This document shows positions 1 to 48,781 of a stretch of DNA of 48,781 nucleotides, one piece after another. How positions within the stretch are numbered: the first letter of the stretch is position 1; every line of letters begins with the position of its first letter. The DNA comes from Bacteroidales bacterium (GTDB taxonomy: Bacteria > Bacteroidota > Bacteroidia > Bacteroidales > P3): positions 1-48,781 of the forward strand of contig JAEEMK010000001.1 in NCBI GenBank assembly GCA_016283175.1. Direction: 5' to 3'. Below the pieces are notes generated by a model. That model was not told where the DNA came from. It searched no databases and saw only the letters and a program-made list of their open reading frames with translations. The position numbers and the translations under genes are program-made.

Positions 1-510
1 CTCGCTTTCGGTAACGTGGGACGCAATGTGGCCCGCATCGCCAAGGGCTTCGGTATGGAAGTCTACGCTTACGATGCATTCCTCACCGCCGACCAGATCA
101 ACCAGAGCGGTATGGCCAAGGCCGTCGCCAGCCAGGATGCACTGTTCGAAACCTGCGATGTAGTGTCCCTCCACATCCCCGCTACAGCAGAGACCAAGCA
201 GAGCATCAACTATGCCCTCGTGAACAAGATGCGCAAGGGTGGTATCCTGGTCAACAGTGCCCGCAAGGAAGTCATCAACGAGCCCGAACTGCTCAAACTG
301 ATGGCTGAGCGTACCGACCTTAAGTATATCACCGACATTATGCCTGATGCAGATGCCGAGTTCAAGGCATTTGAAGGTCGCTACTTCGCTACACCCAAAA
401 AGATGGGTGCCCAGACCGAAGAGGCCAACATCAACGCTGGTATCGCTGCTGCAAACCAAATCAGCGAGTATTTCAAGAGTGGTTGCACCAAATTCCAGGT
501 CAACAAATAA
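1..510 (+). CDS. serA: D-3-phosphoglycerate dehydrogenase, C-terminal part (5' end outside window)
   Basis: The reading frame is open from base 1, so the gene enters from outside; a GTG at 16 is internal, not a start. The first residues form a Rossmann NAD-binding loop (G-N-V-G-R-N), followed by the rest of a D-2-hydroxyacid dehydrogenase NAD domain. An N-S-A-R segment supplies the expected catalytic/substrate arginine. The family oxidises 3-phosphoglycerate to 3-phosphohydroxypyruvate, the first step of serine synthesis. There is no C-terminal ACT domain, so this is the short form. Where most relatives have T-P-H-x-G, this protein has T-P-K-K-M-G-A-Q-T, so the usual catalytic histidine is a lysine; from memory this is common in Bacteroidetes SerA. 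A hairpin terminator follows 19 bases after the stop, so serA ends its transcription unit. Confidence 0.88.
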   Translation, partial: LAFGNVGRNVARIAKGFGMEVYAYDAFLTADQINQSGMAKAVASQDALFETCDVVSLHIPATAETKQSINYALVNKMRKGGILVNSARKEVINEPELLKLMAERTDLKYITDIMPDADAEFKAFEGRYFATPKKMGAQTEEANINAGIAAANQISEYFKSGCTKFQVNK

Positions 511-529
511 TATCTTGAAATAAATTTCA

Positions 530-562
530 AAAAAAGGGGAGCTTCAGGCTCCCCTCTTTTTT
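530..562 (+). terminator. Rho-independent terminator after serA
   Basis: A perfect 7-bp stem GGGGAGC/GCTCCCC (536-542 and 548-554) with loop TTCAG is flanked by an A-run upstream and a T-rich run downstream. It lies 20-50 bases after the serA stop and just before the next start codon at 569. Confidence 0.88.
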
Positions 563-568
563 AATACT

Positions 569-1483
569 ATGTCTAAAAATCTCACATTGTGTGTTTTCAA
601 TCCTGAACACGACCTTTGCCTTGCCAATGGTGATCCTAATTATGTTCCTCCGGCATCGGCACTTGACTTTGCCCGCCGTGGTGCTGGTGTAATGCACATT
701 GTGTATGGCAACAGTGTTATCGCTATAGCTTCCGACGGCTATTCTGATTGGCGACGCTGCAATCCAAATGTAACGGTGGATAGAATAATTCCTTGGGGAT
801 GGGATGCACGGTTGTGCCGTCAACTATACAAGCAGGGGGTGGACCCGGTATTGATGCCCGATGATGAAGAAATAAATCTTTTGCGGCATCTGCAGCATCG
901 TTCTGTTGTATTACCTTTACAGCCGGACTGTTACGCCGTAACCTCTGTTAGCGAAATGCAATCTTTGCTCACAATTGGCGAAGATTGGGTTATGAAAGCC
1001 CCTTGGTCTGGTGCTGGCCGTGGAATTCGTTGGGTGCATCGTGAATTGTCGCTGCTCGATATTGATTGGTTGCTCAAGACTGTAGTGGCTCAGCAGTGCG
1101 TTATTGCCGAACCACGCCGAAATGTTGTTGCCAATGTTGCTCTCGAGTATGTTGATTCTCATTTTGCAGGCTATTCCTTTTTCAATACCAGCAGTGGCGT
1201 TTATCGAGAGAATATACTATGGGATGACGGTAGAATCACCATCTATTTCAGTAATACTAGTCTTCAAACTGTTAAGAAAAAAGTTGAAGAATGGCTTGTG
1301 GATAATATCTGGCAACATTATATTGGGCCGTTGGGGGTAGACTTAATGGTTTGTGCTAATGGTGAAGTTTACGTCTCTGAAATTAATATGCGACATACTA
1401 TGGGACTTGTTGCCTGCTATTATTTAAGACAGAATCCTGAAAAAAAAGGACAAATTTGGACTCCTGAGTCTATAGTATGCTAG
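569..1483 (+). CDS. ATP-grasp-like protein of unknown substrate
   Basis: This is a 304-residue cytosolic protein without signal peptide or membrane segment. The N-terminus has a conserved-looking F-N-P-E-H-D-L-C-L-A-N-G motif (residues 10-21). The middle has K143-A-P-W-S-G-A-G-R-G (143-152), matching the ATP-grasp lysine plus glycine-rich loop. Near the C-terminus are D258 and E271-I-N-M-R275, resembling the metal-binding E-x-N-x-R of ATP-grasp ligases. I infer an ATP-dependent carboxylate-amine or similar ligase, but the substrate is unknown and no neighbour suggests one. The start ATG lies just after the serA terminator, so it probably has its own promoter or relies on read-through. Its stop codon shares the palindrome CTAG with the stop of the convergent next gene. 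Confidence 0.72.
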   Translation: MSKNLTLCVFNPEHDLCLANGDPNYVPPASALDFARRGAGVMHIVYGNSVIAIASDGYSDWRRCNPNVTVDRIIPWGWDARLCRQLYKQGVDPVLMPDDEEINLLRHLQHRSVVLPLQPDCYAVTSVSEMQSLLTIGEDWVMKAPWSGAGRGIRWVHRELSLLDIDWLLKTVVAQQCVIAEPRRNVVANVALEYVDSHFAGYSFFNTSSGVYRENILWDDGRITIYFSNTSLQTVKKKVEEWLVDNIWQHYIGPLGVDLMVCANGEVYVSEINMRHTMGLVACYYLRQNPEKKGQIWTPESIVC

Positions 1484-2316
1484 AGCTCTATATCCATTAC
1501 GATAGGATAATGGTCGGAAATATATGGAACACCATATCCTTTTGTCATTGTTCTGAAACGTAAAATGTTGATGTCTCGTGTGAGGAAATGGTCGACCATT
1601 GACCCATCGTCGTTGCCAAAACCGTTGTATGTGTTTTTGTAGTCTTTGCGTGGAGCGATGTCGCGAGCTGATTCTAGACCTTCATTTTTTAGTTTGTCAA
1701 AAAGATGACTTAATGTCTCAAGACCGAAATCACCGCCCAATATAACAGGAATGCCTTCAGGAACCTCTTTTTGAATTAACTCAACCAATAGGTTTATAGA
1801 CTCTACGCGCGAGATGTTTGATTCGGGGTCAAGTCTGGTGTTGAAGTAGTATAGTTCTTTGCCGCTTTCTGTTGACCTGAAACGGGCAATTGTCACAATG
1901 TATGGATGCCTTGAGTCCCATCCGTTGGATACTCTTTGAGGTGTTGCACTCAGCCATCGTGTTTTGGTTGATATCAGTTTGAATTTTGTTTTGTCGTAAT
2001 AAATTGCGTTGTGTTCGCCGCGAGTCAGTCCGTTGTCAGCTCCTACACCTGTGCGTCGGTATTTGTTGCGAAACAATTGGTCTATAGATGACAATTGGTC
2101 AAGTAAAGCTTCTTGTAAGCCCATTATATCTGGGGCTTCTTTCTCAATCATCTTCATTACGGCGTTTCTGCGAATATGCCAGGCGTTCTTTCCGTCGGCT
2201 TTAGTGTGACCACTGTTTTGGATATTGAATGAAATGACCTTGATTTGCTGGGCCTCAAGGCTCGGCAAACGTGTCATTCCGACAGTCAATATCATAAACA
2301 GTAGCAGTTTCTTCAT
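1480..2316 (-). CDS. Secreted endonuclease/exonuclease/phosphatase-fold protein with altered active site
   Basis: The 278-residue product has a signal peptide (basic MKK start, hydrophobic core to about residue 20, then EAQ), so it is exported. The rest is an EEP domain, a fold used by DNase I, sphingomyelinases and phosphoinositide phosphatases. Motifs in order are S-F-N31, L-Q-E69 (metal-binding Glu), N-T-R161-L-D, G-G-D196-F-G198, M-V-D242-H-F and S-D268-H269-Y-P. Active relatives normally have N-T-H-L-D and G-D-F-N, so the usual His and Asn are Arg161 and Gly198. The protein may therefore be weakly active, have another specificity, or be a binding protein. It is convergent with the ATP-grasp gene and 35 bases downstream of the HAD gene, with which it may be co-transcribed. 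Confidence 0.8.
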   Translation of the reverse strand: MKKLLLFMILTVGMTRLPSLEAQQIKVISFNIQNSGHTKADGKNAWHIRRNAVMKMIEKEAPDIMGLQEALLDQLSSIDQLFRNKYRRTGVGADNGLTRGEHNAIYYDKTKFKLISTKTRWLSATPQRVSNGWDSRHPYIVTIARFRSTESGKELYYFNTRLDPESNISRVESINLLVELIQKEVPEGIPVILGGDFGLETLSHLFDKLKNEGLESARDIAPRKDYKNTYNGFGNDDGSMVDHFLTRDINILRFRTMTKGYGVPYISDHYPIVMDIEL

Positions 2317-2351
2317 TTTTTCAGTTTCTCTTTTGTTGGCTTGCTATTATT

Positions 2352-3119
2352 TTAGATTACACTTAAATGTCTTAATGCTTTGGCAATGCCTTCATCGTCA
2401 GCGCTGTCGGTGACATAGGAGGCGTGTGTTTTGACATTGTCGTCAGCGTTACCCATTGCGACGCTGGTGCCTACATAATCTAGCATCTCGATATCGTTGG
2501 CACCGTCACCGAATGCCATTGATTCTTCGCGTCCAATGCCGAAATGAGCCAGCATACGTTCTATTCCGACGGCTTTGCTGCTGTTTTCAGGTACAATGTC
2601 GGAGAATAGAGGATGCCAGCGTGGCATACGACAGTGACTTAGGTTTTCCAATACCTTGGCATCATTGTCGGCAGATTGTATGGCAATGAATTGGAATACC
2701 TCTTTGTCTCTCAGTTCGTCTAGCGGTAAAACAGGGGGCATTTTGAAACCAAGCTTATCGCGCAATGCCATAGCAACAGGATCTATTCGGTTAATGTACA
2801 TTTCGCGTTCTGTGAAGCACATTGTTGTCAAATCGTACTGCTTTGCGTATTCAAGCCATCGCTGACAGTCGTTTTTGTCAATAGAATTGCGGAGAATCAC
2901 CTTGTCGTCGACAAAGCAGAAACCACCGTTAACAGTGATAAAGCCATCGAATTGCACAGGCATATCGGGGATGAGCATCAGCGGTCGTCCAGAAGAAATG
3001 AAGGTTTTCACTCCTTTTCGACGCAGAGTCTCAAATGCTGCTATTGTACCAGGCAACACTTTGTGAGTGTTGTAGCTAAGCAGCGTTCCGTCAATGTCGA
3101 AAAATATGGCCTTTATCAT
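2352..3119 (-). CDS. Cof-type HAD-IIB family phosphatase
   Basis: The protein is 255 residues from the ATG at 3119, chosen because it places the catalytic motif D-I-D-G-T-L near the N-terminus. A longer in-frame start at 3212 would add 31 lysine-rich, non-homologous-looking residues. Motif II is I-S-S-G-R-P, and the C-terminal motif A-F-G-D-G-A-N-D-I-E-M-L supplies the Mg-binding acidic residues. Members of this family hydrolyse small phosphorylated metabolites such as sugar phosphates or pyridoxal phosphate; the substrate cannot be read from sequence. It is cytosolic. A 367-base gene-free region with a candidate promoter lies upstream. Confidence 0.85.
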   Translation of the reverse strand: MIKAIFFDIDGTLLSYNTHKVLPGTIAAFETLRRKGVKTFISSGRPLMLIPDMPVQFDGFITVNGGFCFVDDKVILRNSIDKNDCQRWLEYAKQYDLTTMCFTEREMYINRIDPVAMALRDKLGFKMPPVLPLDELRDKEVFQFIAIQSADNDAKVLENLSHCRMPRWHPLFSDIVPENSSKAVGIERMLAHFGIGREESMAFGDGANDIEMLDYVGTSVAMGNADDNVKTHASYVTDSADDEGIAKALRHLSVI

Positions 3120-3287
3120 ATAATATTTTTTCTTTTTTTTAAGATTATTTAAAACTTCAGAACACTTTTTTGACGTGTACAAACAACGCTTTTGCACTAT
3201 TTTAATATGCAAGATGGAGATTGATGATTTTACAACAATCTCTAGATGTTGCCATTACGCGTCTAGTATGGCTCAAAAATTTCGTTG

Positions 3288-3295
3288 CAAATTTA
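3288..3295 (-). promoter_or_regulatory. Candidate Bacteroidetes -7 promoter element for the HAD gene
   Basis: On the minus strand the sequence reads TAAATTTG followed by CA, matching the phylum consensus TAnnTTTG. A near-match CTTG to the -33 TTTG box lies 20 bases upstream (3316-3319). The predicted transcript would have a leader of about 160 bases before the ATG at 3119. Confidence 0.35.
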
Positions 3296-3380
3296 CGATT
3301 TTTTCTTCAATTATGCAAGACTTCCCGATTTCGGGGATTTGTTATATTTCAGACTGTTAAAGTGTGGATGGAAAATAATA

Positions 3381-3393
3381 ACGCGCATCGCGT
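3381..3393 (-). terminator. Possible weak terminator downstream of the MATE gene
   Basis: This is a perfect 5-bp inverted repeat ACGCG/CGCGT with a 3-base loop. On the minus strand it is followed by TATTATTTT. It lies about 100 bases past the MATE stop. The stem is short, so this is tentative. Confidence 0.3.
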
Positions 3394-3486
3394 GGTCACT
3401 ATATTTAGACTATAGTTTAACAATATTACTCAATATAACCACTTTTTTGTGCCTAATCCATTTCTTAGCGTAGTCAATTGATAGTT

Positions 3487-4848
3487 TTATTTGATTGCTT
3501 TATTGTATACTGATTTTTTTAACATTGCGGCTTGCCCCAAGCCTCTTGCAGCAAGATAAACTATAAAAGCAAGCCATAAAATATTGTTCCTAGTGTATTC
3601 TTCGTTGAGAGCATTTAGGTCAGCAATATTTCGAATGCCATAATATATACAGAAAAATGCAGCTGTGGCTATGAACATTGTGTTGCGCATAGTACGTGAT
3701 GCTGTTGCACCGACAAAGACACCGTCGAAAAGGAATGCCGAAAAACCTGCAATGGGAACAATGAGTACCCAAAAGTGATAAGGCCTAGTTGCGGCTATAA
3801 TGTTTTCTTTGTCACTGAATATTCTAAGGAACTGTTCTCCAAAGGCAGCGTAAAGTACTGTGAATACAAGTGACAATGCTAGTCCCCATCCAATGAGTCG
3901 TCGTACCGTGGCAACAAGAGTACTTCGGTTACGGGCTCCGATGTAGCGCCCTACAAGAGACTCGCCTGCGTAGGCAAAACCATCCATAATGTAGCTGAAA
4001 AGGGTGAAGAATTGTAACAATAGAGCGTCTACAGCAAGTATTTCATCGCTTATACGACCCGATTCGGATGTGATGAATGTAAAAACAGCCGCCAGGCATA
4101 CTGTGCGTAGAAATATGTCACCGTTGACGCGGAAGAATCTTTTCATCTCATTCCAGCGTAATGTGTCGTGGATAAAAGTGCCTGTAAGTCTTTTCTTGAA
4201 TATTTTACCGTAGTGGAAAGCCACAAAAAAGAGTCCAACAAGGAGTCCGCTGTATTGTGCGATGACAGTTCCCAAAGCAACACCTTTGATGTCCCATTTG
4301 AAGATTATGACAAAAACAAGACTGCAGAGGATATTGACAATATTGATAAAAATGGCTATCCACATAGGTAATTTCGAGTTTTGCATACCTATGAACCAAC
4401 CTTTTATGGCATATAGACCCAATGTGGCCGGTGCTGCCCAGATGCGTATAAAAAAATAAGTTAATGCAAGGTTGATGACTGTGCTACTACCGTTAAAGAT
4501 AGCTTTAGATAGCAATGCTATGGGGTACTGCAGAGCTATTAACGTCAGTGCTACGGCAAGCGCAATGGTTATTGCACGTATAAAGACGCGTACAGCCTCG
4601 TCGAGACGGCGCGCGCCATAGGCTTGTGCTGTGAATCCGCTGGTGCCCATACGAAGGAATCCGAAGTTCCAATATATTAGATTGAAAATCTGAGTTCCGA
4701 TGGCTATGGCACCGATGTGCGACTCGCTGAGATGCCCTACAATAGCTGTATCGACCATACCGAGCAGCGGTACGGTGATATTGGTGATGATGTTTGGCAG
4801 GGCCAGTTGCAGAATGCGTTTGTCGGTATCGCGTTGGCTAATATTCAT
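3487..4848 (-). CDS. MATE-family multidrug/metabolite efflux transporter (DinF-like)
   Basis: A 453-residue inner-membrane protein with about 12 hydrophobic segments. The opening A-L-P-N-I-I-T-N, the segment V-D-T-A-I-V-G-H-L and the loop R-M-G-T-S-G-F-T-A-Q-A-Y-G-A are characteristic of MATE antiporters, closest in style to the DinF branch. These exchange Na+ or H+ for organic cations, drugs or envelope precursors. I chose the ATG at 4848 rather than an in-frame ATG at 4875: the later start sits one base after the stop of the upstream gene (TAG-a-ATG), which suggests translational coupling. It is the last gene of the long minus-strand run. Confidence 0.88.
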   Translation of the reverse strand: MNISQRDTDKRILQLALPNIITNITVPLLGMVDTAIVGHLSESHIGAIAIGTQIFNLIYWNFGFLRMGTSGFTAQAYGARRLDEAVRVFIRAITIALAVALTLIALQYPIALLSKAIFNGSSTVINLALTYFFIRIWAAPATLGLYAIKGWFIGMQNSKLPMWIAIFINIVNILCSLVFVIIFKWDIKGVALGTVIAQYSGLLVGLFFVAFHYGKIFKKRLTGTFIHDTLRWNEMKRFFRVNGDIFLRTVCLAAVFTFITSESGRISDEILAVDALLLQFFTLFSYIMDGFAYAGESLVGRYIGARNRSTLVATVRRLIGWGLALSLVFTVLYAAFGEQFLRIFSDKENIIAATRPYHFWVLIVPIAGFSAFLFDGVFVGATASRTMRNTMFIATAAFFCIYYGIRNIADLNALNEEYTRNNILWLAFIVYLAARGLGQAAMLKKSVYNKAIK

Positions 4849-4849
4849 T

Positions 4850-5707
4850 CTATTCAATCGAACATTCAGCAACATTTATGATTTCGCGGCTTTCTTTTTT
4901 GCTTATCATAGCCACAATGTGGCATTTATCGAGGTTCCATTCATTTTTGTAGTCTGAATAGACAAACTGCGCAACGCGTTTTTCTCCAGACTGGCCTGTG
5001 CAGTCAATGTCAGCACCCCACACATCGGTTATTACATCGCGAAGTACGTGGTTGTGTATGTAGTTTTCATCATCGTTACCGTCTGCCTGACGTTGTGTGA
5101 CTTTTAGACCGTCTTCCATTATGAGTAGTGTTACTGTCATTTGGTCACTTATGGTTTGCAAAAACTCAAGGTTGACAGTAATGTTGACGGCATCGTTTGA
5201 TTGAGTTGCGTCAACGGATACGGCAACTTGTGTAGCTGTGTTGATGATGTTGTCTACTCGTCCATTGATGCCACTGGTTGGTGTGAAGAGATCCCATACT
5301 GAGCCATTGAGTGTACGGCTGATGAGTGCGGCAGGGTATTCTCCTGCTGCGCGGACTCCAAAATAATTGCTCCAGGTGTTGCCGTCTTCTGTACTGAGTC
5401 TTGGTGTGTCGCCAATAGGACGGGTGAAAGATGATGAGTCGTGTATTGCTAAGGCAATGAGTTTGTCGCCATATTGTGACGTCGCTGTGGCAATGGCAAC
5501 ATCTGCATTAGGACAGTTGACACAGCGTACACCTGTGTATTTTTCTATAATCGCACGTTGACTGTGGTCGCTAACGCCGCTTCCATCAAACCATTCACCT
5601 GCTGCACCAGAGAAAACAAGATAGTCGTCCTGCTCAATCTTGTCACAGGAACCTAATATATTTGCTAAAATGAAGACGGAAACAAATAATAGAAATAATC
5701 TTTTCAT
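4850..5707 (-). CDS. Omp28-like outer-membrane lipoprotein with CxxC motif
   Basis: The 285-residue product starts with a lipoprotein signal peptide ending in the lipobox L-G-S-C21, so it is probably acylated and envelope-anchored. A C62-V-N-C65-P motif follows a Y-T-G-V-R segment, as in Omp28-related proteins of Bacteroidales with a thioredoxin-like region. The remainder looks like beta-rich domains (many alternating V/T segments from about residue 150). It lies 22 bases downstream of the DUF6029 barrel gene and two genes after a TlpA-like thioredoxin. I infer a role in thiol exchange or a surface complex with these two neighbours. Family assignment is from motif and context. Confidence 0.72.
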   Translation of the reverse strand: MKRLFLLFVSVFILANILGSCDKIEQDDYLVFSGAAGEWFDGSGVSDHSQRAIIEKYTGVRCVNCPNADVAIATATSQYGDKLIALAIHDSSSFTRPIGDTPRLSTEDGNTWSNYFGVRAAGEYPAALISRTLNGSVWDLFTPTSGINGRVDNIINTATQVAVSVDATQSNDAVNITVNLEFLQTISDQMTVTLLIMEDGLKVTQRQADGNDDENYIHNHVLRDVITDVWGADIDCTGQSGEKRVAQFVYSDYKNEWNLDKCHIVAMISKKESREIINVAECSIE

Positions 5708-5729
5708 TATTATTAATAATTAATGATTC

Positions 5730-7391
5730 TTAAAATGATGTTGTTAGGCTGAAAGTAAGTCCATTGCTTGCAGGAACTTGGCGGCATACACCTCCGATGC
5801 AAATAATGCCTTCACGCTGTTTGCCATATCCAACTTGCAGACGTGTGGCATTTTTGGTATATCCGATGGAAATGTTGTAGTAGTTTCCAATGCCGTCATT
5901 GTATGCGTATTGATCGCTTATTGATACGAACCAAGCGCTGGTAAAATTATATTCGACAAGACCCATAATCCAGTCACCACAGCGTTTGTCGTCAATTGCT
6001 ACATCGTAATGACTATCACTGCCCATCCATTCAGCCTCGAAGCGCAAAACATTTTTTCGGTTGATCTTCCAGGTAAGGTCTCCGACAAGGATATGGTTGT
6101 GGTGTAAATCGCCTTCGTGACCTTCAACGATAGGATTGAAAACCATATATCCGTAAGTGGCGGTGATTTTTACTTTACTGCTTATTTTTTTTGCAACTTC
6201 AAGACTTATGTCACCGTAGTAAGTATCGCCTGTACCAAAGAATGAGGTCGTGTATCCGTCTGTGCCTTTGCCGCCAATAACTGTAGTGTCAAGTCCTGTG
6301 ATCAGTGAACCGTTGATGTGAATGTCTGTTCCATATTTTCCACCTAGGACTGTTTCTTTCTTGAATTTGTACATAAAATCGGCCTGAAGTCCCATTTCGC
6401 CTGTGCTTTGTGTTGCATATGGGTACATACTCAGGAAAGCATATGTGTGCTGTTTGGTAATGGAAGGTGTGTAATTAATGTAGAGCATTTCACCGCTAAC
6501 TGAACGTACTGATTTGAATCCCATATTGTCGACACGTTTAGCCTGGAGGTTGGCACTGAGCCCCTTTTGCGAGTAGCTTGCACTGAGCCACAAAGCTTCT
6601 CCATTTTTATAAATATAATTGTTCATTATACTAGGGTCTTGTCCTTTACGAGCATATTCTGCTTGCAGACCGAAGCCGCCGTGGGAAAGATCCATACGTA
6701 CTGATGCAGCACCGACGTTGTTAGGCAGATTGAGTTTGTATCCACTTACATCGGAAAGGACGGTCTCGTCACCTTCATATTTACTCACAAATGAACCACC
6801 TAAAGTTAGCCGTGTTTTTGCATCTGTCAAAGATTTAACAACGTCGTTGAGTGATACTTCTGCATCGAAGCCACGAACCAATCCGCGAGTGTCCCAATAA
6901 TATCGTTGCTGACCGACAAGTCCTTTTATTGTTACTCCATTCCAAGGTCTATATACAATGTCGATGCCTCGAATTGCATTGTCAAGTCCAAGATATCTGT
7001 CCTCATAGGCGCGCAGGGTCATTCCGTTGCCGAATTGTTCATAGAAATGACCAGCAGTAACAGCAAAGGTTTGTGTTTTGTAACTGACAAAATAGTTGGC
7101 TATCCCTTGTCCGCTGTATTGACTGTTGAAGCCTAGCATAGGGTTTAGATAAGCCTCATATCGAAGGCCAGCACTGAAATTACCGTTTGTATAAAGAATG
7201 TCAGCACGTGCATTGCTGAGCAGTTTTTCCGGCACATCATTTGAACCAATGACGGTGTCGCGACGTGATACTTGTCCATCAAACTGCACGTTTCCTGTAA
7301 CGTGGCCTCCAAGGATGCCTTGTGCCGTTCCCCAAAGTGGTAGTTGGAAAAACAACGCTGTGGCGAAAATGATTTTTGATGTACGTTTCAT
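5730..7391 (-). CDS. DUF6029-like outer-membrane beta-barrel protein
   Basis: A 553-residue exported protein with a signal peptide (ending about G-T-A-Q24). Beyond it the sequence is alternating polar/aromatic strands (for example Y-T-N-G-N-F-S-A-G-L-R-Y-E-A-Y and V-G-D-L-T-W-K-I-N) and ends in a terminal phenylalanine (T-T-S-F), as expected for a beta-barrel recognised by the BAM machinery. The N-terminal G-G-H-V-T-G-N-V-Q-F-D-G resembles the DUF6029 family of Bacteroidetes. The function of this family is not established. It sits 8 bases after the TlpA-like gene and 22 bases before the Omp28-like gene, so the three are very likely co-transcribed. Confidence 0.75.
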   Translation of the reverse strand: MKRTSKIIFATALFFQLPLWGTAQGILGGHVTGNVQFDGQVSRRDTVIGSNDVPEKLLSNARADILYTNGNFSAGLRYEAYLNPMLGFNSQYSGQGIANYFVSYKTQTFAVTAGHFYEQFGNGMTLRAYEDRYLGLDNAIRGIDIVYRPWNGVTIKGLVGQQRYYWDTRGLVRGFDAEVSLNDVVKSLTDAKTRLTLGGSFVSKYEGDETVLSDVSGYKLNLPNNVGAASVRMDLSHGGFGLQAEYARKGQDPSIMNNYIYKNGEALWLSASYSQKGLSANLQAKRVDNMGFKSVRSVSGEMLYINYTPSITKQHTYAFLSMYPYATQSTGEMGLQADFMYKFKKETVLGGKYGTDIHINGSLITGLDTTVIGGKGTDGYTTSFFGTGDTYYGDISLEVAKKISSKVKITATYGYMVFNPIVEGHEGDLHHNHILVGDLTWKINRKNVLRFEAEWMGSDSHYDVAIDDKRCGDWIMGLVEYNFTSAWFVSISDQYAYNDGIGNYYNISIGYTKNATRLQVGYGKQREGIICIGGVCRQVPASNGLTFSLTTSF

Positions 7392-7399
7392 CTTTTTTG

Positions 7400-7909
7400 T
7401 TATTTGATTTCTTCGCCGTTAGCTACTTTCTTGACCAGTTCAAATAGTTCTTCTTCGCTGCCATCTACATAGGATGTGTGTTGCCATACAATCTCACCAT
7501 TGCCATTGATGAGAAAAGTGTGTGGCACATTGACAACATTCATAGCACGTTTGAAATCTTGGTTTTGATCAAGATAAACTTCATATTCCCATCCGTTGCC
7601 GTCAACGTGTGGTTTTACTTTTGATGCAGAACGAGTGTCGTCAATAGAAATGGCTACGAGTTTTACACCGGTTTCTTCCTGCCATTCGTTGTAGACTTCT
7701 TTTATTGCGTTTAATTCGCGGTTGCAAGGTTTACACCAAGTAGCCCAAAAACTGATAATTATTGGTTTGCCATCATTCTTAATGACAGATGTCTCGATTG
7801 TTTTTCCGTCAAGAGTTTTGATGGTTACATTTTCAGGAATTTTTGCATTCTGAGCCATTACTATGCCAGTAAGCATAGTTAAAGCAAGTGTAAGGATTAT
7901 TTTTTTCAT
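7400..7909 (-). CDS. TlpA-like periplasmic thioredoxin-fold protein
   Basis: A 169-residue protein with a Sec signal peptide (cleavage about residue 19) followed by a TlpA/ResA-type thioredoxin domain. The redox motif is W58-C59-K-P-C62, preceded by I-I-S-F-W-A-T, and the cis-proline segment is V-N-V-P-H-T-F-L-I. Such proteins reduce or exchange disulfides in envelope proteins. Here the immediate downstream genes encode an outer-membrane barrel and a CxxC-bearing Omp28-like lipoprotein, which are plausible partners or substrates. It lies 39 bases after the polyprenyl synthase gene. Confidence 0.88.
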   Translation of the reverse strand: MKKIILTLALTMLTGIVMAQNAKIPENVTIKTLDGKTIETSVIKNDGKPIIISFWATWCKPCNRELNAIKEVYNEWQEETGVKLVAISIDDTRSASKVKPHVDGNGWEYEVYLDQNQDFKRAMNVVNVPHTFLINGNGEIVWQHTSYVDGSEEELFELVKKVANGEEIK

Positions 7910-7948
7910 TGTGAGTTTTTTTTTATTTCTATATTAGTATTAGTTTGT

Positions 7949-8923
7949 TTAAAAATCTTTTAAAAATGATACTGTTTTGCATAAAGCGTGCCTGTATATA
8001 TTGTCGGGAAGCTTATTTAGATCGTTTATGGCATTGTCTAGTTTTTGGTAAAGTATTTGTTTGGCTTTTTCAATAAAACCGTTGTTAGTTATTATATTTA
8101 TTATAAAATCAATATTGTGCCTGTCTTTTTTTTCTTTGGATAGAATTGGAAATATAGCATTGTATGTTTCGGTATCCTTGAGCGCCAAAATCATCGGCAA
8201 AGTACATTTGTTTTCATATATGTCGTTGCCTTGCGGCTTACCGGTTTGTTGTGATGGAAGGAAATCAATAATATCGTCGCGTATTTGAAATGCTATGCCG
8301 AGATCTGTTCCAAATTGCAGAGCTGCTTCACATATATTTTTGTCTGCGCCTGCGAGAAGTGCGCCTGTTTTGCAGCAAGTGGCTATTAGAATGGCTGTTT
8401 TTCGAGTGATTATTTGGAAATATATGTCTGCTTCAGTAGTATATTTTCCACATTGCTGCATTTGAAGGAGTTCTCCCTCGCTCATTTGGATGACGGCATC
8501 ATTGATTGTTTGTGTCAACTGCTTGTTGTCAATATCGTTGATTGTTTTCATCACTTGCGCAAGATAGAAGTCGCCAATGAGAACAGCGGTTTTGTTGTTC
8601 CAAAGCTTGTTGACAGAGGCAATACCTCTTCTAAGTTCTGACTCATCTATAACATCGTCGTGGATTAATGTGCTTGTGTGCAGTGTTTCAATGGCTGCAG
8701 CAGATTTGAATATAGGATGGTTGGGGTTTGCATCAACAGTCAATCCGCAGCAGCAGGCAGTTAATAGTGTCAGCATAGGACGCAATTGTTTGCCTTTTTG
8801 GGCTTGAACATACTTATGAATTTGGTTGATGATAGGTATCTCGCTGTCTATCATTTTCTCTCTGGCAGCGATATAGTTTTGCATTAGCGGGTGAATAAGT
8901 TGTTCTATTTCGGATAATTTCAT
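7949..8923 (-). CDS. Long-chain polyprenyl diphosphate synthase
   Basis: A 324-residue cytosolic enzyme. The first aspartate-rich motif is D89-D90-V-I-D93 and the second is D216-D217-I-I-D220; G-K-Q-L-R-P supplies the diphosphate-binding arginine. These bind the Mg-diphosphate of the allylic substrate during head-to-tail condensation with isopentenyl diphosphate. The residue five before the first motif is a small serine rather than an aromatic, which fits a long product (menaquinone side chain, or octaprenyl type). The ATG at 8923 is chosen. A TTG at 8950 would extend the frame by 9 residues and overlap the previous stop, but the ATG gives the usual family N-terminus. Confidence 0.88.
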   Translation of the reverse strand: MKLSEIEQLIHPLMQNYIAAREKMIDSEIPIINQIHKYVQAQKGKQLRPMLTLLTACCCGLTVDANPNHPIFKSAAAIETLHTSTLIHDDVIDESELRRGIASVNKLWNNKTAVLIGDFYLAQVMKTINDIDNKQLTQTINDAVIQMSEGELLQMQQCGKYTTEADIYFQIITRKTAILIATCCKTGALLAGADKNICEAALQFGTDLGIAFQIRDDIIDFLPSQQTGKPQGNDIYENKCTLPMILALKDTETYNAIFPILSKEKKDRHNIDFIINIITNNGFIEKAKQILYQKLDNAINDLNKLPDNIYRHALCKTVSFLKDF

Positions 8924-8946
8924 AAGAGTATGTTTTGTGCTACTGT

Positions 8947-9378
8947 TCAAAGGGTTATTCTAGTTCCTGAGGTTGTAATATGTGCAATCTTGCGGTTTTC
9001 TGAATCCGTGACTAATATTTGGTATATCGCATTAGAATGTCCTTGTCTAATCGGGATTGTTGTAGCTTTGATTGTGTTGCCTTTTGCAGGAGTAAGGAAG
9101 TGAATTGTAGACGACAATGAGACCCATTGTAATTGTGAATCTTTGCCTTGAAGTTTTTCTAACAATACTTTGCTATTTGCAGCGATAGCAAATGCAAAGT
9201 CGGCAATAGTAAAAATGACACCTCCCATTATATAACCTTTTGCATTTCGGTGTATGTCAGATAGCTGAAGAGTGCATACAGTGGTGTTTTCGTCTGCACT
9301 TTCAATGCAGATTCCTGTTGTCTGTGTGGCATACAGGTCGTCGGCAAAGACTTTGCGTGCGATTTCAGTGAGGTTCAT
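8947..9378 (-). CDS. PaaI-like hotdog-fold thioesterase
   Basis: A 143-residue hotdog-fold protein. The signature H43-R-N45-A-K-G48-Y-I-M51-G52-G53, followed by I-A-D60, corresponds to the PaaI/4HBT loop, which usually reads N-x-x-G-x-x-H-G-G. Here the usual histidine is Met51, while Asn45, both glycines and Asp60 remain. The family hydrolyses acyl-CoA or aryl-CoA thioesters; the specific substrate is unknown. It lies between dapA (20 bases upstream) and the polyprenyl synthase, an arrangement that says little about function. Confidence 0.78.
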   Translation of the reverse strand: MNLTEIARKVFADDLYATQTTGICIESADENTTVCTLQLSDIHRNAKGYIMGGVIFTIADFAFAIAANSKVLLEKLQGKDSQLQWVSLSSTIHFLTPAKGNTIKATTIPIRQGHSNAIYQILVTDSENRKIAHITTSGTRITL

Positions 9379-9398
9379 TGTCTTGTTTATATGTGGTT

Positions 9399-10292
9399 TT
9401 AGCTGTTTTGAAATGTCTGTAGTTGGTCTTTGAGTTTGTTATACAGCTGTTTTGATATTTTTGTCAGAGGTGTTCGAAGCTGATTGGTGATACGCCCTTC
9501 GATTTCAAGCAGTGCTTTTATGCCGCTAGGGTTGCCTTCTTCAAATATTGCATTCATCAATGGCAGCAGACGGTTGTGCAAAGGAAGTGCTTTTCTCAAG
9601 TCTCCTTTCAATGCGTAATGAACCATATCAGACATCTCCTTGGGACAAGCATTGGCAATAACAGAGATAACACCTGTTGCTCCAAGTGTTATCATAGGGT
9701 ATGTAAGACTGTCATCACCTGAGATGACATTGAAGTTGGCTGGTTTGCAGCGCAGGATTTCCATTACTTGCGACAGGTTGCCTGAAGCTTCCTTGATGGC
9801 GATAATGTTTGGACATTCTTCAGCAAGCTGAAGCGTTGTTTCGGCTGTCATATTGCAAGATGTACGGCCGGGAACATTGTAAAGTACAATTGGAACAGGC
9901 GAAACATCTGCGATGTTTTTAAAATGTTGTAATAGCCCTCGTTGCTGTGGCTTGTTGTAGTATGGAGTAACTGAAAGGATGCCGCTTATTCCATCGAAGT
10001 TTGTCTGGTTTATTGCGTCTGTTACTGCACGTGTATTGTTGCCACCCATACCAAGAAGTATCGGAAGTCGTCCGTTGACGCTCTCTACTATGAATTGAAG
10101 CAGAGCTGTTCGTTCGCTTTCGGACATTGTGGCTGCTTCGCTAGTGGTTCCGAGTGCAACAATGTAATCCACTCCAGATGTGATTACATAGTCGATAAGT
10201 TCTTCCAATTTACTGAAGTCGATTGTCTCTTGTTTGCGGAATGGGGTGATAAGTGCCACACCTGTTCCTGTAAATAAACTGGTTTTTGCCAT
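9399..10292 (-). CDS. dapA: 4-hydroxy-tetrahydrodipicolinate synthase
   Basis: A 297-residue TIM-barrel enzyme of full family length. It condenses pyruvate with aspartate semialdehyde, the first committed step to diaminopimelate and lysine. The Schiff-base lysine is K167 in A-I-K-E-A-S-G. Y138-N-V-P-G-R143-T supplies the proton-relay tyrosine and the substrate arginine, G-T49-T50-S the threonine of the relay, and Y-Y-N-K-P the inter-subunit tyrosine. It supplies cell-wall precursor synthesis, and the aspartate-semialdehyde source asd lies at 44199 in this window. It is inside the minus-strand run, 22 bases after the DUF6913-like gene. Confidence 0.95.
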   Translation of the reverse strand: MAKTSLFTGTGVALITPFRKQETIDFSKLEELIDYVITSGVDYIVALGTTSEAATMSESERTALLQFIVESVNGRLPILLGMGGNNTRAVTDAINQTNFDGISGILSVTPYYNKPQQRGLLQHFKNIADVSPVPIVLYNVPGRTSCNMTAETTLQLAEECPNIIAIKEASGNLSQVMEILRCKPANFNVISGDDSLTYPMITLGATGVISVIANACPKEMSDMVHYALKGDLRKALPLHNRLLPLMNAIFEEGNPSGIKALLEIEGRITNQLRTPLTKISKQLYNKLKDQLQTFQNS

Positions 10293-10314
10293 TTCTATCA
10301 GATTTTGTATTTCT

Positions 10315-10878
10315 CTATTTTTGTATCATTGTCAGATATTTGACAATCTGTTCTATATAATCTTTGAAATCCATTTCACCATTGCCTTGTATGGCTAAAT
10401 CATACATATCCATAATGCCTTCGTCTTCTTCCGATTTATTGTTGGTATATCCAACCTTCAGGTTGGCATCGGTCATTGCGGTTACGTATTTGCCAAAAAA
10501 GTCAGGCTGAATAGTGGTGTCGATAACCAGGTCGTAATGGCGGTTCACAAAACTGTCTATTACTCCGTCTTTTGGTAGTCCGAAACGGGTGAAGTCTTCT
10601 TTTTCGTGGCAAATAGTGGTGCGTGTGTGTGAGAAAATATAGTTAATCTCATACTTCTTCGCCTGAAAACCTATAAGATATATTTCCTTGCCGTGGCTTT
10701 CCTGTGCTGTTATAAATCGATGTATCAGATTCCAGCGATCTGAATCTCCAACAGTGAAAATCATTCCTATGGTTTTGATGGACTCCCAATTGTCAATCCT
10801 TTTGTCTCGTGGCGATGACAAAAGATTGCGCATATGACGTTGTTGGTATCTTTTAATGAAATAGTCTATTAATATCAT
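10315..10878 (-). CDS. DUF6913-like conserved Bacteroidetes protein
   Basis: A 187-residue cytosolic protein with no signal peptide. Visible features are a basic N-terminal helix (K-R-Y-Q-Q-R-H-M-R-N-L-L), a central I-F-T-V-G-D-S-D-R-W, and a run D-L-V-I-D-T-T-I-Q-P followed by D-A-N-L-K-V-G-Y-T. The pattern resembles the uncharacterised DUF6913 family, often found near dapA in Bacteroidales as I recall. No catalytic motif is recognisable. It is preceded by a C-rich AACCCTTTAAA-type leader tract. Confidence 0.55.
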   Translation of the reverse strand: MILIDYFIKRYQQRHMRNLLSSPRDKRIDNWESIKTIGMIFTVGDSDRWNLIHRFITAQESHGKEIYLIGFQAKKYEINYIFSHTRTTICHEKEDFTRFGLPKDGVIDSFVNRHYDLVIDTTIQPDFFGKYVTAMTDANLKVGYTNNKSEEDEGIMDMYDLAIQGNGEMDFKDYIEQIVKYLTMIQK

Positions 10879-10880
10879 TA

Positions 10881-10926
10881 TAAGGGGTTATGGGGGTTAA
10901 AAAGTTTTAAAGGGTTATAGGGTTGG
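10881..10926 (-). repeat. Pyrimidine-rich AACCCTT-type tract before the DUF6913-like gene
   Basis: On the minus (coding) strand this 46-base stretch consists of imperfect repeats of the form AACCCYWTAA. It ends 2 bases before the start codon. The same type of tract precedes groEL, the glycosyltransferase, the rhomboid gene and hflX, always in sense orientation. Confidence 0.6.
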
Positions 10927-10941
10927 CTTGTCTGTGTGTTT

Positions 10942-11535
10942 TCAAAATAATTCTTTTTGTCTGAAAAGTGTGTAACTGCGTCGGTGCAAAGGCGATATGC
11001 CGTGCTCTTCAATGGCGTCGTAGTGTTTGGTTGTAGGATAACCTTTGTTTTTGTCCCATCCATACTCTGGGTATTTTTGGTGCTGCTGACGCATATATTC
11101 GTCACGATATGTTTTGGCAAGAATGGATGCTGCAGCTATCGACTGGTATTTACCGTCACCTTTCACTATGCAGATATATGGTATTCCAGTTTCATTTATG
11201 AATCTGTTACCGTCTATGAGGAGCATCTGGGGTATAGTTTTTAACTGTTTTACAGCAATATTCATTGCGTGGAACGATGCTCGCAATATGTTGCTTCGGT
11301 CTATCTCTTCGTTGTTTATGGCTGCAACGGCATATGCTAATGCATCGTGTTCTATCTCACTTCGTAGCACTTCTCTTTGGTGTTCGCTGAGTTGTTTAGA
11401 ATCGTTGAGCTGTGCGTTCTCATAGCCTTCAGGCAAAATAACGGCAGCTGCATATACCGGACCCGCCAAGCACCCTCGGCCGGCCTCGTCGCATCCAGCT
11501 TCCAACATTCCTTTGTTATAGTATTTTGCAAGCAT
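10942..11535 (-). CDS. rnhB: Ribonuclease HII
   Basis: A 197-residue enzyme of normal length that cleaves the RNA strand of RNA/DNA hybrids and single ribonucleotides in DNA. The catalytic carboxylates are visible: D16-E17 in G-C-D-E-A-G-R-G-C-L-A-G-P-V, D108 in L-L-I-D-G-N, and D127 in V-K-G-D-G-K. S-I-A-A-A-S-I-L-A-K follows. The N-D-S-K-Q-L motif is also present. It lies 15 bases after the polytopic membrane protein gene and 63 bases before the DUF6913-like gene. Confidence 0.95.
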   Translation of the reverse strand: MLAKYYNKGMLEAGCDEAGRGCLAGPVYAAAVILPEGYENAQLNDSKQLSEHQREVLRSEIEHDALAYAVAAINNEEIDRSNILRASFHAMNIAVKQLKTIPQMLLIDGNRFINETGIPYICIVKGDGKYQSIAAASILAKTYRDEYMRQQHQKYPEYGWDKNKGYPTTKHYDAIEEHGISPLHRRSYTLFRQKELF

Positions 11536-11550
11536 TTTTTACAGTTTAGG

Positions 11551-12528
11551 TTACATAATGAGATTGTTAATAACGGCACAAATGATGAATACCCAGATTA
11601 TTATTTCGCTTACCCAGTGCCGTTTTCGTTCTGTCATAAAAAATCTTGTACCAATAAAAGCAAATGGTAAAGCCAGCGTTTGAGTTTCAATAGGAGGGAG
11701 TGTTGTGTATAAAACAATCAATACAGACGCCAGAAGTGGAAGGGAAAGAATTCCAGTGTTGATTCGTTGTTGTATTGTGCGGTCATTGTATGTGTCCATT
11801 TGTTTTACCAGTGAAGCCATAATCATTAGCAACAGAATTAAAGTCGGAAGCATCTTGACAAATGGCATCGGTGACCAATCTATTTTCATTGAGGTCAAAT
11901 CGTGCCCCATCAGAATTAAGTAGTAATCCAGTTTATCTGTCAGAAAAGCATAAGTGAAAAGCAATATGAATGGTGCTATGAGGCCAAATATACTTATAAT
12001 AATGTTGCGCCAGCGATATAGTTTGTATATATTGAAAACAAATATAAACGGAACAATATAGCAGATGGCTGGCAGATAGCATAAAACCATTATGCCAATA
12101 AAGAATGAGGCGTTAAAATTTTGTTCTGCACTGAGTTGTGTGCCACCGTTTGACAGTAGTTGACTGGCCGTGGCCAGCAGTACAAGATTTACAAGCAGGA
12201 ACGGAGTCAACGTCATTTGATTTGCATTCCAGCTCATAACCAGAACATATACAAACATTGGCATCAGGCTGTGGGACTTTGTCATCTTGTGGTCTGTTAG
12301 AATGTGGTTAATCCACACACCTTCTGCCAGAACTAATAGCAGTGCAATTGCACTCGACAATCGTGGCATACCTGACATCCAATCGTATATTAGTTCGTAT
12401 ATGGGGGCAAAGCAATGAACCGGCGACATCTCTACAGAATTCACAAAGACTCTTAGCCATAGTACGACAATGGCAATTCCAATCACCACTGCCTGACCTA
12501 TTGTGTTCTGTTTAAAAAGCCGGAACAT
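11551..12528 (-). CDS. DUF6427-like polytopic membrane protein
   Basis: A 325-residue integral membrane protein with about 9-10 hydrophobic segments and few charged residues, starting M-F-R-L-F-K-Q-N-T and ending in a transmembrane helix. The N-terminus and overall topology resemble the DUF6427 family of Bacteroidetes, whose function is unknown. It lies 16 bases downstream of the subtilase gene and 15 bases before rnhB. No transporter or enzyme motif is visible. Confidence 0.6.
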   Translation of the reverse strand: MFRLFKQNTIGQAVVIGIAIVVLWLRVFVNSVEMSPVHCFAPIYELIYDWMSGMPRLSSAIALLLVLAEGVWINHILTDHKMTKSHSLMPMFVYVLVMSWNANQMTLTPFLLVNLVLLATASQLLSNGGTQLSAEQNFNASFFIGIMVLCYLPAICYIVPFIFVFNIYKLYRWRNIIISIFGLIAPFILLFTYAFLTDKLDYYLILMGHDLTSMKIDWSPMPFVKMLPTLILLLMIMASLVKQMDTYNDRTIQQRINTGILSLPLLASVLIVLYTTLPPIETQTLALPFAFIGTRFFMTERKRHWVSEIIIWVFIICAVINNLIM

Positions 12529-12544
12529 ATCTGGTGTTGATAGA

Positions 12545-14722
12545 CTACAGTTTTACAATTTTCTTTGTTCTTATTCCTGCACGGTCGTGTACTTTGATGA
12601 AATATACACCACAAGTTGCACCGCTCAGATCGACCATACCTTCGCCACTCACCGTGTTATGCATTATACAACGGCCGTCTGCCGAGAATACTTCTATCAA
12701 TTCCTCTTCGTTGCTTCCGGTCAGAATGGTCAATATACCAGTTGTCGGGTTGGGATATGCAACCAGTTCAGGACGTATTTCCGCAGCACTTTCTATGTCC
12801 AGCTTGTCGTATGCAGCATTTACGGCACGCAATGCATTCACTTTTCCGTGTCCCCATCTGTCGCTGATGCTGTCGTTGCCGGCAAGGACTCCCGTTTTGT
12901 CATCGTTGCGTGCTGTGGTGAAAAGTATATCGCGGATGTCGTCGACAGTCAGTCTTGGATTTGCCTGCAGCATAAGGGCAACTATTCCTGTCACGGCAGG
13001 CGACGACATTGATGTACCGCTCATACGGCTCCAAATATAGTGTCTTCCTCCAGAGAATGCATCATATACAGCCGTGTAACTGCTGAGATTGTCGTAGTAT
13101 GACGAGAGCGACGAAACAACATTGACACCCGGAGCCGATATTTCGGGTTTCTTGCGACCGTCGAGGGTAGGGCCATAGCTCGAAAACGGTGCCAAATCTC
13201 CTGTTTGATAATTCTCGCCACTGTAATGGTCGGCAACGTGAGCTGCAACGGTTATGGTCTTTTCTGCACACGCAGGCTCGCCTATGCCGTATTCCGGGTC
13301 TCCATTTTTGCAGCCGAATATACCGCCGTTGACAAAGTCGCAGCCCATATTGCCGGCATTGTTGGCCAAGTTGGTCATATTCCACACGTTGACGGTTACA
13401 CCAGCATTGGCGCGGCATATCATCATCAGTTTGTATCCGTTGTTCTTTTCCACATTGAGTAGCACGTGGGGACGTGAGTCCAGAGGATTGCTGTTTTCTA
13501 CAGTAATGTCGTAGTGTATTGTGTCCGTGCCTGCAACAACAAACGATTCAAGATAGTCAATAGCGTTGCTCGTGCTATACATTGGTGAATAGTAAACCGT
13601 ACCCTCCGAGCCATTTTTTACCAAGGCAAAACCTGCTTCGAATCCGCAGTTCGAGCAAGGTTCTCCCCAATAAATCAATCCTTGGCCGATTCCACTGCTG
13701 TAGTAGGTGGCTATTGATTTGAGCGTGTCATTGTTTGAGGCAAAAGTATGCTTTAAATGAAAGTTTACATCGCCGTTGTTACCTCCGCTGGTGACAAAGA
13801 CCAATCCCTCTTCCGTGTAGGCGTTGATAGCCTGACTTAATAGCGATGTTCCGTCCAGAGTGCTGAAGGTGTACATACCCCAGCTGCTGTTTATCACGAT
13901 GCGTTTACCTTCCTCCTCGGCGACGCTCTTCATCCACGCAACCTGATCAAGCCACGATGCCTCGTCCAGATACCACGATCCAAGTACATACTTCGCTTTC
14001 GGAGCCTGTCCAATGGCTTTTCCTTCAGGAGTACCGTTGCCGCCGCAGATACCTGCCACGTGCGTGCCGTGTGTTCCGTTGCCATACAGGCCCGAAGTAT
14101 CGCTTTTGGCAGCTCTGACCTCCGCAGGAGTTCTATATTCAGTTCCATAGTCGAAACCGGCAGGAGCAGGACCTGATAGTTTGAAATGATCCCACGCTCT
14201 GATTATGCGCATATTGTTTGCCTTGTTCAAATTTGGGTGTGTGTAGTCGAAACCCCAGTCTGTGATGCCAATAAGTACACCGTCGCCGTTGAATGGCATA
14301 GGAACACCCAAACCCGCCTGCACACTGTCGGTGCGCGTGTCCAGACGTGTCTTGTCCATATCTGCGACAACGCGATGTGCCACACTGTACAGCAGTACTC
14401 CTTTGCAATTATTCAATTCTTCTACACGTTCCAGAGGCGCGCGCATTACAACGATGTCTTTTACTCTTGATGTGATTTTGATACCAAGTGATTCAATTTC
14501 GGCTGCTGAAAAACTATCGTCAACCTTGGCAATTATTCCTATGCAGGCAACGCCTTTGTCGTACCGTATCGGATAGCGGTCCAGAAACTTCTTCGACATA
14601 TTGTCCACACTTTTCGTACTTCTGTAATTCTGCATCAAGGCACGTGTTTCTACTGTGCTTTTGGTTTGTGCCACAGCTAGTAATGTATTGAAAGCAAACA
14701 GTAATACAACTATTTTCTTCAT
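12545..14722 (-). CDS. S8 family serine protease (subtilase) with T9SS sorting domain
   Basis: A 725-residue exported protease. The ATG at 14722 gives a signal peptide (M-K-K-I-V-V-L-L-F-A to A-V-A-Q19); upstream in-frame ATGs run into an unrelated AT-rich leader. The catalytic triad is D155 (I-T-D-W-G-F-D), H218 (T-H-G-T-H-V-A-G) and S571 (S-G-T-S-M-S-S-P), with N315 in S-G-G-N as the oxyanion residue. A long insertion lies between N315 and S571. The last about 75 residues (P-N-P-T-T-G, then G-V-Y-F-I-K-V and K-K-I-V-K-L) form a type A C-terminal sorting domain, so it is predicted to cross the outer membrane by T9SS and be attached or released. A -7 promoter element lies 26 bases upstream. 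Confidence 0.93.
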   Translation of the reverse strand: MKKIVVLLFAFNTLLAVAQTKSTVETRALMQNYRSTKSVDNMSKKFLDRYPIRYDKGVACIGIIAKVDDSFSAAEIESLGIKITSRVKDIVVMRAPLERVEELNNCKGVLLYSVAHRVVADMDKTRLDTRTDSVQAGLGVPMPFNGDGVLIGITDWGFDYTHPNLNKANNMRIIRAWDHFKLSGPAPAGFDYGTEYRTPAEVRAAKSDTSGLYGNGTHGTHVAGICGGNGTPEGKAIGQAPKAKYVLGSWYLDEASWLDQVAWMKSVAEEEGKRIVINSSWGMYTFSTLDGTSLLSQAINAYTEEGLVFVTSGGNNGDVNFHLKHTFASNNDTLKSIATYYSSGIGQGLIYWGEPCSNCGFEAGFALVKNGSEGTVYYSPMYSTSNAIDYLESFVVAGTDTIHYDITVENSNPLDSRPHVLLNVEKNNGYKLMMICRANAGVTVNVWNMTNLANNAGNMGCDFVNGGIFGCKNGDPEYGIGEPACAEKTITVAAHVADHYSGENYQTGDLAPFSSYGPTLDGRKKPEISAPGVNVVSSLSSYYDNLSSYTAVYDAFSGGRHYIWSRMSGTSMSSPAVTGIVALMLQANPRLTVDDIRDILFTTARNDDKTGVLAGNDSISDRWGHGKVNALRAVNAAYDKLDIESAAEIRPELVAYPNPTTGILTILTGSNEEELIEVFSADGRCIMHNTVSGEGMVDLSGATCGVYFIKVHDRAGIRTKKIVKL

Positions 14723-14747
14723 ATTGTTTTGTCTTTTATTTAAGCTG

Positions 14748-14755
14748 CAAAAATA
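14748..14755 (-). promoter_or_regulatory. -7 promoter element for the subtilase gene
   Basis: The minus strand reads TATTTTTG followed by CA, matching TAnnTTTG. The predicted transcription start lies about 20 bases before the ATG at 14722. No clear -33 TTTG box is visible at the usual spacing. Confidence 0.5.
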
Positions 14756-14786
14756 CTGTTTTTTTTTGAATAATATTATATTTATC

Positions 14787-14828
14787 AAAAAAAAACTACT
14801 AACAGGCAACTTTGTTGCCTGTTTTTTT
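14787..14828 (-). terminator. Rho-independent terminator after the 14866-16374 gene (may work both ways)
   Basis: A perfect 10-bp stem AACAGGCAAC/GTTGCCTGTT (14801-14810 and 14814-14823) with a TTT loop. On the minus strand it is followed, after a few bases, by a T9 run; on the plus strand it is followed by a T-run directly. It lies about 43 bases after the stop of the minus-strand gene at 14866. Confidence 0.82.
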
Positions 14829-14865
14829 AGCATCCTTAACTTCCTTGTAATGTTACGGTCTCTCT

Positions 14866-16374
14866 CTATTTCTTCACCACAAGCCGTTTGGAGAAGCTGC
14901 CGGCGGGAGTGTGGACGATTGCGAAATAAGTGCCGGAGGGCCAATCTTTTGTACTTATCGACACGGTTATGCCGCTGGCATTGGTCTCCTCCATTAATTT
15001 GCCTTGGATGTTATACACCTCTACACGGTTTATTCCGAACGACGAGACCACCTGCACCTCGCCGTGGGCGGGGTTAGGCATAAGCGTGACATAGCGGTTG
15101 GCGGCAACGTCAATGCCTGTTGTGTCGTCTGGAGGGTTCTGGGTTGTGTCGGTCGGAATGAACAGGTCGATGCCGTCGCTCCACTGGCTGAAGTAAATGC
15201 TGTCGTCGTGTGTGCATTTTGCCCGTACATACACGGAATAACGCACCCCTGTGTCCAGGTAGATCTGTCCAACCTGTATTGGGCAGTTGACAATTGTGCC
15301 GCTGTCGGGTTCTACGCCTTGAGGTCCGTAGCTATACTGCCACGAGTCGTGCTCTGTGTCGGCGTCCCACTGTATTACTGCAGCGCCGTTGTAATATGTC
15401 GTCCTTATGTTTTCTACTGACGGGCAGGCGTAGGGAGGTATCACTGGCATCTCCCATCCAATGTCAATAATCGGCCAAACAGCCAGGTACCATCGCCATC
15501 GTTCTGTTATCCATTCGTTGAGAGGATAGAACGACGGGTGGATGCCGGTTCTTTTTATCAGATATTCGTATTCCGGAAACGACTCGCAGGTTGTGCAGCT
15601 GTCACAGGCGGCGGAATCGTAACCGTAGAAAAAGTAGCCTGTTTCAAAATAATGTACCGAATCGTCGGGATCCGTCTGATTCTCTGGTAGAAGATTTGTA
15701 TAAGAACTATGAGTACACCCAACAAAGAAAGAATCTGTGATATAAACCGCTTCTTGGCCATAGTCTTCAAAATAGTACTCTTTGAGAGGCAGCAACATAG
15801 TGCCTGACATAAAGTATGTTGTGCAGCAGCCTCCGTGTGCCCAAAAGTTTGGTTCTCCGTGTGGGTATATAATGGAACCTCTTGACGTAGGCCTCATCCA
15901 TCTTGACGAATCCTGCATACTCCATTTCACTTTCCTTAGAAGCTCGAGGTTTTTCTTAGTGCCTCCGTACAGCAGCAGTGTGTCTTGCAAGAAGTAAGCT
16001 GGTCTGTAGTAGTATTGACCGCCAAGGCAAGTATACGCTACAGCCGCAAGCCCTATAACCTTGATGGTATCTGCTGTATAGCAGCATCTGAGCAGTTCTC
16101 CGACTAAAGAAAGATCAGGGTAATCAGCTGTACTTAAGTGTGAATTACGTTCAATTTGAAAATAACGAGAAGGATTTGCAAGCAAACCAAGATAATCCAT
16201 CCACAGCTGCGATTGATGATTTGTCAGCCAGTCGTCAACAACATAGTCGTTATGCCAATAAATGCTGTCGGGATTGAAAACTTCGTCCCCGATATGATGG
16301 TATGGACTCTGGGCTCGCAGACCTCCTGCCAGAGCGAGGAACATTGCGGCAGCAGCAAAGATTCTTTTTTTCAT
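14866..16374 (-). CDS. Exported protein of unknown function with fibronectin-like region and T9SS sorting domain
   Basis: A 502-residue protein with a signal peptide (M-K-K-R-I-F-A-A-A-A to L-R-A-Q22). The first 320 residues are tyrosine-, tryptophan- and cysteine-rich and match no family I recognise; a C-D-S-C-T-T-C cluster lies near the middle. A fibronectin-III-like beta domain follows (A-C-P-S-V-E-N-I to W-S-D-G-I-D). The last about 75 residues are a T9SS type A sorting domain (M-P-N-P-A-H-G-E-V, then S-G-T-Y-F-A-I-V and K-R-L-V-V-K-K). I infer a surface-exposed or released protein. It has its own strong terminator. Confidence 0.82.
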   Translation of the reverse strand: MKKRIFAAAAMFLALAGGLRAQSPYHHIGDEVFNPDSIYWHNDYVVDDWLTNHQSQLWMDYLGLLANPSRYFQIERNSHLSTADYPDLSLVGELLRCCYTADTIKVIGLAAVAYTCLGGQYYYRPAYFLQDTLLLYGGTKKNLELLRKVKWSMQDSSRWMRPTSRGSIIYPHGEPNFWAHGGCCTTYFMSGTMLLPLKEYYFEDYGQEAVYITDSFFVGCTHSSYTNLLPENQTDPDDSVHYFETGYFFYGYDSAACDSCTTCESFPEYEYLIKRTGIHPSFYPLNEWITERWRWYLAVWPIIDIGWEMPVIPPYACPSVENIRTTYYNGAAVIQWDADTEHDSWQYSYGPQGVEPDSGTIVNCPIQVGQIYLDTGVRYSVYVRAKCTHDDSIYFSQWSDGIDLFIPTDTTQNPPDDTTGIDVAANRYVTLMPNPAHGEVQVVSSFGINRVEVYNIQGKLMEETNASGITVSISTKDWPSGTYFAIVHTPAGSFSKRLVVKK

Positions 16375-16445
16375 ATTCGTCAGGTTTAGTGATGATTCTA
16401 AAATAAGGTAAAACGAACGTTTTTTTTTTTTAGATATATTTTTAT

Positions 16446-16515
16446 CTTTAATCTTTAACCTTTAATCTTTAACCTTTAATCTTTAACCCTTAACCTTTAA
16501 TCTTTAACCTTTACT
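16446..16515. repeat. Ten-unit heptamer array CTTTAAY
   Basis: Ten consecutive 7-bp units on the plus strand read mostly as alternating CTTTAAT and CTTTAAC; one unit is CCTTAAC and the last CTTTACT. The array fills most of the gap between two minus-strand exported-protein genes (stop at 16522, start at 16374). It resembles the AACCTTT-type tracts elsewhere in the window but is longer, more regular, and antisense to the flanking genes. Confidence 0.9.
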
Positions 16516-16521
16516 TGGTGT

Positions 16522-17907
16522 TTATTCACAGTCTATGATAATGGTAGCCTTGCAATTCTGTGGTTGGTGAGAGATGGCTCTTGGATATGGAATAACAACT
16601 ATGCCGGAAGGGATCGCTGTTTGGATTGCAACGTTCTGGGTGTTGTCATAATATGGTACAGGCTCTGAAATTTCGCAACAATTGCTGTTTGTACCAAATG
16701 CTTTTCTGAGAAACACCAAATTGCTTTGTGGCGCGGACTGGTCGGACCCTATTGCGTGGAAACCATAAACCCATTGGTCTAAGGCGTCAAAACGGGTGAT
16801 TCCAATCCACGATGCGACAATGTTTACAGGAATAAATGGGGAATATGGGCCGATTTCAAGCACTGTGCTTCTGGTCGTAGTGTGAATGGGATAATCCATA
16901 TCGAGCAGCAGTGCCAGTTTCCGTAGGCTGTTGTTGTATCGTTTGTCGCGCAATTTCCAGGATGAACCAATAATAGGCAGGGTATTCATCGGAATTTGTA
17001 TGGAACTGACGAGCGACGCATTCGGGTATGTCGCCGAAGCGGCAAACCGTTTGACTGTCAACCCGGCTTCGGTGCTGTTGTAATAGAAATTAGACACTGC
17101 AAACGTGTCGTTGTCCATTGCGTCCACAATCACCTTTCCCTCGGGCGTGTTGTCAACGACGTTGATACAGTGATTTGATATTGTCGAGGAAAGGAAGCCA
17201 CTGACTTTGTCGAAAAGCCGGACATAGCAATTGTTATAAAAATAATAATCCGTTTTTGCGACGGCAACAACATAGTGTTCAGTGGTTACAATATCAGTGT
17301 AGTACTGCTGCCCTGGCTTTTGTGAGTATGCCTCGCAGTGCCAGCCTGTTCCGTCAAAATAGACATCATATACGGCTGTGCCGTCGATAGGGGTTCTTGA
17401 TGCTCCTTTTTGCACGCAAGCGCCTACTGCGGCTATATGGGTGTATCCTTTGTTGAAGACATCCATCCGCCAAGGAATGGTGGGTTGTAAATCGTATTCT
17501 GCGTAGTATGGATTGGTTGAAAAAGTGAAATAAGCACAGTTAAAGGCTCCTCCGTTAAAGAACACTTCGTTTATGTCAAAGAATCCGAACAAACCACATA
17601 CACCATATATGTTATGTTCATATTTTCCACAGAAGAAGACTGTGTCGTTGTAGATCTCAAAGTCATATACGCGGCAGTTGGGCAACATATCGGCACAACG
17701 AAAATCAACACCGTAATTGTCGTAGAGAAAATAGCCTTGGTCGTCTTTTTCCTGCGTGTATGCTATGGCGATGTTGTTGTCAAGTTGCCGTACAATGGTC
17801 TTTTCTCCTGTATAAGTCGTTGAATGCCTGAAACTGTTCTGTGCTTCGGCTAATCCATACGTGGCAGAAAAACAAACAAACAAAAAAAATAATCTATGTG
17901 CTTTCAT
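16522..17907 (-). CDS. Exported protein of unknown function
   Basis: A 461-residue protein with a signal peptide (M-K-A-H-R-L-F-F-L-F to G-L-A-E-A-Q23). The mature part is rich in aromatic residues and repeated short beta-strand-like segments separated by polar turns, as in a beta-propeller, but no clear repeat motif can be fixed by eye. It ends C-K-A-T-I-I-I-D-C-E, with no recognisable T9SS sorting domain. It has a promoter-like element 54 bases upstream and lies downstream of the flavodiiron protein's terminator, so it is probably its own unit. Function unknown. Confidence 0.72.
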   Translation of the reverse strand: MKAHRLFFLFVCFSATYGLAEAQNSFRHSTTYTGEKTIVRQLDNNIAIAYTQEKDDQGYFLYDNYGVDFRCADMLPNCRVYDFEIYNDTVFFCGKYEHNIYGVCGLFGFFDINEVFFNGGAFNCAYFTFSTNPYYAEYDLQPTIPWRMDVFNKGYTHIAAVGACVQKGASRTPIDGTAVYDVYFDGTGWHCEAYSQKPGQQYYTDIVTTEHYVVAVAKTDYYFYNNCYVRLFDKVSGFLSSTISNHCINVVDNTPEGKVIVDAMDNDTFAVSNFYYNSTEAGLTVKRFAASATYPNASLVSSIQIPMNTLPIIGSSWKLRDKRYNNSLRKLALLLDMDYPIHTTTRSTVLEIGPYSPFIPVNIVASWIGITRFDALDQWVYGFHAIGSDQSAPQSNLVFLRKAFGTNSNCCEISEPVPYYDNTQNVAIQTAIPSGIVVIPYPRAISHQPQNCKATIIIDCE

Positions 17908-17960
17908 AAGTGTTTAAAAAATAAGATATTAGTTATATGGTTTTGTTGTATTGTTTTTTG

Positions 17961-17968
17961 CAAATATA
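17961..17968 (-). promoter_or_regulatory. -7 promoter element for the exported-protein gene
   Basis: The minus strand reads TATATTTG followed by CA, matching TAnnTTTG, about 54 bases upstream of the start codon at 17907. The surrounding 17930-18060 is very AT-rich. No clear -33 box is seen. Confidence 0.5.
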
Positions 17969-18082
17969 CATTTTTTTTTGAATATAATGATTTGAATATC
18001 ATATTTGGAATATTAAAACTAGAAATGAATGGTTATTATATTGATAATAAATACATTGCTTATGATGTTTTGTGATGTTAAA

Positions 18083-18115
18083 AAAACAGAGGCCAGTTGT
18101 ACTGACCTCTGTTTT
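18083..18115 (-). terminator. Rho-independent terminator after the flavodiiron protein gene
   Basis: Arms of 15 bases with a single mismatch (AAAACAGAGG.. and ..CCTCTGTTTT) enclose a 3-base loop. On the minus strand a T-run follows. It starts 22 bases after the stop codon at 18138. Confidence 0.88.
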
Positions 18116-18137
18116 GTTGTATTATGTGCTGTGGACT

Positions 18138-19328
18138 TTATTTTTGCAGCAGTGCCCTAACCAGTGCAGGTACATTGGCGAGGTCGGTCTCTTCGGGATT
18201 CCACAATGAGCGAATATTCTCCTCAACGACGTCAAATCCGGCGTCGCGCAGACGTTCCTGAAGTATTTTCACACTTTCTCCGCTCCATCCGTAGCATCCG
18301 AAGGCTGCAGCACGTTTGTTCTTGAACTTGAGCTGCTTGAGGAACTCGAGCCAGCCTGCCACGCTCGACAGGATGCTGTTGCTGACTGTGGGCGAGCCCA
18401 CGGCGATGGCCTTGGATTTGAAGACTTCGGTCATTATCTCGTTTTTGTCGGCTTTGGCGATGTTGAAGACTTTGACAACGGTGTCTGGACTCTGGCGGTG
18501 TATCTCTTCGGCGATGCGGTGGGCAATCTTGGTGGTTCCTTCCCACATTGTGTCGTAGGCCACGACGACCTGGTTTTCCTGGTAGGCGTCGGCCCACTGG
18601 GCATATTTCTCTACAATCTGCATTGGCCGGTCGCGCCAGATGGCTCCGTGCGACGGGGCTATTATGTCTATTGGCAGGTTGAGGCTTGCAATCTCGTCAA
18701 GTTTCTTTGTGATTAGCGGCGCAAACGGGTTCAGTATATTGGTGAAATATTTAACAGCTTCTTTGTACAGAAGACATTGATCTGCTTTGTCGTTGTACAG
18801 CTCTTCGACGGCAAAATGCTGTCCGAAGGCGTCGTTGCTGAACAGTATGTTGTCGCCGGTCATATATGTTGCCATCGAGTCTGGCCAGTGGAGCATCTTC
18901 ATTTCTATGAAAACAAGCTTCTTGCCATTGCCGATCTCAAGGGTGTCGCCGGTCTTCACTACGTTGAAATTCCATCCGCGTTTTCCATACTGTCCTTCCA
19001 GACTTTTTACACACTGGGCGGTGCAATAAATGGGTGTCTCGGGTATCTCTGCCATCAGGGCGGTGAGTGCGCCGCTATGGTCGCATTCGCCGTGGTTGGC
19101 GATGATGTAGTCTATTTTGTTCAGGTCGATTTCTTTCTTGAGATTCTCGACGAAATCAAAACGGTGCGGAGTCCAAATTGTGTCGATGAGAACGGTCTTC
19201 TCTTCCTCTACAAGGTAGGCATTTTGGCTCGAGCCGTTGAAAATGGAGTAGTCGTCGCCGTGGAAGGTCTCGAGTTCCCAGTCGATATATCCTACCCAGC
19301 TAACGTTGTTTTTTATCTGTTTTCTCAT
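18138..19328 (-). CDS. fprA: A-type flavodiiron protein (FprA family)
   Basis: A 396-residue two-domain cytosolic enzyme that reduces O2 to water and/or NO to N2O, protecting anaerobes. The N-terminal metallo-beta-lactamase-like domain has the di-iron ligands H79-x-E81-x-D83-H84, then L-H-W-P-D, N-D-A-F-G and S-H-G. The C-terminal flavodoxin domain (from about residue 255) has the FMN loop region Y-D-T-M-W-E-G-T-T and the segments G-S-P-T-V-S and F-G-C-Y-G-W-S-G. No rubredoxin domain is fused, so the electron donor is separate. It lies 9 bases after the YfhO-like gene, suggesting co-transcription, and ends at a strong terminator. Confidence 0.93.
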   Translation of the reverse strand: MRKQIKNNVSWVGYIDWELETFHGDDYSIFNGSSQNAYLVEEEKTVLIDTIWTPHRFDFVENLKKEIDLNKIDYIIANHGECDHSGALTALMAEIPETPIYCTAQCVKSLEGQYGKRGWNFNVVKTGDTLEIGNGKKLVFIEMKMLHWPDSMATYMTGDNILFSNDAFGQHFAVEELYNDKADQCLLYKEAVKYFTNILNPFAPLITKKLDEIASLNLPIDIIAPSHGAIWRDRPMQIVEKYAQWADAYQENQVVVAYDTMWEGTTKIAHRIAEEIHRQSPDTVVKVFNIAKADKNEIMTEVFKSKAIAVGSPTVSNSILSSVAGWLEFLKQLKFKNKRAAAFGCYGWSGESVKILQERLRDAGFDVVEENIRSLWNPEETDLANVPALVRALLQK

Positions 19329-19337
19329 ATTCGAAAT

Positions 19338-21971
19338 TTATTTTGTGCTTTGTTCCGTTTCTTCTTTTCTCTTGTAAACAAGAAATATGGCGGCACCCAT
19401 TGCAAGTAACATTATAATTGAGATTATGAGTGTCACATTGTCAAGTCTGTGCAATGTCGGTGCCTCGTTGACAAATTCGATTGTATGGTCGCCGGCGGGC
19501 ACTATTATTGCACGCAACACATAGTTGGCGCGGAAATAGTCTGCCGGTTTGCCATCGATATAGGCACGCCAGTCAGGTGCATAGTAAATCTCTGAAAACA
19601 CAGCTACACGCTCACCGTTGGTATGGCTTTTATAGGTGATGTGGTCGGGAGTCTGTGGATAGGTATGCACAATGGCAATGCTCTCGCTGCTGTCGGAAAT
19701 TATCTGTTTGTTTGCTATATCTTTCACAACATCGGCCCACTGCGACTGGTCGACGATGGCAGTCTTGCTTGGGTCAAAGTCGTTGAGTGCCAGTATCTCG
19801 GCATTGGCATCGTCAACAAATTTCACTTCGTCGACAAACCAGCAGTTGCCAAGGGCTGAATTGCGGCGCACCGGTGTCGGCTGGTTTTGTTGCAGGTTGA
19901 TCATCAGATAGCGTGCATTGAGCATATCCAGAACAGAATACGATTCGTTGACGGCCAAAAGGTTGTTGCCATTGTATCCTATCTGGCAGCTGTTGACATA
20001 TTCGTACAGTTTGCGGCTGCCGAGATAGAAGTCGATAAGGTCTTGATAACGGCGCAGTTTTGCAGCGCTGTATCCGCCAATCTCGTTGTGGAATGCGCTT
20101 GGACGTGAGTCGTTGAAAGTGTTGACGGTGAGGTCGTACACACGGTAGTCGTGGTCGCCGTTAGCAGCCGCTGTCTGGTCCAGTTGCTGTTCGCTTGGTG
20201 TGCGGTACAACGCCATACGCTCGGGGGCAACAAAATTGTCGTCGTTCAGATAGCGACGGTCTACTCCCCAAAGGTCAATGACGCATATCACGGCTATGAT
20301 TGAAAGAACTATTCCGCTTTTCTTGATTTTGTTGTTTATGTATAGCCATAGGCACACGAAGGCAAGTGCCACAAACAGCAATGAACGCCACGAGTCGCGC
20401 AGGAACAGTGCACTGCGTTCGTCGACAAGAAGGCTCTGAAACATCGTCCACTGGTCGCCGAGCTGGTTGCGATATTGTTCGTCACCGGCACCGATGAAGC
20501 TGAGCTTTGTCTTTGCAACGATGACTCCAATGACAATTATGCCTGCCACAATGCCGCCCGACCAATAGAGGGCACGGTTTAGCCGTTTGTGCAGGTCGTA
20601 GTCGCCGACTTTGTTCTTGTTTGAGTTGCTGTCCTTCAGTGATGTAACGATTGTTTTAAGTGCCAAAGCCGCCATAATGACCATAGTCGCGTTGGCAAGT
20701 ACAAGGCTCATCGACGGAGTGCGGAATTTGTTATACAACGGCAATGTGTTGAACAGGAATTCGTTGACAGGGAGGAAATGACGTCCCCACGACATCACAA
20801 TGGCTATCAGGGTCGCAGTGATTATCCACCAGCGTTCAGGCCCCTTGACGATGAAACATCCAAGGACAAACAGGAATATGACGATGGCGCCGAAATAGAC
20901 AGGACCCGACGTGAAAGGCTGGTCGCCCCAATAGAGCGGGGCCTGCTTCTGGCCTGTGCGGCGCGTCCATTCGCTGTCGTCGGCTACGCGTTCGCCCGAA
21001 CCGCCACCGGCGGCACCGGGAACAAGCAGCGTGTAGGTCTCGCCGACACCGTAGCTCCAACTGAAGGCATAGTTTATGTCAAGTCCACCGCTTTGGTTGG
21101 CTTCGGCAGGTTTAAGGTCTTCAATGCCGATATCGTGTGGCGTGACTGTTATCTCACTGCCGCCACGCATTGTAACTTTGGCATATTCCTGGTTGACAGC
21201 CAAATGCCTGTAGTTGCCACCAATGGCGAAGGCACAACCTACAAGCAGTATGCCTACAATGGCCAGAAACTGTGGAAACCATTTGTCTTTGATGGCGTAT
21301 ACCATATAGGTTAAGCCGATGATTACGCCTCCAATGGCTGTGTAGAATGTAATCTGTATGTGGTTGAAAGTGATTTGCAGACCGAGGGCAAGTGTGAAAA
21401 GCACAGCGCCCCATATAAGTTTACGCCAGTTGATTGCCGCTCTCTGCTCTTCGCTTTCCGCTTTGAAAGCCAGCACCATTGCTGCCAGAACGGGTGCTAT
21501 CATCGCTATGGCCCAAGCTTTGGTGATATGGCCGGCTTCAACAATGATGATGTTGTACGAACCCAGTCCGAACGCCAGTGCCGTGAGCAACGATATTCCG
21601 GGTCCGCAGCCAAGGGCAATCATAGCGACATAGAAACCAATGAGGTACAGCCACAGAACGCCGATGCTGCGCTCCAGGCCGAAGGGTCGCATAATGAGTA
21701 TTGACTTGAGGGGCGTGAACACCGAATGTTGCTGTTCGCTGGCCGTCTGATAGCCGGGCATACCGCTGAACATTCCGGGATTCCAGTTGGGAATAGCGCT
21801 GGTCGAGTCAGCCACTTGGTGCTGCTGGTATCCCATAGCTTCTGCTTTGTGGATATCGCCTTGGTAGACAACGTCGCCGCTCAACGCTGGCGAGAAATAG
21901 ACGCAGGCCACGATGAGCATCGTGACTATTGCTCCGATGTGGATAAGTGTTTTCTTTAAATTCGACTTCAT
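19338..21971 (-). CDS. YfhO-like large polytopic membrane protein
   Basis: An 877-residue inner-membrane protein with about 12-14 hydrophobic helices and a large soluble region near the C-terminus (roughly 610-830), ending in one more helix and a charged tail. The early G-D-I-H, N-W-N-P-G-M-F-S-G-M-P and the later F-R-T-P-S-M-S match the YfhO family. In Firmicutes YfhO is linked to glycosylation of envelope polymers and the fold resembles GT-C glycosyltransferases; in Bacteroidetes its role is not established. It lies 55 bases after the HD phosphodiesterase gene and 9 bases before the flavodiiron protein gene. Confidence 0.82.
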   Translation of the reverse strand: MKSNLKKTLIHIGAIVTMLIVACVYFSPALSGDVVYQGDIHKAEAMGYQQHQVADSTSAIPNWNPGMFSGMPGYQTASEQQHSVFTPLKSILIMRPFGLERSIGVLWLYLIGFYVAMIALGCGPGISLLTALAFGLGSYNIIIVEAGHITKAWAIAMIAPVLAAMVLAFKAESEEQRAAINWRKLIWGAVLFTLALGLQITFNHIQITFYTAIGGVIIGLTYMVYAIKDKWFPQFLAIVGILLVGCAFAIGGNYRHLAVNQEYAKVTMRGGSEITVTPHDIGIEDLKPAEANQSGGLDINYAFSWSYGVGETYTLLVPGAAGGGSGERVADDSEWTRRTGQKQAPLYWGDQPFTSGPVYFGAIVIFLFVLGCFIVKGPERWWIITATLIAIVMSWGRHFLPVNEFLFNTLPLYNKFRTPSMSLVLANATMVIMAALALKTIVTSLKDSNSNKNKVGDYDLHKRLNRALYWSGGIVAGIIVIGVIVAKTKLSFIGAGDEQYRNQLGDQWTMFQSLLVDERSALFLRDSWRSLLFVALAFVCLWLYINNKIKKSGIVLSIIAVICVIDLWGVDRRYLNDDNFVAPERMALYRTPSEQQLDQTAAANGDHDYRVYDLTVNTFNDSRPSAFHNEIGGYSAAKLRRYQDLIDFYLGSRKLYEYVNSCQIGYNGNNLLAVNESYSVLDMLNARYLMINLQQNQPTPVRRNSALGNCWFVDEVKFVDDANAEILALNDFDPSKTAIVDQSQWADVVKDIANKQIISDSSESIAIVHTYPQTPDHITYKSHTNGERVAVFSEIYYAPDWRAYIDGKPADYFRANYVLRAIIVPAGDHTIEFVNEAPTLHRLDNVTLIISIIMLLAMGAAIFLVYKRKEETEQSTK

Positions 21972-22026
21972 ATGGTTTTTGTTATCATTATCGTTTCTGT
22001 TGTTGTGGTTTGGCTGTCGTCTTCGT

Positions 22027-24060
22027 TCACTTCACTGGATATTCGATTCTTACGTGGTAAATGCTCATCATCCTCTCTTTAATGTATGAGCGAATGCGAG
22101 TGATGTCTTCCAGTGTCAACGGACAGTTGTTCAGCTGTTTCTGTTCGATTTTTCCGTCTATGATCTTGTCGACCATACGGTCTATTGATTCTTTGCTGTG
22201 GTTTTTAAGGCTTTTGCAGGCCGCCTCGACCGAGTCGACCATCATCACCACCGCCGTCTCGCGCGAAAACGGCGTGGGACCCAAGTAGCGATAGTCGGCA
22301 ATGTTGATTTCGGACTCGTCGCGATGCAGCTTGGCTTGGGCGTAGAAGTACCCCGTCACCGTCGTTCCGTGGTGGGTGCGTATGAAGTCTGTCACCTCGG
22401 CGGGCAGGCGGTACTTCTTGGCAAGGGTAATGCCATCGCGCACGTGTTGGGTGATGATGTGCGCACTCTCTTCGTAGTCTATGTTGTCGTGCGGGTTGAA
22501 ACCGTTGTTCTGGTTCTCGGTGAAATAGATAGGTGCCATAATCTTGCCGATGTCGTGATAGAGTGCCCCGACCTTGGCCAGCAGGGCGTTGCCGCCGATT
22601 TCGTTTATAATGTCCTCGGATATGTTGGCCACTTGCATCGAATGCTGGAAGGTGCCGGGAGCTTTCTGCGACAGTTCGCGCAGCGCCGGCGTGTTGGTGC
22701 TCGATATCTCAAGCAGCGTAAGGTTGGTGGTCATTCCGAACATACGCTCGAAAAGGAAAATGAGCGGGTAGGCGAGAAGTGTCAGTATGGCGTTGATGAA
22801 GAATATCAGGAAGCGCTCGGGCTGTATGTTGGCGAAGCCAGCGTCGGTGCTGAGCACACCGGCAATGTAAATCAGCGAGTAGGTGGAGAATATGACCAGG
22901 GCAACAGCGAAGAAACTGCTGCGTTTTTCAAAGTTGCGCACCGTTATGATGCTCATCATACCCGACACAAGCTGGTAGAAGATGAATTCGTAACTGTTTG
23001 GCACCATATTGCCTATGATGATGACGGCGACAATGTGGATGTAAAGAGCCACACGCATATCGAAAAATATACGCATCAATATGGGCACTATGCAGATTGG
23101 CGCTATCAGCACCAGCGACGGGTCGCTGCGGACAATCAGCGCCACCACTGCCGAAATAAAGATGACGATGAAGAAAGCAAAACTGACTTTCTTGATGTCA
23201 TCAAGCATAGGGTGGCGTATGTTTTTGAGAAAGATGTAAAGAGCCACAAAGGCTATGACGCACAGCAGAGCCTGTCCCAAATAGTGCAGAAAAATATTGT
23301 ATTCGCCAATGCTGCGGCGCGACTCCTCCTGTTCCAGCGTGGTCAATGTCAGCGCAGTCTCCTCGTCCACACGCTGTCCTTTGGCCACGATGAGCTCGTC
23401 CTTCAGCACCATTCGCGATGAATAGGAAAGTTGCGACAGGCGCGTGTCGAGTTCCAGATGCGTGCGGTTCTCGTCGAACACCATTGTCGGAACAAGTATC
23501 GAGTCGGTAAGGATTCTTGCAAAACGTGCCGCTTCGGCCGAATCAGGCAGGGCTTGTGCCACAAACTGCCTGACATCATAGGGTGTCATAATGCCCTCGG
23601 GGTCAATTTCCTGGCCTATGTTGCCCGTCAGCACTACCACAGGATGGCCGTTCAAATCATCCTCTTCAATACAGTAGCCGCGCGAGTTGTATACCAGTGT
23701 GACGACCTCCTGCGCCAACTGCGATTCACGGCGCGACAGGTGCTGTGCATTGCAGTTCTGGTGTGCCTTGTGGCGCGCTTCGTTGTCAATGTGGTAATAG
23801 CGTGTCGATGCATCCTTGATGCGCTGTACCTCTTGGGCGTTCTCTTTCTCAGACTTCAAGACGGTGAAGTCGAACGGAGCGTAAAGGTCTTCGCCGTGCC
23901 AGTAAGAACCAACGGCATAGTCGTATTGCACACGCGAATAGTTGTCGGGAAACATCACGAGAATCAGCGCTACCGTGACTGCCAGGATTGAAATCAAATA
24001 GAGTATGCGCAGATGCGATATTATATAAGATGCAAAATTCTTCATAGCCTTATCTTTCAT
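22027..24060 (-). CDS. 7TM-7TMR-HD family phosphodiesterase (PgpH-like, probable cyclic di-AMP hydrolase)
   Basis: A 677-residue membrane protein in the PgpH arrangement: one N-terminal transmembrane helix (about 15-37), an extracytoplasmic 7TMR-HDED domain (about 40-255), about seven transmembrane helices (about 260-440), then a cytosolic HD domain. Metal-binding residues are visible at H473 (F-Q-H-S), H502-D503 (Y-H-D-I-G-K), R-T-H-H-G and D-S-V-E-A. PgpH proteins hydrolyse cyclic di-AMP to pApA; by family this is the likely reaction. Starts at 24060 or at an ATG five codons later are both possible. It is probably the first gene of an operon with the YfhO-like and flavodiiron genes. Confidence 0.88.
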   Translation of the reverse strand: MKDKAMKNFASYIISHLRILYLISILAVTVALILVMFPDNYSRVQYDYAVGSYWHGEDLYAPFDFTVLKSEKENAQEVQRIKDASTRYYHIDNEARHKAHQNCNAQHLSRRESQLAQEVVTLVYNSRGYCIEEDDLNGHPVVVLTGNIGQEIDPEGIMTPYDVRQFVAQALPDSAEAARFARILTDSILVPTMVFDENRTHLELDTRLSQLSYSSRMVLKDELIVAKGQRVDEETALTLTTLEQEESRRSIGEYNIFLHYLGQALLCVIAFVALYIFLKNIRHPMLDDIKKVSFAFFIVIFISAVVALIVRSDPSLVLIAPICIVPILMRIFFDMRVALYIHIVAVIIIGNMVPNSYEFIFYQLVSGMMSIITVRNFEKRSSFFAVALVIFSTYSLIYIAGVLSTDAGFANIQPERFLIFFINAILTLLAYPLIFLFERMFGMTTNLTLLEISSTNTPALRELSQKAPGTFQHSMQVANISEDIINEIGGNALLAKVGALYHDIGKIMAPIYFTENQNNGFNPHDNIDYEESAHIITQHVRDGITLAKKYRLPAEVTDFIRTHHGTTVTGYFYAQAKLHRDESEINIADYRYLGPTPFSRETAVVMMVDSVEAACKSLKNHSKESIDRMVDKIIDGKIEQKQLNNCPLTLEDITRIRSYIKERMMSIYHVRIEYPVK

Positions 24061-24104
24061 CTTTTGAATGAAATAAATATCCTTTTTCTATAATTATGAA
24101 ACTG

Positions 24105-24112
24105 CAAAATTA
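24105..24112 (-). promoter_or_regulatory. -7 promoter element for the HD phosphodiesterase gene
   Basis: The minus strand reads TAATTTTG followed by CA, matching TAnnTTTG, 45 bases upstream of the ATG at 24060. Repeated TTTGTCATA elements lie a further 45-80 bases upstream. Confidence 0.5.
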
Positions 24113-24157
24113 GGAAAAAAAATCGAATTGCAGTCTTTTCTGACACAAAAAATAAGT

Positions 24158-24188
24158 TTTGTCATATTTTTGACTTTGATTTGTCATA
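24158..24188. repeat. Direct repeat TTTGTCATA, two copies 22 bp apart
   Basis: Identical 9-mers occur at 24158-24166 and 24180-24188, two helical turns apart. They sit upstream of the phosphodiesterase promoter element and next to the long palindrome. A TGACA at 24141 is in opposite orientation. This could be an operator; no regulator is known. Confidence 0.45.
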
Positions 24189-24219
24189 CTTTTTCATCGT
24201 CACAACCAGCCACCAGCAT

Positions 24220-24320
24220 AGGCATATGTACAGTATATGTACAGTATATGTACAGTATTTGTACGCTTTAGAAGCGTACATATACTGTACATATACTGTA
24301 CATATACTGTACATATGCCT
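24220..24320. repeat. 101-base near-perfect palindrome built from 11-bp repeats
   Basis: Arms of 49 bases (24220-24268 and 24272-24320) are reverse complements with one mismatch and enclose a 3-base loop TAG. Each arm consists of four tandem 11-bp units of consensus TATATGTACAG. Each unit carries the self-complementary hexamer TGTACA, exact in three units per arm and with one change in the innermost unit. TGTACA centres are 11 bp apart within each arm. It lies in the divergent gap between the HD phosphodiesterase and groES. There is no flanking T-run as in a terminator, no target-site duplication that I can see, and no adjacent transposase. Confidence 0.93.
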
Positions 24321-24507
24321 TGGAAAGCACTGTATTGGTTTGGTGTTCAATGAGTTATGGTAAATACTTGTCTATATTTATAATATACTAATATTCAGTG
24401 TATTATGTAGGATTTAACATATTTTAACCATAAAACGACTAAATTTTAACATTTCTACACCAATGAAAGAAATGCTGACAGCGTTGCGACATTTAGTTAC
24501 CTGTAGA

Positions 24508-24550
24508 CTGACAAAATGTCAGTTTGTGCGACATCGTGTCATTTTGGCAC
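24508..24550 (+). promoter_or_regulatory. Candidate operator: paired TGnCA-N3-TGnCA dyads before groES
   Basis: Two 15-base dyads share one form: CTGACAAAATGTCAG (24508-24522, perfect) and GTGTCATTTTGGCAC (24536-24550, one mismatched pair), centres 28 bp apart. They lie 83-125 bases before the groES ATG. No TAnnTTTG element is visible in this region, unlike other promoters in the window, so groESL may use another promoter type. This is inference; no CIRCE element is present. Confidence 0.4.
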
Positions 24551-24632
24551 ACTTTTGGATTGTATTACTGTGCCGCACAAAAGCGGCCACAGATCATCTA
24601 AAGTAAATAAACAATTAAAAAACATCAAAGAT

Positions 24633-24902
24633 ATGAAAATTAAACCGTTAGCAGACAGAGTTCTGATTGAACCTGCAGAAGCAGAGCAGAAAACAGCCTC
24701 AGGAATCATCATTCCCGACACAGCAAAAGAAAAACCGCAGCGTGGTAAGGTCGTTGCCGTTGGCAAAGGCACCAAGGATCACGAGATGACCGTCAAAGTG
24801 GGCGACAATGTGCTTTATGGCAAGTACAGCGGCACCGAAATCAACCTCGACGGTACTGTATATATGATTATGAAAGAAAGCGATATTTACGCGATTATTT
24901 AA
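24633..24902 (+). CDS. groES: Co-chaperonin GroES
   Basis: An 89-residue protein, the standard length. It caps the GroEL barrel during ATP-driven protein folding in the cytosol. [10 protein letters not shown] opens the protein; the mobile loop is [14 protein letters not shown], and G-K-G-T-K and [10 protein letters not shown] complete the fold. The ATG at 24633 is chosen because the frame upstream (to 24516) is unrelated leader sequence. groEL follows after 133 bases, giving the usual groES-groEL operon. Confidence 0.97.
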
Positions 24903-24975
24903 TGTTGAAACGGTTGTAAAGGTTCGCTTCGATTGAAAGTTCAAAAGGACTCAAGACCTATAATTTTAACCAATC

Positions 24976-26673
<1,698 letters not shown>

Positions 26674-26687
26674 GCCGCCCCTGGAGC

Positions 26688-26706
26688 GCAGGCATATCCT
26701 GCCTGC
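26688..26706 (+). other. Hairpin preceding the groEL terminator
   Basis: A perfect 7-bp stem GCAGGCA/TGCCTGC with a 5-base loop starts 14 bases after the groEL stop and 7 bases before the terminator. It may stabilise the mRNA 3' end or help termination. Confidence 0.6.
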
Positions 26707-26712
26707 ATTAAT

Positions 26713-26748
26713 AAAAAATGGAGCACCCAATTGGGTGCTCCATTTTTT
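26713..26748 (+). terminator. Rho-independent terminator after groEL
   Basis: A 36-base palindrome: an A6 run, TGGAGCACCC, loop AATT, GGGTGCTCCA and a T-run. This is a strong terminator that could work in both directions. Confidence 0.92.
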
Positions 26749-27011
26749 TGTGTTATTGCTTAGTAGGCTTGTTGGTTCTAATTTGTCGGCTTATTACGGA
26801 TGTGTCGATACCGCCTTTTCATTCAACTGGATTGTGACAAGATACGTCGACTTAATAAAGGACAACAATAACTATTTTTGAACCTAAGGGAGACTGATTT
26901 GTCTTCCGGGGTTTGTCGTTTTCGATGTTTTTTTTCACAATTATATAATAATGTTTTCTTTTCGTCGTTAATGATAGCAAAAATACAGAAATAAGAAAAA
27001 GCATAATAAAA

Positions 27012-30000
27012 ATGAAGCGCATAATTTTGATGTGTGCTGCTATGTTCGCTATTGGAACGGCGACGGCACAGGGAGTGGGGCATAAGACTGCTTCCTCGCA
27101 ACTTTATGGAGAGGCTACTGATTTGTTCCGTAAGGAAAAATATGCTGTAGCCCAGCATCTTTTCGATAAATATCTGCGCTGTCCTGACGCTACGGAGTCG
27201 GCGGAGGCTGCATATTATTCGGCTGTCTGTTCGGAACGGCTCAGAAACGACGATGCGGTGTTTCGCATCAATGAATTTTTGCGTCTATACCCTGAGAGCG
27301 AGTTTGTTAATATGGCTCGTATGGCGCTTGGCAATGTCTATTTCGACGATGGCGACTGGAATGCAGCATTGCGCGAGTACCTGAAGGTTGAACCGTCGGA
27401 AGTGGAATTCAACCACAAGAGTGAATATGAGTACAAGACGGGTTTCTGCTATTTCCAACAAGGTGACAAAGATAATGCCAAAAAGTATTTCAAACGTGTG
27501 TCCGATGGCAAGTCGTACTACAAGAATGCAGCTACATACTACTATGCCGACATTCTTTTCTCGGCAGGTCAGTATGAGTCGGCAGACAAGGAGTTCCGCA
27601 AGATAGAAAAGGAAAAATCGTTCAAGAAGTTGGTGCCTGTCTATCGTTTTTATATCAAATACCATCTTGGTCAAGAGGACGAAGTGATACGTATGGCACC
27701 CGACTTGCTGGCCGATCCAAACTTGGTGCTTCGCGACGAGGTGGAACGCATTGTCGGCGATGTCTATTTCAACCGTGGCGAATACAGCCGTGCTTTGGAT
27801 TATTACCAGCTGTCTGCCGCCGATGCTGCCAAAAAGAAAGGTGGCGCCAAGAGCAGCAATGCTATGGACTATCCTATGGGCTATTGCCACTATATGCTTG
27901 GTCAGTACGACTCTGCAGCGGCGTACCTTTCGTCGTTCGCAGGTCGTGACGACTCGACAGCACAGAACGCTCTTTTCACGCTCGGCGACAACTACATAAA
28001 GATGAACCGTAAAAGTGACGCCCGGACAGCATTCAAGAGTGCTTCGGAGATGCGTCATAACGCCGACATTCAGGAAGAGGCGGCTTTCAACTATGCCAAA
28101 TTGAGCTGTGAGTTGAACCCTAATGCATACAACGAATCGATACGTTCGTTTGAGAACTACCTGCAGCATTATCCCAAGACAAAGCGTAAAGCCGAAGTGC
28201 AGCAAATCCTCACTTCATTGTATTGCACCACAAAGAATTACAAAGATGCATTGGCTTTGATAGAACGCAACAAAAAGGAACTGCTTAAAGATGCCACTAT
28301 GCGTCAGGCCTACCAGCGTATCCTTGTCAATAGAGGCATAGATCTGTTCAATGAACGCAACTTGCAACAAGCCGCTGTATGTTTTGACAGTGCCGTTTCA
28401 GTCAATGCTACACCGTCGATAACCACCGATGCACTTTACCTTTCTGCCGAGTCGCAATACAGGCTTGCCAACTATAGTCGCAGTCAGAAGATGCTTGACC
28501 GATTCTTTACCGCCACTTCGCGCAAGAACTCGGTTTATTATCCGCAGGCACTATACACGGCAGGATATGTCTATATGCGTCGTAAACGCTATGACCTTGC
28601 CGAAGAGAAATTCGGCGAGTTTCTTTCGACATCGTCGGCGTCAGCAGAACGCAAGCAGGTGTTGGATGTCTATAACCGTATGGGCGACTGTCTGTATGTG
28701 AAGAAGAATTTCGATGGTGCTATTGGATACTACAATCGCGTCATCAATGCACAGGGACAGGATGCCGACTATGCAACATATCAGAAAGCGCTCTGTTACG
28801 GTGCGCAGGGAAAGAATGTTGAGAAGCTGAACAGTTTGAACTATATTTTCGAGAAATTTGAGAATTCACCCCTGTCACCAAAGGCTATGTTTGAAATTGC
28901 AAACACATATCTGATTTGCGACAATAACGAGATGGCTCTGCTGTACTACAACAATTTCATCAAGAAATACTCGCAGAGCAGTTTTGTTCCCCAGGCGCTG
29001 TTGAATGTGGGTTTGATATATTACAATACTGAACGCAGCGACAAGGCTCTTGAAACATTCGACAAACTGCTGGCTCGCTATCCCGGAACCGACGAGGCAC
29101 GCGATGCCCTGATGACTATCAAGAATATCTATGTAGAACAAGACAAGGCAGAGGAGTATTTCGCATATGTCAGTCGCACCACCAAAGGTACGGTGTCGGC
29201 TGTTGAACAGGATTCAACCCTTTACCTTGCTGCGGAGAACCGCTATTTTGCCGGCAACTACGACAATGCCATTGCAGGATTTTCCAACTACATACAGAAA
29301 TTTCCTCACGGTCTTTTCATCCTCAAAGCGCACTACTATCTGGCTGATGCTTTGACTCGTACCAACCAGCAGGCAAAGGCTTTGTCGCACTATGAATGGG
29401 TCGCCGAACGAGGCAACAATCCCTACACAGAAAACAGTCTTTACCAAGCTGCCAGTACGCTTTATACCCAGAAAAACTACCGCAAAGCACTTGACTACTA
29501 CGTTCCGCTTGTCGTTGTATCTTCGACCGATGCATCGCGTCTGCAGGCAAGAATGGGTATTGTGAAGTGCTGGTATGCGTTGAGAGATACGGCCAACATT
29601 GCGGCTTCGGTCGAGCAGCTGCTTGCCGAACCCAAAGCCACCACGGAGCAGAAAGACGAGGCTTCTGTGTTGCTGGCTCGTAGCTACTACTATGCCGATG
29701 CCCACAGAAAAGCTTTTGATGCCTATGGCATACTGGTTTCCTCCGCCAATGGCGACTATATGGGTGAGGCCACCTACCGCCGCGCAGAGATGTGCTATTC
29801 GCAGAATGATCTTGACGGAGCCGAACGCATAATCGAAGCCGTTGTCAACAATCCCGGTTCCGACTACTGGCTGGCCAAGTGTTTCGTTCTCTGGGCCGAC
29901 GTTTTCCACCGTCGTGGTAACGACCTGCAGGCACGTCAAACCTTGCAGAGTATCATAGAAAACTATGAAGTCGAGAATGATGCCGACGAGGAAGTTGTGA

Positions 30001-30107
30001 TGGAAGCCCGCCAGCACCTTCAGGCACTCGACACTCCGAAAAAAAATGTCGAAGAGCCTGCATCAGGCAGCGAAGACAATGCACCAACAATTTTAATTGA
30101 AGAATGA
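27012..30107 (+). CDS. Large periplasmic TPR-repeat protein
   Basis: A 1031-residue protein with a signal peptide (M-K-R-I-I-L-M to T-A-T-A-Q20), so predicted periplasmic. Most of its length is TPR-like helical repeats; for example A-L-R-E-Y-L-K-V, A-Y-Y-S-A-V-C, A-L-D-Y-Y-Q-L, F-E-I-A-N-T-Y and Y-Y-N-N-F-I-K-K-Y segments recur at about 34-37 residue spacing. The last 30 residues are acidic and disordered-looking. TPR arrays are scaffolds for protein-protein contacts; no enzymatic motif is visible. It overlaps the next gene by 4 bases (ATGA), so the TPR protein and the outer-membrane barrel are translationally coupled and probably work together at the envelope. Confidence 0.88.
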   Translation: MKRIILMCAAMFAIGTATAQGVGHKTASSQLYGEATDLFRKEKYAVAQHLFDKYLRCPDATESAEAAYYSAVCSERLRNDDAVFRINEFLRLYPESEFVNMARMALGNVYFDDGDWNAALREYLKVEPSEVEFNHKSEYEYKTGFCYFQQGDKDNAKKYFKRVSDGKSYYKNAATYYYADILFSAGQYESADKEFRKIEKEKSFKKLVPVYRFYIKYHLGQEDEVIRMAPDLLADPNLVLRDEVERIVGDVYFNRGEYSRALDYYQLSAADAAKKKGGAKSSNAMDYPMGYCHYMLGQYDSAAAYLSSFAGRDDSTAQNALFTLGDNYIKMNRKSDARTAFKSASEMRHNADIQEEAAFNYAKLSCELNPNAYNESIRSFENYLQHYPKTKRKAEVQQILTSLYCTTKNYKDALALIERNKKELLKDATMRQAYQRILVNRGIDLFNERNLQQAAVCFDSAVSVNATPSITTDALYLSAESQYRLANYSRSQKMLDRFFTATSRKNSVYYPQALYTAGYVYMRRKRYDLAEEKFGEFLSTSSASAERKQVLDVYNRMGDCLYVKKNFDGAIGYYNRVINAQGQDADYATYQKALCYGAQGKNVEKLNSLNYIFEKFENSPLSPKAMFEIANTYLICDNNEMALLYYNNFIKKYSQSSFVPQALLNVGLIYYNTERSDKALETFDKLLARYPGTDEARDALMTIKNIYVEQDKAEEYFAYVSRTTKGTVSAVEQDSTLYLAAENRYFAGNYDNAIAGFSNYIQKFPHGLFILKAHYYLADALTRTNQQAKALSHYEWVAERGNNPYTENSLYQAASTLYTQKNYRKALDYYVPLVVVSSTDASRLQARMGIVKCWYALRDTANIAASVEQLLAEPKATTEQKDEASVLLARSYYYADAHRKAFDAYGILVSSANGDYMGEATYRRAEMCYSQNDLDGAERIIEAVVNNPGSDYWLAKCFVLWADVFHRRGNDLQARQTLQSIIENYEVENDADEEVVMEARQHLQALDTPKKNVEEPASGSEDNAPTILIEE

Positions 30108-31993
30108 ACGCCAAAAATAGCAGAAATATGAAGACAGCATCCAAGATATTTATAATTTCCACAGTTTTTTTCAGTTTTCAATTGTCGTTCCATTCAACCC
30201 AAGCCCAGAACGACACAACGAGTAATGTGTACAATGAGTCAGTCATTGTGGTGGGAGATTACAATCCTGTGCTTGACGGCGTTACCGAAAAGGTTAATGT
30301 GCCGCCGGCTGTCAACGACAATGTCGCCGAAAACCTGCAACCCAAGTTTACCTACAGCATCACTCCGCGCCGCATCAGCTCGCTGACATCCACATCGGGC
30401 ATCAAGGCTGCCAAGGTTCTTGGCTCACCGACGCGCTTGTACAACAACTATATGCGTTTCGGATTAGGGCACGATTTCGCCGCCTTTGGCGATTTTAATC
30501 CGTTGGTGGATCTGTACTATACATCCACGCGTCACGACAATTACTCGTATGGTGCCAGATTTTACCACAATACCGATATCACTACTTTCGGACGCAGGGA
30601 CAAGAACGCACCGTCACCTGACTACTATGGACGCGACCGCCACACAGTCAACAAGTTGGATGTCTTTGGAAAATACATTTTGAACAAGAAACATCTGTTT
30701 TCGGCCAACCTGGCTTTCGAGCGCGAATATGGCAGATATTACGGATTCTCAGATTCCACGCTTAATACTTTCAAGAACTACACTCGCGATTCCGTTTCAT
30801 TTTCTGACTACGCTTTTGCTTACAACAATTTGGCGTTGAATCTCGGTGCAAAGAGTCTCAATACCGATGTCAACAAGATTGGATATGAGGCCGATATGGC
30901 AATGGCGGATATGTGGGGACGCTACGATTTTTCGCAGCTTTCTATGGACCTCGATGCCAACGTCCACTATGGCATACCCATCCTCTCAAAATACAAAGCA
31001 ATAACCTATCTGCGCTTCAATTGGCAAGGCTTCAAGCAGCGTTACGATGCGCCAGCCACTATTGACGTTATGCCTATGGGATATACAACATTTACGGCAC
31101 CGACGATTATGCCAGATTCATTGAATGCTGGTCGCCATCTTGTTACCATCAACCCATATGCCGACTTCCTTTTCAACGGCTTCAAGTTCCACGCAGGACT
31201 CGCTTTTGGATTCAACGACTATGACACACCGGGCACTACCACGCACAATTTGTTTCCCGACGTTGTCATAACCAAGTCGCTTGCCAACAATATAGCAAGC
31301 ATCTCGTTGGGTTTCAAGGGCCAATACCAAGCCCAAGACTGGCGCAGCATCACAATACTCAATCCTTATCTTATGCCTGCACCCGATTCGCGTGCCACCG
31401 TTGACAACAATCTGTATGCTCATTTCCGACTGAATTTTTCCAAGAAACTGATGCTCAACATAGCTGTCGACAATCATTTTATGCAGAACAATGTATATTT
31501 CAAACTCTGCGACAATTATATTTTGAAAAATATATATAAGCCATATTATGTCGACTTAAATGAAATTATGTTTGCTGCCGACTTCACCTTCGTCAACGAT
31601 GAGATGATTACCCTCAATCTTGGGGCTGAGTATTCGCACGATTACAACGTTCCTCAAAACGAAATACTTCTTTTCAGCCCTGATTTTGAAGCTCATCTTG
31701 ATGTCGACATCAACTATAAGGACAAATGGCTGTTCAAAATGCAAACACGCTTTTTCTCATCAATGGATGCCGAATGCAGCATTAACGCTCTCACAGGTTT
31801 GAATCAGGTCACCAAAACCATTCCTGCCCGTTTTGGCATATCGCTCGGAACCGAATACATACACAGCCGTGCTCTTTCCTTCTTTGCCGAAATCGAAAAC
31901 CTCACCTGCCAGCGCTACTTTCTTTGGGCAAACTATCCTGCGCAGCGTTTCAATCTGATGCTTGGATTGACATATACATTGCCAAATAAATAA
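30104..31993 (+). CDS. Outer-membrane beta-barrel protein coupled to the TPR protein
   Basis: A 629-residue exported protein. The start at 30104 overlaps the TPR stop as ATGA; an ATG at 30128 would also give a signal peptide (M-K-T-A-S-K-I-F-I to H-S-T-Q-A-Q). A short N-terminal region (V-I-V-V-G-D-Y-N-P-V, P-P-A-V-N-D) is followed by many amphipathic strands with aromatic ends typical of a large barrel. The C-terminus is R-F-N-L-M-L-G-L-T-Y-T-L-P-N-K. It resembles TonB-dependent-receptor-like barrels without a clear plug domain. Substrate unknown. folC follows closely. Confidence 0.78.
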   Translation: MNAKNSRNMKTASKIFIISTVFFSFQLSFHSTQAQNDTTSNVYNESVIVVGDYNPVLDGVTEKVNVPPAVNDNVAENLQPKFTYSITPRRISSLTSTSGIKAAKVLGSPTRLYNNYMRFGLGHDFAAFGDFNPLVDLYYTSTRHDNYSYGARFYHNTDITTFGRRDKNAPSPDYYGRDRHTVNKLDVFGKYILNKKHLFSANLAFEREYGRYYGFSDSTLNTFKNYTRDSVSFSDYAFAYNNLALNLGAKSLNTDVNKIGYEADMAMADMWGRYDFSQLSMDLDANVHYGIPILSKYKAITYLRFNWQGFKQRYDAPATIDVMPMGYTTFTAPTIMPDSLNAGRHLVTINPYADFLFNGFKFHAGLAFGFNDYDTPGTTTHNLFPDVVITKSLANNIASISLGFKGQYQAQDWRSITILNPYLMPAPDSRATVDNNLYAHFRLNFSKKLMLNIAVDNHFMQNNVYFKLCDNYILKNIYKPYYVDLNEIMFAADFTFVNDEMITLNLGAEYSHDYNVPQNEILLFSPDFEAHLDVDINYKDKWLFKMQTRFFSSMDAECSINALTGLNQVTKTIPARFGISLGTEYIHSRALSFFAEIENLTCQRYFLWANYPAQRFNLMLGLTYTLPNK

Positions 31994-32021
31994 CAAGAGG
32001 ATGCATAAAAATAATGGAGTT

Positions 32022-33341
32022 ATGACCTATCCTGAAACTCTCGACTATCTCTTCAACGCTTTGCCCGCCTATCATCGTATAGGAGCAGCAGCGTACAAAG
32101 CAGACCTCGGCAACACCATAGCGATGATGGAGCACCTTGGACATCCCGAACAAGGGTTCCGTTCAATCCACGTTGCAGGTACCAATGGCAAAGGCTCCGT
32201 GTCGCATTTCCTTGCATCTGTTTTGCAAGAGGCCGGCTACAAAGTGGGACTTTACACTTCGCCGCATCTTGTCGATTTTCGTGAGCGCATTCGCATAAAT
32301 GGAGAAATGATACCGAAGGAGCGTGTTGTCGACTTTGTCGATGCCAATCGCTCTTTCTTCGAGAGACAGGAACTTTCATTCTTTGAGATGACCGTCGGAA
32401 TGGCATTCGATTATTTCCGCAACGAGCAGGTCGACATTGCTGTCATTGAAGTCGGTATGGGAGGACGGCTCGACTCGACGAACGTCATTACTCCGCTGCT
32501 CAGTCTCATCACAAACATAGGACTTGACCACACCCAGTTCCTTGGCGACACACTTGAAAAGATAGCCGGAGAAAAGGCAGGCATTATCAAGCCGGGCATT
32601 CCTGTCGTGATAGGGCAGACTCAACCTGAGACACAACCGGTTTTCGAACGCATCGCTGCCGAACGTCACAGCCCCATAACCTTTGCCGACAAGCATTGGA
32701 ATGTTGACCCCAACTGGCGTTTCGATGGCGAGAGAATGGTCTTTCAGCTGGAACACGACGGAGAATATATAGACGATTTCACTTCGGGACTCATAGGTCC
32801 ATACCAAATGTGGAACATTGCCACCGTCTGCGAAGCTGTTCAACAACTGCGCAAAGGTGCTGTGCTCTCAATAGATGACGATGCATTCCGTCGGGGGCTT
32901 GATCGCGTCATCGACAATACTCACTTGATGGGAAGATGGCAAATCGTTGGTCATCACCCTCTTACGATTTGCGAAACGGCGCACAATTTCGATGGTATCA
33001 ATGCGATGATGATGGGACTTGTAGGACTCGATTTCAAACGGCTCCACATCATCTATGGCTGCGTCAACGACAAAGACTACGGCAAGATACTCACTTATCT
33101 TCATTCGCAGCTCAACGCAGAGCACATCAAGCAGGAACCAATTTGGTACTTCAGCCAGCCTTCCGTCCAACGTGGATTGGCGGTCAATATACTTCAAGAT
33201 GCTGCACGTCAGTTGGGCATAGTAGGGGAGGCCTGTGCCAATGTGAAGGAGGCTGTTGCAATGGCTCGAAGCAACGCCGCCCCTGACGACCTGATACTCG
33301 TAACCGGCAGTATTTTCCTCATTGCCGACCTGCTGGCATAG
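32022..33341 (+). CDS. folC: Bifunctional folylpolyglutamate synthase / dihydrofolate synthase
   Basis: A 439-residue cytosolic ligase of the Mur-ligase type. It adds glutamate to dihydropteroate and to folates using ATP. The P-loop is H-V-A-G-T-N-G-K-G-S, followed by Y-T-S-P-H-L and the signature V-G-M-G-G-R-L-D-S-T-N. L-D-H-T and the carbamylated-lysine region E-K-A-G-I-I-K also match. I favour the ATG at 32022 (M-T-Y-P-E-T-L-D-Y-L), which fits the family N-terminus; an ATG at 32001 would add seven residues. The gene lies close behind the barrel gene and may be in its operon. Confidence 0.93.
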   Translation: MTYPETLDYLFNALPAYHRIGAAAYKADLGNTIAMMEHLGHPEQGFRSIHVAGTNGKGSVSHFLASVLQEAGYKVGLYTSPHLVDFRERIRINGEMIPKERVVDFVDANRSFFERQELSFFEMTVGMAFDYFRNEQVDIAVIEVGMGGRLDSTNVITPLLSLITNIGLDHTQFLGDTLEKIAGEKAGIIKPGIPVVIGQTQPETQPVFERIAAERHSPITFADKHWNVDPNWRFDGERMVFQLEHDGEYIDDFTSGLIGPYQMWNIATVCEAVQQLRKGAVLSIDDDAFRRGLDRVIDNTHLMGRWQIVGHHPLTICETAHNFDGINAMMMGLVGLDFKRLHIIYGCVNDKDYGKILTYLHSQLNAEHIKQEPIWYFSQPSVQRGLAVNILQDAARQLGIVGEACANVKEAVAMARSNAAPDDLILVTGSIFLIADLLA

Positions 33342-33369
33342 GTTTGGTGTATGTTTTTTGCCTATTGGA

Positions 33370-33400
33370 ACTCAGAGTTGACTCAGAGTTGACTCAGAGA
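33370..33400. repeat. 11-bp tandem repeat ACTCAGAGTTG, 2.8 copies
   Basis: Two exact copies (33370-33380, 33381-33391) and a partial third (33392-33400) lie just after folC. They are followed by an 8-bp inverted repeat CGGATGAC/GTCATCCG (33401-33408 and 33441-33448) with a 32-base spacer, which could serve as a weak transcription stop. Confidence 0.75.
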
Positions 33401-33530
33401 CGGATGACTGTCCGATTTCAAAATCTTTTACCAAACTGTCGTCATCCGCTTTTCCCCGATACTTTGAAATTGTTGGAAAAACGGTTTATATCTCTTCGCC
33501 TGTCATAGTCGCTATGTCGTTTTTATTTAG

Positions 33531-33538
33531 TATTTTTG
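33531..33538 (+). promoter_or_regulatory. -7 promoter element for parC
   Basis: TATTTTTG followed by CA matches TAnnTTTG. It lies 22 bases before the ATG at 33560, implying a very short leader of roughly 15 bases. No clear -33 box is visible. Confidence 0.55.
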
Positions 33539-33559
33539 CAAAAAATTATTCTGCAGAAA

Positions 33560-36268
33560 ATGAGTGACGATATAAACGATATTTACGAAGAAAACGAAGA
33601 GCAATCTCTTGAAAATCAAGGTCAACAACTGGCCAGTGGCACCAAGCCCCCTGCCGACGACGGCAAAGACGGACACAATGTCGACAACGACGGCGAAACG
33701 ATTTCGCTCGGCGCTATGTTCAAGGATTACTGGATCGACTATGCTTCGGACGTAATCCTGGATCGCAGTGTGCCCGACATCGACGACGGTTTCAAACCCG
33801 TCCAGCGACGCATCCTCCACGCTATGAAGGAAACCGACGACGGACGCTTCACCAAGGTGGCCAACATCGTGGGTAACACAATGCAGTACCACCCGCACGG
33901 CGATGCCTCGATCAAGGACGCGCTTGTCAATCTTGGACAAAAGGACTTGCTGATCGACTGTCAGGGTAACTGGGGTAACATTTTCACCGGCGACGATGCT
34001 GCTGCCGGACGCTATATCGAAGCCCGTCTCTCAAAATTTGCCAACGAAGTCGTTTTCAACAAGAAAACTACTGAATGGAAACCATCCTACGACGACCGCA
34101 AACAGGAGCCTGTCACTCTGCCTGTCAAGTTCCCGCTGCTGCTGGCACAAGGCACCAAGGGCATTGCCGTCACGCTTACATCTCTTATTTTGCCCTACAA
34201 TTTCTGCGAACTCCTTGAGTCGTCGATAAAGATTCTGCAGAATGTCCCCTTTGAAATTTATCCCGACTTCCCCACCGGCGGCCTCATCGATGTCTCAAAA
34301 TACAACGACGCCGCCCTCGGGGGACGACTCCGCATACGTGCCAAGATGCACTACGACGAAAAACGCAAAGCCATCGTCATCACCGAGCTCCCCTATACCG
34401 TAACAACAGATGTCTTGATTGACAGTATTTTGAAAGCCAACGAGAAAGGCAAAATCAAAATAAAGAAAGTGGACGACAATACCGCCGCCGAGGTCGAAAT
34501 CGTTGTTTACCTCCCTCAAGGCGTCTCGCCCGATCAGCTGATCGACGCCCTCTACGCTTTCTCCAGCTGCCAAATCAGCATCTCGCCGCAAACCTGTGTC
34601 ATCGTCGACAACAGACCTGTCTTTATGACAGCATCCGAAATACTGCGCCATTCCACTATGCGCACCAAGGACCTGCTGCGTCAGGAACTCGAAATCCAAC
34701 TGGCTGAACTCGAGGATAAATGGCATTGGATTTCGCTCGAAAAAATATTCTTCGAAAAACGCATCTACAAGCAGTTGGAAAAAGATCAAGACTCTTTCGA
34801 CGAGCAAATCACAGCCATCGAAAAAGCTTTTGACCCCTATCGCAAACACTTCAAAAAAGAGATTACTCGCGACGATGTACTGAAACTGTGCGAAAAACCT
34901 GTACGCAAAATATCGAAATTCGACATTAAGAAAGCCGAAGAGGAAATTGAAAACATCGAAATCAACATCGACGAAACCAAAAACCACCTCGATCACCTCA
35001 CAGAATACGCCATTGCCTATTTCAGGCATATACTCGAAAAATATGGCAAAGGACGCGAACGAAAAACCGAAATACGCAATTTCGAGGACATCCAGGCCGT
35101 CGCCGTCGCTGTCGCCAACGAAAAACTCTATGTCAACCGCATCACCGGCTTCGCTGGCTATGCACTCAAAAAAGACGAAGGTGCCGAATACGCCTTCGAT
35201 TGCTCCAAAATGGACGACATCATCGTCTTCCGAAAGGACGGCACTATGCTCGTCACCAAAGTGCAGGAGAAAGGCTTCGTCGGCAGCACCGAATGCAAGG
35301 AAATCGAGTTCATAGGTCTCTTCCGCAAGGGTGACGAACGAACCGTCTACAATATGATCTACCGCGACGGCGCCTTCGGATTTGTCTATGTCAAGCGTTT
35401 CTCCGTGCTCGGCATCACACGCGACAAAGAGTACTCCCTCACCAAAGGCACCAAAGGTTCCAAGATACTCTATTTCACCGCCAACCCAAACGGCGAAGCC
35501 GAAACAGTCACCATCCACCACGTCTCCAAACCCAAACTCAAAAAGACAAGCTTCGAGTTCAATTTCGCCACACTCGCCATCAAAGGCAGGGCTTCGATGG
35601 GCAACATCCTGACACGCAACGCCGTTCGCAGCATCAATATGAAAGGCGAAGGCGTCTCCACACTCGGTGCTCGCAAAATCTGGTTCGACGAAAGCATCAA
35701 ACGCCTCAATGTCAACGAAGCAGGCACCCTCCTCGGCGAGTTCAAGGGCAAAGACCGCATTCTCGCCATTATGGCTTCAGGCTTCCTCCGAACCACCAAT
35801 TTCGACCTCGCCAACCATTACGACGACGACCTGCTCCTCATTCGCAAATTCAACCCAAAAACCATCGTCACCGTCGTCTACAAAGCCAACGACAACGGCA
35901 ATTTCTACATCAAACGCTTCAACATCGAAGAACTTGACAAAAAGATATCCTTCCTCGACGAACTCTCCGGCGACTCTATGGTCACATTCTCCGTCGACAC
36001 CTTCCCGCGTCTTGAAGTCGAATACGACCAGAACTCGAAGAAGAAAATTGAGTCGGAGATAATCGAAGTAGACGAATTCATCGGCGTCAAAGGCTACAAA
36101 GCCAAGGGCAAACGCATCACCACCTTCGATGTCAAAGACTTCCGATGGCTCGAACCGCTGCCCGAACCCGAGCCCGACGAGGAAGACTCGTTTACTGAAG
36201 GCACAGACCACCAAATCCCCGACGACCGCGAAGGCTTCGCCGAAGGCACACAGACGACACTCTTCTGA
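33560..36268 (+). CDS. parC: DNA topoisomerase IV subunit A
   Basis: A 902-residue type IIA topoisomerase subunit that cuts and rejoins DNA to decatenate chromosomes. The active-site tyrosine is Y152 in A-A-A-G-R-Y-I-E, preceded by Q-Y-H-P-H-G-D and R-R-I-L. The motif set D-Y-A-S-D-V-I-L-D-R and I-D-D-G-F-K-P-V-Q-R-R fits ParC rather than GyrA in this phylum. An acidic N-terminal extension of about 45 residues and an acidic C-terminal tail (P-E-P-D-E-E-D) are present. The ATG at 33560 is used; a TTG at 33536 overlaps the promoter element. parE is not adjacent. The coding strand is strikingly rich in C over G. Confidence 0.92.
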   Translation: MSDDINDIYEENEEQSLENQGQQLASGTKPPADDGKDGHNVDNDGETISLGAMFKDYWIDYASDVILDRSVPDIDDGFKPVQRRILHAMKETDDGRFTKVANIVGNTMQYHPHGDASIKDALVNLGQKDLLIDCQGNWGNIFTGDDAAAGRYIEARLSKFANEVVFNKKTTEWKPSYDDRKQEPVTLPVKFPLLLAQGTKGIAVTLTSLILPYNFCELLESSIKILQNVPFEIYPDFPTGGLIDVSKYNDAALGGRLRIRAKMHYDEKRKAIVITELPYTVTTDVLIDSILKANEKGKIKIKKVDDNTAAEVEIVVYLPQGVSPDQLIDALYAFSSCQISISPQTCVIVDNRPVFMTASEILRHSTMRTKDLLRQELEIQLAELEDKWHWISLEKIFFEKRIYKQLEKDQDSFDEQITAIEKAFDPYRKHFKKEITRDDVLKLCEKPVRKISKFDIKKAEEEIENIEINIDETKNHLDHLTEYAIAYFRHILEKYGKGRERKTEIRNFEDIQAVAVAVANEKLYVNRITGFAGYALKKDEGAEYAFDCSKMDDIIVFRKDGTMLVTKVQEKGFVGSTECKEIEFIGLFRKGDERTVYNMIYRDGAFGFVYVKRFSVLGITRDKEYSLTKGTKGSKILYFTANPNGEAETVTIHHVSKPKLKKTSFEFNFATLAIKGRASMGNILTRNAVRSINMKGEGVSTLGARKIWFDESIKRLNVNEAGTLLGEFKGKDRILAIMASGFLRTTNFDLANHYDDDLLLIRKFNPKTIVTVVYKANDNGNFYIKRFNIEELDKKISFLDELSGDSMVTFSVDTFPRLEVEYDQNSKKKIESEIIEVDEFIGVKGYKAKGKRITTFDVKDFRWLEPLPEPEPDEEDSFTEGTDHQIPDDREGFAEGTQTTLF

Positions 36269-36275
36269 CAACCAC

Positions 36276-36328
36276 CAACCTTTCAAACCTTTCCAACCTT
36301 TCCAACCTTTCAAACCCTTTAAACCCTC
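36276..36328 (+). repeat. AACCTTTC-type tandem leader tract before the glycosyltransferase
   Basis: About six 9-bp units of the form AACCTTTCM fill the space between parC and the next gene, ending 6 bases before its TTG start. It is the most regular of the sense-strand leader tracts. Confidence 0.8.
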
Positions 36329-36334
36329 AATACC

Positions 36335-37516
36335 TTGAAAATCCTAGTCATCCTGCCCCGATTCCCCTATCCGCTCGAAAAAGGCGACAAACTGCGGGCC
36401 TTCCACCAGATTCGAACACTCTCCGCCAACAACGAAATCTACCTCTTCGCACTCTCGCATTCCAAGGTAGACAACAACTCACTGGCCGTGATGCAGAAAT
36501 ACTGCAAGGAAATCTGCATCGCCAAACTGTCGCGCATTGGCGGCGCATTCCGCGTACTGCGCAGCTTCTTCCGCATCCGGTCCCTGCAGATCGCCTACTG
36601 GGACAGCCGCAAAGCACGCAAACAACTCCAGCAATTCGAAACCAAAGTCAATCCCGACGTCATCTATTCACAAATGATACGCACCATCAAGTACGCCGCC
36701 CGCAGCCAGCGCCCCAAAGTGATGGACTTCCAGGACGCCCTCTCTATGAACTTCGAACGAAGAATGATGAACCACAAAGGACTGCGCTACTTCTTCCTAC
36801 ACTACGAATTCAAAATGCTTCGTTCTGCCGAATTCAACGCCTGCTCCATCTTCGACCGACTCACCGTCATCTCCGAAACCGACCGACAGGCGATCCCACA
36901 ACACAAAGACACCCTCATCGACATCGTCCGCAACGGCGTCGACTTCCAATACTTCCACCCCCTCGAGCTCCCCAAAAAATACGAAATCGTCTTCTGCGGC
37001 AATATGCAGTACCGACCCAACATCGACGCCGCACGACACCTAGTCGGCGACATAATGCCCATCGTCTGGCGCACCCACCCCCACGCACACGTCGTCATCG
37101 CTGGTGCCACCCCAAAAGCCGCCGTACGCCAGCTCGCATCAAACCGCGTGACAGTCACAGGCTCCGTCGACGACATACGACCCTCCTACGCACAGTCCAA
37201 AGTCTTCGTCGCACCTATGCGCATCGGCTCCGGACTACAGAACAAACTCCTCGAAGCTATGGCTATGCACATCCCCTGCGTCACAACACCCCTCGCCAAC
37301 GACGCCCTCCAAGCCAGCGACGGCAGCCAAATACTCCTCGGACGCAACCCCGCTCAGCTCGCAGCCGCCATCATACAACTCCTCGACAACGAAAACCTCC
37401 GGCAAACCATCGCCGACAACGCACAGCAGTTCGTACATCTCCACTTCTCCTGGGAAGCAACAGGCCGCCAGCTCGAAACCCTGCTCCACAAAGCAATCGA
37501 ACAAAAAAAAGCATAA
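36335..37516 (+). CDS. GT4-type glycosyltransferase
   Basis: A 393-residue GT-B fold glycosyltransferase. The start is a TTG at 36335: the N-terminal strand K-I-L-V-I-L-P-R-F-P-Y-P-L-E-K-G-D begins directly there and no ATG is nearby. The second domain carries V-F-C-G-N-M, then V-A-P-M-R-I-G-S-G-L-Q-N-K-L-L-E-A-M-A, the donor-binding E-x7-E-like loop of GT4 enzymes. It probably transfers a sugar from a nucleotide donor onto a cell-surface glycan or lipid; acceptor unknown. No other polysaccharide genes are nearby. C-rich codon use matches the preceding parC. Confidence 0.85.
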   Translation: MKILVILPRFPYPLEKGDKLRAFHQIRTLSANNEIYLFALSHSKVDNNSLAVMQKYCKEICIAKLSRIGGAFRVLRSFFRIRSLQIAYWDSRKARKQLQQFETKVNPDVIYSQMIRTIKYAARSQRPKVMDFQDALSMNFERRMMNHKGLRYFFLHYEFKMLRSAEFNACSIFDRLTVISETDRQAIPQHKDTLIDIVRNGVDFQYFHPLELPKKYEIVFCGNMQYRPNIDAARHLVGDIMPIVWRTHPHAHVVIAGATPKAAVRQLASNRVTVTGSVDDIRPSYAQSKVFVAPMRIGSGLQNKLLEAMAMHIPCVTTPLANDALQASDGSQILLGRNPAQLAAAIIQLLDNENLRQTIADNAQQFVHLHFSWEATGRQLETLLHKAIEQKKA

Positions 37517-37540
37517 TATAACCATCGCATATCCTTTAAA

Positions 37541-37680
37541 TGCTCCCCTAAGTTAGTATGACTGTCATTAAATCATATACTCCAATTTTCTAACCCAAGT
37601 TATGGTGACTGTAACTAATCATACATCCCAATTTGCTCCCCTAAGTTAGGGGAGCTGTCACGAACTGACTGAGGAGTGTG
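37541..37680. repeat. Three degenerate 46-47 bp tandem repeats, the last with a palindrome
   Basis: AAGTTA cores at 37550, 37597 and 37643 mark three diverged copies of a unit reading roughly TGCTCCCCTAAGTTAG, then a GAyTGTmA segment, then TCCCAATT. The third copy holds the palindrome CTCCCCTAAGTTAGGGGAG (37636-37654) followed by a small GTCA/TGAC stem. It resembles eroded mobile-element-like intergenic repeats. There is no coding sequence in 37517-37727. Confidence 0.7.
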
Positions 37681-37727
37681 TCAACCCTTAACAAATCAAC
37701 CCTTAAACAAATCAACAAATCCTCAAA

Positions 37728-38561
37728 ATGTCCCAATACTCACCACAAGGATTCCGGATGCTCCCGACGGGTGTCAAGCATCTGTTGATAATCAACCTGC
37801 TGTTCTATCTTGCTGCTATGGTTTTCCGCGAGGCACTGCACATCGACCTCGACGAATGGCTGGCCCTCTTCTACATCGGCAGCGACCATTTCCGCCCGTG
37901 GCAATACATCACCTATATGTTTATGCACGCCAACTTCAGCCACATATTGTTCAATATGTTTGCCTTGTGGATGTTCGGCTACATACTCGAAAACTATTGG
38001 GGCACGAAGAGGTTCCTCATCTTCTACCTTATATGCGGCATCGGTGCGGGCATTGTCCACACGGCGGTGATCGGCCTCACCTCGCTGCCTGTCCTCAACG
38101 CCATAAACGACTACGCCGCCAGTCCTTCGCCCGACGCGCTGATACAGATCTGCAACGAGTATTTCCACAACATCATCAATCCGCGATGGGTTGCCGAGGT
38201 GACCAATGCCTGGCGCAGCGGTGCTTCGGGCGATTTTGGCTACGAGACGACGAGTGCGCTGATGCAGCTATACAACGAGCGCATCATTGGGGTGCCCACT
38301 GTGGGTGCATCGGGTGCGGTGTACGGCATACTGCTTGCGTTTGGAATGATGTTTCCGGAGGAGAGGATATACCTATATTTTATGGTGCCCATCAAGGCGA
38401 AGTGGTTTGTTATCGGCTATGCTGCCATAGAGCTCTTCACGGGAGTGACAGGGACGCAGGACGGTGTGGCTCATTTTGCGCACCTTGGCGGAATGTTGGC
38501 GGGATTGATAATGATACTGATGTGGCGCAAGAAAGAGCGCGACAGTCATTGGAACTATTGA
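37728..38561 (+). CDS. Rhomboid family intramembrane serine protease
   Basis: A 277-residue inner-membrane protease. The catalytic serine is S195 in G-A-S-G-A-V-Y-G and the histidine H252 in A-H-L-G-G. H67-A-N-F-S-H-I-L-F-N76 is the conserved loop-side helix. About six transmembrane helices are visible. An unusual soluble insertion of about 70 residues (118-188) precedes the catalytic serine helix and contains a second, decoy-like G-A-S-G (165-168). The gene follows a sense-strand AACCCTTAA-type tract. rarD starts 16 bases after its stop. Confidence 0.9.
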   Translation: MSQYSPQGFRMLPTGVKHLLIINLLFYLAAMVFREALHIDLDEWLALFYIGSDHFRPWQYITYMFMHANFSHILFNMFALWMFGYILENYWGTKRFLIFYLICGIGAGIVHTAVIGLTSLPVLNAINDYAASPSPDALIQICNEYFHNIINPRWVAEVTNAWRSGASGDFGYETTSALMQLYNERIIGVPTVGASGAVYGILLAFGMMFPEERIYLYFMVPIKAKWFVIGYAAIELFTGVTGTQDGVAHFAHLGGMLAGLIMILMWRKKERDSHWNY

Positions 38562-38577
38562 CAACACGCTGTCCGTT

Positions 38578-39495
38578 ATGAACGAATACCGCAAAGGGTT
38601 GCTGTACGGCCTAGTGTGCTACTGCATCTGGGGGCTTTTTCCTCTATATTGGCGGTTGCTTGAGCAGGTTGACAGTTTCGAGATACTGGCGCACCGAATG
38701 CTGTGGTCTGGAGGGTTTATGGTCACCCTTTTCTGCGGCATACGCAAGATGCGTCTCAAAAAGCACATCCAGCGCCCCCGTCAATACCTGATGCTGCTCG
38801 TCACCGGCGCGCTCATCAGCTTCAACTGGGGACTCTACATCTGGGCCATAAACCACGGCTACATACTGCAAAGCAGCCTGGGATACTACATCAACCCGCT
38901 GGTCAACGTGCTGCTGGGCTATCTGTTCCTTCACGAGCGCCTCAACCGTGCACAGACGGCGGCGTTGCTGCTGGCGCTGGCGGGAGTGCTCTATTTCACC
39001 ATCGACTACGGCCACTTCCCCATCATCTCGCTGGGGCTGGCCTTCAGTTTCGGCATCTACGGTCTTCTGAAAAAGAAGATGGGTCTCAACGCCACACCTG
39101 CGCTGACCGTTGAAACCATCTGGATGATGCCTGCGGCGATGGTATACATCACCTGGCTCTGCGCCCACGGCCAGTCGGCGCTCAACCACTTCGAGTGGTT
39201 CACCTGGCTGTTGCTGCTGCTGGCAGGCGCAGTCACAGCGATACCGTTGCTGCTCTACGGCAAAGCCGCCGAACGCATTACCCTCACCGCGCTGGGTTTC
39301 CTGCAGTACGTCTCTCCGACGGGCCAGTTTCTCATAGGCATCTTTGTCTACAAGGAAAGCTTCACGACAGCCCACATTGTCTGTTTCGCCTGCATCTGGC
39401 TGGGACTGACCATCTTCACCATCGACATCGTTAAAAGACTGAAGAACGACAGCCACAAGCAGCCGGCCAAACAGGACAAATCAAAATCACTATGA
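38578..39495 (+). CDS. rarD: EamA-family transporter RarD
   Basis: A 305-residue inner-membrane protein with about 10 transmembrane helices in two EamA halves. The opening G-L-L-Y-G-L-V-C-Y-C-I-W-G-L-F-P-L-Y-W and later A-H-R-M-L-W-S match RarD, as do N-W-G-L-Y-I-W-A-I-N and L-Q-Y-V-S-P-T. RarD was named for chloramphenicol sensitivity; the natural substrate is unknown, probably a small metabolite. It is 16 bases after the rhomboid gene and likely co-transcribed. Confidence 0.9.
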   Translation: MNEYRKGLLYGLVCYCIWGLFPLYWRLLEQVDSFEILAHRMLWSGGFMVTLFCGIRKMRLKKHIQRPRQYLMLLVTGALISFNWGLYIWAINHGYILQSSLGYYINPLVNVLLGYLFLHERLNRAQTAALLLALAGVLYFTIDYGHFPIISLGLAFSFGIYGLLKKKMGLNATPALTVETIWMMPAAMVYITWLCAHGQSALNHFEWFTWLLLLLAGAVTAIPLLLYGKAAERITLTALGFLQYVSPTGQFLIGIFVYKESFTTAHIVCFACIWLGLTIFTIDIVKRLKNDSHKQPAKQDKSKSL

Positions 39496-39587
39496 TACTG
39501 TTTTTTAGATGGGAGTATATACTTCAAATCTACAATCAAGAATATACATTATATAACAGTATTATTAAATGACAAAATGTTGTTAAA

Positions 39588-40262
39588 ATGATTAGTTTAA
39601 AAAAAGCGGCACTAACAATCCTTGTTTTCTGTTCAATATCATTCAGCAGCAAGGCGGGAGAGGACACCATCCCTCTTGCATTAGAGACGGCCGGAGGTTT
39701 TTGGAAGATGGTTCCGAATGACGGCAGCGAGAAAGGAATAAATGATTTGGAAAGATTCGGTTTTTTTGTAACGTATACGGATTGGTTTCAGCTTGGCATA
39801 GGACTTCAACGACGGATGTCGTGTAAAAGATATTTTGAACACACGAACCACCAACAGGATTTAAAATATAATTTTGGTGCATTTTTTGTTGAGGCACGTT
39901 TCCGATTTATCAAGATTGCAGACTTTGACATCAAGGCCACCCTTCTACTTTCTCGCAATAATACTTTAAGCAAGCAATACAGGTTGGACGGGATTTTGAT
40001 TGAATCACATAATTGGCGAGAAGATGCTTTTCTGTATCATTTCACCGAATTAGGAGCAGGCCTTTGTTTTGACTATACAATAGGTGAACATTTTCAATTG
40101 TATTCGCAGTTATCTGTTACCAAGACGTTTGTTTCGTGGGGTGGTGACAGATATTCAATAAATCATAAGGAATATGATTTCCAAGTGGACAAGTGGTATA
40201 TTCCTGTTCTTGTAGGAATAAGGTATAACTTTGGTATTCCCGTAGGCAAAGCCGTTCAATAA
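39588..40262 (+). CDS. Small exported beta-barrel-like protein of unknown function
   Basis: A 224-residue protein with a signal peptide (M-I-S-L-K-K-A to S-S-K-A-G24). The mature part has alternating amphipathic strands (F-G-F-F-V-T-Y-T, F-G-A-F-F-V-E-A-R-F-R-F, L-Y-S-Q-L-S-V-T, P-V-L-V-G-I-R-Y-N-F-G-I), consistent with an 8-stranded outer-membrane barrel. It is clearly more AT-rich than its neighbours rarD and hflX, which hints at different ancestry. It ends by overlapping the convergent hflX gene by 7 bases. Function unknown. Confidence 0.72.
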   Translation: MISLKKAALTILVFCSISFSSKAGEDTIPLALETAGGFWKMVPNDGSEKGINDLERFGFFVTYTDWFQLGIGLQRRMSCKRYFEHTNHQQDLKYNFGAFFVEARFRFIKIADFDIKATLLLSRNNTLSKQYRLDGILIESHNWREDAFLYHFTELGAGLCFDYTIGEHFQLYSQLSVTKTFVSWGGDRYSINHKEYDFQVDKWYIPVLVGIRYNFGIPVGKAVQ

Positions 40263-41545
40263 AGGAAATTGTTGGAGGGGTAGCGAATGGCGTGAATTTG
40301 GCATATCTCGTCGTATATCATTTGCCGCAGAGCGTCGATGTTCTGGCGTTCGGCGGCGGAGATGAATATTGTGGGCTGCAAGGCTGACTTTGAGAGCCAG
40401 CTGTTCTGCAGCATCTGGAGTGTCCAGTTGTCCTTGGTGACGGGTGTCAGGTCGTCGGGGTCTTTCTCGACGTATCTGTAGGCATCAATCTTGTTGAAGA
40501 CCATAATGGTGGGTTTGTCGGCGGCGCCTATCTCGTCGAGGGTATGGTTGACGGACTCGATCTGCTGCTCGTAGTCGGGATGGGAGATGTCGACGACGTG
40601 CATAAGGAGGTCGGCCTCTTTGACTTCGTCGAGGGTGGATTTGAAAGATTCGACGAGTCCGTGCGGCAGCTTGCGTATGAAGCCCACTGTGTCGGTGAGC
40701 AGGAACGGGAGGTTGTCGACGACGACCTTGCGGACAGTGGTGTCGAGAGTGGCGAAGAGCTTGTTTTCGGCAAAGACGTCGGACTTGGCGAGGAGGTTCA
40801 TCAGCGTGGACTTGCCGACGTTGGTGTAGCCCACAAGAGCCACACGCACAAGGCTTTCACGGTTCTTGCGCTGCTGTGTCTTCTGCTTGTCGATGTCCTT
40901 GAGGCGTTCCTTGAGGAGGGTTATTTTCTGTGTTATAAGCCTGCGGTCGGTTTCTATCTGGCTTTCACCCGGGCCGCGCATACCGATGCCGCCCCGCTGG
41001 CGCTCGAGGTGTGTCCACATACGTGTGAGACGCGGCAGCATATACTGTAGCTGCGCCAGTTCGACCTGTGTTTTGGCTATGGAGGTCCGTGCCCGTTTGG
41101 CGAAGATGTCGAGGATGAGCGTGGTGCGGTCGAGGATGCGGCAGTCGAATGCTTTCTCGAGGTTGCGCAGCTGTGCCGGCGAGAGTTCGTCGTCGAAGAC
41201 GATGAAGTCGGCCTCGAGAGCGTTCTTGTATTCGACGACTTCTTCGAGCTTGCCGCTGCCGATGTAGGTGCGGCTGTCGGGCCGTTCGAGTTTCTGGATG
41301 ACTGTTTTGACGGGCACACCGCCTGCCGTTTCGAGCAGGAAAGCCAGCTCGCGCAGGCATTCTTCAGTGCGTTCCATCGTCGTTTTGGAGTCGCAGACGG
41401 ATACCAGGATGGCACGTTCGGGCACGGTGTCGGTGCTGAAGGTGTTGCGTTCCTGTGGCGAGGGTCGACGCTGGTTTTCGTGTTCCCAGATGCCGGTTTG
41501 GCCTTTGAACTTGCCTTTGTCTGTCTTCCAGTTCGACTTTTTCAT
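40256..41545 (-). CDS. hflX: Ribosome-associated GTPase HflX
   Basis: A 429-residue cytosolic GTPase that splits or rescues stalled ribosomes. The N-terminal HflX domain has D-R-T-x-L-I-L-D-I-F and the glycine-rich G-G-I-G-M-R-G-P-G-E-S-Q-I-E-T-D. GTPase motifs are G1 G-Y-T-N-V-G-K-S (239-246), G3 D-T-V-G-F, G4 N-K-I-D and G5 S-A-A. I chose the ATG at 41545; an in-frame ATG at 41671 would extend into mutL and through the C-rich leader tract. It lies 38 bases after mutL, so the two are likely co-transcribed. Confidence 0.93.
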   Translation of the reverse strand: MKKSNWKTDKGKFKGQTGIWEHENQRRPSPQERNTFSTDTVPERAILVSVCDSKTTMERTEECLRELAFLLETAGGVPVKTVIQKLERPDSRTYIGSGKLEEVVEYKNALEADFIVFDDELSPAQLRNLEKAFDCRILDRTTLILDIFAKRARTSIAKTQVELAQLQYMLPRLTRMWTHLERQRGGIGMRGPGESQIETDRRLITQKITLLKERLKDIDKQKTQQRKNRESLVRVALVGYTNVGKSTLMNLLAKSDVFAENKLFATLDTTVRKVVVDNLPFLLTDTVGFIRKLPHGLVESFKSTLDEVKEADLLMHVVDISHPDYEQQIESVNHTLDEIGAADKPTIMVFNKIDAYRYVEKDPDDLTPVTKDNWTLQMLQNSWLSKSALQPTIFISAAERQNIDALRQMIYDEICQIHAIRYPSNNFLY

Positions 41546-41583
41546 TGGGGTGGAGGGGTAAGGGTTAATTTGTTGGAGAGGTT

Positions 41584-43395
41584 TTAGAGTTTGAATTTTT
41601 CGCCCAGTTCCTCTTCGCCGATAATGACCATTGTACGTCTGCCACTCGGCGAAATATTCGGAGCCTGACAACTGAAAAGGTCGCCAATGATGCGCTGCAT
41701 CTCCTCCGCTTTCAGGACTGTGCCCCCTTTGACGGCCATTTGGCGCGCTATACTGATGCAGATGCTTTTGTCCCGGTCGCTGAACTTCTGCATCATCGAA
41801 TTCCTGTAGTCGTCGATGGTCTGCTCCAGCAGCTCCTGCAAGCCGTTGTCACCGATGTCGGCAGGAGTGGCACTCACCACAAAGTTATTCTGACCCAGCG
41901 GCGAGATGATGAAACCGATGCGCGACAGTTCGGGCATCAGTTCGCACAGCATCTCGCTGTCGGCGGCATTGAAGCGCACGTTGACGGGAAAGAGCAGCTG
42001 CTGGGCCGCTGTGGCTGCACCGCTTCTGGCCAGAAGACGCTCGTAGAGAATACGTTCGTGTGCCCTCTGCTGGTCAATCACCACAATGCCCGACTTGAGC
42101 GTGGTGACAATGTAGCGGTTCTGGTAGCCGATGGGCGTTGCAGTGAATACCGTCGCCGGCTCTTGGACGGGTTCCTCCTCGAGAGGCAGTCTTTCCACAG
42201 TGCAGTCGTCAGCCGGGGAAGTACTGCTGTCGAAAAAGTGCTCAAACTCACTGCGTTTGGAATAATCGCCACGAGGTGTGCCACCGCCGCGGAAAGGATT
42301 GTAGTTGGGATTGAAAGTCACCGTAGGCTGCTGCGCGATATGCCCCTTGGGGGCAGGAGAAAAGTCTATCTCGGTCGAAGGATCGAATTCAAGCTCCGTA
42401 GCCAGCGAATACTGTCCCAGGGCCTTCTTGGTGGCCGCCCGAAGGATGGAAAAGATAATGTTCTCGTCAAGGAAACGCACCTCGGTCTTGGTGGGGTGAA
42501 TGTTGACATCGAGCCGCGACGGATCGACCTGGAGCAGTACAAAATAAGAGGGATATGTGCGTTCCGGTATCAGTTCACTGTATGCACGTTCTATGGCAGT
42601 GGAGAACACCGGGTGCTTGATAAAGCGGCCGTTGACAAAGAGATACTGCTCACCGCGAGTGCGTTTTGCATATTCCGACTTGCCCACATAGCCAAAAAGC
42701 TTGACCGGCTCCGTGGATTCCTGTATGTTGTATAGCCGCTCGCTAAATCCCGACCCGAAAATGCCTGCTATGCGCTGAGCAAGGTTGCCACCCTTAAGGT
42801 CGTAGAGCAAACGGCCGTTATGGTGCAGACTGAAGGCAATGTCGTGGTTGGGTAGTGCTACTCGGCGGAAGATTTCCTCTATATGCGACATCTCGATGCT
42901 GTCCTTTTTGAGAAAGTTGCGACGGGCAGGAATGTTGAAGAACAGATTCTTGACAGATATGGAAGTACCTGTCGGACAGTTGCAGGGCGACTGCTCCTTG
43001 ACATCCGACCCCTCAATTACAATCCGTGTACCCAGTTCACTCTCTTGCTGACGGCTTTTGAGCTCCACCTGCGCAACAGCGGCAATGGAAGCAAGCGCTT
43101 CACCACGGAATCCCATCGTGTGTATCGCAAAAAGGTCGTCGGCACGTCGTATTTTGGATGTCGCGTGACGCTCGAAACATAGTCGCGCATCAGCATCCGA
43201 CATACCACATCCGTTGTCTATGACCTGAATGAGTGTGCGTCCCGCATCCTTGACTATCAGCTGGATAGCAGTTGCACCAGCATCCAAAGCGTTTTCAAGC
43301 AACTCCTTGACAGCCGACGCAGGACGGTCGACCACCTCGCCGGCGGCAATCTGGTTGGCAACACTGTCGGGCAATATGTTGATTATGTCTGACAT
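41584..43395 (-). CDS. mutL: DNA mismatch repair protein MutL
   Basis: A 603-residue protein that links mismatch recognition to strand incision. The GHKL ATPase region has E31 and N35 (K-E-L-L-E-N-A-L-D-A-G), D-N-G-C-G-M, and T-M-G-F-R-G-E-A-L. A proline-rich linker is followed by the C-terminal dimerisation domain. Its endonuclease motif reads D441-Q-Q443-R-A-H-E447-R-I-L-Y-E452, where the family usually has D-Q-H; the histidine is thus Gln443. The C-terminal S-C-Q-A-P-N and S-P-S-G-R-R are present. The ATG at 43395 is chosen over one six codons upstream because it gives the usual N-terminus (I-I-N-I-L-P). Probably co-transcribed with hflX. Confidence 0.93.
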   Translation of the reverse strand: MSDIINILPDSVANQIAAGEVVDRPASAVKELLENALDAGATAIQLIVKDAGRTLIQVIDNGCGMSDADARLCFERHATSKIRRADDLFAIHTMGFRGEALASIAAVAQVELKSRQQESELGTRIVIEGSDVKEQSPCNCPTGTSISVKNLFFNIPARRNFLKKDSIEMSHIEEIFRRVALPNHDIAFSLHHNGRLLYDLKGGNLAQRIAGIFGSGFSERLYNIQESTEPVKLFGYVGKSEYAKRTRGEQYLFVNGRFIKHPVFSTAIERAYSELIPERTYPSYFVLLQVDPSRLDVNIHPTKTEVRFLDENIIFSILRAATKKALGQYSLATELEFDPSTEIDFSPAPKGHIAQQPTVTFNPNYNPFRGGGTPRGDYSKRSEFEHFFDSSTSPADDCTVERLPLEEEPVQEPATVFTATPIGYQNRYIVTTLKSGIVVIDQQRAHERILYERLLARSGAATAAQQLLFPVNVRFNAADSEMLCELMPELSRIGFIISPLGQNNFVVSATPADIGDNGLQELLEQTIDDYRNSMMQKFSDRDKSICISIARQMAVKGGTVLKAEEMQRIIGDLFSCQAPNISPSGRRTMVIIGEEELGEKFKL

Positions 43396-43501
43396 CGTTT
43401 TTTTTTGTCTCAAAACGTATTTTTGTCGCCTTTATTATTATTTGACAACAATTATTTTTCAACAGTAACGGCATCGTGGTGCGCCTATGGATTTTTTTTA
43501 T

Positions 43502-43509
43502 TATCTTTG
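43502..43509 (+). promoter_or_regulatory. -7 promoter element for the FKBP gene
   Basis: TATCTTTG followed by CA matches TAnnTTTG, 43 bases before the ATG at 43552. No clear -33 TTTG box is seen. Confidence 0.55.
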
Positions 43510-43551
43510 CATTTTTATGAGATAATTAATAACATTTAAAAACAATTGAAA

Positions 43552-44160
43552 ATGGATAAGTTAAGTTATGCTTTGGGCCACAATATAGGTCGTCAACTAC
43601 TTGATATGGGGCTTGAAACCACACTGAATGTCGACGATTTTGCAACAGCTGTCAGCGACCTTTTCTCGGGCCGCGAGCCAAAGATGTCCAACGAGGAAGT
43701 CCATTCCGTTCTTGATCGCTTCTTCACCGAGGTTGAAGAACTGCAGCGCGCCGAAGCTGCCGAGAAGGGCAAAGCCGCCAAGGTGGAAGGCGAACGCTTC
43801 CTGGCCGAGAATGCCAAGCGCGACGGCGTGTTCTGCACCCGCAGCGGTTTGCAATATGAGATTTTGAACGAAGGCAACGGCCCTCGCCCGACAGCCGACG
43901 ACACTGTCCGCTGCCACTATGAAGGCACACTCCCCGACGGCACAGTGTTCGATTCCTCCTACCGTCGTGGACAGCCTGCAGAATTCGGTTTGCGTCAAGT
44001 GATTGCCGGATGGACCGAAGGCGTACAAATGATGCGTGTCGGTGCCAAATACAAATTCTACATACCCTATAATCTGGGCTATGGAGAACGTGGAGCGGGT
44101 GCTTCGATACCGCCCTATTCGGCACTCGTTTTCACAGTCGAGCTGCTGGCTATCGTATAA
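43552..44160 (+). CDS. FKBP-type peptidyl-prolyl cis-trans isomerase (Mip/FkpA-like)
   Basis: A 202-residue protein. The N-terminal helical dimerisation segment (about 1-85, S-Y-A-L-G-H-N-I-G) is followed by a full FKBP domain with V-R-C-H-Y-E-G-T-L-P-D-G-T-V-F-D-S-S, V-I-A-G-W-T-E-G and P-Y-N-L-G-Y-G-E-R-G. It speeds proline isomerisation in folding proteins. There is no signal peptide, so it is probably cytosolic despite the Mip-like layout. The ATG at 43552 is used; a TTG two codons upstream is less likely. It is divergent from mutL. Confidence 0.92.
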   Translation: MDKLSYALGHNIGRQLLDMGLETTLNVDDFATAVSDLFSGREPKMSNEEVHSVLDRFFTEVEELQRAEAAEKGKAAKVEGERFLAENAKRDGVFCTRSGLQYEILNEGNGPRPTADDTVRCHYEGTLPDGTVFDSSYRRGQPAEFGLRQVIAGWTEGVQMMRVGAKYKFYIPYNLGYGERGAGASIPPYSALVFTVELLAIV

Positions 44161-44198
44161 TGTATAGTTTTTTGATTTATAATTCATAATTTTGTCTT

Positions 44199-45251
44199 AT
44201 GAAAATTGCAGTTGTTGGTGCCACAGGTCTTGTCGGCGGAGTGATGCTGCGAGTTCTGGAAGAGCGCGGATTTGCCAATGATGAGATTATTGCTGCTGCT
44301 TCGCTCAAGTCAGTCGGAAAACGTATACCCTTTGCCGACAGAGAGTTGACAGTCGTATCGGTTGACGACGCCATTGCTATGCATCCCGATTTTGCTATCT
44401 TTTCGGCAGGAGCGTCGGCTTCGCGCCAATATGCTCCGCTCTTTGCCGCTGCAGGCACAACGGTGATTGACAACTCTTCGGCGTGGCGCAAGGATGCCGA
44501 CAAGCCGCTTGTTGTTCCGGAAATAAACATTGATGCCGTCGGCGACGACGACCGCATTATCGCTAATCCCAACTGTAGTACTATTCAGATGGTATTGGCG
44601 CTGAGTGGTTTGCATCGCAGATATGGAATTAAACGCATTGTTGTCAGCACATACCAGTCGATTACAGGAACAGGAATAAAGGCCGTACGCCAGCTTCAGG
44701 AAGAGGAGAAAGCCTTTGCAACCCTTTATGCCGAGAAAGGCGATGTTGTGCCTTCGCCTGCGCGTCCTCTGCCAGCTCCCGGGCAGCTGAATACTGAGAA
44801 TAAAGCATATCCCTATCAGATATTCCGCAATTTGTTTCCGCACGGCGGCGATTTCCAAGCCGATGGCTATACCACAGAGGAACAAAAACTTGTAGATGAA
44901 ACACGTAAAATATTTGCTTCGCCCGACATAGCTGTTTCTGCCACAGTGGCACGTGTGCCGGTGGTAGGTGGTCACAGCGAATCGGTTAACGTTGAATTCA
45001 AAAAAGAATTCGATCTCGACGAAGCACGTGATATAATAGCCAAAACCCCCGGAGTGGTTCTGTATGACAATCCCGAGCAGTTGCTGTATCCTATGCCAGT
45101 GATATCGGAAGGACGCGACGAAGTCTTTGTTGGACGAGTGCGGCGCGACAACTCCCAGCCAAGAACGCTGAACCTGTGGGTTGTCGCCGACAATCTACGC
45201 AAAGGTGCTGCAACCAACGCAATTGAAATTATGGAAAGGCTGATAAAGTGA
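44199..45251 (+). CDS. asd: Aspartate-semialdehyde dehydrogenase
   Basis: A 350-residue cytosolic enzyme that reduces aspartyl phosphate to aspartate semialdehyde, the branch point to lysine/DAP, threonine and methionine. G-A-T-G-L-V-G (7-13) binds NADP, C126 in N-P-N-C-S-T is the nucleophile, and G-G-H-S-E supplies the catalytic histidine. D-N-S-S-A-W-R and P-E-I-N also match. It feeds DapA (9399-10292). Its stop overlaps the GTG start of the next gene by 4 bases (GTGA). Confidence 0.96.
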   Translation: MKIAVVGATGLVGGVMLRVLEERGFANDEIIAAASLKSVGKRIPFADRELTVVSVDDAIAMHPDFAIFSAGASASRQYAPLFAAAGTTVIDNSSAWRKDADKPLVVPEINIDAVGDDDRIIANPNCSTIQMVLALSGLHRRYGIKRIVVSTYQSITGTGIKAVRQLQEEEKAFATLYAEKGDVVPSPARPLPAPGQLNTENKAYPYQIFRNLFPHGGDFQADGYTTEEQKLVDETRKIFASPDIAVSATVARVPVVGGHSESVNVEFKKEFDLDEARDIIAKTPGVVLYDNPEQLLYPMPVISEGRDEVFVGRVRRDNSQPRTLNLWVVADNLRKGAATNAIEIMERLIK

Positions 45252-45709
45252 AAAAAATATTGCTATTTTTGACTGCATCATTATTGTTGGTATCGTGCAG
45301 CAAAAGAGTTTTGCTGGATGAAACCCACGATTTTGCCAACAACATATGGCTGCGATTTGAACCCGAAGTGTTCAAAGTGGATGTGAAAAACATTGATGAC
45401 CCTTATCTCGTTACAATGACATTGAGCTACGATACGTCGTTGTTTGATTATGAGACTCTGCCGCTTTCAGTCGAGTTTTTTGTCGACAGTAATGCCCGCC
45501 ACACTTTTTTTCCGTCAATACGTCTCGTGAACAGTGACGGTGTACGTCGGGGAACAGTCATTGGACAATACTGTACGGTGAGCGATACGTTGGACCGCTG
45601 CCGACTGTACAACGAAGCAGACCAATATACATATCGCATCAAACAGCGCACCAGCAAGTATGAAATTGATGGTATATCGGGAGTCGGTTTAAAGATAGAG
45701 AAACTATAA
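45248..45709 (+). CDS. gldH: GldH-like lipoprotein
   Basis: A 153-residue lipoprotein starting with GTG inside the asd stop (GTGA), so translationally coupled. The signal peptide ends in the lipobox L-V-S-C17. The mature part shows the pattern of gliding-motility lipoprotein GldH, with the C-terminal Y-T-Y-R-I-K-Q-R-T-S-K-Y, then E-I-D-G-I-S-G-V-G-L-K-I-E-K-L matching best. GldH is needed for gliding in Flavobacterium, but non-gliding Bacteroidales also carry it, so an envelope role is more general. Assignment is from pattern only; other small lipoproteins remain possible. Confidence 0.6.
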   Translation: MKKILLFLTASLLLVSCSKRVLLDETHDFANNIWLRFEPEVFKVDVKNIDDPYLVTMTLSYDTSLFDYETLPLSVEFFVDSNARHTFFPSIRLVNSDGVRRGTVIGQYCTVSDTLDRCRLYNEADQYTYRIKQRTSKYEIDGISGVGLKIEKL

Positions 45710-45752
45710 GAATTGCATTTAAAGCTTTGCTTAATTCAATAGCTGAATATAG

Positions 45753-47603
45753 TTGATTGATAGTAGTATAAATAAAAACATTGAGCGTATTAAACTCAAG
45801 CTGCGCACAGTACCCGAGACGCCAGGGGTATACCAATACCTTGACGAATCGGGTACGGTGATCTATGTCGGTAAGGCACGCAACTTGCAGCGACGGGTAA
45901 GCTCGTACTTCAATCGCTATGACGACCATAGTTCAAAGATAAAGATGCTGGTGCGACACATCTACGACCTCAGGACAACCGTAGTGGCTACCGAAGTCGA
46001 CGCCCTGTTGCTGGAAAACAACCTCATTAAAGAGTACCAGCCGAGATACAACAGTATGCTCAAGGACGATAAGACCTATCCTTATCTTTGTATTACTGAC
46101 GAAGACTATCCGCGGCTGATTTTTACACGCGACCGTACCAACATTAAAGGCCATTTTTTTGGCCCGTATCCAAACCAGCGCATACTGCGTGAGCTGCAGG
46201 AAATAATCCGCAAACTTTTCTTTTATCGCAGCTGTAGGAAAAACCTTAAGTGGAATGCCGATAAAAACATAGTTACTGGTGGCGATAGACCTTGTATGAA
46301 TCATCAAATAGGACTATGCAAAGCACCTTGCGTGGGAATGCAGAGCCACGAAGAGTACTTGGACACGGTGAATCAAATACGGAAAATGCTTAGGGGCGAT
46401 TTTGGCGAGATACTTGACTCTATGAAGAAAACAATGTTTGACTTTGCAGACCAGCTGCGTTTCGAGGAAGCAGAAGTTATGCGTCGCAAAATCAGACTTC
46501 TGGAAGAGTATCAATACAAGTCGACAGTTGTCAACACAAACGTTCGCGATGTTGATGTGTTTTCCATCCTCTCGAACTCCAAATACGCGTATGTCAATAT
46601 GATGCGTATCAAAAATGGCAGCATTGTTTACAGCTTTTCAACAGAAATAAAGAAACAACTTGACGAAAGCGACAGCGAGATACTTGCCACTGTTGTCCCT
46701 GCCTTGCACGAACGCACGGAAAGTACTGCAACCGAGGCTATTGTGCCATTCAAGGTTGATGATATCCCCGAAGATTATCTGAAACAGACCGTACCCACGC
46801 GCGGTGACCGCAAAGAACTGCTTGAACTCAGCGAACGCAATGTCCGTGCCTATCAGCACCAATGCGAACACCAACGTCTGCTTGTCGACCCCGACGGTGG
46901 TCGCAACCAGCTGATGGAAAGGCTTCAACGTGAACTGCACCTTCCGCGACTACCTCGCCAGATAGAATGTTTTGACAACTCCAATATTCAGGGAGCCTTC
47001 CCAGTGGCCGCTATGGTGCGTTTCACCGACGGCAAACCCAATCGCAGTGAATACCGAAAATATAACATAAAGACCGTTGAAGGCCCCGACGACTACGCCT
47101 CTATGGCCGAAGTCATCGAACGACGCTATCGACGACTCTCCGAAGAAGGAAAAACACTGCCCGATCTGCTCCTCGTCGACGGCGGTGCAGGGCAGATGGA
47201 AGTGGCTAGACGTGTGATTAACGATACACTTCATCTTGACATTCCAATTGCTGGCCTTGCTAAAGACCAACGTCATCGCACCAACGAACTGCTATGCTTC
47301 GACGAAGCTGGCAAAATAAGTGTTGTGGGTCTGAAACCTACCGACCAGCTGTTCCATCTCTTGGAACAGATACAGAACGAAGTGCACCGCTTTGCCATTA
47401 CATTCCATAGAGACAAGCGAAGCAAAGGCACATTTAAAACGCAACTAACAGACATTCCTGGCATTGGAGAAAAGACGGCTAGGGATTTGCTTCTTCGTTT
47501 CGGCTCCCTAAAAGAGGTCAAACTCCAAAACCTCGACGACCTTGCCAAAGTCGTCGGTCCAGCCAAAGCTCGGTTGGTGTGGAATTATTTTCAACAAGCA
47601 TAA
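45753..47603 (+). CDS. uvrC: UvrABC excinuclease subunit C
   Basis: A 616-residue nuclease that makes both incisions in nucleotide excision repair. The N-terminal GIY-YIG domain shows G25-V-Y-Q-Y-L and V-I-Y38-V-G-K-A. A UVR motif (L-R-F-E-E-A-E-V-M-R-R-K-I) lies mid-protein, the RNase H-like endonuclease has C-F-D-N-S-N, D-D-Y-A-S-M, L-L-V-D-G-G and H-R-F-A-I-T-F-H-R, and a helix-hairpin-helix pair closes the C-terminus (D-I-P-G-I-G-E-K-T-A). All key residues appear present. The start is a TTG directly after an in-frame stop; no ATG is available before the conserved N-terminus. Confidence 0.95.
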   Translation: MIDSSINKNIERIKLKLRTVPETPGVYQYLDESGTVIYVGKARNLQRRVSSYFNRYDDHSSKIKMLVRHIYDLRTTVVATEVDALLLENNLIKEYQPRYNSMLKDDKTYPYLCITDEDYPRLIFTRDRTNIKGHFFGPYPNQRILRELQEIIRKLFFYRSCRKNLKWNADKNIVTGGDRPCMNHQIGLCKAPCVGMQSHEEYLDTVNQIRKMLRGDFGEILDSMKKTMFDFADQLRFEEAEVMRRKIRLLEEYQYKSTVVNTNVRDVDVFSILSNSKYAYVNMMRIKNGSIVYSFSTEIKKQLDESDSEILATVVPALHERTESTATEAIVPFKVDDIPEDYLKQTVPTRGDRKELLELSERNVRAYQHQCEHQRLLVDPDGGRNQLMERLQRELHLPRLPRQIECFDNSNIQGAFPVAAMVRFTDGKPNRSEYRKYNIKTVEGPDDYASMAEVIERRYRRLSEEGKTLPDLLLVDGGAGQMEVARRVINDTLHLDIPIAGLAKDQRHRTNELLCFDEAGKISVVGLKPTDQLFHLLEQIQNEVHRFAITFHRDKRSKGTFKTQLTDIPGIGEKTARDLLLRFGSLKEVKLQNLDDLAKVVGPAKARLVWNYFQQA

Positions 47604-47634
47604 TCTTACACCTTGCTTTGTTGAATACACTTTA

Positions 47635-47931
47635 TCATTTTTTTATTGGAATTAGCGTCACTTCTACTGTGTCGCCGAACGATTTGCCTGTTTTGTGGCG
47701 TATTGCTTTTGTAAGCCCAATAACATAACAGATGCTGTCATCCTCATTGCGGACTCCCATATTTACAACGCTGCCTTCATAAGGTTCGTCGTCGAAAGTT
47801 GCTCTCACTTTCAGCCTGCCGACACCGTAAAGTGCTCGTATGTCGACAGGTACACGTACATATGCAGCGTCAAGCCCGTCACTCTGTTCGATGACGGCAG
47901 TGAAATGGTAGTGTTCAGGAATTGAGTTCAT
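47635..47931 (-). CDS. DUF1905 domain protein
   Basis: A 98-residue single-domain protein. H-F-T-A-V-I-E-Q followed by Y-V-R-V-P-V-D and V-R-A-T-F-D-D-E-P-Y-E-G-S, then G-L-T-K-A-I-R and G-D-T-V-E-V-T-L, match the small beta-barrel DUF1905 domain. No catalytic residues are known for it. It is convergent with uvrC; the 31-base gap shows no hairpin. Confidence 0.85.
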   Translation of the reverse strand: MNSIPEHYHFTAVIEQSDGLDAAYVRVPVDIRALYGVGRLKVRATFDDEPYEGSVVNMGVRNEDDSICYVIGLTKAIRHKTGKSFGDTVEVTLIPIKK

Positions 47932-48025
47932 AAAACTTATTATGAGGTTTCGTCTTGTATGAAGCCTACTTCGACGACTGGATTTGACACGGAACCCAAA
48001 GGTGTATGTCGAAAGTATTGTTCTG

Positions 48026-48433
48026 TCAGTGTCTGAATTGTAAACAATAATAACAGGCTGCTGCTGTGGTGATAAAAAACAATGTGATAACTATCCAAAA
48101 CCAAACACGTCGTTTGCGCGGAGGATAGGTCGTCTCAATTTGGTTTGGATCTAATAAGGATTCTGTTGTTTCGGACTCGACTAGGACAGAGACAGAAGTA
48201 ATGGCTGCCATTGTTTCTGCTCTGAGGTTGGATGCAGCATTGGAATCAGATGTTTGAGAAAATGTAGTCGAGTCTGTTTCTTTTTCAATCGTTGGTACTT
48301 CATTCATCAAGTCCTGCTCATTGTTGCCCATTTCGAATGGTGGCAAGGAGTCAAAGGCGTGTCCACAGTAGGGGCACGCCTTTTCCTTGTCATAGAATGG
48401 TCGGCCGCAGAGGCCGCAGGTGATGAGTTTCAT
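48026..48433 (-). CDS. Zinc-ribbon membrane protein
   Basis: A 135-residue protein with an N-terminal zinc ribbon (C6-x2-C9 and C20-x2-C23) followed by an acidic Ser/Thr-rich linker (about 30-95). A basic patch P-P-R-K-R-R precedes a C-terminal transmembrane helix (about 108-130). The ribbon would face the cytosol. Such small tail-anchored zinc-ribbon proteins are of unknown function. Its ATG overlaps the stop of the upstream peptidase gene by one base (TAATG), so the two are probably coupled. Confidence 0.75.
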   Translation of the reverse strand: MKLITCGLCGRPFYDKEKACPYCGHAFDSLPPFEMGNNEQDLMNEVPTIEKETDSTTFSQTSDSNAASNLRAETMAAITSVSVLVESETTESLLDPNQIETTYPPRKRRVWFWIVITLFFITTAAACYYCLQFRH

Positions 48434-48781
48434 TATTTTTTAAGATAAGTGTCGAACCAGTCGATGAAGTTGCGATGCCAGAGCAGGCTGTTCTGCGGTT
48501 TCAGCACCCAGTGTGTTTCGTCGGGGAAGTAGAGGTAGCGGCTGGGGATGCGACGCAGCTGGGCAGCGTTGTAGGCAGCCATACCCTGCGAGGCAACGAT
48601 GCGGAAGTCAAACTCTGAATGGATGACGCAGATGGGGCTGTTCCACTCACCCACGAAGAGGTGCGGCGAGTTGGCAAAGCCTTTCTTGATTTTGGGGTTG
48701 TTGTCGCGTTCCCAGTAAGGACCGCCAATCTCCCAGTTCTCGAACCACATCTCCTCGGTCTCGAGGTACTGCTGCTCGAAG
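48433..48781 (-). CDS. S9 family serine peptidase, C-terminal part (5' end outside window)
   Basis: The frame is open to the window edge, so this is the last about 115 residues of a longer protein. The visible part is an alpha/beta-hydrolase C-terminus with the catalytic acid in H-S-E-F-D-F-R and the catalytic histidine in D-E-T-H-W-V-L. The typical closing is W-H-R-N-F-I-D-W-F. This fits a prolyl-oligopeptidase/dipeptidyl-peptidase-IV-type enzyme, which trims peptides for uptake in these bacteria. The nucleophile serine lies outside the window. Confidence 0.85.
   Translation of the reverse strand, partial: FEQQYLETEEMWFENWEIGGPYWERDNNPKIKKGFANSPHLFVGEWNSPICVIHSEFDFRIVASQGMAAYNAAQLRRIPSRYLYFPDETHWVLKPQNSLLWHRNFIDWFDTYLKK

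Follow-up and report, generated by a model that had tools for sequence, protein, structure and literature searches.

A near-perfect palindrome of 11-bp boxes between pgpH-like and groESL genes as a probable member of a dispersed intergenic repeat family in Bacteroidales

Bacteria are not expected to maintain long, near-perfect palindromes stably. What, then, is such a sequence doing between a gene for a PgpH-like 7TM-HD protein and groES-groEL in a Bacteroidales bacterium (GenBank assembly GCA_016283175.1, contig JAEEMK010000001.1), and is it peculiar to that place? Throughout, the window is the whole stretch of DNA analysed, 48,781 nt in length. A repeat search of the window returned two 49-nt arms (24220-24268 and 24272-24320) that are 98 % complementary, with one mismatch and a 3-nt loop, confirming the palindrome described in a first-pass annotation made from the letters alone. 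That annotation had also seen eight 11-bp units all carrying TGTACA; the eight boxes, their 11-bp spacing and hence their helical phasing stand, but only six read TGTACA, the two innermost being TGTACG and CGTACA (Table 1). As RNA, 24215-24325 has a predicted folding energy of -79.3 kcal/mol, whereas shuffled sequences average -28.0 (z -16.8) and 0 of 200 shuffles do as well. Pfam identification of the flanking genes bore out the proposed location, between a candidate cyclic di-AMP phosphodiesterase and groESL, and showed the gap to be divergent. The earlier remark that no known form was matched agrees with Rfam, whose covariance models gave 0 matches in the window at the gathering threshold, and plasmid and phage records held no match to the window copy.

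Table 1. Features of the palindrome and of the gap that holds it (positions are those of the window)
Feature	Position	Strand	Description	Basis
Palindrome	24220..24320	.	Arms 49 nt x2 + loop TAG	Repeat search, fold, other copies
Left array	24227..24265	+	Direct boxes: TGTACA at 24227, 24238, 24249; TGTACG at 24260; 11-bp spacing	Sequence
Centre	24266..24274	.	CTT-TAG-AAG; three loop bases differ among copies	Sequence, loop variants
Right array	24275..24313	-	Inverted boxes: CGTACA at 24275; TGTACA at 24286, 24297, 24308	Sequence
Left outer flank	24203..24219	+	Inner part ACCAGCAT continues into the arm's AGGCAT; beside many copies too	By eye
Right outer flank	24321..24363	+	Resembles ATTGGTTTGGTTTTCAATATGTT flank of other copies (e.g. 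L132); boundary approximate	By eye
7TM-HD protein (PgpH-like)	22027-24060	-		Pfam
GroES	24633-24902	+		Pfam
GroEL	25036-26673	+		Pfam

The palindrome has many copies in its own genome (designated G000; 2,249,148 bases in 111 contigs). Its core, GTACGCTTNNNAAGCGTAC, occurs 94 times there at ≤1 mismatch, where a control gave 0, and a 20-base version of the core occurs 96 times at ≤3 mismatches, where controls gave 3 and 1. Because these 94-96 copies are dispersed in the genome, an operator local to pgpH and groESL, as first suggested, is ruled out, although a multi-site binding array is still plausible in the form of a genome-wide repeat. We read 85 array copies, two of which (one closing contig C10, the other opening C43) have the same flank and are probably one place; two shortened copies (C7:8166 and C10:20289) lie beyond the 85. 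A four-box GTAC chain was found in 160 of the 168 arms measured, and the eight arms lacking it include two cut by contig ends (L063, L121) and others that have lost a unit (L088, L102, L115, L139).

As assemblies are broken by the repeat, some contigs ending inside it, a fold-back created during assembly had to be considered. A contig end lies within ~120 bp of six of the 85 copies, plus a seventh copy on C18 outside the filter, and one of the copies, L078 at a contig start, folds back perfectly throughout the flank shown; it looks like an assembly artefact and was dropped from the arm-mismatch and per-position deviation statistics. Most copies, however, the window copy included, lie inside contigs and have two unlike flanks, and the same plan recurs in assemblies of ten species. 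An artefact is excluded for the family and unlikely for the window copy, because the outer flanks of the latter differ; as an account of the palindrome it has next to no probability. The first-pass annotation had held that absence from relatives and from the rest of the genome would betray an artefact or an accident, and copies were found in both.

An exact degenerate three-box pattern matched 10 of 120 genus genomes, the own one included (hereafter the carriers), with 184, 125, 105, 89, 52, 42, 12, 11, 2 and 2 forward matches per carrier; the reversed-pattern control gave one match in total over the genus genomes. The remaining 110 had no match to this pattern, which would miss diverged forms, a narrower core pattern having missed the carriers G112 and G124. 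Across an evenly drawn sample of the order, three-box arrays were present in 2 of 393 genomes, namely the own one and G112. A scan of named genomes gave at least 80 loci and, among the matches listed, all came from eight assemblies titled Bacteroidetes, Bacteroidales or Prevotellaceae; the isolate names are ruminant-type in six of these (sheep colon, sheep rectum, goat omasum, reindeer and two RUG, which we take to denote rumen), the remaining two being UBA assemblies. The search of relatives proposed at the outset thus found arrays, including one in the very same divergent gap of G112 and G124. Both flanks of that pgpH-groES gap align in 13 congeners: these two hold an array, in the sequence version of G112 and G124 themselves, and the gap lacks one in the other 11, among them the carriers G055, G049 and G072. 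When G000 copies were compared with orthologous gaps of four other carriers (a hand count at loci fetched for holding the element), 12 of 16 gaps were occupied and four empty.

Across the carriers the plan is constant: four directional 11-bp boxes, a short centre, four inverted boxes and semi-conserved outer modules. The letters are carrier-specific, the unit reading TGTACAGTA.. in G000, TGTACAATA.. in G112 and G124, TGTACG[GC]TA.. in G055 and G072, and TGTACGATA.. in G107; a consensus drawn by eye from these versions is TGTAC[A/G]NTA[T/C][A/T]. This consensus is directional, and the element is therefore two head-to-head arrays. Orientable forms (G070, G112 and G124) have a conserved outer module on one side. 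All 14 G070 copies read have two unlike arms in a common arrangement, with a mean of 8.9 mismatches in 41 nt, i.e. they appear to derive from an oriented master. In G072 all seven regular copies are perfect, and in 73 regular copies of G000 the two arms differ by 1.08 mismatches compared with 1.70 by chance (shuffles), a modest excess of symmetry. Because the G070 arms differ, what is conserved is the boxes and their spacing, not a perfect hairpin. The same unequal arms weaken two earlier proposals for the conserved function, a cruciform and a hairpin cut by RNase III. An RNA element, whether a long hairpin transcript, a terminator or an RNase III substrate, would fit the strong predicted fold and the complementarity of arms within copies, above shuffles in G000 and perfect in G072, yet G070 arms differ at ~9 of 41 positions and the window gave no Rfam match. 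Moreover, within-copy covariation was looked for in the outer modules and none was found, which rules these out as an extension of the hairpin and further reduces the case for RNA. We consider an RNA hairpin or terminator quite unlikely.

Several other repeats and arrays were seen along the way. A GC-rich module (approximately AACCGGGCTGCCACGCACAGGGCTYCTCCACGCGCTCCACMGGAGCTTGTG) follows the palindrome in 10 of the 168 G000 arms (L062, L075, L088, L112, L115, L118, L121, L123, L135 and L147), in eight of them followed in turn by a duplicate of the palindrome end, and it recurs in tandem in L350. At L060, L062, L080 and L111 the intergenic gap around the G000 copy exceeds its orthologous counterparts in other carriers by several hundred bases and contains other repeats, e.g. 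GTGCGACACACCCCGGCCTTCG. Eight viral contigs (IMG/VR, L342-L349) bear exact three-box arrays, i.e. three or more tandem 11-bp TGTAC-type boxes; by reading, the array is near a primase-like ORF in L342, L343 and L349, and the boxes of L344-L347, judged by eye, agree with the unit consensus. The phages behind these contigs look unrelated by eye, and their arrays are perhaps convergent. Finally, among genes that read as ordinary, G029, from another family of the order, has two non-palindromic arrays (L009 and L011), in each of which about six TGTACA boxes recur every 10-11 bp.

The distribution of copies among related species bears on how the element has spread. At least 22 copies of a ~100-bp unit were counted in G107 (40 of 138 candidates scored); G095 has one, at a site common to G107 (93.8 % identity over 3 kb), and G117 has none. 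At the one G107 locus examined, the neighbouring sequence is present in both G095 and G117 without the element. This is lineage-specific amplification with an empty site. Within G000, 16 copies are grouped by the same two outer modules. In 12 of these (four more divergent ones being left out) the modules align ungapped over 92 nt with 70 % and 65 % identity, whilst the sequence beyond them is unrelated (35-37 % identity, 44-56 gaps), the homologous modules stopping ~140 nt from the centre. Homologous outer modules in unrelated surroundings show copying into new places, some of it old. At sites without the element neither a target duplication nor an exact boundary was definable, the boundaries not being resolvable there.

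The boxes themselves are near-invariant. In the 12 G000 copies just described the boxed arms are 96-98 % identical, compared with the 65-70 % of their outer modules. Over 160 arms, in copies that were found via their innermost bases and with outer figures that mix several module types, positions 0-41 deviate by ≤2.5 %, five interbox positions excepted, whereas between positions 48 and 59 the deviation is 30-59 % at 10 of the 12; conservation drops stepwise with distance from the centre. A core conserved so far beyond its outer modules is more than simple spread and decay predict, and counts against reading the palindrome as a member of a repeat family. The conservation of the boxes would reflect either selection at each locus or homogenisation of copies by conversion. 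At four sites orthologous between G112 and G124, fetched for holding the element, both species have it, and in two of these pairs (L241/L221 and L217/L255) the outer ends, by eye, differ on both sides together (GGTCGTTG/CAACGACC vs GTCCGTTG/CAACGGAC). The strict boxes and these shared sites favour another explanation, in which ~90 head-to-head eight-box sites are bound by a host protein as a host-functional architectural or regulatory array, with constraint rather than copying keeping the boxes; such a protein would shape the nucleoid or buffer negative supercoils between divergent promoters.

The position of copies relative to genes, which were called as long ORFs and not via an annotation pipeline, bears on the same question. 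Amongst 77 own copies with gene calls on both sides, 34 lie in divergent, 36 in tandem and 7 in convergent gaps, and 57 of 80 copies of other carriers could be placed (32, 19 and 6, respectively). The 134 placed copies (66 divergent, 55 tandem, 13 convergent) depart from the background of intergenic bases (19, 55 and 26 %) with a chi-square p of ~5e-19, measured against an imperfect control that comprises the window plus 80 loci from other carriers, leaves out element-holding gaps and has 80 of its 81 sources chosen for holding the element. The divergent excess argues for a host array, although it rests on that background; the scarcity of copies in convergent gaps, where terminators sit, is a further point against an RNA element. 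Several observations nevertheless speak against a host array: the ~40 neighbouring genes read by eye form a mixed housekeeping set, with no regulon apparent among those downstream; the median distance from centre to start codon is ~290 nt; and orientation relative to tandem genes shows no clear preference (5 vs 8). The window's site, moreover, is empty in most alignable congeners, three carriers among them, and the array looks dispensable because 110 of the 120 genus genomes have no exact three-box match, albeit with diverged forms liable to be missed. Box constraint and divergent-gap bias keep the host array alive as an explanation, and we regard it as possible, though not as what we expect. 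Local skews of the oriented forms (18 positive vs 35 negative) are too weak for a replication-strand bias.

Of 74 copies examined, 64 are free of any long ORF extending into the element, which, judged by eye, has no protein of its own. A search for a mobiliser, covering Y1 transposases and, in the own assembly, DDE_Tnp_1, found none in assemblies that, for the carriers, are 81-100 % complete and may lack the relevant gene. Y1 transposases (PF01797) occur in 73 of the 120 genomes, comprising nine of the 10 carriers (G072 has no match) and 64 of the 110 non-carriers. Thirty fetched Y1 loci had no array within ~1.5 kb; because only three of them came from carriers, all 19 carrier Y1 loci were then examined together with as much as 4 kb of flanking DNA in either direction. 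Arrays were present in five, at 1.1, 1.95, 3.85, 3.9 and 3.9 kb, about twice the ~2.4 expected from a rough hand estimate based on copy densities; the two nearest are both in G070, with other long ORFs intervening, and the own Y1 loci hold no array. Pairs of array-bearing loci have only the array in common or, for one pair, the Y1 gene region (67 % identity), and no larger unit is common to these loci. As such, the case for a Y1/RAYT mobiliser appears weak and is not supported, a role for it being possible. No insertion sequence with DDE_Tnp_1 emerged as a partner in the own assembly, which has no match to that domain. Two own Y1 genes (L182 on C99 and L183 on C18) lie beside other short hairpin-like repeats, GAGCCTTTCAGGCTC-like and GGGCGTAC..GTACGCCC-like, which are not the window's element, and L182 contains, at 2977-3291, a 104-aa ORF with a run of NDTV tetrapeptide repeats.

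On balance, the palindrome is probably a single member of a non-autonomous repeat family of the REPIN/MITE class, dispersed through intergenic DNA. The best reading of the sequences is of a new family, non-autonomous and REPIN/MITE-like, whose core would be an array of phased, putative protein-binding sites. One DNA-binding protein may occupy the boxes cooperatively, with the sites laid out on a single face of the helix; an enzyme acting in trans would place new copies of the element in intergenic DNA that is upstream of genes or divergent; and re-copying or gene conversion could preserve both the mirror likeness of the arms and the similarity of copies within a genome. A bolder version, which we find doubtful, is that a once-selfish palindrome is now a genome-wide set of ~90 eight-site nucleoprotein arrays between divergent promoters in a few Bacteroidales lineages: a box-binding protein would maintain all of them, and copying at the palindrome, whether break-induced or by template switching, would make copies change together, giving a lineage-specific version at partly the same loci. 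Whichever holds, some ninety palindromes of about 100 bp persist in one chromosome, their boxes near invariant while the surroundings drift. The patchy family, in 10 of 120 genus genomes, offers pairs of carriers and non-carriers for comparison, and makes it testable which enzyme spreads repeats that have no closely linked transposase, and whether a repeat can be captured for promoter or nucleoid organisation.

Amongst known systems, the ParR-parC centromere of plasmid R1, in which clusters of 11-bp direct repeats are cooperatively bound by a DNA-binding protein, is presumably akin to the boxes here, but it is one plasmid site, whereas the window family is dispersed and chromosomal. No prior description of the window repeat was found in the literature searched, figures and supplements being outside the search, nor in the available portions of PMC4060949 and PMC5771137. 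PINSR, a 188-bp repeat of Prevotella intermedia and Prevotella nigrescens, is intergenic, has 177-184 copies, occurs in few related species and is of unknown function and source, according to the part of the report available (PMC4755523). Compared by description and not by sequence, the two are alike in being intergenic, multicopy and restricted to few relatives, and differ in that PINSR is described, in that same part, without terminal inverted repeats (PMC4755523). As with MITEs, members of the window family are short and dispersed, have inverted-repeat ends and, with coding content judged by eye, have no protein of their own. BrickBuilt, a MITE of Porphyromonas gingivalis, is in the accessible text of its description an intergenic element of leader, tandem short units and tail with bidirectional promoter activity, having 23-nt direct units, 19 copies and terminal repeats like those of IS5-family elements (PMC4596501). 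To the extent of that text, both are Bacteroidales intergenic repeats of short units; the window family, however, has 11-bp boxes in an inverted 4+4 arrangement in place of 23-nt direct units, in an assembly without DDE_Tnp_1. REPs, in the excerpts available, are found mainly in unidirectional and convergent gaps and have conserved GTAG or CGTC end tags (PMC3733652), whereas the window family favours divergent gaps and is scarce in convergent ones, with no constant end tag seen by eye in the listed copies. The REPIN study, in the portion at hand, aligned 101 doublets and describes REP doublets that form hairpins together with a RAYT transposase (PMC3116915). REPINs consist of two REPs and a spacer, unlike the eight phased 11-bp boxes here, for which no closely linked RAYT was found. 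The likeness lies in an extragenic inverted-repeat unit roughly 100 bp long, with a predicted hairpin and about a hundred copies: as in a REPIN, two inverted conserved units form a hairpin at many extragenic sites, each unit being in this family a four-box array.
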